Assembly: GCA_944327245.1 (NCBI GenBank)
Contig: CALVHD010000017.1
Coordinates: forward strand, 1 to 39,570
Source: Candidatus Gastranaerophilales bacterium
Lineage (GTDB): Bacteria; Cyanobacteriota; Vampirovibrionia; Gastranaerophilales; Gastranaerophilaceae
Reading direction: 5' to 3'
Length of the DNA stretch: 39,570 bases
Shown here: positions 1 through 39,570 of the stretch, in pieces
Numbering within the stretch: position 1 is the first letter of the stretch
Layout: each line of letters starts with the position of its first letter
Notes under the pieces: model-generated
Told to the model about the DNA's origin: nothing
The model's database searches: none
Seen by the model: only the letters and a program-made list of their open reading frames with translations
Position numbers and translations under genes: made by a program

Positions 1-66
1 CTTAATATCCCCTTGTTTTATATTCTAGCAAAAAATTGAGATATAATGTTAATTGTAAAGTTTTTT

Positions 67-2013
67 TTAGTATGTTTGAGGCTTAAATACGCTTGTTTTT
101 AAAACTTCAAGATAATTAGAGCTTAAATGCGCCCAATCAAAAAGAATGACGCCTTTTAATTTTAATTTTCTTATGATATGAATTTGTCTTAATAAATCCT
201 CAGGGTCTGATTCGATAAATCCGGCAAATAATCCGGGGTAAACTTTAACATTATCGGAAGTTTTCTTTTTAATTTCTTCTAACATAGATTTAGCTAAAGT
301 ATCGTCGGATGTTAAAATTAAAGGTGTTAAAACATCGACATATTTTAATTCGCTCCAGCGAACCCAGTCTTGATTTTTGGTTTTCAGGCTAACTTTATAA
401 TCAGGAAAAACAACTGCAGAAAATACTATATTTTTACTTCTTACAATTACAGAAGCTCTTTGGACATAATCAGTTATTTTATCTTGTCTATATTCGCACC
501 ATTTATCCCACAAAGAATCTTTTGGAGTTATTTCTATAGGGTCAATTTCATATACTTTTTTAAATTCTTCCCTTGCAAAATTTGTATAGCCCCATTGGTT
601 TGAAACATTATCTCTTGTTATGTTGGGATAGCGGACATAATCAATATTGACTCCGTCTACATTATATCTTGTTATGATTTCTGAAATCAGTTTTAGCACA
701 AAACTCGTAACTTCAGGGTTTGCAGGATCCAGAAAATATCCGTTGTGTTCCTGCGGGTGTGATACATAGCCGTTATAGTCCGCTTTTAGTTTTGTTTTAT
801 TTTGCCATTGGGGTTTAATCGCTAAAATTGACTTTGGATTTAATTGAGGGTTTCTATTTCCTACATAAAAACTTTCAAACCAAGTGTGAACCTTTATTCC
901 TCTTTTATGAGCTTCTTTAACCCAAATTCCCAAAGTATCAATTCCTTTAAAATCAGGATTTTGTTCTTCAAAACCGTATGATTTCATAACAATGGACGGA
1001 TAAATTGTTCTGCCGTGGTAATAAGTTTCTAAAAATACGTTATTAATTCCCGTATCTTTGATTATATCTAATGTTTTTTGAATTCCTGCTATTGTATTGT
1101 CGGTTGGTCTTATCCAAACTCCCTTTATTTCGTCTTTTAAATACGGCAAGGTATATCTGAATGCTATAGAGGCATTGTTAATGGCTTCTTTGGCACAGTT
1201 TAAAGATACGTTTGAATTATCTTTTAAGGATTTTTTATATTGTTGTTTTGCTCTTTTAAGGTAGTAATAAATATATTTGTCATCTCTTGAATCGTATTCT
1301 GATTTTGTTGATACAAGAATGTCTTCTACATCATTTATTTTGGATTTAGCGTAATATCTGTAGCTATCTACTGTTGTATAGGCCGTTATTGTTCTATTTT
1401 CGATTTCAACTTTTGTTCCTATTTTTAGGTTGTCGGTTATCCACTTTTTTGCGCTTCCATGCCCTGAAATTACAAAACCGTTTCTTGGAATGTTGGAATT
1501 TGCGCCTGTTAGTTTGTCAACAACTCCGTCTATTACTACTGCCTCTTTTCCAAATTCGTTTGTTCCGGTTGTTCTTCCAAAATCTCTTGTATAAATAACA
1601 AGTTGATTAGGCCCTCTATAGCCGGGGTATGTGTTAGACAGGCTTACTTCGTCATCGGGATAAATTGCGCTTATTAATCTTTGAGAAGTTGAGATAATTC
1701 TGTCGTTAGCTTTTGTAGTATAGTTAACTTTGATTGTATCGGAATTTTTCTTTGCGATTTTTGTTTCATCAACTTTTATATTATTCAAATTTTTTATATC
1801 TTTATCTTGAGATTTTTGTATGTAATATGGGTCTTTTCTTTCTTTTTCATAGTACATGATTTTTTTTGATGGGTTTAATAAATCATCTGCGTCAGATTTT
1901 TTAATAGGGATAGCATCCGCTAATACAAAAGGCGTGTTAAAAATTAAAGATAGAACAAAAAAATAAATTAATATATTTTTTCTAAACATCATGTTTTTAA
2001 ATAAACTTCCCAT
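67..2013 (-). CDS. Secreted GH10-like (GHL10/DUF187) glycosyl hydrolase family protein
   Basis: A 648-residue protein. The N-terminus has a clean signal peptide: a basic start (MMFRKN), a hydrophobic run, then a cleavage-like VLADA near residue 33. Residues about 125-215 form a beta-rich domain (LVIYTRDFG, NGFVISGHG). Residues about 293-630 match the glycosyl-hydrolase-like TIM barrel of family PF02638: KGVWIRPTDN at the first strand, then GVNIDYVRYP with the conserved acidic residue, then GVILFDWAHL near the end. Family members are thought to act on peptidoglycan or envelope glycans outside the cell; the substrate is unknown here. The start could be either M of the internal MM (1992 or 1989), because only a weak GGAAG lies upstream of it and none precedes 2013. 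It is divergent from dnaA. Confidence 0.85.
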   Translation of the reverse strand: MGSLFKNMMFRKNILIYFFVLSLIFNTPFVLADAIPIKKSDADDLLNPSKKIMYYEKERKDPYYIQKSQDKDIKNLNNIKVDETKIAKKNSDTIKVNYTTKANDRIISTSQRLISAIYPDDEVSLSNTYPGYRGPNQLVIYTRDFGRTTGTNEFGKEAVVIDGVVDKLTGANSNIPRNGFVISGHGSAKKWITDNLKIGTKVEIENRTITAYTTVDSYRYYAKSKINDVEDILVSTKSEYDSRDDKYIYYYLKRAKQQYKKSLKDNSNVSLNCAKEAINNASIAFRYTLPYLKDEIKGVWIRPTDNTIAGIQKTLDIIKDTGINNVFLETYYHGRTIYPSIVMKSYGFEEQNPDFKGIDTLGIWVKEAHKRGIKVHTWFESFYVGNRNPQLNPKSILAIKPQWQNKTKLKADYNGYVSHPQEHNGYFLDPANPEVTSFVLKLISEIITRYNVDGVNIDYVRYPNITRDNVSNQWGYTNFAREEFKKVYEIDPIEITPKDSLWDKWCEYRQDKITDYVQRASVIVRSKNIVFSAVVFPDYKVSLKTKNQDWVRWSELKYVDVLTPLILTSDDTLAKSMLEEIKKKTSDNVKVYPGLFAGFIESDPEDLLRQIHIIRKLKLKGVILFDWAHLSSNYLEVLKTSVFKPQTY

Positions 2014-2130
2014 ATAACAATAATAATTCTATAATAAAATTTATATAAATGCATTTTTTTGTAAAAAAATTATATAATTATATTAAATTTACTTTTGTTT
2101 AAGGTAAAATAAATAAGAAAGCATGCTGCT

Positions 2131-2160
2131 TTTATTTATGGTTAGACTAAAGTTATTAGG
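2131..2160 (+). promoter_or_regulatory. dnaA leader element shared with the sigma gene leader
   Basis: A segment with core TGGTTAGACTAA lies just upstream of the dnaA start. The same core with matching flanks (TTTATTTA before, TTATTAG after) lies at 14841-14871, upstream of the sigma factor gene. The match is seen directly. Its role is unknown; transcriptional or translational control is an inference. Confidence 0.4.
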
Positions 2161-2174
2161 AATGGTGGCTTTTT

Positions 2175-3578
2175 TTGGCTGGTTTACAAGAACAAAAAGA
2201 AAAAGAAACTTGGGAAAATTTTATTGAAATTTTAAAAAATAAAGTATCCCCCATGGTTCATACTTGGATTAATTGTTTGGAACCGGCAGGCGATTTATTA
2301 GAAGGAAGCGAAGATGAAATCTTTTTAATAAAAAGTAATCAGAGTTTTGGCATACAAGTTTTACAGCAAAAACATTTAAAAGAAGTTGAACAAGCGCTTT
2401 TTGAAGCAACAAACATAAAAAGAACACCAAGATTTATTTTAGATGAAACAATAAAACCAAAGAAAAAAGCAAAACAAACCAAAGATGAAAAAGAGCATAT
2501 TGAAATTGCTCAAAAAATGGAAAATTTAGCTCAAATGCACTCGTTTTGCGGGCTTAATTTAAAATATACTTTTGAAAACTTTGTAGAGGGGGAAAATTCT
2601 CGTTTTGCATATAAAATAGCTCAAATTATTGCTGAAAATCCGGGGCAGAAATATAACCCCTTGTTTATTTCAGGAACTGTTGGTTTAGGTAAAACTCATC
2701 TTATGCAAGCAATAGGGCACAAAATTTTAAAGAATTTTCCTAATTTAAAAATTCGCTACACAAAAGCGGAAGAATTCGGAAATAAATTAATAGAATCTTT
2801 GAATACTTGCAAAAATACTAGTGATTTGAATGAAAAAATGAAAAAATTCAGAGATTTACACAGAAATGTTGATGTTCTTTTAATTGATGATATTCAGTGG
2901 ATAGATGGTAAAAAAAGAACCGAAGAAGAAATTTTTAATACTTTTGATGCTCTATATCATGCAGGAAAACAAATTGTTTTTGCCTCAGACAGACCCTTAT
3001 CAGCCTTTGAATTAATTCCTGACAGATTAAGAAGTCGTTTTGAATGGGGTATTGAAGCTAATATTAAAATTCCGGATTTAGAAACAAGAATTGAAATTGT
3101 AAAACGACATGCCGTTTTATCTAATTATCCAATTTCAGATGAAGTTGCGTTGTTTTTAGCAAAAGAATTTAATACAAATATTAGAGAACTTGAAGGTGCT
3201 TATAATAAAGTCAGCGCAAGGGCTTCTATTGAAGGAGTTGAACTGGATGTTGACTTAGCTAAAGAATATCTTGATTTTAATTCTAAAAAGAAAAAAATAA
3301 CCTTAGAAAATATTCTTGATACTTGTGCAAAATATTTTTCTGTTGAAAAAGATGATATTTTATCAACAGCCAGAGCAAAAGAAATAGTAAATGCAAGAAA
3401 ATATGCAATTTATTTATCAAGAGAATTGTTAGATTTAAGTTATCCAATGTTAGCAAAAGAGTTTAGGAAAAATCATACAACAATTATGTATCAATATGAT
3501 AAATTAAAAGACGACATAAAAACAAATAAAGCAATGCAAATTATATCTGATGAATTGACTGAGTTAATTAAAAAATAG
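2175..3578 (+). CDS. dnaA: Chromosomal replication initiator protein DnaA
   Basis: A 467-residue protein with the DnaA domain order. Domain I is residues about 10-80 (ETWENFIEILKNKVSP resembles the usual helical start). A lysine-rich linker (95-110) leads to the AAA+ domain with Walker A GTVGLGKT (167-174), Walker B LLIDD (235-239) and sensor-1 FASDRP. The C-terminal DNA-binding domain IV carries the signature as FRKNHTTIMYQYDKL, with N where most DnaA proteins have D. It binds DnaA boxes and opens the origin. The start is TTG: the frame closes at a TAG at 2157 and no ATG lies before the conserved region. AGGAA at 2158-2162 is a distant ribosome site. No cluster of DnaA boxes is visible nearby, so the origin need not be here. 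thiS starts 2 bases after its stop. Confidence 0.92.
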   Translation: MAGLQEQKEKETWENFIEILKNKVSPMVHTWINCLEPAGDLLEGSEDEIFLIKSNQSFGIQVLQQKHLKEVEQALFEATNIKRTPRFILDETIKPKKKAKQTKDEKEHIEIAQKMENLAQMHSFCGLNLKYTFENFVEGENSRFAYKIAQIIAENPGQKYNPLFISGTVGLGKTHLMQAIGHKILKNFPNLKIRYTKAEEFGNKLIESLNTCKNTSDLNEKMKKFRDLHRNVDVLLIDDIQWIDGKKRTEEEIFNTFDALYHAGKQIVFASDRPLSAFELIPDRLRSRFEWGIEANIKIPDLETRIEIVKRHAVLSNYPISDEVALFLAKEFNTNIRELEGAYNKVSARASIEGVELDVDLAKEYLDFNSKKKKITLENILDTCAKYFSVEKDDILSTARAKEIVNARKYAIYLSRELLDLSYPMLAKEFRKNHTTIMYQYDKLKDDIKTNKAMQIISDELTELIKK

Positions 3579-3580
3579 AA

Positions 3581-3781
3581 ATGCAAATAAAAGTTAACGG
3601 TGAAATTAAAATAGTTAAAAATAACATAACTCTAAAAGAATTTTTAGAGGATTTGGAGAATTTACCCAAGGTGTTTGTTGTAGAATTAAATAGAAAAATA
3701 ATCAATAAAAATGATTATTTAACTACTATTTTAAAAGAAAATGACAGCCTCGAAATTGTTCATTTTTGTGCAGGCGGCTAA
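3581..3781 (+). CDS. thiS: ThiS-type sulfur carrier protein
   Basis: A 66-residue ubiquitin-fold protein. It opens with the beta strand MQIKVNGEI, contains the ThiS-like TLKEFLEDL helix and VVELNRKII strand, and ends in the diagnostic Gly-Gly (CAGG). In the family the terminal glycine is adenylated and thiocarboxylated to donate sulfur for the thiamine thiazole ring. The gene starts 2 bases after the dnaA stop and ends 16 bases before purH, so it is probably co-transcribed and translationally coupled. No thiF, thiG or thiH is in this window. Another small GG carrier such as MoaD is less likely given the length and the DSLEIVHFCAGG ending. Confidence 0.88.
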   Translation: MQIKVNGEIKIVKNNITLKEFLEDLENLPKVFVVELNRKIINKNDYLTTILKENDSLEIVHFCAGG

Positions 3782-3797
3782 ATTAAAAGAGGGAAAA

Positions 3798-5282
3798 ATG
3801 AGAGCATATATTAGTGTTAGCGATAAAGAAAACATAGAAATTTTAGCTAAAAATCTTATAGATAAAAATTATGAAATTATTTCAACAGGTAATACTTATA
3901 ATTATCTTAAAGAAAAGGGAATAAATGCCGTTGAAAGTTCTACAATAACAGGATTTAGCGAGCTTTTGGGAGGAAAAGTTAAATCTCTTCATCCTGAAAT
4001 TTTTTCTGGAATTTTAGCAAATATAGATGAAAGAACGGATAAAACAATTAAGGCTTTTGATTTGGTAGCTGTTGATTTATATCCTTTTGAAAAATACATA
4101 GATAAAGATATTGAAGAAGAAACATTATTAAATAATATCGATATAGGCGGAGTTGCCTTATTAAGGGCGGCAGCAAAAAATTATCATAATGTAATAGTTA
4201 TTTCATCAAAAGATGATTATACAATTGATCTTGATGAAATTGATGAAAATAAAAGGCAAGAGCTTGCGCTAAAGGTTTTTAATAAGACTTCAAAATACGA
4301 TTATTTAATTTATAAAAAGTTTTCAAAATTATTTAAAAAAGAAGAAAATGATAAACTCTATAATTTCAATAAAATCCAAGATTTAAGATATGGCGAAAAT
4401 CCTCATCAAAAAGCAGGTTTATTCAGCTATAACAAAGAGCTTGATTGGGAATTATTAAACGGCAAAATGATGTCATATAATAACATCTTAGATTCAACAT
4501 CTGCTCTTGAAATAGCGGCAGAATTTTTTGATGTAGCGGCAGCTGTTATAGTTAAGCACACAAATCCTTGCGCTGTAGCATTGTCATCTGATATTGACTC
4601 CGCTTGGGATAAAGCGCTGGATTCTGACCCGATTAGTCCTTTTGGCGGTGTTGTTGCGCTAACTAAAGAAGTAACATTATCATTAGCTAAAAAATTGAGT
4701 TCAATGTTTTTAGAAGTGATTTTAGCACCGTCATATTCAACCGAGGCGCTTGAAGAATTAAAGAAAAAGAAAAATTTAAGAGTTATTAAAATTAACACGC
4801 CTTATGAAAAAATATTGAGTTTTTGTGATGAAGAAATAAGATTAACTCCTTTTGGTGCTTTAATTCAACAAAAAGATACAAAAGACCTTGATGTTTCAAC
4901 TTTTAAGGTAATCACCAAGAAAAAACCGGAGCAAAATGAAGTTGAAGATATGATTTTTGCTTTTAAGGTTGTAAAACACGTTAAATCTAATGCTATTGTT
5001 GTTGCAAAAGATTTAAGAACTTTAGGAATTTGTGCAGGGCAAACAAATAGAGTTGCAAGTGTTGAAATAGCGCTAAATCGTGTTTGTGATTCAACAAAAG
5101 ATACGGTTATTGCAAGTGATGGATTTTTCCCTGCAATAGATAATATTCAAGTTGCAGCACAAAATAGGGTGAGCGCAATAATTCAGCCGGCAGGCAGCAT
5201 AAAAGATAAAGAGGTTATTGAAACAGCTGATAAATATAATATTTCTATGATAGCAACAGGTATAAGGCATTTTAAACACTAA
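3798..5282 (+). CDS. purH: Bifunctional AICAR transformylase / IMP cyclohydrolase PurH
   Basis: A 494-residue enzyme for the last two steps of de novo IMP synthesis: formyl transfer to AICAR, then ring closure. The N-terminal cyclohydrolase (MGS-like) domain starts with AYISVSDK and has GGKVKSLHPEIFSGIL. The transformylase domain has RYGENPHQKA, the catalytic VKHTNPCAVA, SDGFFPAIDN, and the family ending MIATGIRHFKH. The start is ATG 3798 because AGAGGG lies at 3789-3793 and homologues begin at this point. A longer frame from 3741 overlaps thiS and is unlikely. It is slightly shorter than many PurH proteins. The stop overlaps the next start by one base (TAATG). Confidence 0.95.
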   Translation: MRAYISVSDKENIEILAKNLIDKNYEIISTGNTYNYLKEKGINAVESSTITGFSELLGGKVKSLHPEIFSGILANIDERTDKTIKAFDLVAVDLYPFEKYIDKDIEEETLLNNIDIGGVALLRAAAKNYHNVIVISSKDDYTIDLDEIDENKRQELALKVFNKTSKYDYLIYKKFSKLFKKEENDKLYNFNKIQDLRYGENPHQKAGLFSYNKELDWELLNGKMMSYNNILDSTSALEIAAEFFDVAAAVIVKHTNPCAVALSSDIDSAWDKALDSDPISPFGGVVALTKEVTLSLAKKLSSMFLEVILAPSYSTEALEELKKKKNLRVIKINTPYEKILSFCDEEIRLTPFGALIQQKDTKDLDVSTFKVITKKKPEQNEVEDMIFAFKVVKHVKSNAIVVAKDLRTLGICAGQTNRVASVEIALNRVCDSTKDTVIASDGFFPAIDNIQVAAQNRVSAIIQPAGSIKDKEVIETADKYNISMIATGIRHFKH

Positions 5283-6451
5283 TGAAAAATGTATTTTCAA
5301 AAGAATCAAGAGCAATTTTCGGTTTAAGTTTCGGTCATTTTAATATTGACCTTTATGCAGCTTTATTGGTGCCTTTATACCCTTTAATAACATCAAACCT
5401 TGGAATTACTCTTGCTTCAATCAGCTCTATTATTGCCTTTGGGCATCTTGTTTCATCTATGATGCAGCCAGTGTTTGGCTTTTTTTCCGACAGATTGCGT
5501 CATAGAGTCTTTATGGTTTGGGGATTGGTTGTATCATCCATATTTATTCCTTTAGCAATAAAAGCAAATACTGTTCAATTGTTTTTAATGTGTCTTTTAT
5601 TGGGAATGTTAGGTAATGCTTTTTTCCATCCGCAAGTGAGCGCTTTAGTTAAAGATTTTAATAAAAATAATCCTAATTTATCTCGTGCAATGGGAATATT
5701 TTTGGGTTTGGGAACTATAGGTTATGCTCTTGGACCTTATTTATCAACATTTTTAGTAGATAATTTTGGTGAAAACTCTTTATTGTACACATCAATTCTG
5801 GGGCTTTTAAGTGCTGTATTTATGTACTTTTTTGTACCTAAAAAACCATCAAGCGATTGTTATAATAAAGAAAATTTCTTCTTTATCATGAAAGAAATTT
5901 TAAAAAACAAAGTTTGTATGTTTTTGATGTTTATTTCCGTAATAAAATCAGCTTTGAGTATTTCTTTTGGGACATATATTCCTTTTTTGCTTAAAAAACA
6001 AGGCTTTAGCCTTGAAATAACAGGCTTAATTGTTACTTTATTTTTTATTTCGGGAGGTTTAGCTACAATATTTAGTTCAAAAATAGAGAAAAAAATAGGT
6101 ACAAGAGGGGTTATTGTTCTTTCATTTATAAGTGTTTTACCTTTAATCTTGTTGTTTTTGCATTTTCTTAATTACAACAAATTGCTGGCATGTACTTTGT
6201 TTATTTTAACCGGATTTTTTATTTTGCTTTCAGTTGGTGTTATTTTGGTTAATGCCCAAAAAGCTATGCCAAAATATACAGGTGTCATAAGCGGAGTTAT
6301 GCAAGGTTTCAGCTGGGGCTTAGGAGCTTTGTTTTTATCTCCTTTAGGTTTTATAGGTCAAAACTTCGGTATAGATAAAATTTTGATTTTAATGAGCGCA
6401 ATTGCTTTTTTAGTTGGTTTATACACAATTAAAAATAAAGAACTTATTTAG
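5282..6451 (+). CDS. MFS transporter, fosmidomycin-resistance (Fsr) type
   Basis: A 389-residue integral membrane protein with about 12 hydrophobic segments. The opening GLSFGHFNIDLYAALLVPL resembles the Fsr subgroup of the major facilitator superfamily, which begins with a GHF-N-D motif in the first helix. The segment FFSDRLRHRVFM between helices 2 and 3 matches the MFS loop motif. Fsr proteins export small drugs in some bacteria; the real substrate here is unknown. The start codon overlaps the purH stop (TAATG), indicating translational coupling. The 3' end overlaps the convergent permease gene by 8 bases. Confidence 0.85.
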   Translation: MKNVFSKESRAIFGLSFGHFNIDLYAALLVPLYPLITSNLGITLASISSIIAFGHLVSSMMQPVFGFFSDRLRHRVFMVWGLVVSSIFIPLAIKANTVQLFLMCLLLGMLGNAFFHPQVSALVKDFNKNNPNLSRAMGIFLGLGTIGYALGPYLSTFLVDNFGENSLLYTSILGLLSAVFMYFFVPKKPSSDCYNKENFFFIMKEILKNKVCMFLMFISVIKSALSISFGTYIPFLLKKQGFSLEITGLIVTLFFISGGLATIFSSKIEKKIGTRGVIVLSFISVLPLILLFLHFLNYNKLLACTLFILTGFFILLSVGVILVNAQKAMPKYTGVISGVMQGFSWGLGALFLSPLGFIGQNFGIDKILILMSAIAFLVGLYTIKNKELI

Positions 6452-7814
6452 TTATTCTTCTTTTCTTTTGCCAAAAATGATAAACGGGTATGCCGACTAA
6501 AGTAACTAAAAGCCCTGGAACCGTATAATGAGGTTTAAAAACAGTTAGAGTAATAATAATAAAGCTTGCTAAAATAACAAATAATATAGGTACAAAATCA
6601 GGTACTCTATATGTGTGGCGTTGACGAGGGAATAATTTTCTCATTCTAAAAATGCCAAAAATAGTTATAGTGTAAAAAATCAAAGATGAATAAATAACAT
6701 AGTCTAATAATTGGGCGTAATTTCCCCATAAAATTAAAATACAAATCCAAAAGCATTGAAGCCACAAGGAATTTTGGGGAACTCTTGTTTTTCTGTCGAT
6801 ATAAGCTAATTTTCTAAAGAAAATTTTATCTTTTGCCATTTTATAATAAACCCTAGATCCTGTTAAAATCATGCCATTTGCAGACCCAAAAGCAGACATA
6901 ACAATAATTAGAGCGATTATAATTAAGGCTTTTTGACCGAAAATATTACTCATTAATTGCGCTACAACAATATTTTCAGGTGCATTTTTTATAAGCTCTA
7001 AGGGTAAATTTGTTAAATAAATCATATTTAAAAGAAAATATAATGATATAACAAGCATTGTACCAATGAATAAGGCTTTTTTGATATTTTTTTCAGGTTT
7101 TTTAATTTCTGATGAAATAAAAGTTACATTGTTCCAAGTAATTGAAGCAAATAAAGCACCAACAACGCTCATTCCTATTGTTTTAATCATATTAAAATCA
7201 AAATTTATGGGATTATTTATTAGAGAAAAGTTTAATTTTACTGTTTCAAGGCTGAAACCAAAAAATATTCCGCAGACAATTATAGCTAAAATGGATAATA
7301 CCTTTGCAACAGTAAAAATATTTTGGGTAAAAACTCCTGCTTTTATGCCTCTTGAGTTAATATAAGTTATAAAAAGCACGGTCAAAATTGCAAAAATTTG
7401 CTGAGTATTTAAACTAAATCCGCCGATGACAAGGACTTGATGCATCGAACTTATAAAAGGAAAAATAAGTCCGAAAAATTTTGCCATAGCAATGCTTACA
7501 GCCGCAAGTGTTCCTGTTTGAATAACCAAGAATAGTGTCCAGCCGTATAAAAATGCGATTTCTTCATTAAAAATTTTTTTTAAATAAATATATTGACCAC
7601 CCTCTGATGGAATTGTTGAAGATAATTCGCCATAGCTTAAAGCACCCAAAAGTGTTATAATTCCTGCTAAAATCCAGATAATTATTAATAAAATAGCTGA
7701 ATTTGTTTCTTTTGCAATGTGCGATGAAACAATAAATATTCCGCTTCCAATCATAGAGCCTGCTACGATTGAAATTGCGTCTTTAAGGGAAAGTACTCTT
7801 TTTAGTTCAGACAT
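6444..7814 (-). CDS. APC-family amino acid permease
   Basis: A 456-residue membrane protein with about 12 hydrophobic segments. The first helix has the APC signature AISIVAGSMIGSGIFIVSS, whose GSGIF unwound stretch binds the substrate backbone in this family. SEGGQYIYLKKIF follows helix 2, also typical. It probably imports an amino acid by proton symport or exchange in the inner membrane; the sequence does not give the specificity. It is monocistronic as far as I can see, convergent with the MFS gene. Confidence 0.88.
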   Translation of the reverse strand: MSELKRVLSLKDAISIVAGSMIGSGIFIVSSHIAKETNSAILLIIIWILAGIITLLGALSYGELSSTIPSEGGQYIYLKKIFNEEIAFLYGWTLFLVIQTGTLAAVSIAMAKFFGLIFPFISSMHQVLVIGGFSLNTQQIFAILTVLFITYINSRGIKAGVFTQNIFTVAKVLSILAIIVCGIFFGFSLETVKLNFSLINNPINFDFNMIKTIGMSVVGALFASITWNNVTFISSEIKKPEKNIKKALFIGTMLVISLYFLLNMIYLTNLPLELIKNAPENIVVAQLMSNIFGQKALIIIALIIVMSAFGSANGMILTGSRVYYKMAKDKIFFRKLAYIDRKTRVPQNSLWLQCFWICILILWGNYAQLLDYVIYSSLIFYTITIFGIFRMRKLFPRQRHTYRVPDFVPILFVILASFIIITLTVFKPHYTVPGLLVTLVGIPVYHFWQKKRRITK

Positions 7815-7840
7815 ATAAAAATCATATCATAAAAATTTTA

Positions 7841-9241
7841 TTATTGATTATTTGAGGAGTTCTCTTTTTTTGTAAGCGCTTTTACAATCATATATTGCAC
7901 TTTTGGAATTAAATATCCAAGTGCAAAAATTGAAACAAATATACCCAATGAATATCTTAATAAATTAGTTTTTATATTTTTATTTGCAAGTTTTTGAAGA
8001 AAATCATTGTTAAATTCTCCGTTTTTTAAATTAGAATTAACTTGGTTCATATAATCAACAACAGATTGTCTTATAGAATCCAGTTTTTTAGCTGAAATAT
8101 ATTTTAATTTATCAGATGAAGCTCCATCTGTTGCTTTTTCAAAGACTGATTTTAAGAATTTTGGTTCTGTAATAAGTCCGTTTGATAAAACATCTTTTGC
8201 TTCATTTTTATCTAAAATCGGATTTTCTTTAAAAAACGGCTGCAGTTGAGTCATCAATTCCGCTTTTTTTGTTTTAGAAGGGAAAACTTTAGAAAATTCG
8301 TTTAATGAAACGGTTTTTTTATCTTTAAATAAACTATCTAATTTTTCTAAATCTTCTTTTGAAATTTCACCTATTGTTGATTTTAGAAAATCATTGAAAT
8401 CAATTTTGTCTTTATTTTCTTCAAGCATTTGATTAATAACTTCTAAAGTTTTAGGGTTGATATCGGCATTTTTAGTTAAAAATGGCAGTTTATTCAGTAA
8501 TTTTACCGTGTGTTTTGTGGCACATAAATAAAAATACATTGATGTAATATCTCTAAAAAGATTACCTATTTTCATCTGCGGAGTTTTAGCGTTTATACAT
8601 CTTCCTGAAACCACTCCAATGTCTGTTATGAATAATCTTGCTGTTGAATTGTTTTCTAAAATATGAGCAGCTGTTGTTGCTTTATCCGCTAAAGAAGTAA
8701 ATTTGATTTCTTTATTTTTTGAATTTAGGTTGTTTTTAAAATCTTCAAAAGAATAATTTTTTAAAAGGGTGTCTTTTTTATCTTCTTTTGAAGCTTTTTT
8801 GCTTAATTTGTAGCTTATTTTAGGCAAAATAAAACCTATAAAACAAGTTGCTAAAGCAGTGCTTAGAAGAATATTGGCTGCTTTAAAGCCGTAGGCTTTC
8901 GGATTTATTTTATTGTTTTTTATGGGATTTCTTAAATAATCAAAACCAATATCAAAATTTGCTTGCGGAATTTTAAGAATATTTTTTCCTATAAAATCTC
9001 CGATTTTTTTAAGCATTTGAACGCCATAAATCCAAACTACGGCACTAACACCCTGTTCAATTAATCTATCAAAGGCTTCTTGTTTGCCGAAAGTTTTATT
9101 TGCGACATTGGCTCTACCTAAAGTAACTCCTGTTTCAATTGCAAGAGTCGGGATTGTTGCGTTGGCATTATAAAAAGCACTAAGAGGCTTAGCCAGTGCT
9201 GAAATATTATCAAATTTTTGGTTTTGATTGTTAATGCGCAT
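7841..9241 (-). CDS. Membrane protein of unknown function with EF-hand-like middle
   Basis: A 466-residue protein I do not recognise. Hydrophobic stretches lie at about residues 64-77, 121-141 (ILLSTALATCFIGFILPKI) and 431-449 (IFVSIFALGYLIPKV). The last two end in the same pattern, GFILPK/GYLIPK followed by a tyrosine and basic residues, suggesting an internal duplication of a membrane hairpin. Between them (about 270-330) is a charged helical stretch with two loose EF-hand-like units (NKDKIDFNDFLKS and KDKKTVSLNEF). Their calcium loops are too short and lack the usual glycine, so calcium binding is doubtful. There is no cleavable signal peptide. It is probably an inner-membrane protein of a lineage-specific family. 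Its neighbours give no functional clue. Confidence 0.7.
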   Translation of the reverse strand: MRINNQNQKFDNISALAKPLSAFYNANATIPTLAIETGVTLGRANVANKTFGKQEAFDRLIEQGVSAVVWIYGVQMLKKIGDFIGKNILKIPQANFDIGFDYLRNPIKNNKINPKAYGFKAANILLSTALATCFIGFILPKISYKLSKKASKEDKKDTLLKNYSFEDFKNNLNSKNKEIKFTSLADKATTAAHILENNSTARLFITDIGVVSGRCINAKTPQMKIGNLFRDITSMYFYLCATKHTVKLLNKLPFLTKNADINPKTLEVINQMLEENKDKIDFNDFLKSTIGEISKEDLEKLDSLFKDKKTVSLNEFSKVFPSKTKKAELMTQLQPFFKENPILDKNEAKDVLSNGLITEPKFLKSVFEKATDGASSDKLKYISAKKLDSIRQSVVDYMNQVNSNLKNGEFNNDFLQKLANKNIKTNLLRYSLGIFVSIFALGYLIPKVQYMIVKALTKKENSSNNQ

Positions 9242-9352
9242 AACTTTTTATTAAAAACATATGAAATAAAAAGTTTGCTAGATTATTAGTTTTTGGTTTT
9301 ATTAATTATAAATTATAAAGCATAAAGCATATGAAATTCGCCAAAAGTATTG

Positions 9353-9358
9353 TATAAT
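9353..9358 (+). promoter_or_regulatory. -10 box TATAAT next to the AlbA_2 gene start
   Basis: A perfect TATAAT ends 6 bases before ATG 9365, so transcription from it would begin at or next to the start codon. No convincing -35 box lies 16-18 bases upstream. A leaderless mRNA is therefore a hypothesis. Confidence 0.4.
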
Positions 9359-9364
9359 GGAACC

Positions 9365-10909
9365 ATGTCAGAGCGTATTAAGAAACTAATTGAACAAGGG
9401 GAAAATTCAAAAGTAGAATTAAAGCAGGCTTTATTTGAATTTCCAAGTGATGCCTATGAAACAATTTGCGCCTTTTTAAATTCTCAAGGTGGTACTTTAA
9501 TTTTGGGTGTTAATGATAATTCGGAAATTATTGGTATTTCTCCTGATTGTGTGAATAATATTAAAAATGCTTTTACATCTGCTATGAATAATCCAAATAT
9601 TATAAATCCAACTGTGTGCATAGAATTAAAAGAAAAAAATATTGAAAATAAAATAATTTTATATGCAAACATACCAGAATCATCTGTCGTTCATAGGCAC
9701 AATAATAAGGTTTTTATTAGAAATGATAAATCGGATGTGAACGTTACTAATAATAATAGAATAGTGTCTGATTTGTATCGTTTAAAGGATACAACATACA
9801 CAGAAAATGAAATTTATCCATATTTAAAAATTGCAGATTTGAGAAAGGATTTAATTCAAAGAGTTAAAAAATTAGCTAAACTTAATAATGAACAGAATGA
9901 TTGGGCAGAGTTAGATGATGAGCAATTTTTAAAGCGTACTTCTTTATATAGAAGTGATTTTGTTACTGGAAAACAAGGTATTACTCTTGCTGGAATTTTA
10001 TTTTTCGGTACCGATGAACAAATTGCTTCCGTTGTTCCTGCTTTTAAGTTTGATTTGATAAAACAAGTTGAAGATACTGAAAGATATGATGATAGACTAA
10101 CTTTAAGAACAAACCTTTTAGATTGTTTTGATTCTGCAATGAAATTTATTTCCAATAATTTGCCGGCTCCATTTTACATGGATGGTACAAGGCGAATAAA
10201 TCTTAGAGAAAATATATTTCGCGAACTTATTGCTAATATGCTTGTACATAAAGAATATATTGGCGCTGAACCAACAAGGCTTATTATTGGTCGAAATAAG
10301 ATTATAGCTGAAAATACAAGTAAGCCATATAGAATAGGATATATTACTCCTGATAACGTTACAAATCATCCTAAAAATCCAAATATAATAAAAATTTTTA
10401 GAGGAATTGGATATGTTGAAGAATTGGGCTCCGGAATTTCTAAAATATTTAAATATTGTCGTGAATATGCTAAGCATAATCCAATAATTAAGGATGATAC
10501 GCTTTTTACATTTGAATTAAAACATAATTTATTTTCCGTTAATATATCCCCAAGTTATTTCCAGAAAACTATCTTTGAGTTGGATGAGAAAATAAATCAA
10601 AAAACTGAGCAAGTAGGTGAGCAAGTAAATCAAAAAACTGAGCAAGTAGGTGAGCAAGTAAATCAAAAAACTGAGCAAGTAGGTGAAAAAGTATATTTTG
10701 AAAAGACAATTTTAGAATTTTGTGTAGAACCTAAATCCTTGAAAGAAATTTTAATACGCACAGGCTATACGAGTAGGCATCATTTTAAGAGTGCAATATT
10801 AAATCCTTTGATTGATAAAGGCTTAATTCAACTTACTCAACCAGAAAGCATAAATAGTCCTACGCAAAAATACATAACGATAATTAAAAATGAAAATAGT
10901 GAAGAGTGA
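9365..10909 (+). CDS. AlbA_2/Schlafen-domain ATP-binding regulator with winged-helix C-terminus
   Basis: A 514-residue protein. The N-terminal domain (SKVELKQAL, AFLNSQGGTLILGVND) is the AlbA_2/Schlafen nucleic-acid-binding fold. The middle part has the divergent HATPase_c_4 segment: FRELIANMLVHKEY, then RGIGYVEELGSGISKIFK. These are often annotated as RecG-related or transcriptional regulators, and they occur in genome islands. Near the C-terminus an 11-residue unit (NQKTEQVGEQV) occurs three times, encoded by a perfect 33-base tandem repeat. A winged-helix-like tail follows (SLKEILIRTGYTSRHHFKS). ATG 9365 is chosen over TTG 9350 because a TATAAT box occupies 9353-9358. The function is unproven; regulation or defence are options. 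Confidence 0.8.
   Translation: MSERIKKLIEQGENSKVELKQALFEFPSDAYETICAFLNSQGGTLILGVNDNSEIIGISPDCVNNIKNAFTSAMNNPNIINPTVCIELKEKNIENKIILYANIPESSVVHRHNNKVFIRNDKSDVNVTNNNRIVSDLYRLKDTTYTENEIYPYLKIADLRKDLIQRVKKLAKLNNEQNDWAELDDEQFLKRTSLYRSDFVTGKQGITLAGILFFGTDEQIASVVPAFKFDLIKQVEDTERYDDRLTLRTNLLDCFDSAMKFISNNLPAPFYMDGTRRINLRENIFRELIANMLVHKEYIGAEPTRLIIGRNKIIAENTSKPYRIGYITPDNVTNHPKNPNIIKIFRGIGYVEELGSGISKIFKYCREYAKHNPIIKDDTLFTFELKHNLFSVNISPSYFQKTIFELDEKINQKTEQVGEQVNQKTEQVGEQVNQKTEQVGEKVYFEKTILEFCVEPKSLKEILIRTGYTSRHHFKSAILNPLIDKGLIQLTQPESINSPTQKYITIIKNENSEE
10595..10693 (+). repeat. 33-base tandem repeat, 3 units, in coding sequence
   Basis: Three head-to-tail 33-base units at 10595-10627, 10628-10660 and 10661-10693. 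The first two look identical; the third differs at its end (GAAAAAGTA for GAGCAAGTA). They encode a charged 11-residue linker unit, so copy number can change without a frameshift. Confidence 0.9.
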
Positions 10910-10972
10910 AAATTTGGTTTTTTAGATTAATTAAGATTTTTATGTTTTGTTGTATGAAAATTATTTGATTGA

Positions 10973-11587
10973 TTATTCAACAGCTTCTTTTAATTCATCT
11001 AAACTATCAACTATTTTATATAATTCATCTGTTGATTGAATTTTGTTTAAATATCCGTTTTTTAGCATATTTTGGTATTGTAAATCAATTTCTTTGAAAA
11101 ATTCTTTGCCGACTAAAATAACGGGTTTTTTATCTTTTGAATAATAATTTTGAGAAACCAAAGTGGTTAATTCTTGCATTGTTCCGCATGACCCAGGAAA
11201 AATAACCATAGCATCAGAATTTTCTCTGAATTTTTGAATTCTTTCAGCTTCACTTGTTGTATAACCAAGAATTTCACAGTGTTCTTTATCTTCATCTCCC
11301 CATTCAGGCTGCATGATAAAAACTTTATTTTGTTCTTTAGAGCCGTTATTATAAGCACTATAATATGCTGCACCCATAATACCTTTGTCGCCGCAGCCTG
11401 TTATAATGCTGTCTTGGTTTTGCACGAGATATTTTGTGAAATCAGATGCCATTTGCATGTAGTTTAACAATTCATTTTTGCCTTTTTCATCTTTTGGAAC
11501 GCTTGAAGCGCCTAGAATTGAATAGGTTTTATTTATACCAAAAATAGGTTTGTTAAAATTAAAGTTTTGAATATTTTGTATTTTCAT
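10973..11587 (-). CDS. LOG-family (lysine decarboxylase-like) nucleotide phosphoribohydrolase
   Basis: A 204-residue Rossmann-like protein. The LOG signature appears as FPGSCGTMQELTTLV (usual form PGGxGTxxE, here PGSCGTMQE). An earlier GCGDKGIMGAA corresponds to the GGGxxGLMG phosphate-binding loop. Family members cleave nucleoside 5'-monophosphates to base and ribose phosphate; some make cytokinins. The first about 20 residues (NIQNFNFNKPIFGINKTYS) precede the usual start of the fold and have no known role. The catalytic glutamate is retained, so it is probably active. It stands alone on the minus strand, separated from the upstream oxidoreductase operon by a strong terminator. Confidence 0.82.
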   Translation of the reverse strand: MKIQNIQNFNFNKPIFGINKTYSILGASSVPKDEKGKNELLNYMQMASDFTKYLVQNQDSIITGCGDKGIMGAAYYSAYNNGSKEQNKVFIMQPEWGDEDKEHCEILGYTTSEAERIQKFRENSDAMVIFPGSCGTMQELTTLVSQNYYSKDKKPVILVGKEFFKEIDLQYQNMLKNGYLNKIQSTDELYKIVDSLDELKEAVE

Positions 11588-11653
11588 ATGTTAATCCTCG
11601 TTTTTATAATATTAGAAAAAACACAAAGATTTTTATTTGCTAAATTTAGTATA

Positions 11654-11689
11654 AAACTAAAAACGCCGATTGCTCGGCGTTTTTAGTTT
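11654..11689 (-). terminator. Intrinsic terminator of the 2-oxoacid oxidoreductase operon
   Basis: A near-perfect hairpin, AAACTAAAAACGCCGA then TTGC then the complement, lies 12 bases beyond the last gene of the minus-strand operon. It gives a GC stem followed by a T run in that direction. Confidence 0.85.
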
Positions 11690-11701
11690 ATTGTAACTAT
11701 T

Positions 11702-11959
11702 TTATTTTTTAACTACCTTAATTGCGCTATCAGGGCAAGTTAGAGCACATGTTCCGCATCCTATGCATAATTCAGGATCAGGTTCAACACAGGGAGTTTG
11801 ATATAAACCAACCTCTTTTGACCATTTTAAGCATTTTTTAGGACATTTAACCATACAAAGGCCACAGCCTTTGCAAAGATCTGTGAACATATACCAATCA
11901 GCTTTTCCTTTAGCAACATCAGCTACTTTATAGCCTTTATATTGAATTTCTTCTGCCAT
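11702..11959 (-). CDS. korD: 2-oxoacid:ferredoxin oxidoreductase, delta (ferredoxin) subunit
   Basis: An 85-residue small ferredoxin with two 4Fe-4S motifs: CKGCGLCMVKCPKKC (residues about 29-43) and CIGCGTCALTCP (about 65-76). Each has the CxxCxxCxxxCP pattern. In four-subunit 2-oxoacid oxidoreductases this chain carries electrons from the TPP site to free ferredoxin. Its start abuts the gamma subunit stop with no gap, so translation is probably coupled. It is the last gene of the operon. Confidence 0.88.
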   Translation of the reverse strand: MAEEIQYKGYKVADVAKGKADWYMFTDLCKGCGLCMVKCPKKCLKWSKEVGLYQTPCVEPDPELCIGCGTCALTCPDSAIKVVKK

Positions 11960-12520
11960 TTATACACCAACTTTCTCTACCATAGCCATACCCATTTCAA
12001 GAGCTTTGTAGTTTAATTCTCTTAATTCGGGTTTAGCATCAAATTTCTTACCAAGAGCAATTTCCATTGCATTTTTAATATCTTCAAGTTTTAGTACATT
12101 TGTTGCTTTTAACAATACGCCTAAAATCATGATATTAAATACACGAGCACTTAATTGTTCGTTTGCAATTCTGTTTGCTTCAACAGCAATGATTTCCTTA
12201 CATTTTGCAGTAGGTTTTGTATGGCAAACAGATGAATCATAAACTACTACAGAATCAGGAGAAGTATATGTTTCGCATCTTGCAATTGCTCTATCGGAAA
12301 GTGCGATAATGATATCGCCTTTTGCAAAACGAGGTTCGCCGATTTTTTCATCGGCAATTTGACAAAAAGCAACTGAAACGCCGCCACGTTGCTCAACGCC
12401 GAAGTTTGGAATGTATAGAATTTCTTTTCCTGCTTCGTAACCTGCTTCAACAAGGATTTTTGCAACTGATTGAACGCCTTGTCCGCCTTCGCCCGCTAAA
12501 ACTATTTTTGTTCTTGCCAT
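11960..12520 (-). CDS. korC: 2-oxoacid:ferredoxin oxidoreductase, gamma subunit
   Basis: A 186-residue protein of the POR/KOR gamma family. It begins KIVLAGEGGQGVQSVAKIL, the glycine-rich signature of this subunit, then NFGVEQRGGVSVAFCQI, also diagnostic. The gamma chain helps bind the CoA or acyl intermediate in the complex. The beta subunit stop lies 3 bases upstream. Three longer frames overlap it on both strands but lack homology and are shadows. Confidence 0.9.
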   Translation of the reverse strand: MARTKIVLAGEGGQGVQSVAKILVEAGYEAGKEILYIPNFGVEQRGGVSVAFCQIADEKIGEPRFAKGDIIIALSDRAIARCETYTSPDSVVVYDSSVCHTKPTAKCKEIIAVEANRIANEQLSARVFNIMILGVLLKATNVLKLEDIKNAMEIALGKKFDAKPELRELNYKALEMGMAMVEKVGV

Positions 12521-12523
12521 ATT

Positions 12524-13279
12524 TTACTCCAATCCTTCTTTAACAAGAAATTCTTTTACTTCAAAACATTCTTCCATTGTTTTTAATCTTTCCCAAGTAC
12601 CTTCGTTGTTTGTTCTCCAGTTCAAAGGACAAACAGATAATACTTCAACGAAAGAATATCCGCCACTAGCTACATTTTTAAGAGCTTTTTTAAATACTGA
12701 ATTTAATTTTCTAAGGTTAGAAACAGAAGCTCTTGCAACATATGATTTATTAGGGTCAGCAATTGAAGCAACAAGTTCCGCTGCTTTAGCCGGTCTGCCT
12801 GTAACTTCGCAATCACGACCGTATGGTGTTGTTTCTGTTTTTTGACCAGGCATAGTGGTAGGGCTCATTTGACCGCCTGTCATACCGTAGTTTGTGTTGT
12901 TTGCAACAATAACAAGTAAATTTTCACTTCTTGTTGCAGCGTTAACAAGGTGTTGAGCGCCGATTGCAAGACCGCCGCCATCGCCCATGTATGCAATACC
13001 AACGGTTCCGGGGTTAGCTCTTGTAACACCATATATAACAGGGGTTGTTCTGCCGTGGTGTGTTTGAACGGTATCAAGGTTCATATAATTCCAAGATAGC
13101 AGTGAACAACCGATATCACAACCAAAAACGGTTCTTTCGTTTAATTCTAATTCATCTATTGTTTTAGCTAAAGTTTTTAAAATCATACCATGACCGCAGC
13201 CGGGGCAAAATTTTGAAGCGCCCGCAGCAGCATTTTGTGCTTTAGCTAAATCAGGTTTTACATCCAATGTTGTAATCAT
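12524..13279 (-). CDS. korB: 2-oxoacid:ferredoxin oxidoreductase, beta (TPP-binding) subunit
   Basis: A 251-residue thiamine pyrophosphate-binding chain. FCPGCGHGM near residue 24 and FGCDIGCS near 52 are typical of KOR/VOR beta subunits. The TPP/Mg motif is AYMGDGGGLAIGAQHLVNAA followed by VANNTNYGMTGGQ. The enzyme decarboxylates a 2-oxoacid oxidatively to its acyl-CoA with reduction of ferredoxin. 2-oxoglutarate or branched-chain oxoacids are more likely than pyruvate because the subunits are split, but the sequence alone does not settle it. The gap to the alpha subunit is 20 bases. Confidence 0.92.
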   Translation of the reverse strand: MITTLDVKPDLAKAQNAAAGASKFCPGCGHGMILKTLAKTIDELELNERTVFGCDIGCSLLSWNYMNLDTVQTHHGRTTPVIYGVTRANPGTVGIAYMGDGGGLAIGAQHLVNAATRSENLLVIVANNTNYGMTGGQMSPTTMPGQKTETTPYGRDCEVTGRPAKAAELVASIADPNKSYVARASVSNLRKLNSVFKKALKNVASGGYSFVEVLSVCPLNWRTNNEGTWERLKTMEECFEVKEFLVKEGLE

Positions 13280-13299
13280 TTTATTTCCTCACTAATTAT

Positions 13300-14403
13300 T
13301 TACACATTTGCCATTTCACGAACCATTGTTTCAACTTTAGCAACAATGTCATCACCTGTAACACCAACGCCCATTTTAAATAATGTTTGATATGGTGTTG
13401 TAAGTCCGTATAATTTTTCTAAGCACATTTGAGCAAGTTGTCCGTTTGCTGATTCGGTAAACAGAACTTGTTTTGCTCTTTTAACTGCTTTTCTCATAGG
13501 TTCTGTTGGCAAAGGTCTTATTGTAATTGGTCTGAATAAGCCTGCTTTAATGCCTTTAGCTCTTAATTCGTCAACTGCTGTCATAGCAGAGCGAGCAACG
13601 ATACCATGGGCAATAATAAGCACTTCGGCATCTTCAGCTTTATATTCAAGATATTCTTCAACTTCTTTGCTCATTTTGTCATAATCAATTTGATATTTAT
13701 CAAGTTGTTCCATTAATTCTTCTTCAAGATTGAATGTATTTCTTAAATGAGTTGCCTCTCTATCTACTCCGATTATTCCGGGGGCTCTAAGAGCAGCCGG
13801 AGTCGGTTCCATCGTAATACCGCGAGAAGCTGGATCATATAATGTAACAGGTTCTCTCATTTTTCCTTGGTAGCCGTCAGCCAGCATGAATGTTGGGAAA
13901 CGATATTTCCAAGCTGTGTTAAATGATTTAATCATATAATCAAATAAATCTTGGTGTCCTGCTGTTGAATAAACAATTCTGAAGCCTTCGCCGTTTCCGC
14001 CAAAACAAGTTAAACGAGTTTCTTGTTGAGCATAAATTACGGTAGCTGTTGATGGTCCGCCTCTTTGCATAACAGCGCAAACAAAAGGTATTCTCATCAT
14101 TTCAGCCATAGATTGAGCATCTTGCATGATAACATTTCCAGGGCCAGCTGTAGCCGTAAAAGCACGTTTGCCTGCTAAAATACCGCCTATGGTAGAAAAG
14201 CCTGCTGAAATTTCGTCTTCTGTTTGCAAAAAACCTGCTTCTGTTTTTGGAAGCAATTTACACCAAGTGTGCATAATTTCATTTTGCGGTGTAATCGGGT
14301 AGCCATACATAAATTCTGCTTCTGCTGCATTTGCCGCATAAGCAATAACTTCATTACCCGTCAAGAACATTCTGGTGTCTTGAGTGATAAGTTTTTTAAC
14401 CAT
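13300..14403 (-). CDS. korA: 2-oxoacid:ferredoxin oxidoreductase, alpha subunit
   Basis: A 367-residue pyrimidine-binding/transketolase-like chain. Key stretches are FMYGYPITPQNEIMH, TEDEISAGFSTIGGILAG, then TATAGPGNVIMQDAQSMAEMM, which match the POR_N domain of KOR/VOR alpha subunits. The C-terminal part (VLIIAHGIVARSAMTAVDEL, KAGLFRPITIRPLP) is the transketolase C-like domain. It is the first gene of the alpha-beta-gamma-delta operon, consistent with fermentative anaerobic metabolism. VorB (2-oxoisovalerate) is the main alternative name. Upstream lies a 5' region with a putative attenuator-like hairpin. Confidence 0.92.
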   Translation of the reverse strand: MVKKLITQDTRMFLTGNEVIAYAANAAEAEFMYGYPITPQNEIMHTWCKLLPKTEAGFLQTEDEISAGFSTIGGILAGKRAFTATAGPGNVIMQDAQSMAEMMRIPFVCAVMQRGGPSTATVIYAQQETRLTCFGGNGEGFRIVYSTAGHQDLFDYMIKSFNTAWKYRFPTFMLADGYQGKMREPVTLYDPASRGITMEPTPAALRAPGIIGVDREATHLRNTFNLEEELMEQLDKYQIDYDKMSKEVEEYLEYKAEDAEVLIIAHGIVARSAMTAVDELRAKGIKAGLFRPITIRPLPTEPMRKAVKRAKQVLFTESANGQLAQMCLEKLYGLTTPYQTLFKMGVGVTGDDIVAKVETMVREMANV

Positions 14404-14523
14404 AATTAATCCTTAACCCTTATTTCGTAAACTATATACACTTTAAAAATACTACAAAGCTTGCGTTTCTTCAAGAAATTTTTTATTTTTCTAAGTATAT
14501 ATTAAGTTTTAGACAATAAAAAA

Positions 14524-14545
14524 CCCTTTCAGTTTCTGAAAGGGG
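14524..14545 (-). terminator. Hairpin with T run on the minus strand, upstream of korA
   Basis: CCCTTTCAG pairs perfectly with CTGAAAGGG around a TTT loop. Read on the minus strand, a T-rich run (TTTTTTATTG) follows. No minus-strand gene lies upstream of it, so it would either end a small RNA or act as an attenuator in a long korA leader. Confidence 0.55.
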
Positions 14546-14654
14546 AGATTTTAGATATTGGTTTTCCTCGTATTTTGTTTTTACTTTCTCTCTTATATAT
14601 ATAAAGTATATATTGTGTATAGAATTGCTTAATATGTAATAGTTTGTTACATTT

Positions 14655-14706
14655 CTTAATAAATATCCTTAAAACTGCGATATATAAGGAAATTAGCATT
14701 ATTAAG
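14655..14706. promoter_or_regulatory. Nested palindrome upstream of the sigma gene
   Basis: Outer arms CTTAATAA (14655-14662) and TTATTAAG (14699-14706), and inner arms TCCTTA (14666-14671) and TAAGGA (14685-14690), are perfect complements. It could be an operator or an RNA fold. AT-rich background lowers its weight. Confidence 0.35.
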
Positions 14707-14840
14707 ATATGTTAAAAATGCCTTTAAAAAAACAACTCTAACTTAACATGTCTTAATAAACCTCTTGAAAAACATGATTTTAGATGATATATTAAAGATA
14801 TACAGTTTATATCTTATTTTAAATTTGTCGAAGCAGAAAA

Positions 14841-14871
14841 TTTATTTAATGGTTAGACTAAGATTTATTAG
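14841..14871 (+). promoter_or_regulatory. Sigma-gene leader element shared with the dnaA leader
   Basis: It contains TGGTTAGACTAA with flanks like those at 2131-2160. It ends 34 bases before the chosen sigma start. The two copies are similar over about 30 bases, well beyond chance for unrelated leaders, though both are AT-rich. Confidence 0.4.
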
Positions 14872-14905
14872 TGTAGTTTCTTTGTGTTGCAAAGGGGTAT
14901 TTATC

Positions 14906-15706
14906 ATGCAAAATTTTAAAAATAACTATGAATTTTCTGAAATTGAATTAATTTTAAAAGCAAAACAAGGCGAAGTTTGGGCAAGAAATCAATTAATCGA
15001 AAAAAATATTCCTCTTATTCAAAAAATTGCTCAAAAGTCAATTCAATCAAGCTCATTGTCTAATTCTGATTTAGTTCAAGAAGGTATTTTTGGGCTTGTG
15101 GTTGCAATTGAAAAATTTAATCCATCATTAGGTTTTAAATTTGCAACTTATGCTTCTTGGTGGATTAAACAGGCAATGTTTAAAGCAATTTCAGAACAAA
15201 CTTACGCATACAATATTCCTGTTTATATTCAAGAAACACTATCTCGCTATAAAAAAACAAAACAACAAATGGAACAAAAAGAAAATAGAGAAGTTTCTAA
15301 AAAAGATGTTGCAGATAAATTAAATCTATCCGTTGAAAAAATTGATACTTTTTTAAATGTTTATACTAGAGCCCTTTCCATTGAATCCGGTGTAACTTTA
15401 ACACAAAACAAGGAATTAACTTTAAATGAAATAATTGAAGATGAAAAGCAAAACGTAGAGCGTGATGTTATTGATAATGAATTAAAAAAAGATATTAAAA
15501 AAGCTCTTGAAAATTTAAAAGAAAAAGAAAAAAATGTCATAGTTTTACGCTTTGGTCTTGAAGATAAAAACAAAAAAACACTTGAAGAAATTGGAAATTC
15601 TTATGGTGTAACTAAAGAATGCATAAGACAAATTGAAAAACGCGCGCTAAACAAATTAGCCCAAAGTGAATTTGCTAAAAACAATTTGATTTATTATGTT
15701 AGATAA
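14906..15706 (+). CDS. Sigma-70 family RNA polymerase sigma factor (group 2/3)
   Basis: A 266-residue sigma factor. Region 1.2/2.1 starts SEIELILKAKQGEVWARNQL. Region 2.2-2.4 has LVQEGIFGLVVAIEKFNPSLGFKFATYASWWIKQA, with the core-binding and -10 recognition helices. Region 3 follows (TLSRYKKTKQQM). Region 4 has LKEKEKNVIVLRFGL and the -35 helix-turn-helix TLEEIGNSYGVTKECIRQIEKRAL. It lacks the long acidic N-terminus of a primary RpoD, so it is an alternative or group 2 factor. ATG 14906 is chosen because AAAGGGG lies 8 bases upstream and homologues begin near here. An in-frame extension to 14849 (MVRL...) or 14765 has no ribosome site. Confidence 0.9.
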   Translation: MQNFKNNYEFSEIELILKAKQGEVWARNQLIEKNIPLIQKIAQKSIQSSSLSNSDLVQEGIFGLVVAIEKFNPSLGFKFATYASWWIKQAMFKAISEQTYAYNIPVYIQETLSRYKKTKQQMEQKENREVSKKDVADKLNLSVEKIDTFLNVYTRALSIESGVTLTQNKELTLNEIIEDEKQNVERDVIDNELKKDIKKALENLKEKEKNVIVLRFGLEDKNKKTLEEIGNSYGVTKECIRQIEKRALNKLAQSEFAKNNLIYYVR

Positions 15707-15721
15707 TTTTTTAATGCTAAA

Positions 15722-15751
15722 ATTGTCTTATTGAAAAGGAAATAAGACAAT
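15722..15751 (+). promoter_or_regulatory. Hairpin over the start codon of the lyase gene
   Basis: ATTGTCTTATT (15722-15732) pairs perfectly with AATAAGACAAT (15741-15751). The loop GAAAAGGA holds the ribosome site, and the second arm runs into the first two bases of ATG 15750. Folding would hide the start codon while exposing the Shine-Dalgarno sequence. As DNA it is also a possible operator. Confidence 0.5.
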
Positions 15752-17009
15752 GGAAGATTTAAAATTAAAAGCAAATGAAATAGTTGAAAGTGCGCAAAAT
15801 TCAATTAAAGATATTTTTGAATATATTGATGAAATAACCGAATACAATCAAAAAAAAGTTTTAGACGCTTTTTATAATAATAAAATTGGCGAAGAACATT
15901 TTTATACTGTAACCGGCTATGGCCATGATGATATGGGCAGAGAAGCACTAGATAAAGTTTTTGCCGACACTTTTAAAACAGAAGCTGCAATTGTTAGACC
16001 TCATTTTGTTTCAGGATCTCACACCATAGCTTGCGCTTTATTTGGTGTTTTAAGATATGGCGATAGGTTGGTTTCTATTGCGGGCGAACCTTATGACACC
16101 ATGCAGCAAATTATAGGTTCAAGGCAAAATTGCGATGATTTTGATACAAGCTTAATGGGTCATGGGGTTAAATATTCTGAAATTCCTCTAAAAGACGGGC
16201 TGGATGTTGATTATGAAAATGTTGAAAAATATCTTTTACCTGATACAAAAATGGTTTTAATTCAGCGCTCAAGAGGATATTCTCTAAGAAAACCTTTATC
16301 TATAGCTGATATTGAAAAAATAGTTAAAATTGTTAAAGCTAAAAATCCTGAAATATGCTGTTTTGTTGATAATTGTTATGGGGAATTTATTGAAAAACAA
16401 GAACCAACTGAAGTTGGCGCTGATTTAATTGCAGGAAGTTTAATTAAAAACCCCGGCGGCGGTATTGTTGAAGCAGGAGGCTACATTGCAGGAAAGAAAA
16501 AATATGTTGATATGGCAGCAAGAAGATTAACAGCCCCCGGTATTGGTGCTGAGGGTGGCGCTATGCATAATCAAACAAGAATTATGCTTCAGGGATTTTT
16601 TATGGCGCCATCTATAACATCAAATGCTCATAAAGGCGCAATTTTAGCGGCAAAAGTCTTTGAGGATATGGGATTTACTACCTTTCCATCATCAAGAACA
16701 AAAAGAACAGATATTATTCAAACTATTCAATTTAATAATGAAAAAGAGCAACAGGCATTTTGTGCTATGGTGCAGAGATATTCCCCTGTTGAGAGTTATT
16801 TAACACCAATTCCAGATACGGTTCCGGGGTATGATTGTAATCTTTTAATGGCGGGCGGAAGTTTTATTGAGGGTTCTACTATTGAACTTTCTGCAGATGG
16901 CCCCACTAGAGAGCCTTGGGCAATATATATGCAGGGTGGATTAAGTTATTTTCATGTAAAAATTGCTCTAAAAGGCATAGTGGAGAACCTTTTGAAGCTC
17001 GAGCATTAG
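15750..17009 (+). CDS. Methionine gamma-lyase family PLP enzyme (aluminium-resistance-like)
   Basis: A 419-residue fold-type I PLP enzyme. Notable stretches are YTVTGYGHDDMGREALDKVFA, RPHFVSGSHTIACALFGVLR, CCFVDNCYGEF (the aspartate that contacts the PLP nitrogen) and AGSLIKNPGGGI, with the likely Schiff-base lysine. These are typical of the family annotated as methionine gamma-lyase or aluminium-resistance protein, distinct from the classical MetC/MGL family. It probably acts on sulfur amino acids; the exact reaction is not proven. The last residues (ENLLKLEH) and the stop are encoded by the first base pairs of a repeat unit that starts at 16984. AAAGGA lies upstream of the ATG within a hairpin loop. 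Confidence 0.88.
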   Translation: MEDLKLKANEIVESAQNSIKDIFEYIDEITEYNQKKVLDAFYNNKIGEEHFYTVTGYGHDDMGREALDKVFADTFKTEAAIVRPHFVSGSHTIACALFGVLRYGDRLVSIAGEPYDTMQQIIGSRQNCDDFDTSLMGHGVKYSEIPLKDGLDVDYENVEKYLLPDTKMVLIQRSRGYSLRKPLSIADIEKIVKIVKAKNPEICCFVDNCYGEFIEKQEPTEVGADLIAGSLIKNPGGGIVEAGGYIAGKKKYVDMAARRLTAPGIGAEGGAMHNQTRIMLQGFFMAPSITSNAHKGAILAAKVFEDMGFTTFPSSRTKRTDIIQTIQFNNEKEQQAFCAMVQRYSPVESYLTPIPDTVPGYDCNLLMAGGSFIEGSTIELSADGPTREPWAIYMQGGLSYFHVKIALKGIVENLLKLEH

Positions 17010-17465
17010 TCTGATAGACTTAGCGAGAGCGAAAAAGGCATAAGGTGTGTACCGAGAACGTCGAAGCGTTGAGCTTTGACGTTTGAGAAACCGTACCCAA
17101 GTACCGTAAGAATTTGCGCTTGCGCAAATTCCACAGGAACAGAACCTTTTGAAGCTCGAGCATTAGTCTGATAGACTTAGCGAGAGCGAAAAAGGCATAA
17201 GGTGTGTGCCGATCCTTTGAAATTCGAGTCTTACTCCGACGGAGTTAGACGAGAATGAAAAGGCAAAAGGATGTGAGGGCGTGATGTCAAAACGTTGAGT
17301 TTTGACAGACAGCCCAATACTGGACTAAAGTGACGTGGGACGAAGTCCCACAGGAACATACGCAGGCAGGAGCGTTGAGCTTTGACGTTTGAGAAACCGT
17401 ACCCAAGTACCGTAAGAATTTGCGCTTGCGCAAATTCCACAGGAACAGAACCTTTTGAAGCTCGA
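16984..17465. repeat. Structured repeat array, family 1
   Basis: A mosaic of modules. Module R1 is at 16984-17050 and 17141-17207 (67 bases, offset 157), with a truncated third copy at 17447-17465. Module R2 with the start of R1 is at 17066-17159 and 17372-17465 (94 bases, offset 306). Between 17211 and 17356 lies a diverged R1-R2 pair. Each module folds into hairpins, for example AGTCT-GAT-AGACT in R1, ACTCC-GAC-GGAGT in the diverged copy, AATTTGCGC-TTGCGCAAATT in R2 and GTGGGAC-GAA-GTCCCAC in its relative. It overlaps the end of the lyase gene. No gene is supported here; a minus-strand frame at 17231-17491 is made of these repeats. Confidence 0.85.
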
Positions 17466-17491
17466 ATTATAGCGCGGTTGAATTTAAGCAA

Positions 17492-17525
17492 AATAATAGC
17501 CGATGTTAATACATCGGCTATTATT
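17492..17525. terminator. Bidirectional intrinsic terminator
   Basis: A perfect 15-base stem, AATAATAGCCGATGT (17492-17506) and its complement (17511-17525), around a TAAT loop. It lies between the convergent lyase and alcohol dehydrogenase genes and can serve both. Confidence 0.8.
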
Positions 17526-17538
17526 ATATAAATAAATT

Positions 17539-18735
17539 TTATAATGATTTAGCATAAATTTCTTTAACAGATTCTCTTGTTGCCATTGTTGGAGCAATTT
17601 GCAGCAATCCTTCTAAAGATGGAGTTGTATATGTTAATTCAACTAATCTGTCAAGGTCATTTTCGCTGAAGCCTTCATCTTTTAATTTATTAGGAACACC
17701 AACTGATTTTAGCCATTCATAAACCATATCTGAAGCTTCTTTTGCGCTTGTTGTTTCTTTGATTTCAGGTGCAATAGGTTGTAGAATGTGGGCTAGAGTT
17801 TGTTTTTTAGATTCCCAGATATTTTCAATAACTGCAGGTAAAATCATAGCTAAGCCCAAGCCATGGGATAATTCGTGTTTAACGGCTGATAGAGGGTGTT
17901 CCAATGCGTGAGTATAGTGTAATAAGCCGTTATCAAAGCAAACACCGCCAAGCATTGCAGCATAAGCTAGGAAATATCTAGCTTCAAGGTCATCAGGATT
18001 TGCATTAGCTTTTGGAAGATATTTTGCAATCATTGTTGCAACTTCATAAGCTAAGCAAACAGTGTATGGTGAAGCAACTTTGCTTGTAGCTGCTTCAATA
18101 ACGTGATTTAGGGCGTCAATTGAAACATATTTTGTTTGTTTTGGTGATAATTTTGTCATTAATTTAGGGTCATCAATTGCATATGTAGGATAAATGCAAT
18201 CATATGCAATTGCAGGTTTATAATCTTTTTCAACTAAAGTTGCAACGGCAAATCTGTTTGTTTCTGTTCCTGTGCCGTGAGTTAAATTGATTGCAACAAT
18301 TGGAGCTGCTTTTGTGGGTGTAAAAGTAAATTCATAAATATCGTTAGCGTTTTTATCAGGGTATTCTAATAAAATTGCAACTGATTTACCGGCATCTGTT
18401 GGAGAACCTCCGCCTATTGCGATAACAGCTTTTGCACCAAATTCTTTAGCCATTTTGGCTGCTTCATTGATAGCTTCATTTGTGGGGTTTGGTGTAACTT
18501 TATCATAGTTGATGTATCCGATAGAGTTATCTTTCAAAGCTTTTTCAACGTAATCCCAAGCGCCTGTTGCTTTATAAGCGTTTCTGCCTGACATAACTAT
18601 TACTTTATCAATACCTTTAGATTTTAGGTCAGCTGCAATATCATTTATTTTTTTAATTGCGCCAACACCAAAATAAACACAGGTTCTAGTTCTGATTTCT
18701 TTAATTTCATTTATGTTAATGTCTTTTTCCCACAT
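17539..18735 (-). CDS. Iron-containing alcohol dehydrogenase
   Basis: A 398-residue group III dehydrogenase. The NAD(P) region has AIGGGSPTDAGKSVA. The metal site follows with NLTHGTGTETNRFAV, SIDALNHVIEAATS, LLHYTHALEHPLSAV and KHELSHGLGLAMILP, which supply the Asp/His ligands expected in the family. It reduces aldehydes to alcohols with NAD(P)H in fermentation. Butanol, 1,3-propanediol and lactaldehyde dehydrogenases all look alike at this level, so the substrate is open. The gene is alone on its strand and ends at a bidirectional terminator. Its upstream side carries a long block of structured repeats. Confidence 0.92.
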   Translation of the reverse strand: MWEKDININEIKEIRTRTCVYFGVGAIKKINDIAADLKSKGIDKVIVMSGRNAYKATGAWDYVEKALKDNSIGYINYDKVTPNPTNEAINEAAKMAKEFGAKAVIAIGGGSPTDAGKSVAILLEYPDKNANDIYEFTFTPTKAAPIVAINLTHGTGTETNRFAVATLVEKDYKPAIAYDCIYPTYAIDDPKLMTKLSPKQTKYVSIDALNHVIEAATSKVASPYTVCLAYEVATMIAKYLPKANANPDDLEARYFLAYAAMLGGVCFDNGLLHYTHALEHPLSAVKHELSHGLGLAMILPAVIENIWESKKQTLAHILQPIAPEIKETTSAKEASDMVYEWLKSVGVPNKLKDEGFSENDLDRLVELTYTTPSLEGLLQIAPTMATRESVKEIYAKSL

Positions 18736-18830
18736 AATGAAAACTCCTTTCTAAAAATATCATTACGCTTTTATTTTATCACGTTTTTCAAAAAAGAGAA
18801 AAAAAATTCTTTAAAATCCTTTTATGGAGC

Positions 18831-18939
18831 GGATTTTGACTAGCACGTAACGAAGTGAGTGCGCCTGTTTGAGTAATTTTATGGAGTGTCTGGGCGAAGC
18901 CCAAAAGCGGAATACTAAAATTACGAGTTGTCAAAATCC
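18831..18939 (+). repeat. Structured repeat, family 2, copy a
   Basis: Ends GGATTTTGAC and GTCAAAATCC pair; inside them GTAATTTTA pairs with TAAAATTAC, and TGGGC-GAA-GCCCA forms the tip. A variable side hairpin (GCACGTAACGAAGTGAGTGC) lies in the 5' half. The unit is 109 bases. Confidence 0.85.
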
Positions 18940-18947
18940 AAGACAGC

Positions 18948-19070
18948 GGATTTTGACTAGGGCGGAACAGAGCTTTAGCTCGTTGTGAGCCCGTATGTTT
19001 GAGTAATTTTATGGAGTGTCTGGGCGAAGCCCAAAAAACGGAATACTAAAATTACGAGTTGTCAAAATCC
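18948..19070 (+). repeat. Structured repeat, family 2, copy b
   Basis: Same outer stem as copy a. The side hairpin is instead GGGC...GAGCTTTAGCTC...GCCC, making the unit 123 bases, as in the island copies. It is joined to copy a by AAGACAGC. Confidence 0.85.
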
Positions 19071-19078
19071 AAGACAGC

Positions 19079-19174
19079 GGATTTTGACTAGCACGTAACG
19101 AAGTGAGTGCGCCTGTTTGAGTAATTTTATGGAGTGTCTGGGCGAAGCCCAAAAAGCGAAGTATTAAAATTAAT
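19079..19174 (+). repeat. Structured repeat, family 2, copy c, 5' part
   Basis: Matches copy a up to the inner TAAAATTA arm, then breaks off. The missing 3' part reappears at 19366-19400, so the unit is interrupted. Confidence 0.75.
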
Positions 19175-19192
19175 TAATGTTTTTACATAATT

Positions 19193-19249
19193 GTTCACTT
19201 TTCTTCTTTTTTCTCTCAAACGGCGAAATGAAAAAGAAGAAAAGTGAAC
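19193..19249. repeat. Perfect 19-base inverted repeat inside an interrupted unit
   Basis: GTTCACTTTTCTTCTTTTT at 19193-19211 is the exact complement of 19231-19249, with a 19-base loop. It sits in the segment that splits repeat copy c. Confidence 0.85.
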
Positions 19250-19365
19250 CGAAAAGAAGAAAACTTCCGCCTGCCTCATAATTATCGGGCTTCGCCCAAG
19301 TTATATATGTTTTGCTAAAGCAAAACTTTTTAGGGGTAATAGGCTAATTTATATTAGTAAATTAG

Positions 19366-19400
19366 AAGCGGAATTCTAAAATTACGAGTTGTCAAAATCC
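19366..19400 (+). repeat. Structured repeat, family 2, 3' part
   Basis: Carries GCGGAATTCTAAAATTACG and the closing GTCAAAATCC arm. It probably completes the copy begun at 19079. Confidence 0.75.
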
Positions 19401-19420
19401 AAGACGGCGGATTTTGCAAG

Positions 19421-19447
19421 AAAAATATTTTATTTTAAAATATTTTT
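19421..19447 (+). promoter_or_regulatory. 12-base palindrome abutting the ylxR start codon
   Basis: AAAAATATTTTA (19421-19432), loop TTT, TAAAATATTTTT (19436-19447). The arm ends immediately before ATG 19448, and no Shine-Dalgarno sequence is visible. Confidence 0.45.
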
Positions 19448-19705
19448 ATGAAAGAAATTTTAAGAAAATGTCAAGCTTGTCTTGAATTGAAAGATAGAGC
19501 ACAAATGATTAAAATAACAAAATTACCTGATGGCACTTTGAAAGTTAATCCATCATCAAAAGAACTGGGCAGAAGTGTTTATGTGTGCAAAAATCCTGAT
19601 TGCGTGAATATCTTTATTAAAAAGAAAAAATTAAAAACTGCTCTTCGATACTCAAATATGGATGAAATTTTAAAAACTGAAGAAAAAATAAAAAGCCTGC
19701 TATAA
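19448..19705 (+). CDS. ylxR: YlxR (DUF448) RNA-binding family protein
   Basis: An 85-residue protein of the YlxR family. It starts with the family pattern RKCQACLELKDRAQMIKI (usually R.C..C...K....LIRI) and later has GRSVYVCKNPDCVN. Family structures bind RNA, and some members affect RNase P or transcription. In many bacteria it sits between nusA and infB; here it stands apart, flanked by repeats and by HU. The codon for its last residue and the stop lie within the following terminator hairpin. Confidence 0.85.
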   Translation: MKEILRKCQACLELKDRAQMIKITKLPDGTLKVNPSSKELGRSVYVCKNPDCVNIFIKKKKLKTALRYSNMDEILKTEEKIKSLL

Positions 19706-19718
19706 TAGCAGGCTTTTT
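19690..19718. terminator. Bidirectional terminator overlapping the ylxR stop
   Basis: AAAAAGCCTGCTA and TAGCAGGCTTTTT pair around TAA, which is the ylxR stop codon itself (19703-19705). T runs on both sides suit both ylxR and the convergent HU gene. Confidence 0.9.
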
Positions 19719-19735
19719 AAAAACTCATTTAAGAA

Positions 19736-20008
19736 CTATTTTACTAATTCTTTGAATTTTTTACCAGCAGAAAAAGCAGGAACTGTTTTAGCGGCAATTT
19801 TAATTTCTTTACCTGTTTGAGGGTTTCTGCCAACTCTTGCAGCTCTTTTTCTAGCTTCAAAAGTACCAAAACCAACTAAAGTAACTTTTTTGCCTTTAGC
19901 AACTGTTTTTTGAATAGTTTCAATAGTTGCACCTAAGATTTCAGCTGTGTCTTTTTGTGATAATTTGGCACTAGCAGCAACTGCTTTAACTAATTCTTCT
20001 TTGTTCAT
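19736..20008 (-). CDS. hup: HU-family DNA-binding protein
   Basis: A 90-residue histone-like protein. It begins MNKEELVKAVAA and has GFGTFEARKRAARVGRNPQTG, the HU/IHF signature with the DNA-intercalating arm (RNPQTG). It ends AFSAGKKFKELVK. It binds and bends DNA as a dimer without strong sequence preference. A strong promoter and an AAGGAG ribosome site precede it, as expected for an abundant protein. Confidence 0.96.
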   Translation of the reverse strand: MNKEELVKAVAASAKLSQKDTAEILGATIETIQKTVAKGKKVTLVGFGTFEARKRAARVGRNPQTGKEIKIAAKTVPAFSAGKKFKELVK

Positions 20009-20037
20009 ATCTAACTCCTTTTTAATAACACCCCTCT

Positions 20038-20065
20038 ATTATACACATTTATTGAACTTTGGCAA
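20038..20065 (-). promoter_or_regulatory. Promoter of the HU gene
   Basis: On the minus strand, TTGCCA (20060-20065), a 16-base spacer and TATAAT (20038-20043) give a near-consensus sigma-70 promoter about 30 bases upstream of the HU start. A lone TTATACACA, which fits a DnaA box, overlaps the -10 region at 20039-20047. Confidence 0.75.
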
Positions 20066-20091
20066 GGGTTTAACACTATAAATTAATAGAA

Positions 20092-20997
20092 TTAATCATT
20101 TTTAAATTTAATTTGAGAAAAATTAATGTCTTTATAAAAATAATTCAAAATTTGTCTTGCGCTAAATCCTCTATTAGCAAGGTTATTGGCGCCATATTGG
20201 CTCATGCCTACACCATGACCATTTTTTTTAATTCCTTTATCAAAACCATCAACTGATTGAATATATGGTAAATCATGATTCCAAACTTTTCCTGCTGAGT
20301 TTGTTTTTCCTCCTGATGAGGCATGGTAGTATGCCGGAATGATTTTGTTATCGTAAGTTAAAACTTCGCCTCTTGTGGATAATACTGCATGGGTTGTTTG
20401 GGGAGTTTCGCTGCTTGCTCCCCCATAGGCTTGGTCTTGGGGGGTATCTTTTAAATCATAGCCGTGTGAACCTCTTTTATTAAGGTTAGCTAAAGCGTAG
20501 CTTCTTGCAGCAATTGCCTGCGCCCTGTGGGCTTCATAGTTCCACTTTGAAGGCATTTCAGACGGCACTACTCCCATTAAATATTCTTCTAGGGGCAGCG
20601 AGTTAACAATGGTTAAAGCACCATTTATGTTGTAAATAATTATATCGCCTCTATACCATTTTTTCTTTGTAGCTAAAAAACCTTTACTTTGCGGATTTTG
20701 GATAAATAATGCGTTTGTGGAGCAATCGTAGTATCTTCCTTTGACTTTAACAGCTATGGAATTGCCGTATGCTTTAATTGAATAAGGGAAAAAAGAACGA
20801 GAAATAAAAAGCAACTTTCCTGTATGGGCATCTGAAAATGTTGCATTTTGAGAGCTGCCTATATATGTTTTTTTAACGCCCTCATTTAATCCTATCCTGA
20901 TTGCGAATGCTTTTTGTGAATTAAAGAGCATTAGGCATGATATAAAAAATAAACTCAATAGTTTAGCTATGTTCAAATTATATTTTTTCATATTCAT
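20092..20997 (-). CDS. SpoIID/LytB-domain exported protein
   Basis: About 301 residues from the chosen start, with a signal peptide (MNMKKYNLNIAK, hydrophobic LLSLFFISCLMLF, then KAFA). The SpoIID/LytB domain shows VVPSEMPSKWNYEAHRAQAI, ARSYAL, YYHASSGGKTNSAGKVW and GHGVGMSQYGANNLA. Related proteins are lytic transglycosylases acting on denuded glycan strands or amidase enhancers, outside the membrane. Many non-sporulating bacteria carry this domain, so it is not proof of sporulation. A start at 21033 would add 12 residues and weaken the signal peptide; neither start has a clear ribosome site. Confidence 0.85.
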   Translation of the reverse strand: MNMKKYNLNIAKLLSLFFISCLMLFNSQKAFAIRIGLNEGVKKTYIGSSQNATFSDAHTGKLLFISRSFFPYSIKAYGNSIAVKVKGRYYDCSTNALFIQNPQSKGFLATKKKWYRGDIIIYNINGALTIVNSLPLEEYLMGVVPSEMPSKWNYEAHRAQAIAARSYALANLNKRGSHGYDLKDTPQDQAYGGASSETPQTTHAVLSTRGEVLTYDNKIIPAYYHASSGGKTNSAGKVWNHDLPYIQSVDGFDKGIKKNGHGVGMSQYGANNLANRGFSARQILNYFYKDINFSQIKFKND

Positions 20998-21151
20998 AAC
21001 AATTGTTTTTACAAGTAGAATATTAAAAACCATCTAGTTAATCAAGATTTTAGCACAGTAATGTAAACTTGTGTATATTGTCTTATATCGTGCGTTATTC
21101 TAATGAAAAGTGTTAATTGCTTAATTAAAATATAATTATGAATGGTGTATT

Positions 21152-21376
21152 ATGAAAAGAATTTATACGATAGATGATGCTGAAGAATTAAAAGTTAAAG
21201 AATATATAAATAACTATATAAAAGAGCTTCAAAGGCATTTTGATGTTTCAGACAGACGCATGCGGGCAATATTATATAGTGTTTATAAAGACAGTGTTCC
21301 TGTTAGTTTTGTAAAAAATTTCGTTTATATGTTAAAATCCGAATATGAAAAATTGAAATTCAAAAGGAAATATTAA
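21152..21376 (+). CDS. Small protein of unknown function upstream of the MBL gene
   Basis: A 74-residue basic, helical protein I do not recognise (KEYINNYIKELQRHFDVSDRRM, then FVYMLKSEYEKLKFKRKY). It has no signal peptide, membrane segment or metal motif. Its stop overlaps the start of the hydrolase gene (TAATG), which supports real, coupled translation. No good Shine-Dalgarno sequence precedes it; a TATAAT lies near 21130. Confidence 0.65.
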   Translation: MKRIYTIDDAEELKVKEYINNYIKELQRHFDVSDRRMRAILYSVYKDSVPVSFVKNFVYMLKSEYEKLKFKRKY

Positions 21377-22011
21377 TGAAAATTTTAGCATATCCAAACG
21401 GAATATTCGGTGCAACAACATATTTAGCCTATGATGAAAAATCTCTTGAAGGTGTTATTGTTGATTGTACCTCTTCGGTTGATGAAATTGAAAAAGAAAT
21501 AAAAAATAAAAAAATTAAATTAAAATATATTTTAATAACCCATGGGCATTTTGACCATGTTTATTGTGTTGCAAAAATGAAAGAAAAATTTCAATCAGCA
21601 CTTGTTATGATGAATAAAGATGATTTACCCTTGTTAAATCAAGTACCCTTGCAATGTTCTATGGCCGGAATAGATGAGATTAAAGTTCCTTGCATAGACG
21701 GTTTATTGGATGAAAACACTAAAAATTTGACTTTAGGAAATACGGAAATAAAAATTATTCACACAAAAGGTCATTCAAAGGGCGGGGTATGTTATTTAAT
21801 TAATGATGTTTTATTTTCGGGCGATACTTTATTTAGGGCTTCAATAGGAAGATGTGACCTTTTTGGCGGAGATTACAAGGAAATCGAAGATAGCATTAAA
21901 AATAAATTATTTGTTTTGGATGAAAACATAACTGTTTATCCAGGACACGGCGATAAAACAACAATAGGTTATGAAAAAAAATATAATCCTTATTTTGGTT
22001 CAAATTATTAA
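21376..22011 (+). CDS. MBL-fold metal-dependent hydrolase (glyoxalase II-like)
   Basis: A 211-residue metallo-beta-lactamase-fold enzyme. It has THGHFDH (H56, H58, D60, H61), a third histidine in HTKGHSKGGV, the bridging aspartate in FSGDTLFRASIGRCDLFGG, and the last histidine in VYPGHGDKTTIGYE. This set binds two metals and is typical of the YcbL/glyoxalase II-like group. It hydrolyses thioesters such as S-lactoylglutathione or related compounds; the substrate here is not determined. It is coupled to the small gene upstream and overlaps the convergent kinase-like gene by 4 bases. Confidence 0.9.
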   Translation: MKILAYPNGIFGATTYLAYDEKSLEGVIVDCTSSVDEIEKEIKNKKIKLKYILITHGHFDHVYCVAKMKEKFQSALVMMNKDDLPLLNQVPLQCSMAGIDEIKVPCIDGLLDENTKNLTLGNTEIKIIHTKGHSKGGVCYLINDVLFSGDTLFRASIGRCDLFGGDYKEIEDSIKNKLFVLDENITVYPGHGDKTTIGYEKKYNPYFGSNY

Positions 22012-22760
22012 CTTTTTTTCAATGTAAAACCAAAAACTGTGGAGTTATTTTTTTGTGATTTAGCTATTATTTCCCATTTGTGGGCATTGATTAATTTTGA
22101 AGCAATGTTTAAATTAAGGCTCATGCCCAGTTGGTTAAAATCACAAAGATTTTTCTTGTCTTCAAAAAGACTTTTTAGTTTTTCTTGGGTCATATAAATT
22201 GATTTATTTTTAGTTAAAAAAGAAATATTATTTTTATCTTCTTTAATTCTGATTTCAATATCAGAGTTTTCAAAACCGCAAAAAATTGCACCCGATAATA
22301 TATTGTATATTATTTTTTGGGTTAGTTTTCGATCTGCTTGAATTTTTATGTTTTTGTTGGCTTTGATATTAATTTTTTGACCTTTATCTTGGGCAAAATA
22401 TTTTATTTTTTCGCAACACTCATAAACTTCTTTTAGTAGATTTATTTTTTCTATGTTAAAAACAGGTCTTTCGTTTTCATATCTTGCCATAAAAATAGCG
22501 TTTGAAATAACTTCCAATAAAAAATCGCTGGATTTAATTATTTCTTCAAGCATTTCTTTCTGAGAAATATTAAGTTCACCAAAATGATTTTGGCATAAGA
22601 GTTTGAGGGTTTGATTTTGTGCCAAAAGAGGAGTTTTAATATCATGGGTTAAAATACAGGTGTATTTATTTCTAAGATTTTTTAATTTTGTTTCGTATTT
22701 GTTTTTTATTTTTTTGAATTTTTGTTTTATTTTTTTTAATGATTTTTTCTTGTGAAACAC
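22008..22760 (-). CDS. Soluble histidine-kinase-like protein with degenerate ATP site
   Basis: A 250-residue protein without a membrane segment. A lysine-rich coiled coil (residues 4-32) leads to an H box, CILTHDIKTPLL (H39), with a HisKA helix pair after it. The catalytic domain is recognisable but eroded. The N box reads KIIYNILSGAI (the second N is lost), the G1 box DxGxG is replaced by TKNKSIY, and the G2 box by FNQLGMSLNLNIASKLINAH. ATP binding is therefore doubtful; phosphatase or scaffold roles are possible. It lies 8 bases after the response regulator gene and presumably works with it. Confidence 0.75.
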   Translation of the reverse strand: MFHKKKSLKKIKQKFKKIKNKYETKLKNLRNKYTCILTHDIKTPLLAQNQTLKLLCQNHFGELNISQKEMLEEIIKSSDFLLEVISNAIFMARYENERPVFNIEKINLLKEVYECCEKIKYFAQDKGQKINIKANKNIKIQADRKLTQKIIYNILSGAIFCGFENSDIEIRIKEDKNNISFLTKNKSIYMTQEKLKSLFEDKKNLCDFNQLGMSLNLNIASKLINAHKWEIIAKSQKNNSTVFGFTLKKS

Positions 22761-22768
22761 TCTGCCTC

Positions 22769-23428
22769 CTAAAACAGCCCTGTTCTTAGTGCTTTAACTA
22801 CAGCTTGAACCCTGTCTTGCACATTAAGTTTTTCTAATATATTTCCCACATGGGCTTTTATTGTATTGATTGAAACAGCCATTTTAGCTGCAATTTGTGT
22901 GTTGGTGTATCCTTCGATTAAATATTTTAAAACTTGAATTTCTCTCGATGTGAGGCTGTTTATAAATTTTTTATTTTCTAAGAAATTTTCAAGATAAATT
23001 GTTTCAGGCATGGGCATGTTTAAAAAAGCTTTTTGCAATAGTTTTAAATCAATATAAAATTTATTGTTTACTGCCATTTGTATGGTTTTTTTAATGTCCG
23101 TATTGTAGTTTTTTAGAATAAAGCCATCAATTCCATATGTTAAAAATGTTAAAAGCCTTTCATCTCTTAAATTTGAGGTGCCTATGATTACCTTTGTTTG
23201 GGGGTAATCTTTTTTCAATCTTTTAATTGCATTAGCGTCAATTTGATTTAAAAGTTCAATATCAATTAAAATCACGTCTGCCTCTTTTTTCTTCATATGT
23301 TTTAGGCAGTCTTGAGGGTTTGAAAGCTCGGCAAGTATTTCAAATGAATTATCGGTTGTAAAATATAACCTTTGTGAAATTCTGGTGAGCAGGTAATCAT
23401 CAACCAGATATAACGTAATAGGTTTCAT
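22769..23428 (-). CDS. NarL/FixJ-type response regulator
   Basis: A 219-residue two-domain regulator. The receiver has the acidic pair D10-D11, phospho-acceptor D56 (VILIDIELL), T84/S85 (IIGTSN) and K106 (FILKNY), all intact. The C-terminal LuxR-type helix-turn-helix is LTSREIQVLKYLIEGYTNTQ and following, to VSINTIKAHVGNILEKLNV. It should bind DNA when phosphorylated. It shares an operon with the degenerate kinase and follows the TPR gene by 49 bases, so tmk-TPR-regulator-kinase may be one transcript. Confidence 0.9.
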   Translation of the reverse strand: MKPITLYLVDDYLLTRISQRLYFTTDNSFEILAELSNPQDCLKHMKKKEADVILIDIELLNQIDANAIKRLKKDYPQTKVIIGTSNLRDERLLTFLTYGIDGFILKNYNTDIKKTIQMAVNNKFYIDLKLLQKAFLNMPMPETIYLENFLENKKFINSLTSREIQVLKYLIEGYTNTQIAAKMAVSINTIKAHVGNILEKLNVQDRVQAVVKALRTGLF

Positions 23429-23477
23429 TTCAGCATTAATTCCTATTTCCCTAACAAGGCTATGATATTAAACAACT

Positions 23478-25205
23478 TTATTTTTGTATATTACCCTTTT
23501 GGGCAATTTGTTTGAAAGCTTTATTCATTTCTTCAATGGTTTTTTTGATTTCTTCTTGATTTTGGTCAATAAAATAGAATTCAAGCTTTTTTTCATATAG
23601 TTTTTTTGTGTCGGGATATTTTTTTATTCCGTTGTTTAAAGTTTTAATACCAAATTCTATTCCTTTTTCCTCAAATTGAACTTCTGACAAATCAAGATAA
23701 TCAATCAGGGTTTTTGGCTTAATTTTTTTAAGCTCTTTAAGTTGAGAACTTGCTTGTTTTTCATTACCTTGTAATTTATATAATTTATATAAAATATATT
23801 TATATATTATTCTGTTTTTGTCAAGTTTTAATTTGCCTTTTAGGTAGTTTGCCGTGTTTTTTTCGTCTTCAAGTTTAATATAATTTTTCAGCATATATTC
23901 ATCAATCGCTTCTTTGTCTTGAGAGAATTGATTTAAAGAAAGGGCATCTTTTAAATTAATAATTGATTGAGGGTATTTTTTTAAAATATAGTTTAGTTTT
24001 GCAAGTTTGATATAGTATTGCGGATTTTCATCATTTTTTATTGCTTCGATGATATAATTTGCTGCTTCATCATATTGGGCTTGGGATGTGCATATAAGTG
24101 CCAAAAGATATTGCATTTCGCTATTTTTGGGATTTAGCGTTATTGCTTTTCTTGTCAGTGGCAGTGCTTTTTCAATGTCATTTAATTGAATCAAAGAATA
24201 GATATAACCAAAATATGCTTCATACATTTCATCGTTAATATTGGTTAATTGTTCAAAATATTGTTTTGATGAAATATAGTCTTTTTTTTCAAGATAGTAA
24301 TTTCCAAGCATGAGCAAAGTGTATTTATTATTGGGGTTTATTTTATATGCGTCTAATAGAGTGTTTTCAATTTTGTCATTTTGCTTTGTCAGCTTATATA
24401 GTTTGGCGCAAAGCAGTTTTATATTAATATTTTTTGAGTTTTGTTTTAAAAGTTCTTCAGATAGTTTTTGTGCTTTGTCTAAATCGTTATTGTTGATGTA
24501 TAACTCTAAAAGCAGGGAGTTTGTGTCAATATCTTGGGGATTTTTTTCTTTGCTTTTTTCAAGATATTTTATTGCTGTTTCAATATTGCCGCTAAAATAT
24601 GCTTCAAGAGCATATATATTATACATTTGTTGGGTTATTTCGGGAATTTCATTTATTTCCAGTGCTTTTGCAAGATTTGTTTCTATGTATTTATTATTAA
24701 AAATAATCGCTTGATTTATGTATTCTTTGGCTTTTTCTTTGTTGTTTTTCACAAGGGCAATTTTGGCTTTTATGAAATATGCGCTTGGAGATTTTGGATT
24801 TATTTTAAGCATTAAATCTGCATATTGTTCTGAAGTTTTAAGGTTTCCTTGTTCAAAATACATTATTGACATATCAAAATAATCTTCAATATTTTGATTT
24901 TTTGCTGAACTAAATGTTATTTTTTCTATGTTTTTATCGTTGAGGGTTAACTCATAAGCTTTTTTATAGTTTTCGAAAATTAATGGAGAATATTTTTTTA
25001 TATCCAGTTTTTCAAGTGTTTTTGCATACCAAAAATAGCCGTCTTTATCATTTGGATTGTTGTTTATATAACTTATAAAATAATTTTTTGCAAAATCGTA
25101 ATTGTTTAATCTGTATTCATTTAATCCCGTTTCAAGATTAAACAAAAGACTGGCTTTGCTGTAGCTTAAAAGTAATATTGAAATTATAAATAATGATTTT
25201 TTCAT
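23478..25205 (-). CDS. Exported TPR-repeat protein
   Basis: A 575-residue protein with a short N-terminal signal-like segment (MKKSLFIISILLLSYSKA). About a dozen tetratricopeptide repeats follow through the whole length, for example GYFWYAKTLEKL, AYFIKAKIALVKNNKEKAKE, TLLMLGNYYLEKKDYISSK and MQYLLALICTSQAQYDEAA. There is no catalytic domain. It probably scaffolds an envelope complex; the partners are unknown. Its start overlaps the tmk stop by 4 bases (ATGA), so translation is coupled. Confidence 0.85.
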   Translation of the reverse strand: MKKSLFIISILLLSYSKASLLFNLETGLNEYRLNNYDFAKNYFISYINNNPNDKDGYFWYAKTLEKLDIKKYSPLIFENYKKAYELTLNDKNIEKITFSSAKNQNIEDYFDMSIMYFEQGNLKTSEQYADLMLKINPKSPSAYFIKAKIALVKNNKEKAKEYINQAIIFNNKYIETNLAKALEINEIPEITQQMYNIYALEAYFSGNIETAIKYLEKSKEKNPQDIDTNSLLLELYINNNDLDKAQKLSEELLKQNSKNINIKLLCAKLYKLTKQNDKIENTLLDAYKINPNNKYTLLMLGNYYLEKKDYISSKQYFEQLTNINDEMYEAYFGYIYSLIQLNDIEKALPLTRKAITLNPKNSEMQYLLALICTSQAQYDEAANYIIEAIKNDENPQYYIKLAKLNYILKKYPQSIINLKDALSLNQFSQDKEAIDEYMLKNYIKLEDEKNTANYLKGKLKLDKNRIIYKYILYKLYKLQGNEKQASSQLKELKKIKPKTLIDYLDLSEVQFEEKGIEFGIKTLNNGIKKYPDTKKLYEKKLEFYFIDQNQEEIKKTIEEMNKAFKQIAQKGNIQK

Positions 25206-25822
25206 AGTATTTCATCTATTATTTTTTTAACTTGTTCAAAAACTTCTTCTATTGAAAGATTTGCATTGATTACTTTTATTCTTTTCGGGTATTTTTTTGC
25301 AAGTTCTAAGTATCCGTTTCTAACTTTTTTATGAAATTCTAAACTTTCTTGTTCTAACCTGTCTTTTTCTTTTCCGACTCTTTTTTGGGCAATTTCGCTA
25401 TCTACATCAAAAACAAATGTTAAATCCGGTTTATAGCCTTTTGTTGCAATATTATTTAACAAATTGATTTGTTCTATATTTTGACCTCTGGCATATCCTT
25501 GATATGCAACTGTTGAGTCAATGTGTCTGTCACAAAGTACGATTTTATTTTTCTTAATGTTTTCTAAAACAACTGTTTCAATGTGTTGAGCTCTGTCGGC
25601 TAAATATAAAAACATTTCACAAATATCTGAAACATAACCGTCATAATGCAAAAGAATTTGCCTTAATTTTTTTCCTATATCAGATCCGCCCGGTTCTAAT
25701 GTAACAATTGTTTCAAATTTTTTTGATTTTAAATATTTTTCCAATAACTCAATTTGAGTTGTTTTACCGCACCCGTCAGCACCTTCAAAGGTTATAAAAA
25801 GCCCTTTTTTATTGTCTGTCAT
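25202..25822 (-). CDS. tmk: Thymidylate kinase
   Basis: A 206-residue P-loop kinase converting dTMP to dTDP. The P-loop is FEGADGCGKTT (residues 12-22). LEPGGSDIGKKLRQ carries the DR(Y/x) region equivalent, with PGGS where many enzymes have PGGT. CDRHIDSTVAYQGYARG is the family signature, followed by a LID segment. The ribosome site GAGGAG lies 10 bases before the ATG. It is the first gene of the minus-strand run with the TPR gene. Confidence 0.94.
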   Translation of the reverse strand: MTDNKKGLFITFEGADGCGKTTQIELLEKYLKSKKFETIVTLEPGGSDIGKKLRQILLHYDGYVSDICEMFLYLADRAQHIETVVLENIKKNKIVLCDRHIDSTVAYQGYARGQNIEQINLLNNIATKGYKPDLTFVFDVDSEIAQKRVGKEKDRLEQESLEFHKKVRNGYLELAKKYPKRIKVINANLSIEEVFEQVKKIIDEIL

Positions 25823-25955
25823 TTTAATATTATCTCCTCACATAAAAAATTATATTACATTTTATAAAAATTTTGAAACATATTTTACCTTTTTAAAATT
25901 ATATTTTATAATAGTTACCATAGATTAATTTGGTTGATTAAAAGGGGAGAGATTC

Positions 25956-26588
25956 GTGCAAGAATCGTTATTTAATACAGTTAAGAAGTTGCAAACAGAG
26001 CAAAGAGTTAATGTTGAAGAGCTAGAGGTTTTATTAGATAGCGATATAGAAGAAGTGGTTACACTGTGCAAAAAAGCTTGCCTTAAACCAAAAACAGATG
26101 AGATGGGGAACGCATATTTTACAAAAAAAGATGTAGATATGCTTAAAAAAATTAAAGAATTATATGCTCAAACTCAAGATATTCAAAATAATGAACATGT
26201 TTCTAAATCAGTGATTGAAGAAGCAAATAAAAATGAAATTAGTCTTGATACCAATAAAAAAATTAATTTTTTGCAAAAAGCAAAAAACAGAATAAAAAAC
26301 GATACAACGCTTGCTCTTACAACAACTCATCCAATGTTTCAAATTTCGGAAAAATTAAATAGTTTGGAAACTAATTTAATTAACAAGATGAGTGAAATGT
26401 TAAGCGAAAAAATGGATGGTTTTGATGAAATCATCGTTGAATTAATTCGCGCAAAGACCGAAAATGAAAATTTAAGACAACAGGTTAACACCTTAAATAA
26501 GCAGGTTTTTATTTTGAAAAAAGAGCTTGCTTCTTTTAGTCCGCTTCCTTTCGGATTTTATGCTAAAAAAGATACGGACGATATGTAA
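25956..26588 (+). CDS. HTH-like and coiled-coil protein of unknown function
   Basis: A 210-residue protein I cannot assign. The N-terminal 70 residues look like a small MerR-type DNA-binding fold (VNVEELEVLLDSDIEEVVTL, then YFTKKDVDMLKKIKELY). The C-terminal part (about 125-195) is a long coiled coil (KLNSLETNLINKM, ENENLRQQVNTLNKQVFILK). The start is GTG, chosen for the strong AAGGGGAGA ribosome site. It ends 8 bases before a sensor kinase gene and is probably co-transcribed with it. A DNA-binding partner of that kinase is possible but unproven. Confidence 0.75.
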   Translation: MQESLFNTVKKLQTEQRVNVEELEVLLDSDIEEVVTLCKKACLKPKTDEMGNAYFTKKDVDMLKKIKELYAQTQDIQNNEHVSKSVIEEANKNEISLDTNKKINFLQKAKNRIKNDTTLALTTTHPMFQISEKLNSLETNLINKMSEMLSEKMDGFDEIIVELIRAKTENENLRQQVNTLNKQVFILKKELASFSPLPFGFYAKKDTDDM

Positions 26589-26596
26589 TTTATGCT

Positions 26597-28303
26597 ATGA
26601 GTAATGCTTTAATTAGTTTTTACCATAATTTAGAAGAACCGATTGTAATTTATGATAAAAAATCTGATATTTTATATCATAATATTTCTTTTCGTAAAAT
26701 TTTTGCTGAATTTAATAATTCAAAAGGTTGGGATTGTTTATCAAAATTGAATTATAAGTTTGCTTATCAGATGTGTTTTTTAAGATCTGAAGATTTGAGG
26801 ACTTATAATCCGATTATTTATGCTATTGATAATGATTGCAATTTAACAACATTTGCTACTTATCAAAAAGATGAAAATAAATTTTATCATTTTATGATAA
26901 AAGCTTTTAGCGTTAAAAAGCGTTATAGAATTGTATATTTTTACGATATTACAAATGAATTGCGAAGTGAAAAATTAAAAGAAGAAAATGAAAGATTAAG
27001 AATACAAAATATTGAATTTGCGACAACTAATTCAAAAGCACAAAACCAAGCCGTTAAAATGGCTCTTTTGAATAGAATTTCAATAAGTATTAAAAATGAG
27101 CTTGATATTAAAACTTTAATTGAAAAATCTTTAAAGGAATTAAGTATTGTTTTTGGTGCAAGCAAAAGTTATTTTGCTGAGTATAACAAAGATTGTTTTG
27201 AAATTAAATACACTTATCCTGAGGTTTATGCACCTCAAATTAATGAGAAAGTTATATATTCAAAAAAAATTACAGATGATTTGCATTCAGGTAAAAATTC
27301 AATCCAGACTTGTTTAAAAGAACATGATGGGGCGTCAATTCCGCTGTTGAATTCAACAACAAGGATAATCATGCCAATTTTAAAAAATGCTCAATTGTAT
27401 GGAATAGCGGTTATTTTTACTCCTAAAAAAGAAATAGGAGAAATTGAACGCGAGCTTTTGGTCGGGATTTCAATGGTTGTTTCATCATCTTTAATACAGG
27501 CAAGTTTGTTTCATCAAATTTCACAAAAAAAAGAAGAATTGGAAGCTGCTATTAAAGAACTCAAAGAAACGCAGCTTCAGCTGATAAATTCAGAAAAAAT
27601 GGCAAGCTTGGGACAGTTGGTTGCTTCTGTTGCCCATGAAATTAATACTCCGTTAGGAGCGATAAATGCTAATAATGAAATGATGGAGAAAGTTTTTAAT
27701 AATTTTGATATTAGCACACTTGATATTTTAAAAGAGATAAATATTGTTGATAGAGAAGCTATTAAAAGAATTACAAATATTGTGCAATCTCTAAAACGTT
27801 TTGTAAGGCTGGATGAGATGGTGCAGCAAGAGGCAAATATAAATGAAGAATTGGATTTAACTCTTGTTTTAATTCATCACAGGATTAAAAATGGTTTTGA
27901 AATTATTAAGGATTATGGCGATATTCCTCTTGTGGGATGTTATCCTAATATGTTAAATCAAGTATTCTTGAATATTTTGATGAATGCAGTTCATTCCATT
28001 GAAGAAGTGAAAAAACAAAATGTTGATTATGTCGGCAAAATTAAGTTGAAAACCGAAATAAAAGATGATTTTTTGGTTGTCAGCATTTTGGATAACGGTG
28101 CAGGAATTGATAAAAAGTTAAAAGATAAAATTTTTCAAGCCGGTTTTACAACAAAGAAAAAGGGGCAGGGAACAGGTTTGGGACTTGCAATTTGTAAAAA
28201 AATTATTGAAAAACATAAAGGAGACATTTCTTTTAAAAGTTTTGATGTACCCTTAGAGGGCGCTTATAGAACTGAATTTAGGGTTGAAATACCTTTATTT
28301 TAA
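26597..28303 (+). CDS. Cytoplasmic PAS-GAF sensor histidine kinase
   Basis: A 568-residue kinase without membrane segments. It has a PAS-like N-terminus (LEEPIVIYDKKSDILYHN), a coiled coil (about 125-155), a GAF domain (KTLIEKSLKELSIVFGASKS to about 300), then the kinase core. The H box is VASVAHEINTPLG; the N box is QVFLNILMNAVHSIEE; G1 is LDNGAGI; F/G2 is FQAGFTTKKKGQGTGLGLAI. All key residues are intact, so it should autophosphorylate. The kinase core resembles the NtrB/ZraS-like HPK4 group. No response regulator gene is adjacent on this strand, so the partner is elsewhere or is the coiled-coil protein just upstream. Confidence 0.92.
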   Translation: MSNALISFYHNLEEPIVIYDKKSDILYHNISFRKIFAEFNNSKGWDCLSKLNYKFAYQMCFLRSEDLRTYNPIIYAIDNDCNLTTFATYQKDENKFYHFMIKAFSVKKRYRIVYFYDITNELRSEKLKEENERLRIQNIEFATTNSKAQNQAVKMALLNRISISIKNELDIKTLIEKSLKELSIVFGASKSYFAEYNKDCFEIKYTYPEVYAPQINEKVIYSKKITDDLHSGKNSIQTCLKEHDGASIPLLNSTTRIIMPILKNAQLYGIAVIFTPKKEIGEIERELLVGISMVVSSSLIQASLFHQISQKKEELEAAIKELKETQLQLINSEKMASLGQLVASVAHEINTPLGAINANNEMMEKVFNNFDISTLDILKEINIVDREAIKRITNIVQSLKRFVRLDEMVQQEANINEELDLTLVLIHHRIKNGFEIIKDYGDIPLVGCYPNMLNQVFLNILMNAVHSIEEVKKQNVDYVGKIKLKTEIKDDFLVVSILDNGAGIDKKLKDKIFQAGFTTKKKGQGTGLGLAICKKIIEKHKGDISFKSFDVPLEGAYRTEFRVEIPLF

Positions 28304-28310
28304 AAAATGC

Positions 28311-28338
28311 TTGCATGGTTTGATTTATTTGATATTAT
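28311..28338 (+). promoter_or_regulatory. Promoter of tRNA-Arg
   Basis: TTGCAT (28311-28316), a 16-base spacer and TATTAT (28333-28338) lie about 35 bases upstream of the tRNA, at the usual distance. Confidence 0.55.
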
Positions 28339-28372
28339 GAATATACTGGTTGATTTATCAAAATGTAATTAA

Positions 28373-28446
28373 GCCCTGGTAGCTCAGCTGGATAGAGCAA
28401 CTGCCTTCTAAGCAGTAGGTCATGCGTTCGAATCGCATCCAGGGTA
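28373..28446 (+). tRNA. tRNA-Arg (anticodon TCT)
   Basis: A full cloverleaf of 74 bases. The acceptor GCCCTGG pairs with CCAGGGT (first pair G-U). The D arm is GCTC/GAGC. The anticodon stem ACTGC/GCAGT holds loop CTTCTAA with anticodon TCT, reading AGA. The T arm is ATGCG/CGCAT with loop TTCGAAT. CCA is not encoded. It is followed by a strong terminator. Fragments of its 3' half recur at 28783-28806 and 39037-39210, marking an integration hot spot. Confidence 0.97.
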
Positions 28447-28450
28447 GATT

Positions 28451-28483
28451 AAAAAAAGGATAAGTTTTTCTTATCCTTTTTTT
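28451..28483 (+). terminator. Terminator of tRNA-Arg
   Basis: A 14-base perfect stem (AAAAAAAGGATAAG with its complement) around TTTTT, ending in seven T. An identical copy without a gene in front lies at 28808-28840. Confidence 0.9.
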
Positions 28484-28520
28484 AATACTTTATAGTGCGA
28501 TGAGAACGCGGCGTTCGAGC

Positions 28521-28643
28521 GAATTTTGACTAGGGCGGAACAGAGCTTTAGCTCGTTGTGAGCCCGTATGCTCGAGTAATTTTTTGGAGCGTTTGGGCAA
28601 AGCCCAAAAAGCGGAATACTAAAATTACGAGTTGTCAAAATTC
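28521..28643 (+). repeat. Structured repeat, family 2, island copy A
   Basis: 123 bases with outer arms GAATTTTGAC and GTCAAAATTC. Against the 18831 copies the second base pair is A-T instead of G-C, on both arms, so pairing is kept. It is flanked by GCGTTCGA and GCATCCAGGGTAGAT, both from the tRNA T arm and 3' end. Confidence 0.85.
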
Positions 28644-28671
28644 AAGACGGAGCATCCAGGGTAGATAACTT

Positions 28672-28697
28672 AAAAACTCCCATCCAAGGGAGTTTTT
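28672..28697 (+). terminator. Terminator-like hairpin in the repeat region
   Basis: AAAAACTCCC and GGGAGTTTTT pair perfectly around ATCCAA. It is repeated at 39216-39241 with one loop change. No gene precedes either copy. Confidence 0.7.
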
Positions 28698-28782
28698 GCG
28701 TTATATAACCTGAAGGATTCTCAGCATCCCCCTACAATGCTTTAGTCTTTTTATTCAGGTTATGTGTGGGCTAGGGGTCCCT

Positions 28783-29022
28783 GTTCGAATCGCATCCAGG
28801 GTAGATTAAAAAAAGGATAAGTTTTTCTTATCCTTTTTTTAATACTTTATAGTGCGATGAGAACGCGGCGTTCGAGCGAATTTTGACTAGGGCGGAACAG
28901 AGCTTTAGCTCGTTGTGAGCCCGTATGCTCGAGTAATTTTTTGGAGCGTTTGGGCAAAGCCCAAAAAGCGGAATACTAAAATTACGAGTTGTCAAAATTC
29001 AAGACGGAGCATCCAGGGTAGA
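28783..29022 (+). repeat. 240-base direct repeat, copy 2
   Basis: Identical to 28426-28665. Its left junction is chimeric: GGGGTCCCTG precedes GTTCGAATCGCATCC, so the 5' part of the tRNA is missing and foreign sequence abuts the T loop. It includes family-2 unit B at 28878-29000. Confidence 0.92.
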
Positions 29023-29058
29023 CTTTATTTTTAAGAGTTTTTTCAATTTGATAATTTA

Positions 29059-29448
29059 CTAAATTATATTATTTTCATTCATAAAATTATTAGCCAAAAT
29101 AAAACCGTCAACAATAGGCAAAGGTTTGTTATTAGATGGCAATAATTTCAATTCATTATTTGCAATTTTTGTTACACAAATTTGCAAGCTTGCCTCTAAA
29201 ACATCAATTTCATCTGTAAGTTTATAATTGCGCTTCTTTGAATATTCAAAAATCATATCAACCAGTCTTGCTAAATATGGCGTTAATGTAGCGTAGCTTA
29301 TTGGTGCATGTTTTAGATATTGTTTTGCAAAATTTATAAATGTGCCTTGTTTATCAAACATAACACCTAAAAACCCAACTCCTGCAGTTAGTAGTTTCAT
29401 TAAAAGAAAAACCATAAAAGCAACAATCAAAAAAAGCAATTTTAACAT
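29059..29448 (-). CDS. Small membrane-anchored protein of unknown function
   Basis: A 129-residue protein with a strongly hydrophobic N-terminus (LLFLIVAFMVFLLMKLL), then GVGFLGVMF and a mostly helical soluble part (LARLVDMIFEYSKK, DEIDVLEASLQICVTKI). I do not recognise it. It lies 18 bases downstream of the pseudo-peptidase gene on the same strand and probably forms an operon with it. The 3' end lies close to repeat copy 2. Confidence 0.65.
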   Translation of the reverse strand: MLKLLFLIVAFMVFLLMKLLTAGVGFLGVMFDKQGTFINFAKQYLKHAPISYATLTPYLARLVDMIFEYSKKRNYKLTDEIDVLEASLQICVTKIANNELKLLPSNNKPLPIVDGFILANNFMNENNII

Positions 29449-29466
29449 TAAATCATCCTATTCTTT

Positions 29467-30129
29467 TTATCTATTTTTCTTTTCTAATTTCTTCATCTCT
29501 TTAGTTGTATTAAACAAGAAATTTTGATAATAAACATTATTTTCATAAGCATTGTTTTTTAAATATTGAGGATAATTATTTGCAATGTATTCATAAATAT
29601 TTACCATCCTCTTTGTTGCTAATGGATAATAATGACACCATTCATAGCGAGTTTGAGCAAGTGTTTTACTATAAATTGCAATTAACGCTAATGGGTTATA
29701 ACCTGCTTTTGTCATATAATCCACCGCTTTTAAATCAGCTTTATTTTCTTTTGGTCTTGGAGAAATAATATAAGCAAAATGAGAGAAAAAGCCTCTAAAT
29801 AAACCTTTGTATGAATTTTCACCCATGGCTATTGTATGGCTTAAAAGTCCTGCTAATTCATCTTCATTATCAACTAAATCTAAAGCATCATCATACACCC
29901 ATAAAACTCTGCCTGTATAATCTAAACCAATATTTTCCGGCTTATAATCCAGTGTTGCTCTAGGGTTTTTAATAAAAAAAGTATATTTAAATACCATTCT
30001 TTTTTGAATATTGTTAGCTTTTAAAATCTTAAATCCGATTGGCGCAATATCCTCTGAAGTAGGCTTTTTTGCTTCCGCTATTGATACAAAAAACATTAAT
30101 GCAACAAACAAAATCAAAACTTTTTTCAT
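29467..30129 (-). CDS. Exported M48-like protein with lost catalytic residues
   Basis: A 220-residue protein with signal peptide MKKVLILFVALMFFVSIAEA. It resembles M48 metallopeptidases. NEDELAGLLSHTIAMGENS aligns with the motif that normally reads HExxH, and KENKADLKAVDYMTKAGYNP aligns with the ExxxD helix that gives the third ligand. Here HExxH has become HTIAM, losing the catalytic glutamate and the second histidine, so proteolysis is unlikely. A binding or inhibitory role is possible. It pairs with the small membrane protein downstream; the XRE gene is divergent. Confidence 0.7.
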   Translation of the reverse strand: MKKVLILFVALMFFVSIAEAKKPTSEDIAPIGFKILKANNIQKRMVFKYTFFIKNPRATLDYKPENIGLDYTGRVLWVYDDALDLVDNEDELAGLLSHTIAMGENSYKGLFRGFFSHFAYIISPRPKENKADLKAVDYMTKAGYNPLALIAIYSKTLAQTRYEWCHYYPLATKRMVNIYEYIANNYPQYLKNNAYENNVYYQNFLFNTTKEMKKLEKKNR

Positions 30130-30252
30130 AAAATCACCTTTCTAAAACACAAACAGTATTAGCTCTTAAAGTATTGCTATTTATATAAATAACCCATATA
30201 AACGCACGCTCAGTTTGTTCAATTAATCTCATATTACCACGAAAATTAAAAT

Positions 30253-30468
30253 ATGAGCAAGAGAGATTTACAAAAATTTGGCAAGCGATTAAAATCATTA
30301 AGGATTGACAAAAACTTAACTCAGCTTGAATTGGCTGAAATTCTTGATATGTCGCCTAATTTTATCGGTATGATTGAACGAGGCGAAAGAAATACAACTG
30401 TTGAAAATATTTTTAAAATAGCACGTGCCTTAAATGTTAAACCCTCTAATCTGTTTGAAGAACTTTAA
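30253..30468 (+). CDS. Small XRE-family transcriptional regulator
   Basis: A 71-residue Cro/C1-type protein that is essentially a single helix-turn-helix domain: FGKRLKSLRIDKNLTQLELA, then EILDMSPNFIGMIERGERNT and IFKIARALNVKPSNLFEEL. Such short regulators often control mobile elements and restriction or toxin genes. It lies about 0.75 kb upstream of the four-gene operon. No clear ribosome site precedes it, so it may be leaderless. Its 3' end overlaps a convergent gene by 23 bases. Confidence 0.85.
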   Translation: MSKRDLQKFGKRLKSLRIDKNLTQLELAEILDMSPNFIGMIERGERNTTVENIFKIARALNVKPSNLFEEL

Positions 30469-30670
30469 TTGCTTCTTCTAACTTCTTATTCAATGTTTTA
30501 AAAAGTATGTAATAATCATCGCTACATTTATTTAACTGTAAATTATCATCAATAATACCGGAATCACTAGCGAGGGCGCCGAGCTTAATGAATACTTGTA
30601 AATCGTATAAAATCATTCTTGCGTCCGAAAGTTTATTTTCTAATCGATTTAATGCGTTATTATCGCACAT
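30446..30670 (-). CDS. Small helical protein of unknown function, convergent with XRE
   Basis: A 74-residue acidic helical protein (NRLENKLSDARMILYDLQVF, then YYILFKTLNKKLEEAIKVLQ). I do not recognise it. It is supported by a strong AAAGGAG nine bases before the ATG. It overlaps the end of the XRE gene tail-to-tail. It might be a regulator or antitoxin partner, but nothing proves this. Confidence 0.6.
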   Translation of the reverse strand: MCDNNALNRLENKLSDARMILYDLQVFIKLGALASDSGIIDDNLQLNKCSDDYYILFKTLNKKLEEAIKVLQTD

Positions 30671-30830
30671 AAAAATTAACTCCTTTGTATTTGTATACGT
30701 GTATCTAGCTGTTTATGGTGTTTATAACAGGCGTCTCATTCTAACAATGAGCAATCCTTTCATAATTGCATATTAACGCAAGAGTAAATTTCTGTGCACC
30801 ATGTTAATTTATGCGAGTAATAAACCTTAG

Positions 30831-30860
30831 AACTTGATCCTGAATCAAGTTTTCTATTTT
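30831..30860 (+). terminator. Terminator-like hairpin
   Basis: AACTTGAT (30831-30838) and ATCAAGTT (30844-30851) pair perfectly around CCTGA, followed by TTCTATTTTATTT. No plus-strand gene directly precedes it. Confidence 0.4.
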
Positions 30861-30983
30861 ATTTAGCAAGTTTGCAATTTGGCGCAAAACGAAATAATAC
30901 TCTAGACTATCCTACAGCTGTAACTCTTCATCTATCACACAAGCATCAAAAGCTAACGCACTAAGCCTAGTTAAACGCTTGGT

Positions 30984-31049
30984 CTAGAGTAATATGTGAC
31001 CCACTTCATTCAATTTATCTTCAATGCTGCTATTTGTATTTTCTTCCAT
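30984..31049 (-). CDS. Possible 21-residue peptide
   Basis: Starts MEENTNSSIEDKLNEVG and stops after HILL. Its only support is a very good ribosome site (AAAGGAGG, 5 bases before the ATG). It may be the remnant of a longer gene or a regulatory peptide. Confidence 0.3.
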   Translation of the reverse strand: MEENTNSSIEDKLNEVGHILL

Positions 31050-31215
31050 TTCTTCCTCCTTTTAATTCATCATATCGGGAAGGGTTTTGAAATAAGCAAC
31101 CTTGTTGCAAAAGTTAGGAATTGTCAGATTTCTTAATTAAATTAATGTTTAATATTTTTATGGTAGAATTCCTATAGGATGTTCGGAATTGCAGATATGC
31201 AAGAAAGTATGGTAG

Positions 31216-32364
31216 ATGAAAGAGATTTTATCAATAATCGAAAGAGAAACAAAGGGAAAATGTTTTCGTTCTCAAAAATATTCTATTGATACTGAAAAAG
31301 TTTCAACAATTGATTATACAGAAGAAAAAGAAATCGTTGTTGATAAAAGCGGAGAAACTGAAAAGCAACAAGGTTATATTGATTTAAGAAAATTAGTTAA
31401 GGATATATCAAAAGATAAACCTCTGTTTAAATTTTTCTTAGATGGTTCAAGACGAGTTTATAAAATAGATGACATTGCATATGATCAGAAAGTCTATCCT
31501 ATCATAACAGGACAAATTGGTGTTGGTTGCTGTAGACGAGATGAACGGAAAATCAAAAAATTAAAAGTTGTTAATGAAAATGTAATTGTGTTACCAATAG
31601 ATGCAAATCCCGATAATACTCGACACGAACAATATTTTGAAAATATTAAAACTAAAATAAATTTATATACAAGTTCTTTTAATAAAATAAACATAAATAT
31701 TGATAAAATTCTATTTTATACGCCTAAAAAAGATCAAGACTCTAAAAATCTTGCAGTTGCAAAAGTACAAGATCGGATGATTGAACTTGAAAAAGAATTA
31801 GTATCAAATTTGGCTAAAGAAAATTATTTAAGCAAAGATGCATATATGGTTAAAGATGGATCATTAGAATACAAAGAGTATGGTTCTAAAACGGTAAATA
31901 AATACTCGTACGCATCAATAAGAGATAATTATTCAGCAGTTGTTGGCATTTCAAAATCATTTAATCCTTCTTTGGCAAGGAAAAAGGATAAAACAAGCAT
32001 GGCTAAAGATATTGCGGAATTACCAATTTACCACCGAACACCTGCTTTTATGTATGAATCAGAACATACAGGAAATGAAAAGTTTGCTATATGGTATGTG
32101 CGTATAAGATCTGCGGATCATTGTCAAGGTCCTTTTGACGGTGTTGTAAAGGTTGAGAAAATTCTAATGAAAGATACAGAACAACAGAAAGGATTAAATA
32201 CTAACGAGATCAATTTGATTAGTGCCAATATAATTAATGAAAGAAACCCAGTATGTTATGGTAATGATAATAGATGGGCAAATCACATATATCCAATATA
32301 TTTGACTGAAACTTTTGTAAAAAGTCAATATATAAGTAATACTTTTTTCTTGAATATGTTCTAA
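31216..32364 (+). CDS. NurA-like nuclease, first gene of the candidate defence operon
   Basis: A 382-residue protein matching the NurA nuclease fold. FKFFLDGSRRVYKID (D76) is the first NurA motif, where the aspartate binds metal. VKDGSLEYK is the second (usual form DGsL). Near the C-terminus SADHCQGPFDGVVKVE supplies further acidic and histidine residues. In archaea and some bacteria NurA is a 5'-3' DNA nuclease that joins a HerA hexamer to process DNA ends. Here a HerA-like gene follows after 9 bases. Ribosome site is weak (AGAAAG); a frame from 31179 overlaps the start in another frame. Called NurA-like because similarity outside these motifs is low. Confidence 0.75.
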   Translation: MKEILSIIERETKGKCFRSQKYSIDTEKVSTIDYTEEKEIVVDKSGETEKQQGYIDLRKLVKDISKDKPLFKFFLDGSRRVYKIDDIAYDQKVYPIITGQIGVGCCRRDERKIKKLKVVNENVIVLPIDANPDNTRHEQYFENIKTKINLYTSSFNKININIDKILFYTPKKDQDSKNLAVAKVQDRMIELEKELVSNLAKENYLSKDAYMVKDGSLEYKEYGSKTVNKYSYASIRDNYSAVVGISKSFNPSLARKKDKTSMAKDIAELPIYHRTPAFMYESEHTGNEKFAIWYVRIRSADHCQGPFDGVVKVEKILMKDTEQQKGLNTNEINLISANIINERNPVCYGNDNRWANHIYPIYLTETFVKSQYISNTFFLNMF

Positions 32365-32373
32365 GGAGTAAAT

Positions 32374-34038
32374 ATGAGTAAGTTAATTGGAAAAATTGCA
32401 GCAACAGAAAAAAATCCTACAACTATAGATGAATTTCATTTTTGGACAGATACAAATTTAATATTAAATCCTTTTGATGTCGTGAAAGTTTCTCATATTA
32501 ATGGAAGTTATACTTATGGTGTTATTCAGGAAATTTTTCACATAACGGATTCTACAGGATATTTAAATAATTATATTTCTAGCGACTTTGGGGATGCAAA
32601 CATCCAACCAAATACATTAAGAATTGGCATGAATTATGTAAAAGCTAAATTTTGTTATAATGATAAGTCAATTTATATTCCAGTACAAAACGATGCTCAA
32701 GTATTTTTAGCTACTCAGGATGAAATAGAAGCTGCCTTAGGTTTAAAAGATGTTAAAAATCCAATTATTTGTGGATATTTAGAAATGTACAGTAATACAG
32801 ATAATATTGATGATAAAGTTAAATTGCCAGTCAAATTAAATTCAGAATTCTTAATTGGACCAGAAGGTGCACATTTAAATATTTCTGGTATTTCTGGTCT
32901 GGCAGCTAAAACTTCTTATGCAATGTTTTTATTGAAATCAATTCAAGATAGAGCAATACAAGAAGATGAAAATATTGCATTTGTATTTTTGAATGTAAAA
33001 GGCAAGGATCTTTTATCTATTGATGAACAGCCAACTCAATATGAAAATCAAAAGTATAAGAATATACAAAAAGAGTATAAGGATTTAGGATTAGATACAG
33101 AGCCTTTTAAAAATGTAAAATATTTCTATCCGTATGATCGAAATAATGAAGGTACGTATGGTAAAGAAATCTTAGAAGACCAACTCCGTTGTAATAAAGC
33201 AGAAAAATATAAATTTATTTATGAACAAGATAAGGAAAATTTAGATTTATTATTTTCAAATATTGATGATCCAAATCAAACAATGGATTCAATAATAAAT
33301 TGTATAATGTCAGGGCAAGATGGTTTTAACAATTGTCAAAGTTGGGAAGATTTCTTAGAGCATGTTCAATCAAAATGCGAAGCTGGTTCTAACAATAGAG
33401 ATAAAGAAATAACTGTTTCTAGTTGGCGAAAATTCAAAAGAATAGTAACAAAATATTTGAAAAATGGAACAAGTGCTAATCTTTTTGCGAATAGACTTGT
33501 TCATGAAGATTCTGAAATTCGTTTAGAAGATGCTATTAAACGGATAAAAAAACACGAAATTTATGTTGTTGACATTGCCAAGCAAGAAGAAGATATGCAA
33601 GCATTTGTATTTGGGAATGTCATGAGGGCAATATACAACTTAAAACTTGGAGATTATGAAAAAGAGAATCCCCCTAGGATTGTTATTTTTATTGATGAAT
33701 TAAATAAATATGCATCAAAAGATGTACCTAAAACATCTCCGATTTTGCGCCAAATTATTGATATAGCAGAAAGAGGACGTTCTTTAGGAATTGTACTATT
33801 TGCAGCAGAACAATTTAGAAGTGCAATTCACGATAGAGTTTCTGGAAACTGTTCTACTCATGCTTATGGCAGAACGAATTCGATAGAAGTTTCAAAGAAA
33901 GATTATTCATTTGTTCCTAAAGTATATCAGAATATGATGACTAGATTGAAACAGGGAGAATATGTCATTCAAAATCCAATGTTTAATTCATTATTGAGTG
34001 TAAAATTTCCTGAACCAATATATAGGCAACATAAATAA
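32374..34038 (+). CDS. HerA-like ATPase with unusual P-loop
   Basis: A 554-residue FtsK-HerA superfamily ATPase. Residues 1-110 form a HAS-barrel-like beta domain. The P-loop region (172-180) reads GISGLAAKT, lacking the glycine before lysine found in the usual GxxxxGK[ST]. Walker B is RIVIFIDELNKYA. The C-terminal part has AERGRSLGIVLFAAEQFR and YGRTNSIEVS, like HerA sensor and arginine-finger segments. HerA forms hexameric rings that pump DNA through and activate NurA. AAGGAG lies just upstream. An insert of about 200 residues (190-400) between the motifs is larger than in archaeal HerA. Confidence 0.82.
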   Translation: MSKLIGKIAATEKNPTTIDEFHFWTDTNLILNPFDVVKVSHINGSYTYGVIQEIFHITDSTGYLNNYISSDFGDANIQPNTLRIGMNYVKAKFCYNDKSIYIPVQNDAQVFLATQDEIEAALGLKDVKNPIICGYLEMYSNTDNIDDKVKLPVKLNSEFLIGPEGAHLNISGISGLAAKTSYAMFLLKSIQDRAIQEDENIAFVFLNVKGKDLLSIDEQPTQYENQKYKNIQKEYKDLGLDTEPFKNVKYFYPYDRNNEGTYGKEILEDQLRCNKAEKYKFIYEQDKENLDLLFSNIDDPNQTMDSIINCIMSGQDGFNNCQSWEDFLEHVQSKCEAGSNNRDKEITVSSWRKFKRIVTKYLKNGTSANLFANRLVHEDSEIRLEDAIKRIKKHEIYVVDIAKQEEDMQAFVFGNVMRAIYNLKLGDYEKENPPRIVIFIDELNKYASKDVPKTSPILRQIIDIAERGRSLGIVLFAAEQFRSAIHDRVSGNCSTHAYGRTNSIEVSKKDYSFVPKVYQNMMTRLKQGEYVIQNPMFNSLLSVKFPEPIYRQHK

Positions 34039-34048
34039 GAGGTTTAAT

Positions 34049-35602
34049 ATGCAAACAGAATTATACAAAATTGGTAAAAATATATTAGAGAATTTAACTT
34101 CCGGGATGTATACTGATTCGAAATTTATATATAGAGAGTACGTTCAAAATGCTGCCGATGCAATTGATGAAGCTATAGCAAACAATATATTAACTAAAGA
34201 AGATGCTAAAATTTTAATTAACATTGATGCACAAAATAGAGCTATACATATAGAAGATAACGCAACGGGTATTGATTATAGAAATGCATTAAGATTATTG
34301 GGTAATGTAGCTGATTCAGTAAAAGATAAAAATATCAATAAAGGTTTTAGGGGAATTGGTCGGTTGGGCGGATTGGCTTATTGCAAAAAATTAATATTTG
34401 AAACAAGTTCATTAGGAGAAGATAGAAAGACCATCATGACTTGGGATGCAGAATTATTGCATAAAATACTTAATGATCCTAATGATAAATCTGATGCAGC
34501 GACTGTTATTAATAAAATAGTGCATATAAATACAATAGAAGAAAAAGAGAATGAGCATTATTTTAGGGTTAGTTTATACGATATAAAACCAAGTAATAGT
34601 GATCTACTAGATAAAGGTTTGATAAGAGAATATCTTAGTCAAGTAGCTCCAGTTGATTTCGATTCAACAATTTTTCTTTTAAGCCGAAAAATTAAAGAAG
34701 AAATGAAAGCTAATTCCAAAAACTTAGATACTTACAAAATATATATTAACAACGATCAACTTTATAAAATTTATCAAACAAGTTTAATTGATACAAATGG
34801 ATCTAAATATGATGAAATAGGTGATATTGATTATCACGAATTTCGAAATTCTAAAGGAGAAATTTTAGCTTGGAGTTGGATAGGTATTTCTAAATTTGAG
34901 AAATGTATTCCTGAAAAAAATAATCCTCAAAGATGTATTCGTTTGAAAAAAGCAAATATTCAATTAGGTGATGCCGAAACATTAAATAATCTTCATAAAG
35001 AACCAAGAGGTAATGGATATTTTGTTGGAGAAGTTCATGCAATTCATACTGATTTGACACCTAATGCAAGAAGAGATTATTTTAATGAAACAGGAACATT
35101 AAAAGAGTTAGAAATAAAGTTAAAGGAATACTTTAATTCCTTATACAATTTATATCATTTAGCGAATGATCAAAAGAATGCATTAAAAAAACAAAATGAA
35201 TATGTACAAAAAAAACAAGAATATGAAGAAAAACAAAAAGCAGGTACATTTATTAATTCTGAAGATCAGAAAAAGTCATTAAAACAGCTAGAAGAACTAA
35301 AACAAAAAGCAGACAAAGCAAAAAAAGATTCTGACAGAATTAGTAAAAAAGCTGAAGATAATGGAACACTGAAAAGAGTAGTAACTTTTATAAAAAAAGA
35401 TTATGGAAATGATATTGAAGAAATTTCAGATATTAAAGAAACATTACAAAATAATAAAAAAGCTTATCGTTCAAATAAATTAAATAAGTTGAATAGAGAA
35501 GAAAGAAAGTTAATTAGTAAAATATACGAAATATTGGAAAAAGTTCTTGATCCAGAAACAAGAGAATGTGTAATTAATAAGATTGAAGAAGAGTTTAGTT
35601 AG
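34049..35602 (+). CDS. Hsp90/GHKL-type ATPase with coiled-coil tail
   Basis: A 517-residue protein. The N-terminal GHKL ATP-binding domain has the N box IYREYVQNAADAIDEAI (E30, N34), the G1 box IEDNATGI (D70, G74) and the glycine loop KGFRGIGRLGGLAYC (99-112), all intact, so ATP binding is likely. A middle region follows, with AWSWIGISKFEKCI and TPNARRDYFN resembling Hsp90 or MORC-like middle domains. From about 375 to 430 there is a long charged coiled coil. GHKL ATPases of this type occur in several defence loci and act as ATP-driven clamps. It sits 10 bases after the HerA gene, with AGAGG as ribosome site. Confidence 0.8.
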   Translation: MQTELYKIGKNILENLTSGMYTDSKFIYREYVQNAADAIDEAIANNILTKEDAKILINIDAQNRAIHIEDNATGIDYRNALRLLGNVADSVKDKNINKGFRGIGRLGGLAYCKKLIFETSSLGEDRKTIMTWDAELLHKILNDPNDKSDAATVINKIVHINTIEEKENEHYFRVSLYDIKPSNSDLLDKGLIREYLSQVAPVDFDSTIFLLSRKIKEEMKANSKNLDTYKIYINNDQLYKIYQTSLIDTNGSKYDEIGDIDYHEFRNSKGEILAWSWIGISKFEKCIPEKNNPQRCIRLKKANIQLGDAETLNNLHKEPRGNGYFVGEVHAIHTDLTPNARRDYFNETGTLKELEIKLKEYFNSLYNLYHLANDQKNALKKQNEYVQKKQEYEEKQKAGTFINSEDQKKSLKQLEELKQKADKAKKDSDRISKKAEDNGTLKRVVTFIKKDYGNDIEEISDIKETLQNNKKAYRSNKLNKLNREERKLISKIYEILEKVLDPETRECVINKIEEEFS

Positions 35603-35604
35603 AG

Positions 35605-37497
35605 ATGAAAAAAAGAAAAATATTATTATTAGAACCCAATTATAAAAATAAATATCCGCCAATAGGATTGATGAAAATAGCCACATATCATAGACTGTTA
35701 GGTGATGATGTTCATTTTTACAAAGGCAATTTAAATGATTTTGTTGTACAAGAAATTACCGAAGATGCTATTAAAAAGTTTACAGACATAGATTCCTCTG
35801 TCACCTGGCGACATTATTATTTCGAAATAAAAGATTATGTTAAATATGGACATGATGATAACCTAAAATTTATTATCTATAAAAGTAAAAAGGATTCTAA
35901 ACTTATAGAGTTGTCATGCCATTATTTCAGAAAATATTACACCCAAAAAGAATACTTTAAAAATCCACGTTGGGACAGGGTTTTGGTTACTACTTTATTT
36001 ACATTTTATTGGAAACAAACAATAGAAACCGTAGAATTTGCAAAGAAAATTGTCAAAGATATAAATAATGTTAAAGCAGGTGGAGTATTGGCTTCAGTCG
36101 TTTCAAAGGAGTTTGAGGCCGCTACTGGTGTTAAACCAGATGTTGGCTTATTAAATAAGCCGGGTATTTATGACGATAATGATTACATAATTGATGAACT
36201 GCCATTAGATTATTCTATATTAGAAGAAATTGATTATAAATATCCAGAAACAGGATCTTATTATGGATATATGTCAAGAGGGTGCGTAAATAAGTGTAAG
36301 TTTTGCGCGGTCCCTATAATTGAACCTAAGTATGAAAATATGATTACGATAGGTGATAAAATCAAAGCTACACGAGAAAAGTTTGGAGAACAAAAAAATC
36401 TTTTATTATTAGATAATAATGTTTTAGCCTCTGAAAAATTTGAGGAAATTATTCAAGAAATTAAAGATGCAGGATTTTATAAAGGTGCACAATTTGAAAG
36501 ATCTAATTATTTAGATATATCAATCAATCGTATAAAAGAGGGTTATAATAAAAAAGCATATATTCGTAAAGCAACACGTTTATTTATAGAATTATTGGAT
36601 AGATTACATGGTGAAGAAAAACAAAAAATGTTTGATTTACTAAAAGAGCATTATTTACTTAATGAATATACTGCAACAGAAAAAGATGTTTTAGCTGTAT
36701 ATAAAGAATGCAAAGATTTATATGAACAAAAACGTCTAAAATCAAAGATGAATAGATATGTTGATTTCAATCAAGGTTTAGATGCTAGATTAATGACCGA
36801 TCAAAAAATGAAACGTTTAAGTGAGATTGCTATTCATCCTTTAAGAATTGCGTTTGATAATTGGAAACTAAGGGAAACATATGAAAAAGCAATAAGATTA
36901 GCCGCAAAACATAATATAAAACATTTATCAAATTATATATTGTACAATTTTGAAGATAAACCAGAAGAATTATACCATAGACTTCGAATTAATGTTGATT
37001 TATCAGATGAATTAGGAGTTAGAATATATTCATTTCCTATGAAATATCATCCCATTATGGATCCTAAATATTTCCAAAATAGAGAATATATTGGCACTTA
37101 TTGGAATCGTAAATATATACGAGCAATTCAGGCTGTATTAAATTCTACAAAAGGGAAAATAGGAACTGGTAAAAGTTTTTTTAATAAAGCTTTTGGTGCA
37201 AATGAACAAGAGTTCAGAAAAATTTTATATATGCCTGAAACTTTCATTATTTATAGAATGAAATTTGAAGAATCTGGTTGGACTGATAGATGGTGGAACG
37301 CCTATTGCAGCTTAACAGATTCGCAAAAAGAAATCGCTAATAAGGTAATACATTCTAATAAATTTGAAAATATTCAAGTATATAGAAAATATCCTCAAGT
37401 ATACAAAGTATTGCAATATTACACTATATCAAAAGATTTTAATCCAGAAATCTTAAACCGAACTTCTATAGAAGAGAAGGAACTACTAAAAATCTAG
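35605..37497 (+). CDS. Radical SAM protein with B12-binding-like N-terminus
   Basis: A 630-residue protein. The first 40 residues (KILLLEPNYKNKYPPIGLMK) look like the start of a B12-binding domain as in many radical SAM methyltransferases, but no DxHxxG cobalamin motif is evident. The iron-sulfur motif is GCVNKCKFC (C227, C231, C234), the canonical CxxxCxxC that binds 4Fe-4S and S-adenosylmethionine. Later parts (DFNQGLDARLMTDQKMKRL, then SNYILYNFEDKPEELYHRL) fit the barrel of this class. The substrate is unknown. It closes the operon, 2 bases after the GHKL gene stop. Radical SAM enzymes in DNA-associated loci could modify nucleobases or proteins; that is inference. Confidence 0.85.
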   Translation: MKKRKILLLEPNYKNKYPPIGLMKIATYHRLLGDDVHFYKGNLNDFVVQEITEDAIKKFTDIDSSVTWRHYYFEIKDYVKYGHDDNLKFIIYKSKKDSKLIELSCHYFRKYYTQKEYFKNPRWDRVLVTTLFTFYWKQTIETVEFAKKIVKDINNVKAGGVLASVVSKEFEAATGVKPDVGLLNKPGIYDDNDYIIDELPLDYSILEEIDYKYPETGSYYGYMSRGCVNKCKFCAVPIIEPKYENMITIGDKIKATREKFGEQKNLLLLDNNVLASEKFEEIIQEIKDAGFYKGAQFERSNYLDISINRIKEGYNKKAYIRKATRLFIELLDRLHGEEKQKMFDLLKEHYLLNEYTATEKDVLAVYKECKDLYEQKRLKSKMNRYVDFNQGLDARLMTDQKMKRLSEIAIHPLRIAFDNWKLRETYEKAIRLAAKHNIKHLSNYILYNFEDKPEELYHRLRINVDLSDELGVRIYSFPMKYHPIMDPKYFQNREYIGTYWNRKYIRAIQAVLNSTKGKIGTGKSFFNKAFGANEQEFRKILYMPETFIIYRMKFEESGWTDRWWNAYCSLTDSQKEIANKVIHSNKFENIQVYRKYPQVYKVLQYYTISKDFNPEILNRTSIEEKELLKI

Positions 37498-38636
37498 GTA
37501 CCTTCTTTAAGTACATCCAAATACTCTTTATATGCAAAAGTTCGATTTCTTGATTGGGTTGAAGTTTGTTCAAGGACACCGATACTAGTCAGGTCTTTGA
37601 CTATGCTTGACATTGTATTAAATGCTATATCAAGCTCTTTGGCTGTTTTTTGAATCTCAATAATAGGGTTTGACTCTAAATATTCAAATACTCTCATTGC
37701 ATTTTTAGCTCTGCGTCCCAAGCACTCAATTTTTAGGCAATAGTTATCATGCAAAGAAGTTAATTTATCAATAGTTTCAACTGCATCTTTTGCTGATTCA
37801 TAAACAGCTTCTAAGAAAAATTTAATCCATTGTTCATAGTTACCTTTCAGACGAACTTCATTCATACGGTCATAGTATTCAATCCTATTCTTTTTCAAGA
37901 AGTAAGAAATATATAATGCCGGTGTGCTTAAAACTTTCTTTTCCATTAAAAATAAAGTAATTAAAAGCCGTCCGATTCTGCCGTTACCATCCAAAAACGG
38001 GTGGATAGTTTCAAATTGATAATGAATTAATCCTGCTCTAATTAAAACATCAAGTTCATCATCACCATTAATGTATTTTTCTAAATCAGACATTGCCTGT
38101 ATCATATCTTCAACAGACGGTGGAATATAGCGGGCATTTTGCAAATTGCAACCTGCTGCACCAATCCAATTTTGAGAGTGCCTAAATTCACCGGGACTTT
38201 TATTTTGCCCTCTAACACCTGATAACAAAACTTCGTGTGTTTCTTTAATTAAACGGTTGCACAAAGGTAGTTCTTTTAATCTATTAATTGCATAATCTGT
38301 TGCTTTTATGTAGTTTACAACATCACCAACAGGCCTGTTAGTGTTTTCTTCTAAACACGGGTCTAAAACATCTTCTAAAGTTGCCTGAGTTCCTTCAATT
38401 TGAGAGGACATAAGAGCTTCTTTTCTTACATACATAGAAATAAACAAATGAATATTGGGAATTCTGCTTGAGATTCCTTCAAGTAATGCAAGTTGCTTAT
38501 TTGCTTTTACTAATAAATCTACAATATCCTTATTAAGTTCTATTGGCGGATTAGGCGGCAATACTGTAGGCATAAATGATTTATATGCCATATCACCTGA
38601 TAAATTGTTTTTGTATATTCCTGCTCTATTATTCAT
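37494..38636 (-). CDS. Fic-family adenylyltransferase with C-terminal winged helix
   Basis: A 380-residue Fic protein. It contains HPFLDGNGRIGRLL (H212 to R223), a full active motif for transferring AMP to target hydroxyls. Upstream, MSSQIEGTQATLEDV carries the class II inhibitory helix (S77, E81, G82) that blocks ATP until released. The C-terminal 70 residues form a winged helix (RVFEYLESNPIIEIQKTAKE, then SRNRTFAYKEYLDVL). It is convergent with the radical SAM gene, overlapping by 4 bases. Fic proteins of this SoFic type are found in phage defence and toxin contexts. A palindromic promoter region precedes it, so autoregulation is plausible. Confidence 0.9.
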   Translation of the reverse strand: MNNRAGIYKNNLSGDMAYKSFMPTVLPPNPPIELNKDIVDLLVKANKQLALLEGISSRIPNIHLFISMYVRKEALMSSQIEGTQATLEDVLDPCLEENTNRPVGDVVNYIKATDYAINRLKELPLCNRLIKETHEVLLSGVRGQNKSPGEFRHSQNWIGAAGCNLQNARYIPPSVEDMIQAMSDLEKYINGDDELDVLIRAGLIHYQFETIHPFLDGNGRIGRLLITLFLMEKKVLSTPALYISYFLKKNRIEYYDRMNEVRLKGNYEQWIKFFLEAVYESAKDAVETIDKLTSLHDNYCLKIECLGRRAKNAMRVFEYLESNPIIEIQKTAKELDIAFNTMSSIVKDLTSIGVLEQTSTQSRNRTFAYKEYLDVLKEGT

Positions 38637-38647
38637 GGCAACTCCGC

Positions 38648-38694
38648 AATTGAAATAACAAGTTTATTATAACACCTTTATTTCAATTTAGCAA
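38648..38694 (-). promoter_or_regulatory. Fic promoter with inverted-repeat operator
   Basis: AATTGAAATAA (38648-38658) and TTATTTCAATT (38678-38688) are perfect inverted repeats. Between them lies minus-strand TATAAT (38666-38671), with TTGCTA (38689-38694) at 17 bases as -35. A dimeric repressor on the palindrome would cover the -10 box. Confidence 0.55.
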
Positions 38695-39036
38695 TTGGAA
38701 TTGAAACAAGGCTAAATAATTTGTTACAGTATTTCAATCTTGTATCTAGTACAACGGAATTTGTCAAAAATACAGAATTTTTCTGTGTCTCAGATTAAAG
38801 GAGGCTAAATAGGGGATTTACTCCTCCCCCGTCCGTATGTAAAATCATAATTCTTTAATTTTCAATCTTTCCTTAATCGCATTAAAGTTGCATAATAGTT
38901 ACAAAAATTCTGATAAATCAAGATTAAATCTAATAAAAATTAAGAATAAAAAATTGTTTCAAATTCATGCACCGTAACAAACAGAGATAAATTCTGATAA
39001 ACCCTGAAAAATAGCGAAAATACTGCGTCATACAAC

Positions 39037-39062
39037 TTCTAAGTAGTAGGTCATGCGTTCGA
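39037..39062 (+). pseudogene. tRNA-Arg 3' fragment, probable attachment-site remnant
   Basis: TTCTAAGTAGTAGGTCATGC and the bases to 39062 match tRNA-Arg 28406-28431 at 25 of 26 positions. The rest of the tRNA 3' end follows after the inserted unit C at 39196-39210. The 5' half is absent, so it cannot be functional. It lies in the same orientation as the intact gene. Confidence 0.85.
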
Positions 39063-39064
39063 GC

Positions 39065-39187
39065 GAATTTTGACTAGGGCGGAACAGAACTTTAGCTCGT
39101 TGTGAGCCCGTATGCTTGAGTAATTTTTTGGAGCGTTTGGGCAAAGCCCAAAAAGCGGAATACTAAAATTACGAGTTGTCAAAATTC
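39065..39187 (+). repeat. Structured repeat, family 2, island copy C inside a tRNA fragment
   Basis: Same 123-base unit as copy A. Left flank is ...GTCATGCGTTCGA and right flank is GCATCCAGGGTAGAT: the two halves of the tRNA T arm. The intact tRNA has only ATC between them. Confidence 0.88.
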
Positions 39188-39215
39188 AAGACGGAGCATC
39201 CAGGGTAGATAACTT

Positions 39216-39241
39216 AAAAACTCCCATTCAAGGGAGTTTTT
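39216..39241 (+). terminator. Terminator-like hairpin, second copy
   Basis: AAAAACTCCC and GGGAGTTTTT pair around ATTCAA. Same element as 28672-28697 with one loop substitution. Confidence 0.7.
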
Positions 39242-39312
39242 GCGTTATATAACCTGAAGGATTCTCAGCATCCCCCTACAATGCTTTAGTCTTTTTTTAT
39301 TTAAAATAGATT

Positions 39313-39570
39313 TTATCTAAAAATCTTAATATATTCTTCAAACTCATAAAAGCGATTTCTGTTAAACCCAGTTTTTTCTTGCAATATTCCTATTTCTACA
39401 AATGCTTTGAGTAATCCATTTGCTGTTGCAGGAGTGATTTCAAGCCCTTCACTTACAAGTTTGGAATTAACTTTGGGCTTAGAATATAACAATTCTAGTA
39501 ATCTTTGACCATTTGTTGCTTTTTTACCAATTTTAGTTAATTTATTTTCAACATTTTTTTTGAGCTTTAT
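39313..39570 (-). CDS. C-terminal fragment of a second Fic-type protein (runs off window)
   Basis: 85 codons and a TAA stop on the minus strand, open to the window edge. The protein end is a winged helix: TNGQRLLELLYSKPKVNSKL, then ITPATANGLLKAFVEIGIL and NRNRFYEFEEYIKIF. This matches the C-terminal tail of the Fic protein at 37494-38636 in layout (NRTFAYKEYLDVL). The catalytic part lies beyond 39570, so Fic identity is inferred from the tail. Confidence 0.6.
   Translation of the reverse strand: MKLKKNVENKLTKIGKKATNGQRLLELLYSKPKVNSKLVSEGLEITPATANGLLKAFVEIGILQEKTGFNRNRFYEFEEYIKIFR

What the first reader, a model, noticed from the sequence alone, without database searches (positions are those of the whole stretch)
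39033..39210. Structured repeat inserted in the T-loop of a tRNA-Arg copy
In the intact tRNA, TTCGA-ATC-GCATCCAGGGTAGAT is continuous. In the right-end fragment the same flanks are split by about 133 bases that contain family-2 unit C. This gives a filled-site and empty-site comparison inside one sequence and defines the element ends as about GCGAATTTTGAC...AAGACGGA. It implies that the repeat moves, or moved, as a unit, with no clear target duplication. The same flanks also bracket copy A (28511-28666).
Basis: seen in the sequence. Interest (0 to 1): 0.72.

Follow-up and report, generated by a model that had tools for sequence, protein, structure and literature searches.

The report
Mobile hairpin blocks at tRNA genes
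In an uncultured gut bacterium (Candidatus Gastranaerophilales), a folded ~130-letter DNA repeat sits inside spare copies of tRNA gene ends as part of a ~217-bp gene-less block that has moved between tRNA genes and forms arrays carrying defence-like genes; the enzyme that moves it is unknown.

Summary
The window is contig C17 of a Candidatus Gastranaerophilales genome. A 130-nt, strongly covarying three-stem repeat (the "unit", 39063-39192) splits the T-loop of a tRNA-Arg(TCT) fragment.

The unit splits the T-arm or acceptor side of displaced tRNA 3' ends behind five different intact tRNAs (Arg, Leu, Asp, Asn, Glu), in several genera. By my count 26 of 49 strong genus copies lie in duplicated tRNA ends, all in sense orientation.

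At tRNA genes the moving piece is a ~217-bp block: tRNA 3' end + terminator + T-arm hairpin + unit. An orthologous filled/empty pair (G012 versus G008) shows a clean 218-bp insertion with a 22-nt direct repeat. The block is 95% identical between two species whose adjacent tRNA-Leu genes are 87% identical. tRNA-Arg loci are arrays of such blocks in different orders. Two gene-bearing blocks (10.2 kb here, 4.0 kb in G009) end in a unit and carry defence-like genes.

Units also occur at stop codons, gene junctions and head-to-tail arrays across the order. No RAYT, IS110, reverse transcriptase or dedicated integrase is in this genome, only two Xer-type recombinases. New variant of a known kind; enzyme unknown.

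The parts
28373..28446 (+). intact tRNA-Arg(TCT), the anchor of the array; T-loop TTCGAAT at 28427-28433
   Evidence: ARAGORN and Rfam tRNA 69 bits
28432..28651 (+). block M1, first copy: tRNA 3' end (from T-loop) + terminator 28449-28486 + T-arm hairpin H1 + unit
   Evidence: 217-nt spacing between successive GCATCCAGGGTA repeats
28499..28518 (+). H1: GATGAGAACGC-G-GCGTTCGA, inverted repeat of the T-arm 5' half directly before the unit
   Evidence: sequence; same design at Asp, Asn, Arg in other species
28519..28648 (+). unit, copy A
   Evidence: CM hit 146 bits
28652..28788 (+). block M2: second tRNA 3' end + terminator + module X ending GGGGTCCCTG|TTCGA (intact T-loop)
28789..29008 (+). block M1, second copy (identical over 240 nt to the first)
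28876..29005 (+). unit, copy B
   Evidence: CM hit 146 bits
29009..39195 (+). gene-bearing block (10.2 kb) starting with a tRNA 3' end and ending with a unit; SoFic 37494-38636(-), HerA/mad8-like 32374-34038, HATPase 34049-35602, radical SAM 35605-37497, M48-like 29467-30129(-)
39036..39062 (+). displaced tRNA-Arg fragment, anticodon loop to T-loop (26/27 identical)
39063..39192 (+). unit, copy C (the finding)
   Evidence: CM hit 145 bits
39196..39210 (+). resumed tRNA-Arg 3' end GCATCCAGGGTAGAT, followed by the M2 terminator and module X
18828..19420 (+). head-to-tail unit array (junction AAGAC|AGCGG) before a ylxR-like ORF, interrupted by another hairpin insert at about 19170-19365

Best explanation
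Two nested layers. (1) The 130-nt unit is an order-wide dispersed palindromic (REP/MITE-like) mobile repeat with a maintained three-stem fold. It inserts cleanly, with 0-1 bp duplication, and forms head-to-tail arrays. (2) In the tRNA context it is the structured right end of non-autonomous tRNA-targeting integrative blocks of about 217 bp. Such a block carries its own tRNA 3' end and terminator at the left and a T-arm hairpin plus unit at the right. Insertion in the tRNA T-arm gives an intact tRNA back and displaces the old 3' end, which ends up split by the unit. Repeated insertion, with or without cargo genes between the same ends, builds cassette-like arrays at tRNA-Arg. Shown: anatomy, five tRNA targets, one clean 218-bp insertion between orthologous loci, near-identical blocks at different tRNA-Leu genes, module order differences, structural constraint. 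Inferred: that a site-specific recombinase acting in trans (Xer, a helper integrase, or one since lost) carried out the insertions, and that the fold is what it recognises.
For: Filled/empty orthologues G012 versus G008: one extra 218-nt block flanked by the 22-nt repeat CAAGTCCCCCCGTCGACATTAA, flanks 88-92% identical. The block is 95.4% identical between G000 and G012 over 218 nt, while their tRNA-Leu genes are 87% identical; a unit-less version is 97.8% identical over 92 nt behind a different tRNA-Leu in G010. Five tRNA types with own-tRNA flanks, most continuing with 0-1 nt duplication. Arrays with different module orders and gene-bearing blocks ending in a unit. 60 of 146 order genomes have the unit. 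Fold: 494 double-changed cells against 150 in shuffles and at most 97 in slid controls.
Against: No dedicated integrase in this genome or in the cargo examined. In G003 the tRNA-Asp copy looks like a local duplication that includes the terminator. Units also occur away from tRNAs, so the unit is not only an attachment end. No circular form or active movement was seen; all data are draft assemblies, nearly all MAGs.
Confidence: 0.6

Rival explanations
1. The unit alone is the mobile element: a single-strand hairpin or palindromic transposon that inserts into loops and stop codons. tRNA ends were duplicated locally by other means and only tolerate the insertion.
For: Units at groEL, ribosomal-protein and phage gene junctions and in head-to-tail arrays; no long target duplication next to the unit itself; insertion into CCCTGAA..TTCAGGG hairpins in G002; whole tRNA-Asp terminator duplicated in G003.
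Against: The 218-bp block arrived as one piece and exists without the unit elsewhere. A permutation test for hairpin targets is not significant (p about 0.05).
Confidence: 0.22
2. Integron-like system: the T-arm is the receiving site and unit, X and Z are attC-like folded sites at the 3' end of each cassette, recombined as single strands by a Xer-type recombinase.
For: Cassette order differences, structure kept while sequence varies, unit at the end of each gene-bearing block.
Against: No integron integrase among the tyrosine recombinases of this genome; the T-loop GTTCRAR does not fit the attC box GTTRRRY (consensus from own knowledge).
Confidence: 0.1
3. Chance or homologous recombination produced one chimeric tRNA fragment.
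For: The right-end copy shares its downstream sequence with block M2 and may have been reshuffled.
Against: The same kind of split occurs at five tRNAs in many species.
Confidence: 0.02
4. The unit is a functional RNA or processing signal kept at tRNA and mRNA 3' ends, and its spread is secondary.
For: Strong pairing constraint; sense orientation behind tRNAs and at groEL-, rplL- and rplC-like ends.
Against: Patchy presence between close relatives (17 of 27), and only 3 of the genus tRNA-Asp loci fetched carry it.
Confidence: 0.06

Closest known systems
REP/REPIN elements mobilised by RAYT (Y1 HUH) transposases
   Same: short palindromic extragenic repeats, tandem or composite arrays, no clear target duplication
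   Different: 130 nt with three stems; no GTAG/CGTC tag at the ends; Y1_Tnp found in only 1 of 27 genus genomes; tied to tRNA T-arms. PMC3733652 notes that CGTC REPs apparently also lack a dedicated transposase
Rickettsia palindromic elements (from own knowledge; general hits)
   Same: 100-150-nt palindromes at gene ends, sometimes read in frame (L180)
   Different: no sequence relation tested; here part of tRNA-targeting blocks
tRNA-targeting tyrosine-integrase islands and satellites; T-loop phages such as Ms6 (PMC1762012)
   Same: identity block from T-loop to tRNA 3' end, intact tRNA restored, tandem accretion; Ms6 core AGGGGTTCGAATCCCCTTAGCTCCAC has the same layout
   Different: blocks of about 217 bp without genes; no integrase; a structured repeat splits the core at the right end; same right end on five tRNA types
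Integron cassettes and attC sites
   Same: structure-conserved, sequence-variable hairpin at the cassette end, arrays with different orders
   Different: no IntI, no attC boxes seen, receiving site is a tRNA

Membership tests
REP/RAYT | Y1 (PF01797) transposase in the genome | tested here: not met
   0 in own genome, 1 of 27 in genus
REP/RAYT | palindromic dispersed extragenic repeat | tested here: met
REP/RAYT | terminal GTAG or CGTC tag | tested here: not met
   ends are GCGG..AAGAC in the alignment
tRNA-targeting integrative element | direct repeat of the tRNA 3' end at both ends, intact tRNA kept | tested here: met
   22-nt repeat, 218-nt insertion; arrays
tRNA-targeting integrative element | encodes an integrase | tested here: not met
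   only two Xer-type recombinases in the genome; none in the cargo examined
tRNA-targeting integrative element | circular excised form | not testable with these tools
   no reads
Integron cassette | integron integrase IntI | tested here: not met
   TIGR02249 far under its cut-off for one Xer protein of G000; the other (L078) was not scanned but is Xer-sized
Integron cassette | folded site under pairing rather than sequence constraint | tested here: met
   some primary sequence is conserved too
IS110 / bridge RNA | Transposase_20 (PF02371) | tested here: not met
   0 of 27
Retroelement / group II intron / retron | reverse transcriptase (PF00078) | tested here: not met
   absent from own genome; 12 of 27 in genus, without following unit presence
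DDE MITE | fixed target-site duplication above 1 bp flanking the unit | tested here: not met
   0-1 nt at the tRNA sites
Known Rfam RNA | match above gathering score | tested here: not met
   (only the intact tRNA-Arg matches)

The most novel reading that the evidence does not exclude
A tRNA-anchored cassette system: T-arms of several tRNAs act as receiving sites, and gene-less or defence-gene cassettes end in folded, attC-like units recombined in trans by a host Xer-type recombinase.
Probability: 0.12. Interest if true: 0.88.

Novelty: new variant of a known kind. Interest (0 to 1): 0.57.

Why it matters
It gives a natural set of filled and empty sites for a gene-less integrating element. It shows a palindromic repeat family tied to tRNA T-arms across a bacterial order, with defence-like cargo between the same ends. 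If a host recombinase moves these blocks, it would be a cassette-capture route outside integrons.

Tried and rejected
General rule that units insert into hairpin loops: the permutation test of flank pairing is not significant (p about 0.05), kept only for T-arms and the G002 CCCTGAA hairpins. RAYT, IS110 and reverse transcriptase as movers. Viral carriage: one unit pattern gave no IMG/VR contig; nine contigs matched a second 17-nt pattern but none holds a unit by the covariance model; no match in phage or plasmid records. The sub-threshold rimP leader match is only a terminator-like hairpin.

Full report
CHECK. The window is the whole contig C17 (39,570 bp) of a 1.70-Mb, 45-contig genome. A collection scan for the unit's 3' motif returned mostly Candidatus Gastranaerophilales MAGs. 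The intact gene is at 28373-28446. Relatives in which the tRNA resumes as AATCGC place the unit ends at (A)GCGG...AAGAC.

THE UNIT. An alignment of 23 copies shows a closing stem GGATTTTGAC/GTCAAAATCC, a side hairpin and a long arm with an exchangeable terminal hairpin. A covariance model finds it in 17 of 27 genus genomes and in 60 of 146 order genomes, 18 of 40 genera. On 70 distinct sequences 96.6% of cells pair, with 494 double changes against 150 in shuffles and at most 97 in slid controls. The shuffles ignore relatedness; the slid controls keep it. The alignment was fitted to the model, which leans the counts towards the structure. Rfam has no match to the unit above gathering score. There is no match in phage or plasmid collections.

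tRNA CONTEXT. Units lie downstream, on the same strand, of intact tRNA-Arg(TCT), Leu(GAG), Glu(TTC), Asn(GTT) and Asp(GTC), the first one in a locus usually 60-105 nt away, and in other genera behind Arg and Asp. The design is: intact tRNA, terminator, hairpin made of the reverse complement of the T-arm 5' half plus that half (weak or absent at Leu), unit, then a second copy of that tRNA's 3' end. The upstream flank matches its own tRNA up to the unit, and the downstream flank continues it with 0-1 extra base apart from decayed copies. By my count, 26 of 49 strong genus hits are of this kind, all in sense orientation. With an assumed 40 tRNAs and 300 nt each, well under 1% would be expected.

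THE BLOCK MOVES. Orthologous tRNA-Leu loci of G012 and G008 align upstream including the tRNA (88%) and downstream (92%). G012 has one extra 218-nt piece flanked by a 22-nt direct repeat from the T-loop to just past the tRNA end. The G012 block is 95.4% identical to the one at C31 of this genome, while the tRNA-Leu genes are 87% identical. In G010 a unit-less version (97.8% over 92 nt) sits behind a different tRNA-Leu (anticodon CAG by inspection), and similarity stops two bases into the unit. Against a purely foreign tRNA end: in G003 the duplicated tRNA-Asp end includes the local terminator.

ARRAYS. Cutting tRNA-Arg loci at the 3'-end repeat gives modules. G000: tRNA-M1-M2-M1-10.2 kb gene block ending in a unit-M2. 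G010: tRNA-M1-M2-M1-genes. G009: tRNA-M2-M1-M3-M1-4.0 kb gene block ending in a unit. G012: tRNA-M4-M1. Cargo: SoFic, HerA/mad8-like, HATPase and radical SAM genes here; an EcoRI-type methylase with a GmrSD_N/HNH protein in G009; SoFic and an ADP-ribosyltransferase-domain protein downstream of the G027 array. Two other structured module types, X and Z, use the same T-loop region.

OTHER COPIES. Units also sit at the groEL-like stop codon in six species, at rplL-, rplC- and rpsM-like gene ends, between phage-like genes with a TAATG stop-start inside the unit, in frame at one gene start, and in head-to-tail arrays. The gene names in this paragraph are my readings of translations, not family searches.

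MECHANISM. There is no Y1 transposase, IS110 or reverse transcriptase in this genome. Its only tyrosine recombinases are two Xer-type proteins: one scores below the curated XerC and XerD cut-offs but above a general recombinase model, the other is Xer-sized. The geometry (identity block from T-loop to tRNA end, tRNA restored) is that of T-loop integrases such as Ms6 (PMC1762012). I conclude that these are non-autonomous tRNA-targeting blocks whose right end is an order-wide palindromic repeat. The recombinase is inferred, not shown.

LIMITS. The genomes are draft assemblies, nearly all MAGs, most of them fragmented. Order-wide hits are of lower score and their flanks were inspected for 27 loci only. 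Function of the fold is untested. Serine recombinases and DDE transposases were not searched for.

Noticed in passing
window 16980-17475: Another hairpin repeat family (near-identical 72- and 95-nt copies) 3' of a methionine gamma-lyase gene; similar sequence lies upstream of tRNA-Leu in L150.
   Followed up: no
L150 1600-1935 (G000:C35): The promoter and 5' end of a tRNA-Leu are duplicated around a structured repeat, a mirror image of the 3'-end blocks; a Xer-type gene lies just upstream.
   Followed up: partly
L150 2000-2310 (G000:C35): Two tandem Z modules (no unit) each ending in the tRNA-Leu T-loop region; related Z modules in L126 and L144.
   Followed up: partly
window 28690-28783 and from 39235: Module X (CCTGAAGGATTCTCAGCATCCCCC...GGGGTCCCTG) recurs at tRNA-Arg in several species and ends in an intact T-loop.
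   Followed up: partly
window 19170-19365: An AT-rich hairpin insert interrupts a unit in the array before a ylxR-like ORF; similar inserts in G009 and G027.
   Followed up: no
L180, L181, L193: Unit read in frame as the N-terminus of a phage-baseplate-like gene, overlapping the previous stop codon.
   Followed up: partly
L159, L178, L182, L188: Unit between a MuB-like ATPase gene and the next gene in four genera, supplying stop and start codons.
   Followed up: partly
G020: About a dozen copies of a shorter (~110 nt), weaker sister family.
   Followed up: no
window 29059-38636: Cargo of the gene-bearing block looks like an uncharacterised defence cluster (HerA-like, HATPase, radical SAM, SoFic).
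   Followed up: partly
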